From positions 4,456-41,016 of the forward strand of contig PCVX01000006.1 in assembly GCA_002796105.1 (NCBI GenBank): a stretch of DNA of 36,561 nt. Reading direction: 5' to 3'. Shown here in pieces: positions 1-36,561 of this stretch. Below the pieces are notes generated by a model. It was not told the DNA's origin and did no database searches. It saw nothing but the letters and a program-made list of their open reading frames with translations. This DNA comes from Candidatus Omnitrophica bacterium CG11_big_fil_rev_8_21_14_0_20_63_9 (GTDB taxonomy: Bacteria; Omnitrophota; Gorgyraeia; Aquiviventales; Aquiviventaceae). The position numbers and the translations under genes are program-made. Within the stretch, counting starts at the first letter, position 1, and each line of letters opens with the position of its first letter.

Positions 1-2
1 GC

Positions 3-149
3 CCGCCGGTAGTTGGCACCGTGTTTGGATTGCTCAGCGGGGCGGTCAACACCGTGGGGTATCTTGCAAACGGCACGCTGGAGCTGGCCGGCTCAGCGAT
101 CCCGTTAGCCAAGACCATCGGGCCGATGCTGCTGCCGTTTCTTTTTTAG
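3..149 (+). CDS. C-terminal fragment of an unknown protein
   Basis: An open frame enters from the left edge and stops at TAG 147-149. The visible 48 residues are hydrophobic and rich in Gly, Ala and Leu: a stretch around FGLLSGAVNTVGYLANGT, then a second apolar stretch ending LLPFLF. This looks like the membrane-associated or secreted tail of a small protein. The start lies outside the window, so family and length cannot be given. The glycine-rich GAVNTV segment loosely recalls the RGTINTV segment of the TIGR04073-like protein at 22033-22410, but the match is too short to claim homology. No function is assigned. Confidence 0.5.
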   Translation, partial: PPVVGTVFGLLSGAVNTVGYLANGTLELAGSAIPLAKTIGPMLLPFLF

Positions 150-475
150 GACTCAGGGTCCTGCGAACCGCCGGGCTGTCCGGAGGGGTGGTCGGATGCC
201 GGCTCGGTGTCCTGCGAGGCCAGCGGCGTGTGGTGCGGGGAAGGGTGCGCCACCGTCGGTTCCTGCAGTCGTATCTGTACACGGTAATCACGTATCGCTT
301 CTAAGCTTGCCGCGGGTCCTGTCGCGGCACCACCCTATCCGTCCTCGCCCCGGCGGACTATCGCCGCCGCTGGCTGCGACCGAGCCGCTGGCGGCAAGGA
401 AGTGTCGGAGCGCGGCGGCGATCCGACCGGGTGGATGGGGGCCCTGGCGCCGCGCCACCCGCGGCTGATGCTTCC
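150..475. other. Intergenic region, no gene recognised
   Basis: This 326-bp stretch is GC-rich and its frames give only low-complexity Arg/Pro/Ala translations. One short hairpin is visible at about 313-332 (GCCGCG, then CGCGGC). I see no tRNA, no recognisable riboswitch core and no convincing sigma-70 promoter, although the promoter of the menaquinone operon should lie here. Confidence 0.5.
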
Positions 476-1330
476 ATGATGATCGCTCTGGCACCAAGTC
501 GGTTTAAGACGTACGCCAGCTTCGTGAAGCTGGAGCACACGGTGTTTTCGCTGCCGCTGATCTTTGCCGGCGCGCTGCTTCAATCGCACCGGTGGCCGTC
601 CGCAGGGCTACTGGGGTTGATCCTGCTCGCGGCGATCGCCGGCCGGGTGGTGGCGATGGGGTTGAACCGGGTGATCGATGCGCGCATCGATGCGCGCAAT
701 CCGCGCACGCAGCGCCGGGAGCTGCCGCGCGGCGCGATGCAGCGCGCAGAAGCGTGGATGGTCACCGCGGCCGCCGGGCTGGTCTACATCGCCAGCGCCG
801 GCGCGATCGCGCCGATCTGCCTGTGGCTGTCCCCGATCCCTGTGGCGCTGTTCGTGATTTACCCCTACCTTAAGCGCTTCACGGCGCTCGCTCATCTGGG
901 GTTGGGGCTGGCATGGTCGATGGGGCCGGTGGGCGGATGGCTTGCGGTATCGCAGTCGCTGGCACCCTTCAGCCGGGTCGCGTGGTTGTGGCTCTTTTCG
1001 GTGCTGTGGGTGACCGGGTTCGACATCATCTACGCCACGATGGATGAGGCGTTCGACCGGCAGGAAGGGTTGCGCTCGCTGCCGGCGCGCTTGGGCAAGC
1101 GGCCGGCGCTCATCATCGCAGCACTCCTGCACGCCGCCGCGGTCGTCTCGCTAGCACTGCTATGGTTCACGCAGCTGCACGGCGACGCCGCGCTGTGGTG
1201 GCTGGCCGCCATCGCGGCGCTGTTTGTGTGGCAACATGCCGTGGCCGGCCGTAACCCGGAGTTCGCGTTCTTCAAATTGAACGGCATCCTGGGATTTGTG
1301 GTGCTGGGTTTCGTACTCGCAGGACTCTAA
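476..1330 (+). CDS. mqnP: UbiA-family prenyltransferase of menaquinone synthesis (MqnP-like)
   Basis: This is a 284-residue integral membrane prenyltransferase. In the futalosine route it would attach the isoprenoid chain to the dihydroxynaphthoate-type ring. Both Mg-diphosphate motifs of UbiA enzymes are present: NRVIDARIDARNPRT at residues 64-78 and DIIYATMDEAFD at 183-194. Around them lie about eight apolar helices. I chose ATG 476 because the protein begins MMIALAPSRFKTYASFVKLEHT, the usual short cytoplasmic N-terminus. The frame is open to a GTG at 431 that adds 15 Pro/Ala residues, and neither start has a strong ribosome site. ubiX follows 10 bp after the stop, with ubiD and mqnE beyond, which points to menaquinone rather than ubiquinone or heme. 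Confidence 0.9.
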   Translation: MMIALAPSRFKTYASFVKLEHTVFSLPLIFAGALLQSHRWPSAGLLGLILLAAIAGRVVAMGLNRVIDARIDARNPRTQRRELPRGAMQRAEAWMVTAAAGLVYIASAGAIAPICLWLSPIPVALFVIYPYLKRFTALAHLGLGLAWSMGPVGGWLAVSQSLAPFSRVAWLWLFSVLWVTGFDIIYATMDEAFDRQEGLRSLPARLGKRPALIIAALLHAAAVVSLALLWFTQLHGDAALWWLAAIAALFVWQHAVAGRNPEFAFFKLNGILGFVVLGFVLAGL

Positions 1331-1340
1331 GGAGCAGCGG

Positions 1341-1892
1341 ATGAGAGTCGTCATTGGCATGACCGGGGCGTCAGGCTTCGTGTTCGGCGTCGATCTGCTG
1401 CGGCGGCTGCAGGCGGAGAAGTACCTCATCTTGTCGAAGTGGGGCCGCTACACGCTCAAGGAAGAGACCGGGCTCACCGAGCATCACCTCGCAGAACACG
1501 TGAAGCGCACGTTCTCAGAAGAGGATTTGGCCGCGCCGTTTTCATCCGGCTCGACCTCTTTTGACGCGTACGTGATCCTGCCATGCTCCTCTTCGACGAT
1601 GTGCAAGATCGCCGCCGGCATCGGCGATACGCTGACGACCCGCGTGGCCCAGGTGGCGCTGAAAGAGCGGCGCAAGTTGATCATCGGGCTGCGGGAAACG
1701 CCGCTGTCCACGATCCATCTGGAGCAGGCGCACAAGCTCTCGCAGGCCGGCGCGATCATCATGCCGCTGGCACCACCCTTCTATCACCGGCCACAGACGA
1801 TCGAACAGATGGTGGAGCAGTTCACCGGCAAGGTGCTCAGCCTCCTTGGGTTTGAGGCCGCCGCTGCCTGGAAGCCTGAGGCACTTGAATGA
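1341..1892 (+). CDS. ubiX: UbiX-family flavin prenyltransferase
   Basis: This 183-residue enzyme makes prenylated FMN, the cofactor that UbiD decarboxylases need. Family landmarks are the N-terminal flavin loop GMTGASGFVFG (residues 6-16), SSGS followed by DAYVILPCSSSTM, and the C-terminal block RETPLSTIHLEQA. The length is typical. The start at 1341 follows an AGGAG site that overlaps the mqnP stop, so translation is probably coupled. Its natural partner, the UbiD protein, is the next gene, but the two are separated by a 315-bp palindromic spacer, which is unusual in an operon that is otherwise overlapping. Confidence 0.95.
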   Translation: MRVVIGMTGASGFVFGVDLLRRLQAEKYLILSKWGRYTLKEETGLTEHHLAEHVKRTFSEEDLAAPFSSGSTSFDAYVILPCSSSTMCKIAAGIGDTLTTRVAQVALKERRKLIIGLRETPLSTIHLEQAHKLSQAGAIIMPLAPPFYHRPQTIEQMVEQFTGKVLSLLGFEAAAAWKPEALE

Positions 1893-2207
1893 TGAGAGAC
1901 CGGTGTCTTCGGCACTCCGGCTCGCCCCCTTCGTGGGGCCCGGCCTCCTGCTCGCTCAGACGCGGGCTCCGGGCGCTCGCCTTGCAGCGAAGCGGCCACC
2001 AACTCCGCGCCCGGCTGGGGCGCGATCGGACAGGTGGCCGCGGCTTAAGGGCTCTTCGCTGCCGGCTCGCTGAGCCCGCGGATTCGCTCGCAGTTCGGCC
2101 CGGGCCCCTCGGCGAGCCTCGCCGGGCTGAAGCCGCACACTTCGCTCGCCTGGGGGTGCCTCTAACATCGGCCCGCAGTTGGGGGTTGCCGCCGAGACCG
2201 GCCTGTC
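1893..2207. repeat. Long imperfect palindrome between ubiX and ubiD (element A)
   Basis: No gene is seen in these 315 bp. Instead there are five perfect complementary arm pairs, correctly nested from outside in: 1919-1926 with 2111-2118 (GGCTCGCC), 1935-1943 with 2100-2108 (GGGGCCCGG), 1961-1969 with 2072-2080 (CGCGGGCTC), 1984-1992 with 2054-2062 (GCAGCGAAG), and 1993-2000 with 2033-2040 (CGGCCACC). The central loop is 2001-2032. The octamer GAGACCGG occurs in direct orientation at 1896-1903 and 2194-2201, on either side of the palindrome. Structure is seen directly; a mobile or structured-RNA origin is inference. Confidence 0.75.
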
Positions 2208-3962
2208 ATGCCTGACCTCCAGTCGTTCCTCTCCGTGCTTGAGCGCGAGCACCAGCTGGCCACGGTGCGCGTCGAGGTGGACCCTGAGCTTGAGATCACC
2301 GAGATCGCGACGCGGGTGGTCAAAGAGCGCGGGCCAGCACTCCTCTTTGAGCGCGTGAAAGGCTCCGGCGTTCCGCTGGCGATCAACCTGCTTGGCAGCG
2401 AGCGGCGCATCGAGCTCGCCCTAGGCCGCCACCCGCAGCAAGTCGGCGCAGAGCTCAAACGCCTCATGGAAGCCGCGATGCCGCCTCGCCCCAAGAAGCT
2501 CCTTGATGAGTGGCGCACGGTCGGCCGGGTCCTCGCCATGTCTCCTCGCCGGGTCAAATATGCCGCCTGCCAGGCGGTCGAGGAGGTCCCAGACCTGGCC
2601 CGGCTGCCCGTCTTGAAGTGCTGGCCGAAAGACGCCGGACGGTTTGTCACGTGCGGCATGGTCCTTACGCACGATCCGGACACCGATGCGCGCAATTTGG
2701 GCATCTACCGCATGCAAGTCATCGGGCCGGACCAGGTGCTGATGCACTGGCAGATCCAAAAAGGCGGAGGCTTTCACTATTGGAAGGCGGAGCAGCAAGG
2801 GAAAGCGCTCGCGGTGGCGGTGGTCATCGGCGGCGACCCGATCTACTATTTGGCGGCGGTAGCACCCCTGCCGGAAGGGATCGATGAGCTGGCTTTCGCG
2901 GGATTTCTGCGCGGCAAGCCGGTGCCGCTGGTGTACGGCAAGACCAAGGTGACCGCGGTGCCGGCCGATGCCGAGATTATCCTGGAAGGCGTGGTCCCGC
3001 CGGATGAGCGGATGCCTGAGGGGCCCTTCGGCGACCACTTCGGCCACTACTCGCACCCGGCGCCCTTTCCGGTCATGTGGATCCAGACCGTGACCCGCCG
3101 GCAGTCTCCGGTGTATCAAGCCGCCGTCGTGGGCAAGCCGCCGCAAGAAGACCGCTACATCGGCGATGCGGTGCAGGAGATGATGCTGCCGATGATCCGG
3201 CTGATCCACCCGGAGCTGCGGGACATCTGGGCCTACTACGAGGCTGGGTTCCACAGCCTGGCGGTGGCCTCGGTCCACAACCGGTTCGGCAAGGAGGGCA
3301 TGAAGACCGCGCTCGGCCTGCTGGGCACCGGCCAGATGGCACTCACCAAGTGCGTCGTGCTGGTAGACGCGGACGTGGACGCCCGGGATTTTTCCGCGGT
3401 GCTGCGCGCGATCCGGGAGCACTTCGACCCGTCGAAGGACTTCCTCTTGCTTCCCGGGGTGCCTTTTGATACCCTTGATTTCACGAGTTTGACCCTGAAC
3501 CTGGGCAGCAAAATGGTGCTGGACGCAACACGCAACGGCGCGCCCAGTCAGCCCGCAGGGACGATTTCCGAAGCCCAGGTAACCTCGCTCCATCCCCGCA
3601 TCAAACGCGCCAAACTGCTTGAGCGGTCGCTGCTCGCGGTCCAGGTTGCTGGGGAAGGGCGCGAGGTGGTGAAGGCGCTGGTAGCGGCCCAACCGCTGGC
3701 TGGCGTGCCGCTCATCGCGGTGGTCAGCGAGGATGTGAATCTGGAAGACCGCGAAAGCCTCTTATGGGGCATCTTCACGCGGTTCGATCCGGCGCGCGAC
3801 CTGATCTTTACCTCGGCGGAGCTCAACGGGGCCTGGCCGGTGTACCGCGGCCGGATGGGCATCGACGCGACCTTCAAGACCGGCTACCCGGATCCTGTCG
3901 TAATGGATCCTGCGATCATCGCGCGTGTCGACCAACGATGGCATCAATACTGGAACGCGTAA
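2208..3962 (+). CDS. ubiD: UbiD-family decarboxylase, probable menaquinone decarboxylase
   Basis: This 584-residue protein belongs to the prenyl-FMN-dependent UbiD family and would decarboxylate the naphthoate ring intermediate in the late futalosine pathway. Family segments are in order: an N-terminal alpha/beta region, NLGIYRMQV (about 164-172) with the conserved Arg, HWQIQKGGGFHYWKAE, and PEGPFGDHFGHYS (about 270-282) carrying the acidic catalytic residues. The C-terminal region matches full-length family members. The start ATG follows element A directly and has no clear ribosome site. The 3' end overlaps mqnE by 25 bp. Generic UbiD proteins act on many aromatic acids; the menaquinone role rests on the mqn neighbours. 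Confidence 0.92.
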   Translation: MPDLQSFLSVLEREHQLATVRVEVDPELEITEIATRVVKERGPALLFERVKGSGVPLAINLLGSERRIELALGRHPQQVGAELKRLMEAAMPPRPKKLLDEWRTVGRVLAMSPRRVKYAACQAVEEVPDLARLPVLKCWPKDAGRFVTCGMVLTHDPDTDARNLGIYRMQVIGPDQVLMHWQIQKGGGFHYWKAEQQGKALAVAVVIGGDPIYYLAAVAPLPEGIDELAFAGFLRGKPVPLVYGKTKVTAVPADAEIILEGVVPPDERMPEGPFGDHFGHYSHPAPFPVMWIQTVTRRQSPVYQAAVVGKPPQEDRYIGDAVQEMMLPMIRLIHPELRDIWAYYEAGFHSLAVASVHNRFGKEGMKTALGLLGTGQMALTKCVVLVDADVDARDFSAVLRAIREHFDPSKDFLLLPGVPFDTLDFTSLTLNLGSKMVLDATRNGAPSQPAGTISEAQVTSLHPRIKRAKLLERSLLAVQVAGEGREVVKALVAAQPLAGVPLIAVVSEDVNLEDRESLLWGIFTRFDPARDLIFTSAELNGAWPVYRGRMGIDATFKTGYPDPVVMDPAIIARVDQRWHQYWNA

Positions 3963-5032
3963 CGCACAAGATTGAAAATCACGAGCGATTGACGCGCGAG
4001 GACGCGCTCGCCTTGTTCCAAGCGCGCGACGTCATCGGCTTGGGACGGCTCGCCGATCAGGTGAAGCGTGCCCGGTGGGCCGACCGCGCGCATTTCGTCA
4101 TCAACCGGCAGATCAACCCCTCCAACGTCTGCGTGCTCTCCTGCCGCTTCTGCGATTTCGCCACCAAGCGCGGACGGCCCAACGCGTACGAGATGACGAT
4201 CCATGAGATCGTCGAGCGGCTGCACCCGGATTTGCGGGAGGTGCACATCGTCGCCGGGCTGCACCCGGACTGGAAGTGGGAGTTTTATCTGGACATGTTC
4301 CGGGCGATCAAGCAGCGGGTCCCGCAAATCCAAATCAAGGCGTGGACGGCGGTCGAGATCGATTACTTCTCCAAGAAGTTCCGCCTCAGCGTCGAAGACG
4401 TCCTTGAGCAGTTGCGCGCGGTCGGGCTCTCGGCGCTGCCAGGCGGGGGCGCGGAGGTGTTCTCCGAGCGCGTGCGCAAAGCGCTCTTTCCGTTTAAGAT
4501 CGGCGCGCCGCGATGGCTGGAGATCCACCGCATCGCCCACCGGCTGGGCATCCCCACCAACTCGACGCTGCTCTACGGCCACATGGAGACCTACGAGGAG
4601 CGGGTCGATCACATCCTCAGGCTCCGCGAGCTGCAGGATGAGACCGGCGGGTTCATGAGCTTCATCCCGCTGGCGTACCAGCCCGGGAAGACCCAGGTCG
4701 TCGCGCGCCAGACCCCGGCGACTGAAGACCTCAAGACCGTGGCGATTGCCCGGCTGCTGCTGGATAACTTTCCGCACATCAAGGCGTATTGGGTCACGAT
4801 GGGCGAGGAAAGTGCGTCGGTGGCGCTGCACTTCGGCGCCGACGACATCGACGGCACCATCGGCGAGGAGCGCATCATGCACGCCGCAGATGCCGCCTCA
4901 CCCGTCAGCCTCACCCGCGGACGGCTTGTTGAACTGATCCGAGAAACCGGCTGCGTGCCGGTGGAGCGAGATGCCCTCTATCATACCCTCCGCGTCTACG
5001 ACGACGCTGCTTGCGAAAGTCCCGTATCTTAA
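3938..5032 (+). CDS. mqnE: Aminodeoxyfutalosine synthase MqnE (radical SAM)
   Basis: This is a 364-residue radical SAM enzyme. MqnE joins the enolpyruvyl-benzoate product of MqnA to the adenosyl part of SAM, giving aminofutalosine. The cluster motif CVLSCRFC is at residues 65-72 and is preceded by NRQINPSNV. Later family features are ALPGGGAEVFSERVR and LHFGADDIDGTIGEE. MqnC has similar blocks, but this protein has the CxFCDFATKRG context of MqnE, while its paralogue at 5791 has the CAFYRKPG context of MqnC. The start at 3938 lies inside the ubiD gene. The frame is open further upstream, but that region codes for UbiD in another frame. Confidence 0.92.
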   Translation: MASILERVTHKIENHERLTREDALALFQARDVIGLGRLADQVKRARWADRAHFVINRQINPSNVCVLSCRFCDFATKRGRPNAYEMTIHEIVERLHPDLREVHIVAGLHPDWKWEFYLDMFRAIKQRVPQIQIKAWTAVEIDYFSKKFRLSVEDVLEQLRAVGLSALPGGGAEVFSERVRKALFPFKIGAPRWLEIHRIAHRLGIPTNSTLLYGHMETYEERVDHILRLRELQDETGGFMSFIPLAYQPGKTQVVARQTPATEDLKTVAIARLLLDNFPHIKAYWVTMGEESASVALHFGADDIDGTIGEERIMHAADAASPVSLTRGRLVELIRETGCVPVERDALYHTLRVYDDAACESPVS

Positions 5033-5810
5033 CAGCACGCCGTTTTTCCGCGGGCTGTCACTGAGCCCGCACATGGCGGTGACCGAGGCTGCCCCGCGCG
5101 AGGTGGGCGAACGCGCCGCCGCCGGTGAAGTGGCCGCCGGCTTGCTGCCGCTGGCCGATTTCCTCCGGCTGGAAGCCCAATTCGAGCGCGTGGGCCCCTT
5201 CGGCATTGCGGTGCGGGGCAGGGCGCGCAGCGTGCTGCTCTTTTCGCGCAAGCCCATCCGGCAGCTTGAGGGCGCGACGATCGCGGTGACGGACGATACG
5301 TCCACGAGCGCGGTGCTGCTGCGGCTCATTCTTGAGCGGCGCTACCAGATCGTGCCAGCCTCGTACGAGCGGCGGCTCCATTCTGAGCGGCGCCGGCAGC
5401 AAGCAAGCGCTTCCAAAGAGCGCCGCCAGGACACCGAAGCCGACGCGCTGCTGCTCATCGGCGATGAGGCGCTGCGCTATAAGCGCAGCAACGTGCACTA
5501 CCCCTTCGAGACCGACGTGGCGTTTGAATGGTGGTTGTGGCAGCACGTGCCGTGCGTCTTCGCGGTGTGGGCCATCCGCAAGGACGTCGCCGTAGGCGAG
5601 AAAAAACTGCTTGAGACGTCGCTGAGCCGTGCGCTCGGCGTCAACCAGCGCCAGCTCGACGTGATCGCCCATGAAGCCTCGGCAACGTTCGAGCTGCCGG
5701 CGCAAGAGCTGCAGGACTACCTCGGCAAGTTCATCTACCGGCTCAGCCGCGACGAAGAAGAAGGCATCTCCCGGTTCCGGGAGCTCATGCATGCACACCA
5801 CCTGCTCTGA
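4971..5810 (+). CDS. mqnA: Chorismate dehydratase MqnA
   Basis: This 279-residue protein has the periplasmic-binding-protein-like fold of the MqnA/MqnD family. MqnA dehydrates chorismate to 3-[(1-carboxyvinyl)oxy]benzoate, the first futalosine step. Recognisable parts are KVPYLNSTPFF near residues 16-26, the AAGLLPLADF block, GATIAVTDDTSTSAVLL, and a C-terminal FIYRLSRDEEEGISRFREL typical of MqnA. A basic insert around residues 130-145 (RRLHSERRRQQASASKERRQ) makes it slightly long. ATG 4971 overlaps the mqnE end by 62 bp and has GGAGCG just upstream; a TTG nearer the conserved block is an alternative start. Confidence 0.9.
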   Translation: MPSIIPSASTTTLLAKVPYLNSTPFFRGLSLSPHMAVTEAAPREVGERAAAGEVAAGLLPLADFLRLEAQFERVGPFGIAVRGRARSVLLFSRKPIRQLEGATIAVTDDTSTSAVLLRLILERRYQIVPASYERRLHSERRRQQASASKERRQDTEADALLLIGDEALRYKRSNVHYPFETDVAFEWWLWQHVPCVFAVWAIRKDVAVGEKKLLETSLSRALGVNQRQLDVIAHEASATFELPAQELQDYLGKFIYRLSRDEEEGISRFRELMHAHHLL

Positions 5811-6894
5811 AGCGATCGAAGAAAAAGTCCTCTCGGGCAAGCGGCTCAGCCGCAACGAGGGCCTGCAGCTGTGGCAGCGCGCCGATTTGCTCGAGCTGGC
5901 CCACCTGGCGAACCTCGTGCGTTTCCGCTTGCATCCTGACCCGGTCGTGACGTTCGTCATCGATACGAACCCCAACTACACGAACGTGTGCATCACCGAC
6001 TGCGTGTTTTGCGCGTTCTACCGCAAGCCGGGCCAAAAGGACGCCTACACGCTGACGGTCGAGCAGGTGATGGAAATCATCCAGCGCTCCGTGAACCTTG
6101 GGGCGACGACCATCCTCCTGCAGGGCGGGCATAACCCGAGCATCCCGTTGGACTATTACCTCTCGCTCATCCGCGAAACCCGGCGCCGGTTCCCGAACGT
6201 CACCCCGCATTTCTTCACCGCCTCGGAGGTCACGCAGATGGCCAGCGTGTCCGGCCTGGCCATCCGCGACGTTCTCCAACAGCTCAAGGACGCCGGCCAG
6301 CGCACCTTGCCCGGGGGCGGGGCGGAGATTCTTTCGGACCGCATCCGCCGCCGCTTGGCGACGAAGAAGGGCCCGGCTGAAGCGTGGCTTGCAGTGCACC
6401 GCGAGGCGCATGAACTGGGCTTCAAATCGACGGCGACGATGATGTTCGGACACATCGAGGAAGACGAAGACGTTATGGAGCATCTCGACCATGTCCGCAA
6501 CCTCCAGGATGAAACCGGCGGCTTCACCGCATTCATCCCCTGGACCTTCAAGCCGGGCAACACCCCGCTGCACAAACATATCCGCCAGCACGCCGGCCCG
6601 ACCCGCTACTTGCGCATGATCGCCTTCTCGCGGCTGTACCTCGATAACGTGCCCCACATCCAGGCTTCCTGGTTCTCCGAAGGGAAGAAAACCGGGCAAA
6701 TCGCGCTGCACTTCGGCGCCGATGACTTCGGCGGCACGCTCTTCGATGAGAACGTCCACGCGGCGACCGGCTTCATCAACAAGACCGCGGTGGATGAAAT
6801 CATCGCGCTCATCCAGGAATCCGGGTTTGACGCCGCGCAGCGCACAACGCTGTACGAGATCCTCCGACGGTGTGAGCCTGCCCTTGCGACATGA
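5791..6894 (+). CDS. mqnC: Cyclic dehypoxanthinyl futalosine synthase MqnC (radical SAM)
   Basis: This 367-residue radical SAM enzyme cyclises dehypoxanthine futalosine. The cluster motif CITDCVFC is at residues 67-74, followed by AFYRKPGQKDAYTL as in MqnC. The TILLQGGHNP, HFFTASEV, TLPGGGAEIL and HFGADDFGGTL blocks are intact. The gene overlaps mqnA by 20 bp. I took ATG 5791 because the protein then begins just before the family helix EAIEEKVLSGKRLS; the longer upstream frame is MqnA sequence read in another register. Together with mqnA, mqnE and mqnD it covers the pathway except the hydrolysis or deamination of aminofutalosine. Confidence 0.93.
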   Translation: MHTTCSEAIEEKVLSGKRLSRNEGLQLWQRADLLELAHLANLVRFRLHPDPVVTFVIDTNPNYTNVCITDCVFCAFYRKPGQKDAYTLTVEQVMEIIQRSVNLGATTILLQGGHNPSIPLDYYLSLIRETRRRFPNVTPHFFTASEVTQMASVSGLAIRDVLQQLKDAGQRTLPGGGAEILSDRIRRRLATKKGPAEAWLAVHREAHELGFKSTATMMFGHIEEDEDVMEHLDHVRNLQDETGGFTAFIPWTFKPGNTPLHKHIRQHAGPTRYLRMIAFSRLYLDNVPHIQASWFSEGKKTGQIALHFGADDFGGTLFDENVHAATGFINKTAVDEIIALIQESGFDAAQRTTLYEILRRCEPALAT

Positions 6895-7352
6895 CGGAGA
6901 TCTCTCTGTCCTCCGGCCTGGGGGAGGAAATGTCCCCCGGCATTCTGGTCACCTGCCTCATCCTCTCGCCTGATGGCCGCATCACGCTCGACCCTGGCGC
7001 GCTGCATGGCCGCAGCCGGCTTGAGCAGCCGGTCCAGTGGGCGGCGCGCCGCGAAGAGCTTGCCGACCCGCAGTGCTACCGGTTCATCTGGGTCGCGATG
7101 GAGTTGGACCATGCCCAGCAGCCGTTTCGCTACAAAGGTCTGGCGGTCTCCGACGTGTGGCTCGATGCTCAGGGGCGGGGCTTTAAAGCGATGGCGGATT
7201 CGGTCAACCGGATCAGCGACGCGCTGATGGGGCGCGCCGATGCAAAAACGCTCAGCGGCAAAGAGCGCAGGGCGCTGGAGCAGCACCTGAAAACGATTTC
7301 GGAAAACTTGTGGGACCGGGCGGCTGAGCCGGTGAAGAGGGCGCTCTTATGA
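6891..7352 (+). CDS. Unknown protein between mqnC and bioB
   Basis: This 153-residue protein is linked to its neighbours at both ends: ATGA overlaps with mqnC (6891-6894) and with bioB (7349-7352). I do not recognise the family. It has no signal peptide or membrane segment. The N-terminal half looks like a beta-rich fold (ILVTCLILSPDGRITLDP, YRFIWVAMEL, YKGLAVSDVWLD). The C-terminal third is a charged amphipathic helix region (SGKERRALEQHLKTISENLW). There is no Cys pair or nucleotide-binding motif. The fixed position inside a cofactor operon suggests an accessory role in menaquinone or biotin synthesis, which is inference only. Confidence 0.8.
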   Translation: MTEISLSSGLGEEMSPGILVTCLILSPDGRITLDPGALHGRSRLEQPVQWAARREELADPQCYRFIWVAMELDHAQQPFRYKGLAVSDVWLDAQGRGFKAMADSVNRISDALMGRADAKTLSGKERRALEQHLKTISENLWDRAAEPVKRALL

Positions 7353-8356
7353 ACTGGGCGGACCTGATCCAGCGGTCGCTGGCGGGACAAGGGATCACCC
7401 GCGAAGAAGCCAAGGCAATCCTCGCGCTGCCCGATGAGCAGGTGCCGGCAGCACTCCAGGCGGCGTTTGAGGTGCGCAAAGTCCATTTCGGCAAGCGGGT
7501 CAAAATCTGCGTGCTGCAAAACGCGCGCAGCGGGCTGTGCCCGGAAGACTGCCACTACTGTTCTCAATCGTCCATCTCCAGCGCCAAGATCGACAAGTAC
7601 CCGCTCATGACCAAAGAGCAGCTCGTGGAGGGGGCGCGGCGCGCGGCCGACGCCGGAGCCAAACGGTACTGCATGGTCACCAGCGGGCGCGGGCCGGTGG
7701 ACGACGAGATCGAGTACTTCTGCGACGTCACTCGGGAAATCCGACGGCACCACTCGCTGGAAATCTGCGTGTGCCTAGGGCTGCTCTCCGAGGCTCAGGC
7801 CAGGAAGCTGAAAGATGCCGGAGTCGGCTGGGTCAATCACAACCTCAACACGAGCGAGCGCTTTTATCCCGAGATTTGCTCGACGCACACGTACCAGGAC
7901 CGGGTCGACACGGTGAAGAACGTGCGCAAGGCCGGGATGATGACGTGCAGCGGCGGGATCATCGGCATGGGCGAAACCGATGACGACATCCTCGACATGG
8001 CCTTCGCCTGCCGCGAGCTGCGGATGGACTCGATCCCGATCAACTTCCTGCACCCGATTAAGGGCACCCCGATGGAAGGCTTCCAGCTGCTCACGCCCAT
8101 GAAGTGCCTGAAGGTGCTGTGCGTGTTCCGCTTTCTGAACCCGGCCAGCGAGATCCGCGCGGCGGGCGGCCGGGAAGTGAACCTGCGTTCGGTGCAGGCG
8201 ATGGTGCTCTATGCGGCCAATTCGATCTTCGTGGAAGGATACCTAACGACTTCGGGCCAGAAAGCGGAAGAGGCCCGCCGGATGATCGAGGACTTGGGCT
8301 TCGAAGTCGAAGCCGAGCCATGCGAGGCATCCGCAAGCGTCAAGGAGGGGCAATGA
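7349..8356 (+). CDS. bioB: Biotin synthase BioB
   Basis: This 335-residue radical SAM enzyme inserts sulfur into dethiobiotin. The SAM cluster Cys residues are C64, C68 and C71 (CPEDCHYC). Candidate auxiliary-cluster residues are C108 (YCMVTSGR), C140/C142 (EICVCLG) and C200 (TCSGGIIGMGET). The substrate and SAM block reads NHNLNTSERFYPEI, with Asn where many homologues have Asp (NHNLDTS). The C-terminal GANSIF-like block (YAANSIFVEGYLTT) is present. It is joined by ATGA to the gene before it, and its stop overlaps the next start. No other biotin gene is in the window, so this may be the only dedicated biotin step here. Confidence 0.9.
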   Translation: MNWADLIQRSLAGQGITREEAKAILALPDEQVPAALQAAFEVRKVHFGKRVKICVLQNARSGLCPEDCHYCSQSSISSAKIDKYPLMTKEQLVEGARRAADAGAKRYCMVTSGRGPVDDEIEYFCDVTREIRRHHSLEICVCLGLLSEAQARKLKDAGVGWVNHNLNTSERFYPEICSTHTYQDRVDTVKNVRKAGMMTCSGGIIGMGETDDDILDMAFACRELRMDSIPINFLHPIKGTPMEGFQLLTPMKCLKVLCVFRFLNPASEIRAAGGREVNLRSVQAMVLYAANSIFVEGYLTTSGQKAEEARRMIEDLGFEVEAEPCEASASVKEGQ

Positions 8357-8898
8357 CGCGACGGTGGATCGTGACCGCGCTGGGCCAGGACCGGCCTGGG
8401 ATCGTCGCCGGGGTGACGAAAGTGTTGTACTGGCTGGGGTGCAATTTGGAAGACTCCGCCATGACGCGCCTGGAAGGCGAGTTCGCCATCATGCTGATCT
8501 TTTCCACGCCGTCCAAGCTCACGCCGGAGGCATTGCGCAAGGCGTTCGTTCCTCTTGAGCGTACGCTCCACCTCGCGATCCATTTGAAGGCGCTGAGCAA
8601 GAAAGAAAGTCACGCTCCGCGAAAGGCGGGCAAGAGCCACTTGATTTCCGTGTACGGCGCGGATCGGCCCGGCATCGTCTTCAAGGTGTCCGAGGCGCTG
8701 GCTAAGGCCGGCCTCAACATTACCGACGTGCACACGCATCGCAGCGCCGGGGGCGGGCCGTCGCTGTACATGATGCTACTTGAAGTTGAGGTGCCCGCCA
8801 CCCGCACGCCCGCCTCACTGGAGACCCACCTCAAGCAGCTGGCCAAGCGCCTCAAGGTGCAAGTCAGCCTCCGGCAAAGCGACACCGATATTCTCTAG
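8353..8898 (+). CDS. Two-ACT-domain protein, GcvR-like
   Basis: This 181-residue protein consists of two ACT domains. Each opens with the same pattern, ALGQDRPGIVAGVTKVL (residues 9-25) and VYGADRPGIVFKVSEAL (about 98-114), and each continues with a (C)NL/LNI strand. This arrangement matches the GcvR family of amino-acid-sensing regulators, where GcvR binds glycine and represses glycine cleavage genes with GcvA. No DNA-binding domain is present. The start overlaps the bioB stop (ATGA-type) and has a strong GGAGGGG site inside bioB. Its ligand is unknown, and nothing nearby encodes glycine cleavage enzymes. Confidence 0.85.
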   Translation: MTRRWIVTALGQDRPGIVAGVTKVLYWLGCNLEDSAMTRLEGEFAIMLIFSTPSKLTPEALRKAFVPLERTLHLAIHLKALSKKESHAPRKAGKSHLISVYGADRPGIVFKVSEALAKAGLNITDVHTHRSAGGGPSLYMMLLEVEVPATRTPASLETHLKQLAKRLKVQVSLRQSDTDIL

Positions 8899-8915
8899 CC
8901 CCGGCGCAGTTGCCG

Positions 8916-9413
8916 ATGCCTCTCGCCATCCGCCGATTCCCCGACTCGATCCTCAAAGAGCGCACGAAATCTGTCGATGAAATCGACACCCGCGTGCGAG
9001 CGCTCATCAATCGGATGATCGATCTCATGCGCCGTCAGCCGCACTGCGTCGGCTTAGCCGCGCCGCAAATCGGCAGCAGCGCGCGCATTGCGGTCATGGA
9101 CGCCACCGGCCATCCGAAGGTGAAGGAAAGCCGCGGCCTCATCGTCCTGGTGAACCCGTTGGTCGAGCAGGCCGAGGGCCGGGTGGTGGGACGCGAAGGG
9201 TGCTTGTCCGTGCCGGACTTCACCGGTAACGTAGCCCGCGCCGCGCGCGTGCGCGTCACGGCGCTGGATCAGTTCAGGGTGCGCTTTACGGTGACGCTGG
9301 AAGGGTTCGAGGCGGTCGTCGCCCAGCACGAGATCGATCACCTCGACGGCATGCTGTTTCTCGATCGGGTGGTGAGCCCTACCGACGTCTTCCGAAGGAA
9401 GACCTATCTCTAG
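8916..9413 (+). CDS. def: Peptide deformylase
   Basis: This 165-residue metalloenzyme removes the formyl group from nascent proteins. All three family motifs are visible: CVGLAAPQIG (residues 44-53, with Cys replacing the usual first Gly), EGCLSVP (C96 as metal ligand), and QHEIDHLDG (H138 and H142 as ligands, E139 catalytic). It begins 17 bp after the ACT gene and may be transcribed with it. The stop TAG shares bases with the stop of the convergent mqnD gene (CTAG, 9410-9413). Confidence 0.95.
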   Translation: MPLAIRRFPDSILKERTKSVDEIDTRVRALINRMIDLMRRQPHCVGLAAPQIGSSARIAVMDATGHPKVKESRGLIVLVNPLVEQAEGRVVGREGCLSVPDFTGNVARAARVRVTALDQFRVRFTVTLEGFEAVVAQHEIDHLDGMLFLDRVVSPTDVFRRKTYL

Positions 9414-10276
9414 TTAGTTTTGACCGGTTCGATGACGTTCAGGCGGGGGATCGAGGGGATCAGGTCTGCGGCATGGGCGCGCTCGAAGAGCAGTTTGAGC
9501 GCTTCGCGGCAGGGCTTGGAGAGCGTGAGCGATTCCTCGTTGACATACATGCCGATGAATTGGCGCGAGCGGTTGAGGTCGGTGCCGCGCCCGTAGCGCA
9601 TGGCGTAGGCGAGCGCGTCGTCCTGGTGCGCGAACGCGTACAGGATGCTATCGCGCAGCACCGTGGCGACTTGCTGCGCGACCTTGCGCTTGAGCGACTT
9701 TTTAATCACGTTCAGCCCTAAGGGCAGCGGCAAGTGCGCCTGCTGCTGCCACCAAAGCCCCAAGTCCAAGACCGGCAGCAGCCCGGCGTCCCGGTAGGTC
9801 AGCTGCCACTCGTGGATGACTAATCCCGCCTCGACCTCGCCTTTCAGGACCGCCTGAGGCACTTGCTCAAAGGGCATCTCCACCGCCTCGAACTCAGGGA
9901 TCGCCAAGCGCAGCAGCAAGTAGGCGGTTGTCTGCTGTCCCGGCACGGCGATGCGACGACCTCGCAATTCTTCTGGGCTCTTGGGGGTTTGAGAAATGAC
10001 GAGCGGCCCGTAGCCTTGCCCGACGCTGGAGCCGACCGACACGATCCAGTAATCTTTCGAGAGCACCGGATAGCTGGCGGCTGAAATCGCGGTCATTTCA
10101 AGGTCGGCACTCAGCGCGCGCGCGTTGAGCGTTTGGATATCCTCGATGACGTGCTCGAACTGGAAGCCGTTGACCGGCACCGCGCCCGCGGCGATGGCAT
10201 AGAACATGAACGCATCGTCCATGTCCGGCGTGTGGCCGACTCGAATAAGCTTGGGGGTAGAGGTGGTCAGGCCCAT
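9410..10276 (-). CDS. mqnD: MqnD-family 1,4-dihydroxy-6-naphthoate synthase (divergent)
   Basis: This 288-residue protein has the MqnA/MqnD periplasmic-binding-protein-like fold. MqnD converts cyclic dehypoxanthinyl futalosine to dihydroxynaphthoate. The N-terminal block reads VGHTPDMDDAFMFYAI where classical MqnD has a SPCPND-type motif, so it belongs to a divergent subgroup. GRRIAVPGQQTTAYLLL, EAGLVIHEWQLTY and LPLPLGLNVI are the conserved ligand-contact strands of the family. The start at 10276 overlaps the reductase gene by 10 bp and follows CGAGGA. The other mqn genes are on the opposite strand, so this step has its own transcript. Confidence 0.85.
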   Translation of the reverse strand: MGLTTSTPKLIRVGHTPDMDDAFMFYAIAAGAVPVNGFQFEHVIEDIQTLNARALSADLEMTAISAASYPVLSKDYWIVSVGSSVGQGYGPLVISQTPKSPEELRGRRIAVPGQQTTAYLLLRLAIPEFEAVEMPFEQVPQAVLKGEVEAGLVIHEWQLTYRDAGLLPVLDLGLWWQQQAHLPLPLGLNVIKKSLKRKVAQQVATVLRDSILYAFAHQDDALAYAMRYGRGTDLNRSRQFIGMYVNEESLTLSKPCREALKLLFERAHAADLIPSIPRLNVIEPVKTN

Positions 10277-10974
10277 TCCTCGTAGTGGAGTTTTTCTTTC
10301 GGCACGCCGAAGCTTTCCAGGTCCTTGCAGATGGCCTTGACGACCTCCAGCCACCCGCACAGGTAGATTTCCTTGTTCGCGAAGTCAGTGATGTGTTTTT
10401 GGAACGTCTGCTGGATGTGGCCGGTCTCGCCATGCCACTCTTTCGGGCGGCTGACCGTCGGGACGTAGTGGAAGTTGCGGCGCAGGCCGGCCAGCGACCT
10501 GAATTCCGATTCGTACAACAGCGCGTGCTCGTAGCGCGTGCCAAACAGCAGCCACACGTTGCCGGTAAAATTGACCTGGAAGAGGTGCTTGATCATCGAG
10601 CGCAGCGGGGCGACGCCGGTGCCGGTAGCCATGAAGACCGGCTCGTAGTCCAAGGGCTCTTTCAGCAGAAAATTCCCATGCGGGCCGGACAGGCTCACCG
10701 GGTCGCCTTCCTTCAGCTGCCAGAAGTACGTCGAGGCGATGCCCCCCTCCGCTTTCTGGATGCATAGCTCCAGGGTAAAGGGCTCGTGCGGCGCTGAGGC
10801 GATGGAGTAGGCGCGTTTCACGGTCTTGCCTTCGTGCGGCACGTTGATGATGATGAACTGGCCGGCTTTAAAGGGCAGTTGCGGTGGCTCCTGCAGCCGG
10901 AAGCGGAAGCTGCGGACGTTGTACGACAAGCTTTCAATGTGCTCTGTGGTGGCTCGATACGCTGTTGCGGGCAT
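10267..10974 (-). CDS. FAD/NAD(P)-binding oxidoreductase, ferredoxin-reductase type
   Basis: This 235-residue flavoprotein has the two domains of the ferredoxin-NADP reductase family. The FAD-binding barrel carries RAYSIAS (residues 54-60) and the nucleotide-binding domain carries MATGTGVAPLRSMI. It ends with an aromatic YEEWA tail. No iron-sulfur domain is attached, so an external electron partner is needed. It lies directly upstream of mqnD and overlaps it. Supplying electrons to the radical SAM enzymes of menaquinone synthesis, via ferredoxin or flavodoxin, is plausible but inferred. ATG 10974 was chosen because residues upstream in this frame are the antisense of mutY. Confidence 0.85.
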   Translation of the reverse strand: MPATAYRATTEHIESLSYNVRSFRFRLQEPPQLPFKAGQFIIINVPHEGKTVKRAYSIASAPHEPFTLELCIQKAEGGIASTYFWQLKEGDPVSLSGPHGNFLLKEPLDYEPVFMATGTGVAPLRSMIKHLFQVNFTGNVWLLFGTRYEHALLYESEFRSLAGLRRNFHYVPTVSRPKEWHGETGHIQQTFQKHITDFANKEIYLCGWLEVVKAICKDLESFGVPKEKLHYEEWA

Positions 10975-11004
10975 GCGTGGCTCGACGATGTCGAAGCGTG
11001 GGGT

Positions 11005-11013
11005 ATTGTAACA
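11005..11013 (-). promoter_or_regulatory. Extended -10 promoter for the reductase-mqnD transcript
   Basis: Read on the minus strand this is TGTTACAAT, a TGn-extended -10, ending 30 nt before the reductase start. No good -35 is seen at 17 bp. A 9-bp hairpin (TTGGTGGGC with GCCCACCAA, 11037-11064) lies just upstream. Confidence 0.45.
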
Positions 11014-11083
11014 GAAGGCGCAAACCCGCCGCAAGCTTGGTGGGCGGCTTGGGCTGCCCACCAACTTCATGACGAGCGTCTCG

Positions 11084-11112
11084 TTGACGCTTCGCTCACG
11101 CTCTGTTATCGT
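11084..11112 (+). promoter_or_regulatory. Candidate mutY promoter
   Basis: TTGACG (11084-11089), a 17-bp spacer and TATCGT (11107-11112) precede the mutY start by 15 nt. It is divergent from the reductase promoter. Confidence 0.4.
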
Positions 11113-11127
11113 GATCGCGTCACGTCG

Positions 11128-11823
11128 ATGGCCGCCTCCAGCCCGCTCCGCGCATTTCAACGCCGCCTGCTCGCTTGGTACGCCGTGCACCAGCGCAAGC
11201 TGCCCTGGCGCGAGACCCGCGACCCCTACAAGATCCTCGTCTCCGAGGTCATGCTCCAGCAGACCCAGGTGGATCGGGTCATGCCCAAGTACCACGAGTT
11301 CCTCAGGCGCTATCCGAATCTCGAAGCGCTGGCGAAGGCGCGCGCCGCCGAGCTGCGCCGCGTCTGGTATCCGCTGGGCTACAACGTCCGGCCGATGCGG
11401 CTGCGGCAAATCGCCCGCCGCGCGCTGCGCGACCACGCGGGACGCATCCCGGATTCCTACGACGGGCTGCTGGCGATGGACGGCATCGGCCGCTATACCG
11501 CGGGCGCGGTGCTGAGCTTCGCTTTCGAGCAGGACGCGCCGATCCTCGACACCAACGTGGCGCGGCTGCTGTCGCGCTATTTCAAAGTGCGTGGCGCACC
11601 CAAATCCGGCGGCACGCAGCGTCGGCTGTGGCGGCTCGCCAAAGACGTGATCCCGAAAGGGAAGGGTTACACGATCAATCAGGCGATGATGGACTTCGGG
11701 GCGATGGTCTGCACGGCGCGCGCCCCTCGCTGCGAGGGCTGCGCGCTGCGAAAGAGCTGCCGCAGCTTTCCCTGGCATAATGCCGTCTCTTGTGCGCGTC
11801 CACGCCGCCATCGCGCTCATTGA
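11128..11823 (+). CDS. mutY: A/G-specific adenine glycosylase MutY, catalytic domain only
   Basis: This 231-residue protein is a helix-hairpin-helix glycosylase that removes adenine opposite 8-oxoguanine. Catalytic residues are visible: E40 in SEVMLQQTQVDR and D141 in ILDTNVARLL. The hairpin is MDGIGRYTAGAV, and the [4Fe-4S] ligands are C195, C202, C205 and C211 with the exact 6-2-5 spacing. Ordinary MutY is about 350 residues with a MutT-like C-terminal domain that recognises 8-oxoG. Here the chain ends 20 residues after the cluster. A NUDIX gene begins 44 bp before the stop in another frame. The start ATG 11128 has a promoter-like element just upstream. Confidence 0.88.
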   Translation: MAASSPLRAFQRRLLAWYAVHQRKLPWRETRDPYKILVSEVMLQQTQVDRVMPKYHEFLRRYPNLEALAKARAAELRRVWYPLGYNVRPMRLRQIARRALRDHAGRIPDSYDGLLAMDGIGRYTAGAVLSFAFEQDAPILDTNVARLLSRYFKVRGAPKSGGTQRRLWRLAKDVIPKGKGYTINQAMMDFGAMVCTARAPRCEGCALRKSCRSFPWHNAVSCARPRRHRAH

Positions 11824-12199
11824 GCGCGATGGGCGCATCCTCGTTTGCCGCCGCCGTCTCCGCGGCGTGCTCGGAGGGTATTGGGAATTTCCCGGCGGCA
11901 AACGGCGGCCTGGAGAGACTTGGACGGCGTGCGTGCGGCGGGAGTTGCGGGAAGAGCTGGGTGTTGAGGCCGCAGCGCTGAGGGCCATCGGGACCTTGCG
12001 CCACCGCTATCCTCAGCGCCGGGTGACGTTGCAGGTTTTTCGCTGCCGGATTGGACGAGGAAAGCCTAAGCCATTGTATTCACTAAAGTTACGATGGGTG
12101 TCTCCCGCGGGTCTTCGCCGGTATCGCTTCCCGCCGGCCAATCAGCCGCTGATCGCTCAGCTGGCGTCTGGTTGTGGCATCCGCGGCATCGTGCTATAA
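11780..12199 (+). CDS. mutT: NUDIX hydrolase, MutT-type 8-oxo-dGTP diphosphatase
   Basis: This 139-residue protein carries a complete NUDIX box at residues 40-62: G40, E46, R54-E55, E58-E59 and G61 in the GX5EX7REUXEEXGU pattern. The C-terminal WVSPAGLRRYRFPPANQPLI is typical of MutT, which destroys 8-oxo-dGTP. An intact box argues against this being merely the displaced C-terminal domain of MutY, where the box is degenerate. It overlaps mutY by 44 bp, so two arms of the oxidised-guanine defence are translated together. A GTG at 11792 is a possible later start. Confidence 0.85.
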   Translation: MPSLVRVHAAIALIERDGRILVCRRRLRGVLGGYWEFPGGKRRPGETWTACVRRELREELGVEAAALRAIGTLRHRYPQRRVTLQVFRCRIGRGKPKPLYSLKLRWVSPAGLRRYRFPPANQPLIAQLASGCGIRGIVL

Positions 12200-12200
12200 T
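12172..12200 (+). promoter_or_regulatory. Sigma-70-type promoter of the A-type carrier gene
   Basis: TTGTGG (12172-12177), exactly 17 bp, then TATAAT (12195-12200) with a TGC extension just before it. The -10 overlaps the mutT stop codon. It drives the gene at 12232, which has an AGGAGG ribosome site. Confidence 0.75.
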
Positions 12201-12231
12201 TAACACGCTTGTAGACTGATAGGAGGAAAAA

Positions 12232-12558
12232 ATGATTACGCTCACACCAGCAGCAGCGCAAGAAGCGAAACGGCTGATCGAGAAGGAGCAGAAGCCCAAC
12301 CTCGGGCTTCGCGTCGGCGTCAAAGGCGGCGGCTGTTCGGGTATGACGTACGTGCTTTCCCTGGATGAGGCGACCCCCAAACAGTACGACACCGTTACTG
12401 AGCAGGAAGGCATCAAGCTGATCGTCGATGCCAAAAGCCAGCTCTATCTCGACGGGACGACGATCGACTTCAAGAGCGCCGTCATGGGCGGAGGCTTCGA
12501 GTTCCAAAACCCGATGGCCAAGAAGTCGTGCGGCTGCGGGACGTCTTTTTCGACCTAA
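12232..12558 (+). CDS. A-type iron-sulfur carrier (HesB/ErpA/IscA family)
   Basis: This 108-residue protein delivers Fe-S clusters to target enzymes. The three conserved cysteines are C35 (GGGCSGMTY) and C100/C102 (SCGCGTSF). Length and spacing are those of ErpA/IscA proteins. It has its own strong promoter, AGGAGG ribosome site and intrinsic terminator, so it is a single-gene transcript. Nearby clients could include the radical SAM enzymes, MutY and the aconitase in this window; that link is inference. Confidence 0.93.
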   Translation: MITLTPAAAQEAKRLIEKEQKPNLGLRVGVKGGGCSGMTYVLSLDEATPKQYDTVTEQEGIKLIVDAKSQLYLDGTTIDFKSAVMGGGFEFQNPMAKKSCGCGTSFST

Positions 12559-12579
12559 TCGTTCCCCAGGCTTGACGCC

Positions 12580-12617
12580 AAGGCTCTCCGGAAGGTTCCC
12601 GGAGAGCCTTTGGTTTT
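12580..12617 (+). terminator. Intrinsic terminator after the A-type carrier gene
   Basis: A perfect 12-bp stem, AAGGCTCTCCGG (12580-12591) with CCGGAGAGCCTT (12599-12610), encloses a 7-nt loop and is followed by TGGTTTTT. Confidence 0.9.
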
Positions 12618-12629
12618 TGGCGGTTTTGG

Positions 12630-12659
12630 TTGACACCCTTGCCGCGGCCTGCCTATAGT
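12630..12659 (+). promoter_or_regulatory. Promoter of the mscS-trehalose operon
   Basis: A consensus TTGACA (12630-12635), an 18-bp spacer and TATAGT (12654-12659) lie 49 nt before the mscS start, immediately after the preceding terminator. Confidence 0.75.
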
Positions 12660-12708
12660 GCCAGAAGAGCTTTTGTTGTTTTTGCCGCCCTTGCCATGAG
12701 GAGTCACG

Positions 12709-13758
12709 ATGGCGCTTGAATACCTGACCCAATTCCCCCCATGGATTCAGCAGATCGCCTTCTCCCTCGTCGCCTTCCTGATGGTCTACCTCGTGGGCCA
12801 GCTCGCCAGCCGCATTCTCTGCCGCCGGCTCAGCATGTTGGCCGAGAAGACCTCCTGGCAGTGGGATGACCTGCTGATTCGTGCCTTGCGCAAGGGCATT
12901 CCGTTGTGGAGCGTCCTGCTGGCTGCGTACGTCTCGGTGGGGTTCTGGAGCCTGCCGGCCCACCTGATGGATGCGCTGGTGCGGGCGATCTACGTCCTGG
13001 CCTGCATCTCGGTTACCTTTATCGCCGCCGGTTTGGCAAGCGATCTGATCGTGCTGTACAGCAGCCAGTTTCAGCACGCGATGCCGGTGACCAGCCTCAC
13101 GCGCCACATCGCCAAGATCACTATTGTCGTGCTGGGACTCCTGATGATCTTGCACGGCATGGGGATCTCGATCACGCCGCTGCTCACCGCGCTGGGTGTT
13201 GGCGGTTTGGCGGTTGCGCTGGCGCTGCAGGACACGTTGTCCAACGTGTTCTCCGGGTTCTACCTGACGATGGCCCGCTCGGTGCGCGTCGGGGACTACA
13301 TCAAGCTGGAGTCCGGCGAGGAAGGGTACGTCGAGGATATCGGCTGGCGCGCCACCAAAATCCGGATGCTGCCGAACAACATGGTCGTCGTGCCCAACAA
13401 TAAGCTGGGCAGCGCGCTGATCACGAATTACTATCTGCCTGACAAGGAGCTGGCGGTCCTGGTGAACATCGGGGTCGATTACGGCAGCAACTTGGAACAG
13501 GTCGAGCGCGTGACGTGCGAAGTGGGCAAAGAGGTGATGCGCTCCGTTACGGGAGGAATCCCCGAATTCGACCCGTTTATCCGCTACCATACCTTCGGCG
13601 AATACAGCATCGATTTCACCGTGATTCTGCGGGGCAAGGAGTTCGTCGACCAATACCTGATCAAGCATGAGTTCGTGAAGCGGCTGCACCTGCGGTATCA
13701 GCAGGAGGGGATCACGATCCCGTTTCCGGTCCGCACGATCCGCCAGGCGGCGGAGTAG
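12709..13758 (+). CDS. mscS: MscS-family mechanosensitive channel
   Basis: This 349-residue inner-membrane channel opens under membrane tension to release solutes after osmotic downshock. There are four or five apolar helices. The pore helix is the Gly/Ala-rich segment beginning GVGGLAVALALQ (about residue 163) and continuing DTLSNVFSGFYL. The beta domain follows (VGDYIKLESGEEGYVEDIGWRATKIR, then NNMVVVPNNKLG). The C-terminal alpha-beta domain is complete. A GAGGAG site precedes the ATG. The phosphatase gene begins 8 bp after the stop, which places this channel in the same transcript as compatible-solute genes. Confidence 0.93.
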   Translation: MALEYLTQFPPWIQQIAFSLVAFLMVYLVGQLASRILCRRLSMLAEKTSWQWDDLLIRALRKGIPLWSVLLAAYVSVGFWSLPAHLMDALVRAIYVLACISVTFIAAGLASDLIVLYSSQFQHAMPVTSLTRHIAKITIVVLGLLMILHGMGISITPLLTALGVGGLAVALALQDTLSNVFSGFYLTMARSVRVGDYIKLESGEEGYVEDIGWRATKIRMLPNNMVVVPNNKLGSALITNYYLPDKELAVLVNIGVDYGSNLEQVERVTCEVGKEVMRSVTGGIPEFDPFIRYHTFGEYSIDFTVILRGKEFVDQYLIKHEFVKRLHLRYQQEGITIPFPVRTIRQAAE

Positions 13759-13766
13759 GCCGGCTC

Positions 13767-14597
13767 ATGGCCGACCGTCGTCGGCGGGAGAGGCTCCAGC
13801 ATGTCCTGCGCGGGTGGAACGCCTTCGAGCGGCGCTTGCAGGGCCGACCGATTCAATGGGTGCTGACGGACTTCGACGGCACGCTCGCCCCGATCCGCCG
13901 GCATCCGGATCAGGCCGGCTTAAGCGGCGCTTCGCGCGCTGCGCTGCAGCGGCTGATGCGGGATGTGGGCGTGTCCGTGGCGATCGTCAGCGGCCGCTCC
14001 ATCAGCCAGCTGCGAGCATTGGTCCGGCTTCCCGGCGCCGTGTATATCGGCAACCATGGGCTGGAGATGAGCGGCCCGTCGGTGCGTTTCGTGCATCCCG
14101 GGGCCCGGCGGGCGCGGCCGGTCCTGCGCCGCATCGCCGGGCAGCTGCGGCGCGCGCTCCGGGATGTGCCCGGCAGCCTCGTGGAGGATAAAGGGCTCTC
14201 CTTAAGCGTCCACTGGCGGCGCGTGAGACCGTCGGATGTTGAGCAGTTCTACCGGAAATTGAAAAACGTTCTAGCGCCGTGGGTCCGGCGGCGCGCTGTC
14301 AGGGTGGCGAGGGGCAAGCGGGTGGTGGAAATCCGCCCGCCGGTCGTGTGGCACAAGGGAAGCGCGGTCGAATGGCTGATGAAGCGCTCCGGTTCTTCAA
14401 AGAGTCTTGTGATCATGTTCGGCGATGACCGGACGGACGAGGACGCCTTCCGCGCGGTCAACCGGTGCTTCGGGATCTCGGTGTACGTGGGCCGCCGGCC
14501 GGGCGGGACCGCCGCGCGCTGGCGATTGGACGGGCCGCGCGAAGTCCGCGTGACACTACAGCGACTCTGGGGCCATGGCCATGGACACACAGGCTGA
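13767..14597 (+). CDS. otsB: Trehalose-6-phosphatase-like HAD protein (OtsB family)
   Basis: This 276-residue HAD hydrolase has LTDFDGTLAPI at residues 34-44 (D35 nucleophile, D37 acid/base), VAIVSGRSISQL, YIGNHGLEMSG, VEIRPPVVWHKGSAVEWL, and the metal-binding GDDRTDEDAF. These are the OtsB signatures for removing phosphate from trehalose-6-phosphate. No OtsA synthase is in the window. The neighbour at 15290 is instead a TreT-like GT4 enzyme, which in characterised cases makes free trehalose, so the true substrate is open. The gene lies 8 bp after mscS, and the next gene overlaps it by 23 bp. Confidence 0.88.
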   Translation: MADRRRRERLQHVLRGWNAFERRLQGRPIQWVLTDFDGTLAPIRRHPDQAGLSGASRAALQRLMRDVGVSVAIVSGRSISQLRALVRLPGAVYIGNHGLEMSGPSVRFVHPGARRARPVLRRIAGQLRRALRDVPGSLVEDKGLSLSVHWRRVRPSDVEQFYRKLKNVLAPWVRRRAVRVARGKRVVEIRPPVVWHKGSAVEWLMKRSGSSKSLVIMFGDDRTDEDAFRAVNRCFGISVYVGRRPGGTAARWRLDGPREVRVTLQRLWGHGHGHTG

Positions 14598-15297
14598 CGT
14601 CGCAACGGCAGGCCTTGGCCCGCATCCCGTCAGGCCCTTCCGTTTTTATACGAGCCTCATCCTACAGGAATCCACCGGCCTTCGGGCGGCGACCTTGGCC
14701 GTACTGCTGAAGCTGCTGCGGACGGTCCCGGAAAGCTGCATTTACCATCACACGCATTTCTTCCTCCTGCAGCACAACTACCTGATTCCGGAGCCGACCA
14801 ACGATTTCGCGTACTGGATCGCCGAAGTGCTCGGCGAGGAAGGGCTGGGCGAGCTGCTGGCCAGCATGGACATCCTGGAGCACCGGACGCTGGCTAGCCT
14901 GCGCGAGGCGCTCATCGAGACGATCGACCGCTATGTGCAGGAGCACCCGACCGCCCGATTGCGCTTCGTCGGAGAGGGCGAGGAGTTTTTCTTCATCAAG
15001 GCGGTGCACGTGATCGTGCCGACCCGGTTTCAGGCCTCCACGCTGGAGGAGTTCGCATACGCGCTGGAGCACGTCAGCCCGGCTTCGCTGTACTTCCACA
15101 TGTTCGACGCGCGGCTTCGCGTCGGGGAGCGCGCGAACGACTTTGCGGTATGGCTGAGCCAGCAGCTGGGCTTGGCCGAGCTTGGCGAGAGCGTTGCGGG
15201 ACTCGACCCCTACGGGCATACACTGGAGGCGCTGCGCGCCATCCTCCTGGGGTTGGTGCGCGAGGAGCTTCGTCGGACCGAGAGCGCCCATGCCTGA
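14575..15297 (+). CDS. DUF5752-family-like protein of the trehalose cluster
   Basis: This 240-residue soluble protein has two similar halves. Residues 20-90 (PFRFYTSLILQESTGLRAAT, then SCIYHHTHFFLL and NDFAYWIAEVLGEEGLGELL) resemble residues 145-215 (QASTLEEFAYAL, SLYFHMFDARL, NDFAVWLSQQLGLAELGESV). The shared His/Phe-rich core and the position before a GT4 trehalose synthase match my memory of the DUF5752 family. Its biochemical role is unknown. It overlaps the genes on both sides (23 bp and 8 bp), so it is probably made in step with them and may bind or regulate the transferase. Confidence 0.75.
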   Translation: MAMDTQADVATAGLGPHPVRPFRFYTSLILQESTGLRAATLAVLLKLLRTVPESCIYHHTHFFLLQHNYLIPEPTNDFAYWIAEVLGEEGLGELLASMDILEHRTLASLREALIETIDRYVQEHPTARLRFVGEGEEFFFIKAVHVIVPTRFQASTLEEFAYALEHVSPASLYFHMFDARLRVGERANDFAVWLSQQLGLAELGESVAGLDPYGHTLEALRAILLGLVREELRRTESAHA

Positions 15298-16522
15298 CCT
15301 CGCCGCGTACGAGCCGATTGCGGGTCCCAGCGTCGTCAGCGACCTGCGGGAGCTGGCGAAGCGGCTGGCCGGACGCCGGGTGCTCATGGTGAACTCCACT
15401 CGCCTGGGGGGCGGGGTCGCGGAGATTTTGAACCGCATGGTTCCGCTCATGCGGGAGGTGGGCGTCGATGCGCGATGGGACGTGATCGAGGGGACGGACC
15501 CATTCTACCGCGTCACGAAGAAATTCCACAACGCGCTGCACGGCAAGGCCGAAGAAATCCCGCCGGAGATGTTCGAGACGTTCCTCGAGGTCGGGCGCAG
15601 CAATGCGCAGCGGATCGATCTCGACGTCGATATCGCGTTCATCCACGATCCGCAGCCGATCACGCTCGTGGAGCAGCGGCCAAAGCGGCCGGCTGTCAAG
15701 TGGATCTGGCGCTGCCATATCGACGTGTCGCGCCCGATCCGGACGGTGTGGCAGTTCCTCGAGCCGTTCGTGAAGCGATTTGACGCCGCCATCTACTCCT
15801 CGCCGGCGTTCGCCCAGCGCATGGACATGCGCCAGGTGCTGGTTGCGCCCTCGATCGATCCGCTCAGCGAAAAGAACCGGGAATTGACCCCGGAAGAGAT
15901 CGACGCTGTGCTGGCCAGGCTTGGCGTTCCGAAGGACCAGCCTATCATCACGCAGGTCTCGCGGTTCGATTATCTCAAGGACCCGATCGGGGTCATTGAG
16001 GCGTTCAAGCGGGTGCGCAAGTCCGTCAAGTGCCGCCTGGTGTTGGCCGGCGGGACGGCCAGCGACGACCCGGAGGGGGAGGAAGTGCTCGCCAAGGTGC
16101 GGGAGCAAGCCAAGGGCCATCCGGAAATCCACTTGCTCATGCTGCCCGCCGACAGCCACTTGGAGATCAACGCGCTGCAGCGGGCCTCGGCGGTCGTCGT
16201 ACAGAAGTCCATCCGGGAGGGGTTCGGCTTGACGGTCTCTGAAGCGCTCTGGAAAGCTCGCCCGGTTGTGGCGTCGGCGGTGGGCGGAATTCCGCTGCAG
16301 GTCAAGCACGGCTACAGCGGGCTGCTCGTCCACACCGTGGAAGGGGCGGCGCACGCGATCAAGCAGCTGTTGAACAACCCGGCGTACGCCAAGCGGCTGG
16401 GGGAAAACGGGCGCGAACATGTGCGGCAGAATTTCCTGCTGACGCGCCACCTGATGGACTACCTGCTGCTCTTTCTGGCGCTGGACTACCAAACGGAGAC
16501 GATTCGGCTCAATGGCGTATGA
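15290..16522 (+). CDS. treT: GT4 glycosyltransferase, TreT-like trehalose synthase
   Basis: This 410-residue retaining GT-B transferase opens with a sugar-acceptor loop, VNSTRLGGGVAEILNRMVPL. It continues with EGTDPFYRVTKKFHNALHG and AFIHDPQPITL, all typical of trehalose glycosyltransferring synthase (nucleotide-glucose plus glucose gives trehalose). The C-terminal donor-binding motif is KSIREGFGLTVSEALWKARPVV. ATG 15290 overlaps the previous stop as ATGCCTGA; the longer open frame upstream is the DUF5752-like gene in another register. The acceptor could be glucose or glucose-6-phosphate, since an OtsB-type phosphatase is co-transcribed. Confidence 0.85.
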   Translation: MPDLAAYEPIAGPSVVSDLRELAKRLAGRRVLMVNSTRLGGGVAEILNRMVPLMREVGVDARWDVIEGTDPFYRVTKKFHNALHGKAEEIPPEMFETFLEVGRSNAQRIDLDVDIAFIHDPQPITLVEQRPKRPAVKWIWRCHIDVSRPIRTVWQFLEPFVKRFDAAIYSSPAFAQRMDMRQVLVAPSIDPLSEKNRELTPEEIDAVLARLGVPKDQPIITQVSRFDYLKDPIGVIEAFKRVRKSVKCRLVLAGGTASDDPEGEEVLAKVREQAKGHPEIHLLMLPADSHLEINALQRASAVVVQKSIREGFGLTVSEALWKARPVVASAVGGIPLQVKHGYSGLLVHTVEGAAHAIKQLLNNPAYAKRLGENGREHVRQNFLLTRHLMDYLLLFLALDYQTETIRLNGV

Positions 16523-17120
16523 GGTGGTGTTTTTTGATCTGGGCGGCGTGGTGGTGGACGTGGAATCCGACCGGCTGATGCACCAGCTCAGCCAGCTGAT
16601 CGGCAAATCATTCGAAGACGTGCAAGCGGCGGTCTATCACAAGGAGCTGCTGCTGCCCTTCGAGCTCGGGCAAATCGCCGCCCGCGCGTACTATGAAGGC
16701 CTGAAAGGACAGCTCAAATTCTCCTGGACCTACGAGCAATTCGTGCGCGGCTGGACCGGGATTTTCTCGGAGAACCTCGAAGTCCGGCAGATCATGGAGC
16801 GGGTGAGGAAACGGCACAAGCTGCTGGCGCTGACGAACACCAATACGCTGCACCTTGAGTACATCAAGACCCAGGTGACCGCCGCCCCCTTGTTCCACGA
16901 TTGGGTGGCTTCGTGCGAGGTGGGGTACCGCAAGCCGGATCCGCAGATCTATCTGGCCGCCCTGGAGCGTGCGGGGAACATCAGGCCGCAGCAGGCGGTG
17001 TACATCGACGACCGGCCGGAGCTGGTGGAAGCGGGACGGGAAGTCGGCCTCACCGCGATCCGGTTTGAGAATGGCCGCCAGCTCGAGGCCGACCTGCGCG
17101 CCGCCGGCGTGAACATTTAG
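16512..17120 (+). CDS. HAD-IA family phosphatase
   Basis: This 202-residue protein begins MAYEVVFFDLGGVVVDVES, the HAD motif I of the YihX/haloacid-dehalogenase subgroup, where Gly-Gly replaces the usual second acidic position. ALTNTN is motif II, KPDPQIYLAAL is motif III, and YIDDRPELVEAG is motif IV. YihX-type enzymes hydrolyse sugar phosphates such as glucose-1-phosphate, which would fit its place after a trehalose synthase. Substrate assignment is inference. It overlaps the GT4 gene by 11 bp. Confidence 0.88.
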   Translation: MAYEVVFFDLGGVVVDVESDRLMHQLSQLIGKSFEDVQAAVYHKELLLPFELGQIAARAYYEGLKGQLKFSWTYEQFVRGWTGIFSENLEVRQIMERVRKRHKLLALTNTNTLHLEYIKTQVTAAPLFHDWVASCEVGYRKPDPQIYLAALERAGNIRPQQAVYIDDRPELVEAGREVGLTAIRFENGRQLEADLRAAGVNI

Positions 17121-17125
17121 CCCGT

Positions 17126-17452
17126 ATGCATACCGGCAGGGTGCCGTACCAAAAAATCCTGTTCGTGTGCATCAACAAGCGGGCGCCAAGCGAGGTGTGC
17201 TGCTCGCAACGCGACAGCGAGGCGGTTGCCGAAGCGCTCAAAGCCCGCGTCAAAGCGCTGGGCCTGTCGCGGCATGTGCGCGTCAGCAAGTCCGGCTGCC
17301 AGGACCTGTGCGCGAAAGGCCCCAACGTCATGGTCTTCCCGGACTACGTATGCTACGACGGCGTCACGCTGGACGATGTCGAGCGCATCATCCAAGACGC
17401 CATCCGAGGAACTCAATCCTCGCCCGCCGCTTCGAATCCTGCGCCGACTTGA
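17126..17452 (+). CDS. Thioredoxin-like [2Fe-2S] ferredoxin
   Basis: This 108-residue protein has the thioredoxin-like ferredoxin pattern seen in the NuoE C-terminal domain and in stand-alone ferredoxins. C15 lies in the first strand (ILFVCINKR), C25/C26 follow, and C58-x3-C62 sits in the SGCQDLCAKGPNVMVFP loop. An extra Cys occurs at C76. It starts 5 bp after the HAD gene, so it may be the last gene of the mscS operon. Its redox partner is unknown. The stop lies one base from the stop of the convergent cstA gene. Confidence 0.85.
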   Translation: MHTGRVPYQKILFVCINKRAPSEVCCSQRDSEAVAEALKARVKALGLSRHVRVSKSGCQDLCAKGPNVMVFPDYVCYDGVTLDDVERIIQDAIRGTQSSPAASNPAPT

Positions 17453-17453
17453 T

Positions 17454-19109
17454 TTAGCGCGTCCGGGCAAGCGCCCGAGCCGCTTCCGAGAGGACGAGGA
17501 GGGCCAGCCCCATGAGGACGAGCGCGATGAGAGCAAGGCCATTGAAGGCGGGTTGTCCTGCGAAGAGCTGAGACAGCCAGGGCCCGGCGGTCAAGATGAG
17601 CGACCACATCGTCATGGTCAGCATGAACGCCGCCGGGATCGCGCTGATGAGCCAGGGCTTCTTCGTGCGCTTGAGCCACACGGTGATGGTCAGCAGCGTC
17701 AGCGCGGCCAGCAGCTGATTTGACGTCCCGAAGAGCGTCCAGAACACCTTCCAGGCCGGCACGATGTTGCCGGCCGCGTCTTTTACGACCCAGCTCATGC
17801 TCAGCGCCGGAAGTGCCAGCGTCAGGAGCGTGGCCCCAACCCCGCCCCAGCGGCCCTTCCACCCGGTGAGTTCCTGCAAGACGTAGCGCGCCAGGCGCGT
17901 GGCCACATCCAGCGTGTCATAGATGAACGTGGCGAAGGCCAGCAGCGCGAACGACCTCGCGAAGTCCGGGTTCACGCCGAAGCGCTCGACGAAATGGCTG
18001 ATCCCATTGGCATAGATCCGATCCGGCGACTGCTGCGTTGCCGGATCGCCTGGGGAGAGCAGCATGACGGTGGCGAGGGCGAGCACCGCCACGACCCCTT
18101 CCAGCAGCATCCCACCATACCCGACGATACGGCAGTCGGACTCCTTGGCGATCTGCTTCGAGGTCGTGCCGGAGCTGACGATCCCATGGAACCCTGAGCA
18201 GGCCCCGCACGCCACCGTCACGAACAGCAGCGGAAACAGCGGCAGTCCCTTTTGGCTCGTCCATCCCAAGAAGGCCGGATACTGGATGCGGTCGCCGCCC
18301 AGCAGCAGCCCGATAATGCCGGCCGCGAGCGTAACGTACAGAAAGAAGCCGCCCAGGTAGCCGCGCGGCTGCAGCAAGAGCCACATCGGCACGATCGAGG
18401 CGATGAAGCAGTAGGCCAGGATGATGCCATTCCAGAAAAGCTGCGGCCGCACCGCGCCGAGTGCGGGCAGCGCGAGCGGCGCGTGCTGCGCTCCCCAAAT
18501 CGCCAGCCCCACCAGCGGCAGGAAGATCGCGGTCGCCATCCCCAGCGACATGCGCAGCCGGTACAGGCACAAGCCCATGACCACCGCGAGCATCAGGTAC
18601 ACACTCGAAGATGTCGCGACCGCGCCGCCGTACGTCGGCTCGACGAACGAGCTGCTGGTGAGATCCGCAAAGGCGATGATGACGTAGATGAGCGACAGCC
18701 ACACAAACGCGAGAAAGAGCAAGTAGGCGCGTCGGCTCAGGTGCTCATGGACCAGCTCGACGATCGATTTCCCGTCATGCCGCACCGAGCTGACCAGGCT
18801 GGAGAAATCGTGCACCGCGCCCAGGAAGATGGCCCCCACCACGATCCACAACAGCGCAGGCAGCCAGCCGAACCAGAGGCCGGCCAGGATCGGGCCAACG
18901 ATGGGGCCGGCTGCGGCGATCGCGGAAAAGTGCTGGCCGAGTAGGAGCGGCGCTTTCGCCGGCACGAAGTCGACGCCGTCGTTGATGCGGGTCGCCGGGG
19001 TCGCGCGCTTCGCGCTCAGGTCAAACCACCGGGCCAAGAGGCGGCCATATCCGAGATAACCCAGCAGAAACAGGCCGCACGCGGCGATGGCCACGGCAAA
19101 TAGGCTCAT
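17454..19109 (-). CDS. cstA: CstA-family membrane transporter
   Basis: This 551-residue polytopic protein belongs to the carbon-starvation CstA/BtsT family, whose characterised members import pyruvate or are linked to peptide use. The conserved core is present: INDGVDFVPAKAPLLLGQHFSAIAAAGPIVGPI, VGAIFLGAVHDFSSLVSS, GACSGFHGIVSSGTTSKQI and FATFIYDTLDVATRLARYVLQE, with more than twelve apolar helices. The start at 19109 overlaps the permease stop in an ATGA arrangement; the frame stays open upstream, but that stretch is the permease read in another register. Confidence 0.92.
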   Translation of the reverse strand: MSLFAVAIAACGLFLLGYLGYGRLLARWFDLSAKRATPATRINDGVDFVPAKAPLLLGQHFSAIAAAGPIVGPILAGLWFGWLPALLWIVVGAIFLGAVHDFSSLVSSVRHDGKSIVELVHEHLSRRAYLLFLAFVWLSLIYVIIAFADLTSSSFVEPTYGGAVATSSSVYLMLAVVMGLCLYRLRMSLGMATAIFLPLVGLAIWGAQHAPLALPALGAVRPQLFWNGIILAYCFIASIVPMWLLLQPRGYLGGFFLYVTLAAGIIGLLLGGDRIQYPAFLGWTSQKGLPLFPLLFVTVACGACSGFHGIVSSGTTSKQIAKESDCRIVGYGGMLLEGVVAVLALATVMLLSPGDPATQQSPDRIYANGISHFVERFGVNPDFARSFALLAFATFIYDTLDVATRLARYVLQELTGWKGRWGGVGATLLTLALPALSMSWVVKDAAGNIVPAWKVFWTLFGTSNQLLAALTLLTITVWLKRTKKPWLISAIPAAFMLTMTMWSLILTAGPWLSQLFAGQPAFNGLALIALVLMGLALLVLSEAARALARTR

Positions 19110-20425
19110 GCCACCGACCTCTGCGACCACCAGTACAAGGGAATGCCCAGCGCCATCCAGCCAAAGCCGAAGGCGGTGTCTTTCGGTGCTTCGATCCACA
19201 GATTGGCGATAAAGCCTACCATGGTCAGGCAGAACAACAGCGCGGTCCAGGGATATCCCCACGCGCGGTACGGACGCTGGAGCTTGGGCTGCCGCCGCCG
19301 CAGGATGATCACGCCGGCGACCGCCATCACGTAAAACACGGTGATCGCCACCGTCGAGTAGGTGGCGATCTGGTCGAACGTTTTCGTGCAGACCAGGACG
19401 ATGACGACGGCCGCATTCACCCATAGGGCGAGCGCCGGGGTCCGGTGCTTGGGATGCAGCCTGCCCAACCGGGCGAACAGGGCATGGTCCTGCCCCAGGG
19501 CATACAGGATGCGGCCGCCGGTCAGGATGTAGCCATTGGCCGCGCCGAATGCCGAGCAGGCGATCAACCCCGCCATGAGCAACCCGCCCCACGGGCCGAT
19601 GGCGCCCTCAACGACCCTGGCGGCCACCAGCGGTGTCGAGGGCAGTGCGGCGATGGGGACCGCCAGCATGTAGGCCGCGCTCACCGCGACATACAGGAAG
19701 CCCGTCAACACCAAACCCTGCAGCATGGCTTGCGGCACCGTCCGGGTGGGGTCCTGCACTTCTTCGGCGATGTACGCCGCTTCGGTCCACCCGCCGTAGG
19801 CGAAGAGCACGAAGACCAGCGCCACACCCATCGACTGCACCGTTGAGAATTTGACCGGAGGAAGGCTCCAGTCGGGCGAAGCGGATGCGTTCCCCAAGAA
19901 GAGGTGGATCCCTGCCAAGACGACGATCGCGAGTGCTGCCATTTTCACGAGCGTGAAGAGGTTCTGAACCAGCGCCCCCCAGCGCACGCCGGCCACGTTG
20001 ACCCACGTTAGCAGCAGCGTTGCTCCCACGGCCAGCGCGCGCCCCGCGCCCGGCGGATACGGCATAACGCGGCTAAGATACTCCGCGAAAAAGAATACCA
20101 GAATGGCGATCGTGCCGGTGCGCTCGACGAACAGCTTGGTCCAGCCGAACAGGAAGCCCCAGAAGCGGCCGTAGATGCGGCTGATGTAAACATAATCACC
20201 GCCGGTGGAGGGAAAGAGCGCAGCCAGCTCCGCATAACAGAGTGCTCCGCACAAGGAGAGCAGCCCGCCGAGGACCCATAAGAGCACAATCAAGCCAGGC
20301 GACTGCAGGTGGTTGGCGATCGAGCTGGCACTTCGGAAGATCCCCACGCCGACGATGCAGCCGATGACCAGCATCGTGGCGTCCCGGAGGGTCAGGGAGC
20401 GCAACAGGGTCGGCTGACGGCTCAT
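19106..20425 (-). CDS. APC-family amino-acid permease
   Basis: This 439-residue transporter has about twelve apolar helices and the APC signature near its start, LTLRDATMLVIGCIVGVGIFR, with the unwound GIF segment used for substrate binding. Later family blocks are CYAELAALFPSTGGDYVYI, FAYGGWTEAAYIAEEV and PLYWWSQRS at the end. It resembles LAT/cationic amino-acid exchangers, but specificity cannot be read from sequence. It lies 16 bp after the carboxypeptidase gene and overlaps cstA, suggesting shared use in amino-acid or peptide-derived carbon uptake. ATG 20425 is chosen over a longer frame whose extra residues are antisense to the carboxypeptidase gene. Confidence 0.9.
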   Translation of the reverse strand: MSRQPTLLRSLTLRDATMLVIGCIVGVGIFRSASSIANHLQSPGLIVLLWVLGGLLSLCGALCYAELAALFPSTGGDYVYISRIYGRFWGFLFGWTKLFVERTGTIAILVFFFAEYLSRVMPYPPGAGRALAVGATLLLTWVNVAGVRWGALVQNLFTLVKMAALAIVVLAGIHLFLGNASASPDWSLPPVKFSTVQSMGVALVFVLFAYGGWTEAAYIAEEVQDPTRTVPQAMLQGLVLTGFLYVAVSAAYMLAVPIAALPSTPLVAARVVEGAIGPWGGLLMAGLIACSAFGAANGYILTGGRILYALGQDHALFARLGRLHPKHRTPALALWVNAAVVIVLVCTKTFDQIATYSTVAITVFYVMAVAGVIILRRRQPKLQRPYRAWGYPWTALLFCLTMVGFIANLWIEAPKDTAFGFGWMALGIPLYWWSQRSVA

Positions 20426-20441
20426 GGGGAGGCCGAAGCGC

Positions 20442-21272
20442 TCAACACGAGGAGCTGCAGTAGTGCCAGTGCCACGGCTCGAAGGCGGTGTGGTAGGCGT
20501 TATTTCGTGGATACGAAATGGCAAATCCAAAGCCTTGGGCATGCCGCGCAAGCCATTGGTATTCCGGGAGCGCCTCAAATTCCTCCGGGCGGTCCTCGCC
20601 GTTGATGCCGTCTTCATTGATGAAGTCGATCGCCTGCCGTGCGGGGTTGCCATGCTCGCTATGGCCTGGGAGTGCCACGAACCGGTTGGTTTCCACGATC
20701 GAGTAGTCGTGATTAGGCAGGTAGTGAAGGAACAGATACAGCTGATAGGCCGGCGAGCGGTAGCCGGATTCGACGAGCAGGCGCCTGCCGAGGTCGAGCT
20801 CCATCGCGTCCATCATGCGTCCGTACGCTTCCAGCGCCGGCCGGGGCAAATACTGGGGGTTCAGGATGGTTTCTTCGCGCTCGCCCTGCGGCCGGCGGAT
20901 GGTCTGACGCCCGACCGGTAGGATCGTGGGGGCGGTCATCGGCTCGCCGAAGTAATGGCTGGTGGCGCCGAGCTCTGCGGCTCGCAGCGCGCGGAACTCA
21001 TCAAGGAACACCCGCTGCTGGCCGGTAAGCGGCTCGTACAGCGCTTCCCATGCGAGGAGGATCGCGGAGCCGTCCTGCTGCTTCTCCGTGATCATCGGGT
21101 GGAGCGTTTCAAGCGCGTGGTGGAGTAGCTCGATTTCGAACGACGTCAGTCGCTCTGTATTGACCGCCTGAAGAGAGGGTGCGGCCCAGAAGAGCGACGA
21201 CACCACAGAGGCACAGAACACCACAGAGACACAGAGATGTTTCCAGGGGTTCTCTCCGTGTCTCTGTGCCAT
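20442..21272 (-). CDS. VanY-type D-Ala-D-Ala carboxypeptidase, exported
   Basis: This 276-residue protein has the zinc peptidase motifs of the VanY/DacY family: ESGYRSPAYQLYLF, the zinc-binding PGHSEHGNPARQAIDF, and EPWHWHYC with the third ligand and catalytic Glu. It would trim D-Ala from peptidoglycan stems outside the cytoplasmic membrane. An apolar N-terminal segment (LCVSVVFCASVVSSLFWAAPSLQA) looks like a signal peptide. That segment and the start ATG are encoded by one arm of the interspersed palindrome at 21201-21289. No ribosome site precedes the ATG, and in-frame GTG codons at residues 17, 18, 23 and 24 are alternatives. Confidence 0.85.
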   Translation of the reverse strand: MAQRHGENPWKHLCVSVVFCASVVSSLFWAAPSLQAVNTERLTSFEIELLHHALETLHPMITEKQQDGSAILLAWEALYEPLTGQQRVFLDEFRALRAAELGATSHYFGEPMTAPTILPVGRQTIRRPQGEREETILNPQYLPRPALEAYGRMMDAMELDLGRRLLVESGYRSPAYQLYLFLHYLPNHDYSIVETNRFVALPGHSEHGNPARQAIDFINEDGINGEDRPEEFEALPEYQWLARHAQGFGFAISYPRNNAYHTAFEPWHWHYCSSSC

Positions 21273-21289
21273 TCTGTGTTTCTGTGGTG
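21201..21289. repeat. Interspersed palindrome of the CACAGAGACACAGAG type
   Basis: Two arms of 37-39 bp (21201-21237 and 21251-21289) pair with about five mismatches and a small gap around a 13-bp loop. The outer ends are perfect: CACCACAGA with TCTGTGGTG. This AC/AG-rich palindrome class recurs in environmental bacterial genomes, from memory. The base composition is strikingly lower in GC than its surroundings. Confidence 0.85.
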
Positions 21290-21298
21290 CAAGTTTTT

Positions 21299-21994
21299 CT
21301 AGCGTTTCTTGCCCCGGATTTCCTCAATGAGGTCGGAGGTCCAGCGGCCAGCCAGGTCCTTGCAACCCAGCCCGAAGGCCAGCGCAGCTCCCAGGCTGAA
21401 TCCGGCCAAGACGATCAGCAGCGCTTCCTGGAAGAAGGGGATCTGTAGCTGCCGCAGCGCGGCCACCGCAGCGAAAATCACCACCACGCTCTGCACCAGC
21501 TGGCCGAGCAAGTGCGCTTGAAGGATCCCGGCGTTGCTGGCGGCCGTGCGCACGGTGGTGCCCAAGAAGGACGCGACGAACATCCCGAAGATGACGATCA
21601 GGAGCGCGGCGATGATGTTGGGCACGTACGTGACCGCCGACTGGAACAGTTGGGCGGCTTGGGTCAGATCGAGCGCGTTGAACACCACGGTGACGACGGT
21701 CAGCATGACGAGCCAGTAAAAGATCATGCCGATCAGCTCGGAGAGCCGGTGCTTGATGCCGCCGCGACTGAGCACAGAGGTCAGCTGGACTTGGTCGGCC
21801 AGCTTGTCGATCGGGACCGCCTTCAGGATTTTCACGATGAGCTGCTCGAGCACTTTCGCGATCACCCAACCGATGAGGAAGAGCAGCAGGGCGCCGAGGA
21901 GACGGGGCAAGAACGCCGCCAGCTGTGCTAGCAACGTCCGCACCGGTTCCACGATCACTTCGTCAAGCCACGAGCCGGCCACGTACCCGTCCAT
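21299..21994 (-). CDS. TM-helix-repeat membrane protein, MscS-related
   Basis: This 231-residue protein has about five apolar helices and no MscS beta domain. The repeated unit, LPRLLGALLLFLIGWVIAKVLEQLIVKIL (about residues 29-57) and VPNIIAALLIVIFGMFVASFLGTTV (about 124-148), matches the conserved TM-helix family related to small-conductance mechanosensitive channels. The last helix contains Gly/Ala repeats (AGFSLGAALAFGLGCKDLAG). Ion selectivity is unknown. It is the second gene in a minus-strand run; the carboxypeptidase gene follows after 26 bp, inside the palindromic repeat. Confidence 0.85.
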   Translation of the reverse strand: MDGYVAGSWLDEVIVEPVRTLLAQLAAFLPRLLGALLLFLIGWVIAKVLEQLIVKILKAVPIDKLADQVQLTSVLSRGGIKHRLSELIGMIFYWLVMLTVVTVVFNALDLTQAAQLFQSAVTYVPNIIAALLIVIFGMFVASFLGTTVRTAASNAGILQAHLLGQLVQSVVVIFAAVAALRQLQIPFFQEALLIVLAGFSLGAALAFGLGCKDLAGRWTSDLIEEIRGKKR

Positions 21995-22032
21995 CGAGCC
22001 ACCCCCCTGTGGTTGGCGTGCCCCCTCACAAC

Positions 22033-22410
22033 TTACTGCGGCGTGCCCGATTCGGTCCCCTCAGCCGAGAAGACGTACTCCGGCTGGATGACCGACTCAT
22101 AATTTGGAGGAGCAGGGAAGGGGAACGTGAAGAATTCGTACAATCCTGCGGCGGTGCGGATGAAGCCGTATCCAAGGCCGCGCAACAACCCCCAGGTGAA
22201 ACCTGCGGCGTTGCCGGAACTTTGGGAGGTTTCGTGGATGCGCTTGGGGACCTCGACCCAGCCGGTCACGGTATTGATCGTGCCGCGGGTCAGCTTGGCG
22301 AAGCCTTTGCCGGCATCCATGCCTTCAGCAAAAGCGGATGCCGAGGCGCTGCAGCAGAGCAGGGCGACCCACAATGCCCGCCGAGCCCAAATCGGGGGTG
22401 CGGAAAACAT
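22033..22410 (-). CDS. TIGR04073-like exosortase-associated exported protein
   Basis: This 125-residue protein has a signal peptide (ARRALWVALLCCSASASAFA, cut near AEG). The mature part, KGFAKLTRGTINTVTGWVEVPKRI, GFTWGLLRGLGYGFIRTAAGLYEFFTFPFPAP and NYESVIQPEYVF, matches the exosortase system-associated TIGR04073 family as I remember it. Members are small periplasmic or envelope proteins of unknown function in bacteria with exosortase. No exosortase lies in this window. ATG 22410 is preferred because the longer frame would put about 28 charged and mixed residues before the signal sequence. Confidence 0.8.
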   Translation of the reverse strand: MFSAPPIWARRALWVALLCCSASASAFAEGMDAGKGFAKLTRGTINTVTGWVEVPKRIHETSQSSGNAAGFTWGLLRGLGYGFIRTAAGLYEFFTFPFPAPPNYESVIQPEYVFSAEGTESGTPQ

Positions 22411-22458
22411 CACCGTGCTTCTTACTTTAGCAATGCCGCTTAGGAAAAGCAAGTCGCG

Positions 22459-22467
22459 TGGTACAAT
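22459..22467 (+). promoter_or_regulatory. Extended -10 promoter of the kinase-like gene
   Basis: TGG followed by TACAAT (22462-22467) ends only 9 nt before the ATG at 22477, so the transcript would be almost leaderless. No clear -35 is seen. Confidence 0.5.
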
Positions 22468-22476
22468 GGCCGCCTT

Positions 22477-24066
22477 ATGCCAGCTTCCGCGCACGAACAG
22501 CGTCTGGTGCGGTGGCTCTCACAGCCCGGCGCGTATCCCCATCCGGCGCAGGCCATTGAGCGGCGCGAGACGCATGTCTCGCACGTCTTCCTCGCCGGCG
22601 CCTTCGCCTATAAGTTGAAGAAGCCGGTGAAATTTCCCTTCCTCGATGCCTCCACGCTGGCGCTGCGAAAGCGCTTTTGCCGGCTCGAGCTGTCCTTGAA
22701 TCGCCGCTTGGCTCCCGCGGTCTACCTCACGATGGTTCCGGTGGTGGAAACGCCCCGCGGACTGCGGTTGGGGGGCCGGGGTAGGATTATCGAGTGGCTG
22801 GTGAAGATGCGCCGGCTGCCGGAGGAGCGCATGTTGGACCAGGTGGTCGCGCGCCGCCAAGTCACCCGGCGCGACATGCGGCGCATCGCCAGGCGGCTGG
22901 TGCCGTTTTTCCTGCGGGCGGCCCGCGGGGGGCGCATCGCGCGCTTTGGCGAGCCGGCACAGGTCCGCGCGCTGGTGCTCGGCAACTTGCAGGAGTGCCA
23001 GCCGTTCCTTGGCACTTTGTTGGAGGAAGGGGACCGGCGGTTCGTGGAACAGGCCTACCGCCAGTTCCTGGCGCTGAATGAGCCGCTGCTGGCGCGCCGC
23101 GTGCGGGAGCGCCGTATCATCGACGGCCACGGCGATTTGCGCTGCGAGAACATCTGCATGACCCAGCCGGTGAACGTGTTCGATTGCGTGGAGTTCCAGC
23201 CGGCGTTCCGCTGCGCAGATGTCGTGAACGATTTGGCATTCTTGCTGATGGACCTGGAGTCCAGGGGCCGACAGGATTTGGCTCAAGCGCTCCAGGACGC
23301 GTGCCGGGGCCCGCTGCACGATCCGGATTTTGAGCGGCTGCTGCCGTTCTACAAATGCCACCGCACGCTGGTGCGGGGCAAGGTGCGAGGTTTTGCGTGG
23401 CTGCAGCATCCACGGACGGTCCAAGGCCGCCGCATCCGCGGGCTCTCGCGGCGCCACTTCCAACTGGCGGTCGAGTACGCCAAGCGGTTCTCGCGACCCC
23501 GGCTCATCGTGGTGGGTGGGTTGATCGGCAGCGGCAAAAGCACGCTGGCCCGCGGCCTCTCGGAAGCGCTGGGCGCGGCGTGGCTGCGCACCGATCAGAT
23601 CCGCTTGACCGAGTTTGCGAAACGGCGCCGCTCCAGGCAGGGATTTGCCGAGGGAATCTACGCGCCCCGGGTGTCTGAACAGGTGTACGACCGGATGATC
23701 CGGCGGGCGGAGCAATTAGTGCGCTGCGGAGAGAGCGTGGTGTGTGACGGCACCTTTTCCAAAGCGCAGGGTCGGGAAGCGCTGTGGCGCATCGCCAAGC
23801 GCTACGGCGCTGGCTTCCACTTCTTTGAATGCGCGATCCCCAAGGCGGTCGCGCTGCGCCGCATCGCCAAGCGCTACGCCGCGCGCACGGATATCTCTGA
23901 AGCCCGCCCGGAGCACTACGACCGGCTCAAAGCGGATTTTGAGCCGGTGCGAGGATGGTCCGCCCGGGAGTGGACCCGCATTTCCGACAACCGCGCCTCC
24001 GGCGCTACGTTTCGCGAAGCGTTGCGTATTCTCCAACGCCTGGCCTATAATGGGGTTTCGGGTTGA
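22477..24066 (+). CDS. Two-domain protein: APH-like kinase plus P-loop ATPase
   Basis: This 529-residue protein joins an aminoglycoside-phosphotransferase-like N-terminal part with an AAA-type P-loop kinase. The first part carries the phosphotransferase loop IIDGHGDLRCENI (about residues 214-226) and the metal-binding VFDCVEF (234-240). The second carries GGLIGSGKST (about 347-356) and a downstream RTDQIRLTEF segment. Proteins with this layout are common in environmental bacteria, often annotated as bifunctional phosphotransferase/ATP-binding, and have no settled substrate. It is not evidence of antibiotic resistance. The gene is divergent from the TIGR04073-like gene and has a near-leaderless start. 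Confidence 0.85.
   Translation: MPASAHEQRLVRWLSQPGAYPHPAQAIERRETHVSHVFLAGAFAYKLKKPVKFPFLDASTLALRKRFCRLELSLNRRLAPAVYLTMVPVVETPRGLRLGGRGRIIEWLVKMRRLPEERMLDQVVARRQVTRRDMRRIARRLVPFFLRAARGGRIARFGEPAQVRALVLGNLQECQPFLGTLLEEGDRRFVEQAYRQFLALNEPLLARRVRERRIIDGHGDLRCENICMTQPVNVFDCVEFQPAFRCADVVNDLAFLLMDLESRGRQDLAQALQDACRGPLHDPDFERLLPFYKCHRTLVRGKVRGFAWLQHPRTVQGRRIRGLSRRHFQLAVEYAKRFSRPRLIVVGGLIGSGKSTLARGLSEALGAAWLRTDQIRLTEFAKRRRSRQGFAEGIYAPRVSEQVYDRMIRRAEQLVRCGESVVCDGTFSKAQGREALWRIAKRYGAGFHFFECAIPKAVALRRIAKRYAARTDISEARPEHYDRLKADFEPVRGWSAREWTRISDNRASGATFREALRILQRLAYNGVSG
24022..24051 (+). promoter_or_regulatory. sodN promoter
   Basis: TTGCGT (24022-24027), 18 bp, then a consensus TATAAT (24046-24051), inside the 3' end of the preceding gene and 50 nt before sodN. 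It would allow sodN to be expressed independently. Confidence 0.6.
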
Positions 24067-24101
24067 TTTGTGAGGCCCTACCCACCACTGAAGGAGGCAC
24101 C

Positions 24102-24569
24102 ATGTCACCCATCCGCCGTTTGACCCACACGTTTGACCGTCTGCTAGGGATCGAACCGCTCCACGCGCACTGCGACGTGCCTTGCGGCATCTATGACCCG
24201 CACGGCGCGCAACTGGGTGCCAAAACTGTGTTCACCATGGTCAAGAAGATGACGGATCTGCCTGTCCCTCCGTCCAGCGCCCCGGCGCAGGAGCAGTTGG
24301 CCTATCGCAATACCATTGTCCGTATGACGACGACAAAAGAAGACCATGCGCGTTTGTGCAAACAGGAGCTCCTCATCCTGTGGACCGACTACTTCAAGCC
24401 GGAGCATCTAAGCATGTTTCCCGACCTCCACGAGACGTTTTGGAAAGCGGCCAAGCTGTGCTCTGCCGACAAGCAAAACGTCGACCTTGGCAAAGCGCAA
24501 GAGCTGGTCGATGCGGTCAACAAGATCGCCGAGATGTTCCAGAAGGCCGAGGCCGCCAAGAAGAAGTAG
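24102..24569 (+). CDS. sodN: Nickel superoxide dismutase precursor
   Basis: This 155-residue protein contains the nickel-hook motif HCDVPCG at residues 23-29 followed by IYDP. His is the N-terminal residue of the mature enzyme, and the two Cys are nickel ligands. The first 22 residues (ending EPLHA) form a propeptide that must be removed to free His-23. The remaining 133 residues have the four-helix-bundle pattern of NiSOD, including FTMVKKM and a charged C-terminal helix. The next gene is the dedicated protease. An AAGGAGG site precedes the ATG. The usual motif is HCDLPCG; here Val replaces Leu, a conservative change. Confidence 0.95.
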   Translation: MSPIRRLTHTFDRLLGIEPLHAHCDVPCGIYDPHGAQLGAKTVFTMVKKMTDLPVPPSSAPAQEQLAYRNTIVRMTTTKEDHARLCKQELLILWTDYFKPEHLSMFPDLHETFWKAAKLCSADKQNVDLGKAQELVDAVNKIAEMFQKAEAAKKK

Positions 24570-24575
24570 CGCCCT

Positions 24576-24884
24576 ATGCGATATCGGCTGATGCGGGTGC
24601 AGGGTTCCAGCATGAGCCCGACCCTCAATGACGGCGATCTCGTCATTGTGGATCGGGAGCTTACCGACGTCCCACCGGCCGGGACGATCGTGGCGGCGCG
24701 TCCCGCCGGACTGGATGGCAAGGCGGTGGTCAAGCGCGTCAGCGCCGTCTGCGCCGAGCAGCTCACCCTGTTGGGCGATAACCCCTTCGACAGCCTGGAT
24801 TCCCGCCGCCTAGGCCCTGTGCCCCGTAGGGACCTCCTCGGTTCGGTGCGCCTCCGTTTATGGCCCTGGTCCCGCATTCGATGA
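24576..24884 (+). CDS. sodX: Ni-SOD maturation protease SodX (S26 family)
   Basis: This 102-residue protein is a short signal-peptidase-like enzyme. S12 in GSSMSPT is the probable nucleophile, K53 in AVVKRV the general base, and LLGDNPFDSLDSRR is the third family block. SodX-type proteases cut the NiSOD propeptide. It lacks a clear membrane anchor, so it should act in the cytoplasm. It begins 6 bp after sodN, a fixed pairing in NiSOD bacteria, and its stop overlaps the AsmA start. Confidence 0.92.
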   Translation: MRYRLMRVQGSSMSPTLNDGDLVIVDRELTDVPPAGTIVAARPAGLDGKAVVKRVSAVCAEQLTLLGDNPFDSLDSRRLGPVPRRDLLGSVRLRLWPWSRIR

Positions 24885-26263
24885 AGCGCATCTTGGTCAT
24901 TCTCGCGATTCTCGTGGTGGTGGGGATCCTCGCCTTGGGGATTTTTATCGCGACGTTCGACGCCAACCGGTACCGGCCGGCCGTCCTTCGCGAACTCCAG
25001 AAAGCGACCGGCAAGCCGGTGCACCTGGACCGGTTGAAGCTCGCATGGCGCGGCGGGATCGCCTTGCAGCTCGAAGGATTACGCATCGATGAGTCTGCGG
25101 CTGCACCGGAACCGTTGATCGCCATTGAGCGGGCCAGCGCCGTTGTCCGCTTGTGGCCGCTGCTGCGCCGGGACGTTCAGATCACGTCGGTCATCCTTGA
25201 GCGGCCGCATATCCTGATCGCGCGCGACGCCCAAGGCCGGGTCAATCTGCTGGGCTTGGCGGCCGCTGGAGCGCCAGCCGCCGCGTCAGGCCAGGAAGTG
25301 GAGCTCGGCGCGCAGCCGGTGACGATCAATATCGCCTCGCTGCAGATCAAAGACGGCACGGTGCATTGGACCGACGCGATGAGCACGCCCGCGATGGATC
25401 TGCGCTTCACGGCCGTCAATCTGACGGCAAAGAACATCATGCCGGGACAGCCGATGGACATCGAGCTGACCGGGGCGTTGGTATCCGACACGCCGAATCT
25501 GCGCGTGGCCGGACGACTCACGCCGCCCGGCCCGGAGAACGCCGGATCGATCGAGCGGCTGGCGTTTGACGTCAACCAGCTGCCGCTTCAAGACGTGTTG
25601 CCGCCCAGCCGTCCGGAGGACCCGAAGCTGCGCGGCATGGTGACGATGACGCTTGAAGGCGAAGCGGCCAGCTTGGCGCCTGAGAAGGTCCTGCAGTCCA
25701 TCAGCGGCACCGGCACGGTGAAGCTGGAACGGGGCGTGCTGGCCAACATCAATATCCTGCGCATGGTGTTCGAGCGGCTCTCGATCATCCCCGGATTGGT
25801 GCAGACATTCGAGGCGCGGCTGCCGGAGGACTACCGGGCCAAACTCACCGCCACCGACACCGTGCTGGAACCCATCACCTTGCCGGTATCGTTTGCTCCG
25901 GGCTTGCTCCAATTCGACCGCTTCACGATCCGCTCCGATACCTTCGGGCTCTCCGGTGCCGGACGGGTCGGGATGGACGGCACGGTCGCGCTGAACACGC
26001 AGCTGCGCATTGATCCAACGCTGTCGAAGGCGCTCATTGCGAGCGTCAATGAGCTGCAAGCGCTTGCCGACGCCCAGGGCGCCATCGAGCTGCCGGTGGC
26101 GATCCAGGGCAAGCCATACGGCCTGGCGGTCTTGCCCGATCTGAACTACGTCGCGTCCAAGGTCGTGACGACGAAAGTCGAGGATTTGATCGGCAACTTC
26201 CTCAACAAGGCGTTCGAGCGCGAAGAGCCAAGCGCCGAGCCTGTCCCCGCACCCGCCCAGTAA
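24881..26263 (+). CDS. AsmA-family envelope protein
   Basis: This 460-residue protein has one N-terminal membrane helix (ILVILAILVVVGILALGIFI), then FDANRYRPAVLRELQKATGKPVHLDRLKL, the hallmark of AsmA/TamB-like proteins. A long beta-rich periplasmic region follows, with a second AsmA-like block (GTGTVKLERGVLANINILR). Family members are thought to support outer-membrane lipid transport or assembly. I chose ATG 24881 because it forms an ATGA overlap with sodX; the alternative at 24860 adds seven residues. Coupling to a superoxide dismutase pair is unexpected and may be only positional. Confidence 0.88.
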   Translation: MKRILVILAILVVVGILALGIFIATFDANRYRPAVLRELQKATGKPVHLDRLKLAWRGGIALQLEGLRIDESAAAPEPLIAIERASAVVRLWPLLRRDVQITSVILERPHILIARDAQGRVNLLGLAAAGAPAAASGQEVELGAQPVTINIASLQIKDGTVHWTDAMSTPAMDLRFTAVNLTAKNIMPGQPMDIELTGALVSDTPNLRVAGRLTPPGPENAGSIERLAFDVNQLPLQDVLPPSRPEDPKLRGMVTMTLEGEAASLAPEKVLQSISGTGTVKLERGVLANINILRMVFERLSIIPGLVQTFEARLPEDYRAKLTATDTVLEPITLPVSFAPGLLQFDRFTIRSDTFGLSGAGRVGMDGTVALNTQLRIDPTLSKALIASVNELQALADAQGAIELPVAIQGKPYGLAVLPDLNYVASKVVTTKVEDLIGNFLNKAFEREEPSAEPVPAPAQ

Positions 26264-26278
26264 ATTTTCCCGCGCGCC

Positions 26279-26308
26279 TTGACGTTTCGCACAGACCTTA
26301 GGTAGACT
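26279..26308 (+). promoter_or_regulatory. Candidate promoter of the riboswitch transcript
   Basis: TTGACG (26279-26284), 18 bp, then TAGACT (26303-26308). The predicted start is about 25 nt before the riboswitch, in the right place. Confidence 0.5.
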
Positions 26309-26340
26309 TCATGTAACAGTAGGTCGCAACACGGGTTTGA

Positions 26341-26424
26341 CATTCTCGATAACGGCAAACTCCGAGCAATCGGAGGACGCAAAGCCACGGGTCCTACAGG
26401 GACAGCCGGGTTACCGAAAGAATG
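26341..26424 (+). ncRNA. Cyclic di-GMP-I riboswitch (GEMM-I)
   Basis: This RNA matches the GEMM-I consensus in order: GGCAAAC, a stem CTCCGA/TCGGAG capped by the tetraloop GCAA, GGACGCAAAGCCACGGG, then CAGCCGGGTTACCGA. The outer stem is CATTC (26341-26345) with GAATG (26420-26424). The GNRA tetraloop and the downstream receptor-like helix are the usual docking pair. It should sense c-di-GMP. A terminator about 30 nt further on is the probable expression platform, so the switch would control read-through into the two small genes at 26513 and 26933. Confidence 0.93.
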
Positions 26425-26520
26425 CATATGTTCACGACATCCACCGCACTGACTGCACGCAGCCATGCTGCGTGCGTTTCCTTTTCCCGCACGCTTTCTT
26501 CCTGTGGGCGCCATGCTTGA
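26422..26520 (+). CDS. Possible leader peptide in the riboswitch platform
   Basis: A 32-codon open frame starts at an ATG in the closing stem of the riboswitch (a second ATG at 26428 is in frame) and runs through the terminator hairpin. It ends at a TGA that overlaps the start of the next gene as ATGCTTGA (26513-26520). A GAAAG stretch precedes it. The translation is Thr/Ser/Ala-rich and has no known match. Translation-coupled control of the main gene is possible but unproven; chance occurrence is a real alternative. Confidence 0.3.
   Translation: MHMFTTSTALTARSHAACVSFSRTLSSCGRHA
26455..26486 (+). terminator. Terminator of the c-di-GMP riboswitch
   Basis: A perfect 9-bp stem, GCACGCAGC (26455-26463) with GCTGCGTGC (26467-26475), has a 3-nt loop and is followed by GTTTCCTTTT. 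It is the likely off-state structure of the switch. Confidence 0.8.
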
Positions 26521-26884
26521 GCCCAGCGCCGTGCTTCTCCTGCTGGGCCTGATTGGTGCATGCCTGGTGGCCTTGACCTTCACGATCGTCTGGCTCACCT
26601 GGAACTTCCATCAAACGCTCCGTCGCCTGGACGCCCTGCTCAACGTCGCCACGCCGGCCATCCGCGAGGCGCGCCGCTCATTACAGGAACTCCGGCGCAT
26701 TCTTGAAAAAACCCATCATGCGACTCGAACGGTTGAAATGGTGGTCCAGCGGGCGTGTGATGCGGCCTCGGAGGCGCTGGAGCATGTGGCTGATTGGACC
26801 GGTAAGGCGCGTTCGCTGTGGCGACCATCGCATCGGACAAATGGGGCGAGGGGGGAACCTCGCCGTCGGCATCCGGGCGCTTGA
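26513..26884 (+). CDS. Small DUF948-like membrane protein under c-di-GMP control
   Basis: This 123-residue protein has one N-terminal membrane helix (SAVLLLLGLIGACLVALTFTIVWLTW). It then has heptad-like repeats (TLRRLDALLNVATPAIREARRSLQELRRILEKT) and a basic, Arg-rich tail. This layout matches DUF948 proteins, which often pair with YtxH-type genes, as here. Their function is unsettled; some are stress-induced. The start at 26513 comes after the terminator. An ATG at 26465 would lie inside the terminator hairpin and is rejected. Transcription should depend on the riboswitch. Confidence 0.7.
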   Translation: MLEPSAVLLLLGLIGACLVALTFTIVWLTWNFHQTLRRLDALLNVATPAIREARRSLQELRRILEKTHHATRTVEMVVQRACDAASEALEHVADWTGKARSLWRPSHRTNGARGEPRRRHPGA

Positions 26885-26932
26885 GGAAAGCATCCGGAGT
26901 GTGGCAGTGGGTGTATAGAGGAGGGTTCGTGG

Positions 26933-27235
26933 ATGCAACAGAATCGTCGTCGGGGTGGTGCAATTCGGACGGCCGGAGTCTTCACGTTGGGAGCCGCGCT
27001 TGGCGGCCTGTGCGGGGTACTCTTCGCGCCGGCAGCCGGTCAGGTGACGCGGCGCCGGTTGGCACAGCGCGCTCGCAACCTGCAGCGCGAGACCGCTCGT
27101 CGCCTGGGCAGAACGCAGAAGGTGCTGGCCCACAAGGCGGTGGAAGTGCGTGAGGCTGCCGGCGAGTGGATTACCGACCACATGCCGCGCGCGCACAACG
27201 GCCGACAGATCCGCCGCCACGCGCACACGAACTAA
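26933..27235 (+). CDS. YtxH-domain small protein
   Basis: This 100-residue protein has a Gly-rich apolar segment followed by FAPAAG (AGVFTLGAALGGLCGVLFAPAAGQVTRRR, residues 14-42), the YtxH domain pattern. A basic coiled region and an Arg/His-rich end follow. YtxH proteins are small, membrane-associated and commonly part of general-stress regulons. An AGGAGG ribosome site precedes the ATG. It lies 48 bp after the DUF948-like gene and ends at an intrinsic terminator, so both genes probably form one c-di-GMP-responsive unit. Confidence 0.8.
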   Translation: MQQNRRRGGAIRTAGVFTLGAALGGLCGVLFAPAAGQVTRRRLAQRARNLQRETARRLGRTQKVLAHKAVEVREAAGEWITDHMPRAHNGRQIRRHAHTN

Positions 27236-27258
27236 GCATTATCAGCTCGAGTTAGGGA

Positions 27259-27294
27259 ACGGCCCCCCGGTCTTGCGGTGGGGCCGTTTTTCCT
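27259..27294 (+). terminator. Intrinsic terminator after the YtxH gene
   Basis: ACGGCCCC (27259-27266) pairs with GGGGCCGT (27280-27287), and a TTTTTCCTTT tract follows. Confidence 0.85.
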
Positions 27295-27303
27295 TTCCCA
27301 CTC

Positions 27304-27312
27304 TGCTATAAT
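27304..27312 (+). promoter_or_regulatory. Extended -10 promoter of the 54-codon gene
   Basis: TGC directly precedes TATAAT (27307-27312), 12 nt before the ATG at 27325. The predicted transcript would have only a few leader bases. No -35 is evident; that region is the preceding terminator. Confidence 0.6.
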
Positions 27313-27324
27313 CGGGTCAATCGC

Positions 27325-27489
27325 ATGCGCAACGCACCCGCTCGGCAAGTCGCCGAAGAGCTCAAAGTCCTTCTGGAGCGCCTGCGGGCGCTCGGCAAGG
27401 AAGAGCGCGTCCGCAAGGGGCCTGACACGGAAGCGATCGAAATCGCGGTCGTCAACCTCGATGCCGCGATCGATATCCTGACCGAGTAG
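27325..27489 (+). CDS. Small 54-residue protein of unknown function
   Basis: This short frame encodes a well-behaved protein, MRNAPARQVAEELKVLLERL followed by RALGKEERVRKGPDTEAIEIAVVNLDAAIDILTE. It has two predicted helices, many acidic and basic residues and no membrane segment. Codon use matches neighbouring genes (third positions mostly G or C). It has its own extended -10 promoter and no ribosome site, suggesting leaderless translation. I do not recognise the family. The 3' side is followed by the palindromic element B. Confidence 0.6.
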   Translation: MRNAPARQVAEELKVLLERLRALGKEERVRKGPDTEAIEIAVVNLDAAIDILTE

Positions 27490-27568
27490 AGCTCTACCGC
27501 TTCCAGCCCCTCATGCCACGTTGGTCATTCTGTCATCACCGCTGCGGCATCATAACCAGGCGTGAGCC
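27490..27568. other. Short gap before element B
   Basis: Nothing recognisable is seen. The long open frame that begins at 27513 and passes through element B is not taken as coding. Confidence 0.4.
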
Positions 27569-27858
27569 TAGAGTTGGTTTCACAACCTCGCGCGAGCCGC
27601 GTTGCGAACGCCAGCGGGCTAGATGCCAGGAGCGACGACGAAGGTGTACCCCCTGGGGTACTCCGAGGAGGAGCGACACCGCAGATGGCCCGCTGCCGCC
27701 GCAACCACCTGTCGGACCATGGGCTGGGCCGATCTGCGTCGCCCCGCGTTGTTGCTCGTCGCTCGCGTACTCGTCTGCGAGTACGCCACGCTCCTCGCGC
27801 CTCGCGGGGCTCGCACCTCGGCCCAGCGCGGCTGCGGGAGGTTTTGAAACCAACTCTA
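27569..27858. repeat. 290-bp MITE-like element with terminal inverted repeats (element B)
   Basis: The left end (27569-27593, starting TAGAGTTGGTTTCACAACCT) and the right end (27834-27858, finishing TTTTGAAACCAACTCTA) are inverted copies with two mismatches in 25 bp. With a 1-nt bulge, the match continues to AGCCGCG (27595-27601) and CGCGGCT (27827-27833). Inside are perfect hairpins GCGTACTCG/CGAGTACGC (27765-27786) and GTACCCC/GGGGTAC (27646-27661), plus AGCGGGC/GCCCGCT (27613-27619, 27688-27694). AGGAGCGAC is repeated directly at 27628 and 27669. No transposase is encoded. The right end stops one base before the AAGGAGG of the next gene. Confidence 0.8.
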
Positions 27859-27869
27859 AGGAGGTCGCG

Positions 27870-28202
27870 ATGAAACGACTGATTCTGGGATTGGCGGCGG
27901 GTCTCATGCTGGGCGCCATGGCCTACGGGCAGGATGATGACGCGCTGCAGAGCGCGCGGCTTGAAGAAATTGCGGTGGGCGCCGGCAGCCGCGCCACCTT
28001 CGCGGTGCCACCGGAGTACGGCCGGCTGGCCGATGTCGCGGTGAATTCTGGGGTCCACTACCTGTATTTTGAGGATTCGCAGGGAGTCATCCGGCTCGTC
28101 CTGATCGGCCCGCGGGGCGCGGTGCCGCGCTCGCGGCTTGACGTGCAGCTGCTCAGCCCGCAGGTCTACGTGGTGGAGCGCGCTGCTGCGCCGGCATCGT
28201 AA
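27870..28202 (+). CDS. Small exported protein of unknown function
   Basis: This 110-residue protein has a signal peptide (MKRLILGLAAGLMLGAMAYG, cleavage near AYG-QDDD). A mature domain of about 90 residues follows, with beta-strand character (RATFAVPPEYGRLADVAV, VHYLYFEDSQGVIRLVLIG). I do not recognise the family. A strong AAGGAGG site precedes ATG 27870 and starts one base after the right inverted repeat of element B, so the element occupies the promoter or leader region. Longer frames that begin inside the element are rejected. Confidence 0.75.
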   Translation: MKRLILGLAAGLMLGAMAYGQDDDALQSARLEEIAVGAGSRATFAVPPEYGRLADVAVNSGVHYLYFEDSQGVIRLVLIGPRGAVPRSRLDVQLLSPQVYVVERAAAPAS

Positions 28203-28212
28203 TCCGTAATCG

Positions 28213-29244
28213 ATGCCCAGCACGACACGTCCCCGCAGCGCGTACCGTGAGCTGCTCGACGACCTGAAGCGGTTGGCGGGCGCAGGCCAGGCCACGCTTT
28301 CCGAGCGGCTGCGGCCGCTGCGGGTGATCGAGGGCAGCGTGACGACCGATCGCGCCAACCGGCTCGTCTATGACGTGGCGGGCTCGCGCGACGGCGCGGA
28401 TGGGTTCAGGCCGCGGCGCATCACGCTGGATGGCGCGTGGCGGTTGAACGCCGATCATGAGCTGGAGCTTCGGCTGGCGCAAGCCGAATCCGCCAGGCCG
28501 CGGACGCTCACCCTGCGCGGTGCGATCGTGCAGGCTAAAGCGAACCATCTGGTGTTTGCGCTGCGCGGCCAGGACACCGGCGCGTTTGTGCGCGCGCAGC
28601 GCCTGGCGCTCTCAGGGCGCTGGCAGGCGGATCGGCACAACCGGCTGACGTTCCTCGTCGAGAAGTCCCGCGGGGAAGAAGACCGCCTCACGCTGGCGGG
28701 CGCATGGGCTGTGGGGACGCGCCACGAGCTGCTGTACCGGTATCGCCAGCGCTCCGCCGGCCGGCCAAATGAGCATACGCTGATGTTCCGCGGAGCCTGG
28801 GACATCGCCGGCGCGAACCGGCTGGTGTACCGGCTCTCTGGATCGTCTGATTCGGCGTTTGAGTTTTCGGCCAGCGTGCAAAGCCGCGCGTTGCAGGCGC
28901 GCGAGGGGCGGTTGGCGTATCAAGTGGGCATCCGCACCGCCCGGGGCTCCACGCATCGCGAGCGGGTCGCGCTGTTCGGCGCCTGGAAGCTGCACAAAGA
29001 TGCCTCGGTGTCTTTCGAGGTCCCCTATGCCGACGGGCGGATTCAGGCCATTCGTCTGGAAGGCGCCGTGGCTCTTGGGCCGCGGGAGCAGGCGGCTGTG
29101 GCGCTGCGCACCCGGCGAGGCGAGCCGTTGGGGCTCACCCTTACGTTGACCCGGCAGATGACGCGCGATGCCGGCCTCTTTGTGCAAGCGCGCCGGAATG
29201 GCGAGGAGCGGTCGATCATGGGCGGAGTCCGTATCCGGTTTTAG
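28213..29244 (+). CDS. Tandem beta-repeat protein of unknown function
   Basis: This 343-residue protein is built from about seven repeats, each near 30-45 residues with the core L-x-G-x-W followed by a charged turn and a second strand. Examples are ITLDGAWRLNADHELELRL, LALSGRWQADRHNRLTFLV, LTLAGAWAVGTRHELLYRY, LMFRGAWDIAGANRLVYRL and VALFGAWKLHKDASVSFEV. The alternation suggests paired beta strands, as in a barrel or solenoid. There is no signal peptide. The N-terminal 40 residues are helical and basic (SAYRELLDDLKRLAGAGQ). It lies 10 bp after the small exported protein and 2 bp before the GGQ protein. Function unknown. Confidence 0.75.
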   Translation: MPSTTRPRSAYRELLDDLKRLAGAGQATLSERLRPLRVIEGSVTTDRANRLVYDVAGSRDGADGFRPRRITLDGAWRLNADHELELRLAQAESARPRTLTLRGAIVQAKANHLVFALRGQDTGAFVRAQRLALSGRWQADRHNRLTFLVEKSRGEEDRLTLAGAWAVGTRHELLYRYRQRSAGRPNEHTLMFRGAWDIAGANRLVYRLSGSSDSAFEFSASVQSRALQAREGRLAYQVGIRTARGSTHRERVALFGAWKLHKDASVSFEVPYADGRIQAIRLEGAVALGPREQAAVALRTRRGEPLGLTLTLTRQMTRDAGLFVQARRNGEERSIMGGVRIRF

Positions 29245-29246
29245 CG

Positions 29247-29663
29247 ATGAGTCTGTTCCCGGTGTCGCCGAAAAAGGAAGCGGAATTGCTGCACGCCATG
29301 CGCCGGCTGGGTATTTCGGAGCGCGACCTGGAAGAGTCGTTCATCCGCTCCAGCGGCCCAGGCGGCCAGAACGTCAACAAGGTGGCGACGTGCGTCGTGC
29401 TGCGCCATGCGCCCAGTGGGATGGAAGTGCGCTGCCAGCAGGAGCGCTCGCAGGCGATGAACCGGTTCCTGGCGCGCCGGCTGCTGGTCCACAAGCTCGA
29501 AGCGCAAAGGCTCGGGCGCTTAAGCGCCGAGGCGCAGCGGATTGCCAAGATCCGCCGCCAGAAACGCAAGCGCTCAAAACGAGCCAAGGAAAAGCTGCTG
29601 CGGGACAAATACCTGCGCGCCCGGAAAAAATCGCTGCGCGGGCCTGTGCGTTCGGGAGAGTAG
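29247..29663 (+). CDS. ArfB-like GGQ-domain peptidyl-tRNA hydrolase
   Basis: This 138-residue protein contains the release-factor catalytic loop SSGPGGQNVNKV (GGQ at 39-41). It lacks the codon-recognition domains of RF1/RF2. A long basic tail, RIAKIRRQKRKRSKRAKEKLL and beyond, is the feature that places ArfB/ICT1-type proteins in the empty mRNA channel of stalled ribosomes. The likely role is rescue of stalled ribosomes. It could alternatively belong to another short GGQ group (PrfH-like), since the tail is Arg/Lys-rich and lacks an obvious ArfB C-terminal signature. Confidence 0.85.
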   Translation: MSLFPVSPKKEAELLHAMRRLGISERDLEESFIRSSGPGGQNVNKVATCVVLRHAPSGMEVRCQQERSQAMNRFLARRLLVHKLEAQRLGRLSAEAQRIAKIRRQKRKRSKRAKEKLLRDKYLRARKKSLRGPVRSGE

Positions 29664-29677
29664 ACGAGGAGACGCCA

Positions 29678-29863
29678 ATGGTGATCGGGCTGTTCTTTGT
29701 CGTGATGGGGATTCTGATCCTATTGAACCCGGCGGTACTTGTCGCCATGGTGGCGCTGTTGTTCATCATGATCGGCATGGGGATCATGGCCATGAGCTGG
29801 CAGTTTCGCCGGATGCATCGCCGCTCGGAGTCGCAGTTCGTGAACTGGATCACCCGATTTTGA
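29678..29863 (+). CDS. Small membrane protein of unknown function
   Basis: This 61-residue protein has two apolar segments, VIGLFFVVMGILILLNPAVL and VAMVALLFIMIGMGIMAMSW, joined without a polar loop. A basic end (QFRRMHRRSESQFVNWITRF) probably faces the cytoplasm. A GAGGAG site lies upstream of the ATG. It sits between the GGQ gene and NAD kinase with short gaps (14 and 3 bp). I do not recognise a family. Confidence 0.75.
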   Translation: MVIGLFFVVMGILILLNPAVLVAMVALLFIMIGMGIMAMSWQFRRMHRRSESQFVNWITRF

Positions 29864-29866
29864 ACC

Positions 29867-30748
29867 ATGAGCCAGCCAAGGATTTTGGTGGTCTACAAAA
29901 AAGACGCCTACCAGCAGTATCTGCAGGAGCAGCAGGATCCGCATCTGCTGCGGCTGCTGCGCCGGCGCCAGCCGGACGTCTTGGACATGCAACGGGCGCA
30001 CACCATCCATGAAGAGGCGATGGAGGCGGTGACCCACGCGCTGCGGCGCATCGGGGTGGCGTTCGATCTTGCATATCGGGCTGACTTGAAGGTGACGCGG
30101 CGCTATGACCTGGTCGTCTCCGTCGGGGGCGATGGGACGTTTTTGCAGGCGGCGCGCAGCGTGAGCCGCACGCCGATCATCGGGGTCAACTCAGACCCCC
30201 AGCGCAGCGAAGCGGTGTTTTGCGCGGCAAACGCGAAGAGCTTTCGTCGGTTGTGCGAGCAGGCATTGGCGGGCAAGCTGCCTGAGCTTCGGCTATGGCG
30301 GCTGCAGATTGCGCTGAACGGGCGGCTGTGGCCGGTGCGCGTGCTCAACGACGTGCTGGCGGTCCACGACGACCCGGCGACGATGAGCCGCTACCGGCTC
30401 AAGATCGGCTCCCGGGAGGAAGCGCAGAAGAGCTCAGGGCTGTGGGTCTCGACCGCGGCAGGCTCCAGCAGCGCGGTGCTGGCGGCCGGCGGCCGTCAGC
30501 TGCCTTGGAGCGCGAAGGCGTTCCAATACCGGCCCAGAGAGCTGTATCGCGGCCGGCTGTCGCGCTGCCGGCTCACCGGCGGGGTACTGCATCCTCCGGC
30601 GCACGTGCGGCTGACCTGGCTCATGCGCCGCGGCGTGGCGTTCATCGACGGCCCCCACGTCCGCATCCCGCTGCGATTTGCCGACCACCTCGACATCAGT
30701 CTATCATCACAGGATCCGCTGCGGGTCTTGGGAGCGAGGGGCAGGTAA
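29867..30748 (+). CDS. nadK: NAD kinase
   Basis: This 293-residue enzyme phosphorylates NAD to NADP. The signature GGDGTFLQA is at residues 87-95, NDVLAVHDD is the conserved Asn-Asp loop, and GLWVSTAAGSSSAVL corresponds to the usual ST(P/A)TGSTA loop. The N-terminal region is longer than in many NAD kinases and begins RILVVYKKDAYQQYLQEQQ. It resembles the shorter, divergent NAD-kinase-like proteins of some bacteria and eukaryotes; the catalytic motifs are intact. Confidence 0.87.
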   Translation: MSQPRILVVYKKDAYQQYLQEQQDPHLLRLLRRRQPDVLDMQRAHTIHEEAMEAVTHALRRIGVAFDLAYRADLKVTRRYDLVVSVGGDGTFLQAARSVSRTPIIGVNSDPQRSEAVFCAANAKSFRRLCEQALAGKLPELRLWRLQIALNGRLWPVRVLNDVLAVHDDPATMSRYRLKIGSREEAQKSSGLWVSTAAGSSSAVLAAGGRQLPWSAKAFQYRPRELYRGRLSRCRLTGGVLHPPAHVRLTWLMRRGVAFIDGPHVRIPLRFADHLDISLSSQDPLRVLGARGR

Positions 30749-30751
30749 AAA

Positions 30752-30786
30752 GCAAGCGACCCCCGAGAAACTCGAGGGTCGCTTGC
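30752..30786 (-). terminator. Intrinsic terminator of the cold-shock gene
   Basis: A 16-bp stem with one mismatch (30752-30767 with 30771-30786) and a 3-nt loop is followed on the minus strand by GCTTTTT. On the plus strand there is no T-tract, so it mainly serves the cold-shock transcript. Confidence 0.85.
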
Positions 30787-30789
30787 GTG

Positions 30790-30815
30790 GTTAGCCTCGC
30801 CGAAGCGGGGCTAAC
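30790..30815 (-). other. Second hairpin in the cold-shock 3' untranslated region
   Basis: GTTAGCCTCGC and GCGGGGCTAAC form an 11-bp stem with one wobble and a CGAA loop, 12 bp after the cold-shock stop and just before the terminator. It may protect the mRNA 3' end. Confidence 0.6.
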
Positions 30816-30827
30816 AGGCTCAAGACC

Positions 30828-31031
30828 TTAGGCCTTGGTGACGTTAGAGGCTTGCGGTCCCTTCGGCCCTTGGGTGATTTCGAACTCCACCGCCTGGCCT
30901 TCCTTGAGGGACTTGAAGCCATCACCACCGATAGCGGAGTAGTGGACGAAAACGTCCTTTGAGCCATCATCCGGGGTAATGAAACCATACCCCTTCTGAT
31001 CGCTGAACCACTTCACGGTGCCCTTTGCCAT
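30828..31031 (-). CDS. csp: Cold-shock protein (CspA family)
   Basis: This 67-residue nucleic-acid chaperone contains both RNA-binding motifs, KGYGFIT (RNP1) and DVFVHYSAI (RNP2), in a five-strand OB fold starting [19 protein letters not shown] precedes the ATG at about 10 nt. On the minus strand the upstream region contains a CCGCA/TGCGG hairpin followed by TTTTT (about 31062-31103). This is typical of the long structured leaders of cold-shock mRNAs, though its role here is inferred. Confidence 0.95.
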
Positions 31032-31374
31032 GTCTAACCCACCCCCTTCCTAGCTACAAAAACACAAAAACCGCACGGCAACCTCATCGGCCACCTTGCG
31101 GCTCCCAACGAAAGTCGATTGAATTTGGCTAGCTTGACTAAACTTCCGGACAGAGCACGAACTGTTAATGCGTCGTACCTCGTACGCGCTGCGTCTTCAT
31201 AACCACAAGGTTTCCAAGATGTTGCAGCGCACTAAGCTTTCGGTCCGGTTGGTAAGGAACGCCCAATGGACCTCAGCTAGACTAGGAACGCTCAAAAGGA
31301 TACCTGAAAACTCCTTTGGCGTCAATAGAAATTTCTCCCGGGCAATAGGGTACAATACTCCAGGAGGTATCGGG
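31032..31374. other. Divergent intergenic region
   Basis: This 343-bp stretch separates the cold-shock gene (minus) from the Memo-AMMECR1 gene (plus). It holds the structured cold-shock leader near 31062-31103, a -10-like TACAAT at 31351-31356 and the AGGAGG site of the plus-strand gene. It is less GC-rich than its neighbours. No further gene is seen. Confidence 0.5.
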
Positions 31375-32832
31375 ATGTGGAAAACCAGGCTGTTTCTTGT
31401 GCTGCTTTTGGTGGTCGCCGGGCCGCTGACAAGCGCCACAGCTCAGGTTAGAGAAGCCAAAGTCGCCGGGCAGTTCTATCCGGACGACCCGGCTGAGCTT
31501 CAGGAGCTTGTCCAGGAGCTGTTGAAGCGGCAGCCTGAGCCGGTATTTACCGGAAAACCCAGGGTGCTTATCGTTCCGCATGCCGGCTACCAGTATTCCG
31601 GCTTGGTGGCGGCCAATGGGTTCCGGCACCTCCAAGGGCATCGCTACGATGGGGTGGTCGTGGTGGGCTTCATGCATCAGAGGCCCTTTGCAGGCGCTTC
31701 GGTGGATACCGCCGAGGCGTATCAAACCCCTCTGGGCGAAATCCCCATCGATCAGGAAGCGGTCGCCATCCTCCTGGCGCATCAGGGTATTCGGCATGTA
31801 GAGGAAGCCCATGCGAGCGAGGAACACTCGCTGGAAGTGGAGCTGCCGTTCCTTCAGGAGGCGCTGGGGCGGTTCAAGCTGGTGCCTGTCTTGATGGGGA
31901 GCGCCGATTGGAAGGATGCCGAGCAGCTGGCCGAGGCGCTCTCCACACTGGCTAGAGTTGGAGATTACCTGTTCGTCTTCAGCAGCGATTTGTCCCACTA
32001 CCGGCCGTACAGCCAAGCGCAGCAGATCGATGAGGCGGCGGTCAGCGCCATGGTGTTGGAGACCTCCCAGGCGCTGCACCGGCTCTTTGCGACCGGCGAG
32101 ATCGAGGCCTGCGGCCGCGGGCCTATCGTGACCAGCGCGCTGCTGGCCGCCAAGCTCGGGTATCTCAAGCGTGAGCCGCTCTACTACGCGAACTCCGGCG
32201 ACACCTACGGCAACCCAAAGAGCGTCGTGGGGTATGCGGCGATTGCCATGTATGAGCAACCGATGCCGGCAAGCGGACGGCTTTCTCCTGAAGCGGGAAT
32301 GGCGCTCGTGCGGGCGGCCCGGGCGTCGCTTGAGTACGGGCTGCGTCGGCGGGATGGACCCAATCCTTCAGAGGAGCTCAAGCGCTATCCAGAGCTCTCG
32401 CAAGCCAGCGGGGTGTTCGTGACACTGCGCAAGCAGGGCGCGCTACGCGGATGTATCGGCCGCATCGAGGCGACCGAATCGCTCTCAATGCTCGTGCCGC
32501 AAGTGGCGCTGGACTCAGCGCTGCGCGACAGCCGGTTCCAGCCTGTCACCGCCGATGAGCTGGTTGAGCTGCGGGTGGAGGTCTCTGTGCTCACGCCGCC
32601 AGCCCGGCTGCCGGCTCATGAAGACCTGGTGCCTGGCAGAGACGGCGTGATTCTGGAATACCAGGGGCGACGCGGCGTGTTTTTGCCCCAGGTCTGGGAT
32701 GAAACCGGCTGGACCCGTTTGGAATTCCTGCGGGAGCTGGCCTCGCAAAAAGCCGGCCTACCGCCAGATGACTGGGAGCAAGCCACGCTGTACGTGTTCC
32801 AGGATCAAATGTTTGAGGAGCCTGCTAATTAG
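31375..32832 (+). CDS. Exported AmmeMemoRadiSam fusion: Memo (B) plus AMMECR1 (A)
   Basis: This 485-residue protein starts with an apparent signal peptide (TRLFLVLLLVVAGPLTSATA, then Q). The Memo domain spans about 25-295 and has the metal-like residues in IVPHAGYQYSG, GFMHQRPFAG, EEHSLEVELPFLQ and SSDLSHY. The AMMECR1 domain spans about 303-485 and has SGVFVTLRKQGALRGCIG near 342-363. These two families are usually encoded with a radical SAM enzyme (AmrS), which is not here. Export of such a protein is unusual. ATG 31375 follows AGGAGG; the frame is open upstream, but that region is non-coding in character. Confidence 0.87.
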   Translation: MWKTRLFLVLLLVVAGPLTSATAQVREAKVAGQFYPDDPAELQELVQELLKRQPEPVFTGKPRVLIVPHAGYQYSGLVAANGFRHLQGHRYDGVVVVGFMHQRPFAGASVDTAEAYQTPLGEIPIDQEAVAILLAHQGIRHVEEAHASEEHSLEVELPFLQEALGRFKLVPVLMGSADWKDAEQLAEALSTLARVGDYLFVFSSDLSHYRPYSQAQQIDEAAVSAMVLETSQALHRLFATGEIEACGRGPIVTSALLAAKLGYLKREPLYYANSGDTYGNPKSVVGYAAIAMYEQPMPASGRLSPEAGMALVRAARASLEYGLRRRDGPNPSEELKRYPELSQASGVFVTLRKQGALRGCIGRIEATESLSMLVPQVALDSALRDSRFQPVTADELVELRVEVSVLTPPARLPAHEDLVPGRDGVILEYQGRRGVFLPQVWDETGWTRLEFLRELASQKAGLPPDDWEQATLYVFQDQMFEEPAN

Positions 32833-34171
32833 TGGAAGGGTCAGTGCGTTCGGGGGCGGCAGCAGGCGGTGAGTGGCCGCGCACGGCGCACTGGTTGGCA
32901 GCACAGGCAGGGTTGCGGTGGAGCAAGTAGCGGTGGGTGGCGATCCAGCGATAGATCCGAGTGCCCAGCCACCGCATGCCCGGCACATAGAGCACAGGCA
33001 CCAGCGGCCAGACCATCGGCAAGTGCGGCGCCATTCGCCGAAATGCTTCAAATCCTCCTGAGACTCTCCCGTTGGGCTCCAGCAAGACCATCTCGCTTCG
33101 ACACCGCTGTGGTGTGAGCGCCGGGTTCAGTTTCGCCAGGTCCGGCTGCGTATGGAAGTCCAACGGATCGACCCACCCGAACAGGTCCAACACCCGCAGC
33201 CGCTTGATGCTCTCCAGGCAGAACCCACACCGCCCGTCATACAGCAAGACTGCCCGCCCGCGGGCGGCATGAGATTCTTGTCGTTGCTCAATCCACCGCA
33301 CCAGCGTCTCCGGTTTGATGAACAGCAGCATCATCGGTGGGAACAGGAACAGGAAGATCGTCGGCACGTGCAGCGTGCACCAGAGCATGCCTTGAAAGGC
33401 GATGCCCAGCGGAATCCCCACTATGCGCAGCTTGGGAACCAGCCAGCACAGCGGGATGACGAACTCGCATACCACGCACGCCACCCCCAGCCAATAGCAC
33501 ACCTCCGGCTGGCCTGCCAGCCAGGCCCTTCCCGGAAAGTTCCGCACGACGCCGATGGGTGGATAGTTCATGAGGTGATAATACGGATTCTCCGTGAGCC
33601 AATTCCCTCCGGCGGCGATCTTGTTGAGCGCGGTGTACCAGAAGATCCACACGAGCTGCAGTTGGAGCAGCCGCTGGATGAAATAGGGGCGCAGGCGCTT
33701 GTATGAGATGCTCTTGGGCCGTCGGAGGCTGTCGAGCGAGAAGAAATCGCCGTGATAGCCGGTCGCGCACATAAGAAAGAGCGTGACCAGGAGAATATCG
33801 AAGCTCAGCGTGCCGATGTGCAAGTTGTTGAGCGCATAGAAGTAGTAGCAGGATAGCATCAGCAGGAGGGAACTTTGGTGCGAGCGGTATCCCAAGGCGC
33901 ATGTCGTTAGCGAGATGAGGAACAGCGCGACGAATGACCAGATCACCCATTCCGGGCTGGCTTCGACCAGTTGGAGAATCCACAGAGGAAAGAAGGAGAA
34001 GTTCTTGGTTTTGAACGCGGTATGGAGGTAGTTGTCCTCCATCTCGAAGAAGGATGGGACCATGTGCGCCCCGACCGTCCAGGCCACGGCGACGCGGAAC
34101 AGGCCCAGGCTGAGCGAGGGGCGCTTATCGAGGAAGGCTTGGTGCCACCAGCGTGCGCGCATCATTCGCAT
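32825..34171 (-). CDS. HTTM/VKGC-like membrane protein fused to a DCC domain
   Basis: This 448-residue protein has an N-terminal horizontally-transferred transmembrane (HTTM) domain, related to vitamin K-dependent gamma-carboxylase. It contains about six to eight apolar helices and the marker regions RPSLSLGLFRVAVAWTVG and WFWYTALNK-like WIFWYTALNKIAAGGNW. A C-terminal DCC domain (DUF393) begins VLLYDGRCGFCLESIKRL near residue 309, with Cys-x2-Cys in the DGxCGFC motif. The first part would be in the inner membrane; the second resembles thiol oxidoreductases. It overlaps the upstream gene by 10 bp. The C-terminus is basic and Pro/Ala-rich. Confidence 0.85.
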   Translation of the reverse strand: MRMMRARWWHQAFLDKRPSLSLGLFRVAVAWTVGAHMVPSFFEMEDNYLHTAFKTKNFSFFPLWILQLVEASPEWVIWSFVALFLISLTTCALGYRSHQSSLLLMLSCYYFYALNNLHIGTLSFDILLVTLFLMCATGYHGDFFSLDSLRRPKSISYKRLRPYFIQRLLQLQLVWIFWYTALNKIAAGGNWLTENPYYHLMNYPPIGVVRNFPGRAWLAGQPEVCYWLGVACVVCEFVIPLCWLVPKLRIVGIPLGIAFQGMLWCTLHVPTIFLFLFPPMMLLFIKPETLVRWIEQRQESHAARGRAVLLYDGRCGFCLESIKRLRVLDLFGWVDPLDFHTQPDLAKLNPALTPQRCRSEMVLLEPNGRVSGGFEAFRRMAPHLPMVWPLVPVLYVPGMRWLGTRIYRWIATHRYLLHRNPACAANQCAVRGHSPPAAAPERTDPSTN

Positions 34172-34608
34172 CGGTACATCACCTGGCGCAGCGGCGGCTC
34201 CTGCTGCGGCGTCAAATCAGGATACTCGGCGATGACGACAGCGAACGATTCGTAGGAGGGGAACTTGCGCCGCAGGTACCGGCAGAACGCCGGCCCGCGC
34301 CGCTGATCGGCCACAGTGACGAGCATGTTGCGGTGGATATTGTCGTACCCGACGGCGCGCGTTTCGAACACCCGGTGCGGGTCGAGGAGCTCAGGTTCGG
34401 CATTGCGCACGCCGTAGACTTCCGCGAAGCCGTAGCGGTCGGGCACATCGAAAAACATGATCCAGCCGGCCGGCGGGAATAAGAGGGCGAGTTTAGGTAA
34501 ATCGCGCTTGAAGAGCGGGGTGAGGTAATTGGCTCGCAGCGATTCGTAATGGAAGGCGAGCGACCAGCACAGGACGAACCAAGTGATAGGGATGCTGCGT
34601 CGAAGCAT
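34162..34608 (-). CDS. Small membrane-anchored partner of the HTTM protein
   Basis: This 148-residue protein has one N-terminal apolar helix (SIPITWFVLCWSLAFHYESL) and a mature domain with a conserved-looking FPPAGWIMFFDVPDRYGFAEVYG block. I do not recognise a named family. Genes of this type often lie before HTTM genes, and the two overlap by 10 bp here, so a complex is plausible but inferred. The promoter is extremely close to the ATG, and there is no ribosome site. Confidence 0.75.
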   Translation of the reverse strand: MLRRSIPITWFVLCWSLAFHYESLRANYLTPLFKRDLPKLALLFPPAGWIMFFDVPDRYGFAEVYGVRNAEPELLDPHRVFETRAVGYDNIHRNMLVTVADQRRGPAFCRYLRRKFPSYESFAVVIAEYPDLTPQQEPPLRQVMYRCE

Positions 34609-34616
34609 CGGGGGTT

Positions 34617-34645
34617 ATTATATACCTTCCGGCGAGGCTTGGCAG
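34617..34645 (-). promoter_or_regulatory. Near-leaderless promoter of the HTTM operon
   Basis: On the minus strand, CTGCCA (34640-34645), a 17-bp spacer and TATAAT (34617-34622) precede the ATG at 34608 by 8 nt. The transcript would begin at or next to the start codon. Confidence 0.7.
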
Positions 34646-34683
34646 GGTGATGCTCCGCCGCCTGCCGGTAAGGTGTGAGAGTT

Positions 34684-34692
34684 TGGTATAAT
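34684..34692 (+). promoter_or_regulatory. Extended -10 promoter of the aconitase gene
   Basis: TGG followed by TATAAT (34687-34692) is 48 nt before ATG 34741. No clear -35 is seen. Confidence 0.55.
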
Positions 34693-34740
34693 GAACCAGG
34701 TTTCCTCGCAACGGAATCACTAACTCCTAAGAGACTCCAT

Positions 34741-36561
34741 ATGATTCGTCCTGAAGAGCTGGAAGCCATCAAGCGTCTGTATGGACGCCTCACCGAGGCG
34801 CATGCGGCGGCGCGCAAGAAGCTGGGCCGCCCGCTGACGCTGGCGGAAAAAATCCTCGCGTCCCACACCCGCGATTTGGCGTCGCAGGAGTTCGTACGGG
34901 GCACGAGCTACCTCTTGCTCCAGCCGGACCGGGTCGTGATGCAGGATGCCACAGCGCAGATGGCGATCCTGCAATTTATGCAGGCGCGCCGCGACACCGT
35001 CGCGGTGCCGACGACCATCCACTGCGACCACCTCATTCAAGCCCGCGTTGGAGTCGCCGACGACATGAGGGCGGCGCTCGAAGCCAACCGCGAAGTCTAC
35101 GATTTTCTCCGCAGCGCCTCGGCCCGGTACGGTATGGGATTCTGGGAGCCGGGAGCGGGGATTATCCACCAAGTGTTTCTGGAGCAATACGCGTTTCCCG
35201 GGGGGCTGGCGATCGGCACGGACTCTCACACTCCCAACGGCGGCGGGCTGGGCATGCTGGCGATCGGCGTGGGCGGTTCGGATGCGGCGGACGTGATGGC
35301 CGGGCTGGCCTGGGAAGTGAAGTGCCCGAGACTCATCGGGGTAAAGCTCACCGGCGCGTTCAATGGGTGGGCCTCCCCGAAGGACGTGATCCTCAAGCTG
35401 TGCGGCATCCTCACGACGAAAGGCGGCACCGACAAGATCATCGAGTTCTTCGGGCCCGGCACCCGTTCGATCAGTTGCACCGGGAAAGCCACCATCACGA
35501 ACATGGGCGCGGAGGTCGGCGCCACCACATCGGTGTTTCCCTTCGATGACCGGATGGTCACTTACCTAAAGGCGACCGATCGCGCCGACGTGGCGGCGCT
35601 AGCCCAGCAGCATGCGGCGGCGCTGGTAGCGGATCCAGAGGTCGAGCAGGATCCAAAGCGGTTCTTCGATGAGATCATCGAGATCGACCTCGCAGCACTT
35701 GAGCCGTACATCGTCGGGCCGCGCCGCCCGGACACCGCCCGGCCGATTTCGCAGCTTGCGAAAGACGTCGAGCAGGGCAAATTCCCGCCGCGCCTGAAGG
35801 CCGCGCTGATCGGCAGTTGTACCAATTCGTCGTATGAAGATATCGGTCGGGCGGCGGCGGTGGCTGACCAAGCTAAGCGCGCGGGCTTGAAATCGCAGTG
35901 CTACTTCCTGATTACTCCGGGCTCTGATCAGATCCACAACACCATCCGCCGCGACGGCCAGCTCTCCTCGCTGGAATCGATCGGGGGCACCGTTTTGGCC
36001 AATGCGTGCGGCCCATGCATCGGCCAGTGGAAGCGGGATGACATCACGCCGGGGGAAGTGAACTCGATCCTGACGTCGTTTAACCGCAACTTCCCGGGGC
36101 GCAATGACGGCACTGCGGATACACTGGCGTTTATGGGCAGCCCGGAGATCGTCACGGCCATAGCGCTGGCGGGCGATCTGCGCTTCAACCCGCTGAAGGA
36201 TTCGCTGAAGACGCCGGATGGCCGCTCGGTGCAGTTGCAGCCGCCCGCAGCCCCCGAACTGCCGTCAAAGGGGTTTGCCCGGGGGGCGGCGGGTTATCTG
36301 CCGCCGAAACCACTCGCTGAGCGCCAGGGCGTCCAAGTGCAGATCGCGTCGACGAGCGAACGGCTGCAGCGGCTGGAACCGTTTCCCGCATGGGACGGCA
36401 AGGATTTCGACCGGCTGCCGGTTCTGATCAAAGTGCAGGGGCAATGCACGACCGACCATATCTCGCCGGCGGGGAAGTGGCTGCGGTTCCGCGGACATCT
36501 TGACCGCATCAGCGACAACATGTTCACCCCAGCCATGAACGTGTTGACCGGCGGCGTGGGG
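34741..36561 (+). CDS. acn: Aconitate hydratase, mitochondrial-type, truncated by the window
   Basis: This open frame runs 607 codons to the right edge with no stop. It is an aconitase that interconverts citrate and isocitrate in the TCA cycle. The [4Fe-4S] ligands are visible in [10 protein letters not shown] and [10 protein letters not shown]. Substrate-binding regions are [23 protein letters not shown], and the swivelling C-terminal domain start [13 protein letters not shown]. The sequence is closer to mitochondrial ACO2-type enzymes than to the longer AcnA/IRP or AcnB types, whose lengths differ. About 150 residues should lie beyond the window. The gene has an extended -10 promoter. Confidence 0.93.

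Follow-up and report, generated by a model that had tools for sequence, protein, structure and literature searches.

The element at 27571-27856 of the window, by which we mean the whole stretch of 36,561 nucleotides that was analysed, is with a probability of about 85% a MITE with exchangeable ends. The MITE-like nature proposed in the preliminary description is supported by dispersed copies in related genomes, an empty site, TA or TNA target duplications and an insertion sequence (IS) that carries the ends of one class of terminal inverted repeats (TIRs). As a non-autonomous element, it would depend for its movement on transposases of the IS5 family (IS427-like) acting in trans, which would recognise the TIRs and use TA or TNA as insertion sites. 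The interior is a conserved two-hairpin core common to elements with many unrelated TIRs, and not a worn-down transposase gene. The features at the locus are as follows, where A1 is an alignment of copies of the element.

27324-27491, plus strand: upstream small ORF that marks the empty site, 65-67% identical in the relatives G002 and G012
27569-27570, no strand: left TA target duplication, with the pre-insertion site CC-TA-AGGAGG (flank comparison)
27571-27856, no strand: very probable complete MITE, 286 bp, non-coding (TIRs, dispersed homologous copies, empty site)
27571-27593, plus strand: left TIR, class GAGTTGGTTTCAcAACCTC (arm complementarity, pattern search)
27601-27705, plus strand: left core hairpin, stems covary (A1 columns 31-145)
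27629-27641, plus strand: 5' strand of the tandem G.A helix, GGAGCGACGACGA (A1 columns 61-73)
27665-27677, plus strand: 3' strand of the tandem G.A helix, GAGGAGGAGCGAC (A1 columns 105-117)
27723-27827, no strand: lower stem enclosing the right hairpin, 27723-27738 with 27812-27827 (inverted-repeat comparison)
27741-27810, minus strand: right core hairpin, in which the G.A motif recurs on the other strand (A1 columns 191-264)
27834-27856, minus strand: right TIR, matching the left TIR (arm complementarity, pattern search)
27857-27858, no strand: right TA target duplication (flank comparison)
27870-28202, plus strand: downstream gene of 110 aa without a Pfam match; its synteny is kept in G012, where the element is absent

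The near-perfect inverted repeats first noticed at the ends were confirmed by a comparison of the arms 27569-27593 and 27834-27858, which are 92% complementary (23 of 25 bp). A pattern search of the window with the 19-bp TIR found two places, both of them element arms, at a chance expectation of 0.03. The stretch 27569-27858 is predicted to fold strongly, both as RNA (MFE -175.7 kcal/mol, z = -9.1, none of 200 shuffles as good) and as DNA (z = -7.9). The element had been given these same boundaries (290 bp), which we refined to 27571-27856, since the TA at either extreme belongs to the target duplication. Its own end class is GAGTTGGTTTCANAACC. The copies of the element (n = 89) are 255-295 bp long and have no transposase gene, which places them inside the MITE size range of about 50-500 bp. 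Some reading frames are open in the window element. Nevertheless, a coding reading was rejected, because the lengths of the 89 copies are spread over every class modulo 3 and none of the frames stays open in the majority of copies. The initial view that the element encodes nothing holds, as no frame is conserved across the copies.

The empty site that the preliminary description had suggested looking for was found in the syntenic relative G012, where a YtxH-like gene, the small ORF, the 110-aa gene and a 343-aa gene follow each other and the element is absent. Between the small ORF and the 110-aa gene there are about 20 bp in G012 versus 380 bp in the window. In G002, the same flanking genes as at the window locus have a different gene in between. 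Judged from this synteny, the insertion of the element did part the 110-aa gene from its upstream neighbour. The right end adjoins AGGAGG, and it had been supposed that the element might have supplied or removed regulatory sequence. It did not supply this ribosome site: the Shine-Dalgarno sequence is native, and the element was inserted directly upstream of it, because AAGGAGG precedes the same gene in the element-free G012. Several other features were seen in the window. A c-di-GMP-I-GGC riboswitch (26345-26419, plus strand, 71.2 bits with a gathering score of 59) precedes both the ORF at 26465 and the YtxH-like gene. A cspA thermoregulator match (30751-31174, minus strand), which may be marginal at 79.8 with a gathering score of 78, adjoins a Memo/AMMECR1 gene, and at 31168-32832 (plus strand) Memo-like and AMMECR1 domains are fused in a single gene.

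The search for other copies proposed at the outset was successful in part. Its own incomplete genome (1.86 Mb, 84% complete) has one copy of the element, whereas copies with 65-89% identity were present in 24 of 99 related genomes, the closest showing 88-89% identity across nearly the full element length. Seven genomes were searched in full and had 5-16 matching places each. Two TIR-like places in the element's own genome (C13 and C65) were discarded; they have neither core nor partner and look like chance matches. The expected target duplications were also observed, as TA or TNA flanks the copies. Perfect 3-bp duplications occurred in 24 of 88 copies (TTA/TTA in 8, TAA/TAA in 16), and shuffled pairing of the flanks gave a mean of 12.9 three-base matches and did not exceed 24 in any of 2000 trials. 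The 3-bp duplications belong to the GAG-type copies; the GAA-type and other copies show TA. A 2-bp TA duplication was found in 28 of the 88 copies, which is weak evidence alone because TA is a fixed target, and either form was present in 52. The single TA duplication at the window copy is likewise weak evidence by itself. Taken together, the dispersal, the duplications and the empty site show, by genome comparison, that the element is mobile.

The exact core pattern was found in 102 stretches among 84,980 species genomes. Those with TIRs belong to three phyla: Omnitrophota, Elusimicrobiota and, with one Colwellbacteria (L140) and one Yanofskybacteria (L175) copy, Patescibacteria. The strict pattern was present in 16 of 384 genomes of the window's phylum, every one of them in the class of the window's genome. 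Velamenicoccus archaeovorus, whose genome is complete, contains three copies, and no two of them have the same TIRs. Pattern matches in Planctomycetota, Myxococcota, Gemmatimonadota and one further bin lacked clear TIRs and were left out of the element count. No matches were obtained in the plasmids, phages and viral contigs searched. Shortened forms of about 170 bp that retain the TIR at either end were seen at G002:C23:65452-65621, which retains only the right part of the core, and at G074:C26:34665-34836. We found no published description of the element family in the literature open to our search.

The two ends of a copy were then compared with each other and with those of other copies. Within a copy, the left and right 18 bp are 97.8% identical (89 copies). 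Between copies, the ends are 42% alike overall and 55% alike within the window's type, with 67 different left 18-mers among the 89 copies, and they differ even between copies with almost the same core. The share of TIR base pairs with a change on either side of the pair was 23-42% at every level of core divergence, counting pairs in which both bases had changed; at 5-10% core divergence, 25 of 64 TIR pairs were double-changed and no single-sided change was observed. Since the double changes are independent of core divergence, the ends are replaced together and do not drift with the core. These comparisons among the copies show that the TIR class is decoupled from core ancestry. Two copies with unlike ends (L009 and L046) lie at contig ends. 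They could be intermediates of end exchange or chimeras of the assembly, and on the latter account they were set aside. We consider the odds about even that, in the extruded palindrome, a new end would serve as the template from which the other end is rewritten. With such copying, pairs of ends would change together and the element would be able to follow different transposases. Recombination between copies, or the capture of the core by different ISs, are possible alternative routes of exchange.

The mobiliser was sought among insertion sequences with the same ends. A pattern search also found solitary TIRs of the class TAGAACCGGTTTCATAAATCC, one of which adjoins a transposase gene that matches PF13340 (5e-27) and the NF033580 IS5 family model. 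A complete IS with perfect 20-bp TIRs, TAGAACCGGTTTCATAAATG, is present in G021 of the same bacterial family (C125, about 7119-8037), and its transposase matches PF13340 and NF033580. The MITE class TAGAACCGGTTTCATAAATCC, found in G002, G005, G014 and G015, is identical to this IS in its first 19 end bases; beyond the ends, no shared interior was seen between the two. The G021 IS is the autonomous element with the same ends for the class TAGAACCGGTTTCATAAAT. IS5-family groups use TA or TNA targets. IS5-family (IS427-like) transposases are therefore the likely mobilisers of the MITE family, a sequence-based assignment made because the TIRs of a complete IS5-type IS are identical over 19 bp to those of one MITE class. 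For the window copy, the mobiliser is deduced from this sister class, because the genomes searched yielded no IS with ends of the window's own class and the window genome has no NF033580 match. From the remaining NF033580 matches, no TIRs identical to those of a MITE class were obtained. An IS5-like element of about 1.2 kb (L258, G074:C40, 1291-2470) has a transposase frame with one TAG and the TIRs TTGAGGATGCGTCATAATTCCGC, which resemble a MITE end class and are not identical to it.

The core was analysed in A1, which contains 40 aligned copies and for which a structure of 58 pairs was named. The structure is 97.0% paired in A1. Forty of the 58 pairs covary versus 24.5 in shuffles, and 345 cells are double-changed versus 90, values reached by none of 500 shuffles, which ignore the relatedness of the copies. 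Sliding the partners destroyed the covariation, a lenient control since the structure was partly read from A1 itself. RNAalifold gave a poor covariation term on the alignments because the TIR classes and loop lengths differ, and the set structure with pair counting was used instead. Each hairpin arm has one helix of tandem G.A/A.G mismatches. In the left arm, these occupy columns 62-63/115-116, 66-67/111-112, 69-70/108-109 and 72-73/105-106 and are kept in 73-100% of the 40 copies. The Watson-Crick pairs between them covary (64/114 is GC in 24 and AT in 10 copies), and a variable bulge lies at column 74. In the right arm, the motif is inverted relative to the left. The mismatches are probably under selection, because template switching, by which palindromes are perfected, would remove them. 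Outside the pair 76/103, we counted 20 G.T and 19 A.C mispair cells in the core stems, and this equal frequency favours a DNA-level structure over a one-strand RNA. From the predicted structures, a DNA-level role of the core hairpins is a balanced proposition: as single-stranded or cruciform DNA, rather than as RNA, they would aid transposition or persistence.

We also considered an ordinary MITE, whose interior has no function and whose likeness between phyla would stem from recent horizontal transfer within groundwater communities. Many copy-bearing hosts indeed derive from the same groundwater metagenome projects, and stable stem-loops are described as general in MITE transcripts (PMC10969869). 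However, copies at 65-75% identity still keep the pairing and the G.A motif, and so do the Patescibacteria copies, whose AT-rich stems are of unrelated sequence. This makes an ordinary MITE unlikely.

The strong fold, the covariation and the position of the window copy in a 5' leader would also suit a functional RNA, either a small RNA or a cis-regulatory element, riding in MITEs with selection on the transcript. RNAs often contain conserved, non-canonical G.A motifs. However, no Rfam family matched even at permissive thresholds, G.T was no commoner than A.C outside the pair 76/103, unlike in RNA under selection, and the two arms carry the G.A motif on different strands. We regard selection on a transcript as quite unlikely.

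A REPIN-like origin, with an inverted REP hairpin pair moved by a Y1 (RAYT/TnpA-REP) transposase, is very improbable: the REP-like reading proposed initially holds only for the two inverted imperfect hairpins with their G.A motifs on opposite strands, and 10 of the 15 genomes tested contain Y1 transposases, but the link is inconsistent, with no Y1 gene in the copy-bearing G014, G023, G043, G074 and G098 (three of them at least 93% complete), the TIRs and TA/TNA duplications are of the DDE/IS5 type, and the arms of about 70-105 nt are larger than REPs, given as 20-40 bp in PMC3733652.

Returning to the MITE with exchangeable ends, we tentatively suggest, as a possibility that falls short of being probable, that it is a structure-selected DNA parasite. 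Its transposase-independent two-hairpin core, with both ends renewed together by intrastrand templating, would follow successive IS5-type transposases across phyla, and the tandem G.A helices would be a protein recognition site. MITEs are usually viewed as remnants of one insertion sequence, bound to its transposase. A conserved interior with exchangeable ends separates the moved part from the mover and offers a testable system for mobiliser switching by non-autonomous elements. It also brings to light an undescribed tandem G.A DNA hairpin motif in Omnitrophota, Elusimicrobiota and Patescibacteria.

Among known systems, Coxiella QMITE2 resembles the element in TIR length (23-29 bp), in having a separate core and in its stable predicted fold. 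It differs in its 7-9 bp duplications, and the passages of PMC10969869 consulted describe no TIR exchange for it. Like REPINs and BIMEs, our element is dispersed and non-autonomous and has an inverted pair of imperfect hairpins; unlike these, it has long TIRs, TA/TNA duplications, much larger arms and no consistent Y1 link. In integron attC sites, structure is better conserved than sequence and the hairpin is strand-specific. Both properties are shared by the element, which differs in lying outside an integron context and in having TIRs and duplications built like those of a DDE element. With IS5-family (IS427-like) MITEs, it has in common the sharing of TIRs with an autonomous IS, seen for one TIR class, the TA/TNA duplications, the length of 255-295 bp and the lack of a transposase. 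It differs from them in that its GC-rich interior contains no decayed transposase gene, one core is combined with many TIR classes, and the core stems covary and contain conserved tandem G.A helices.
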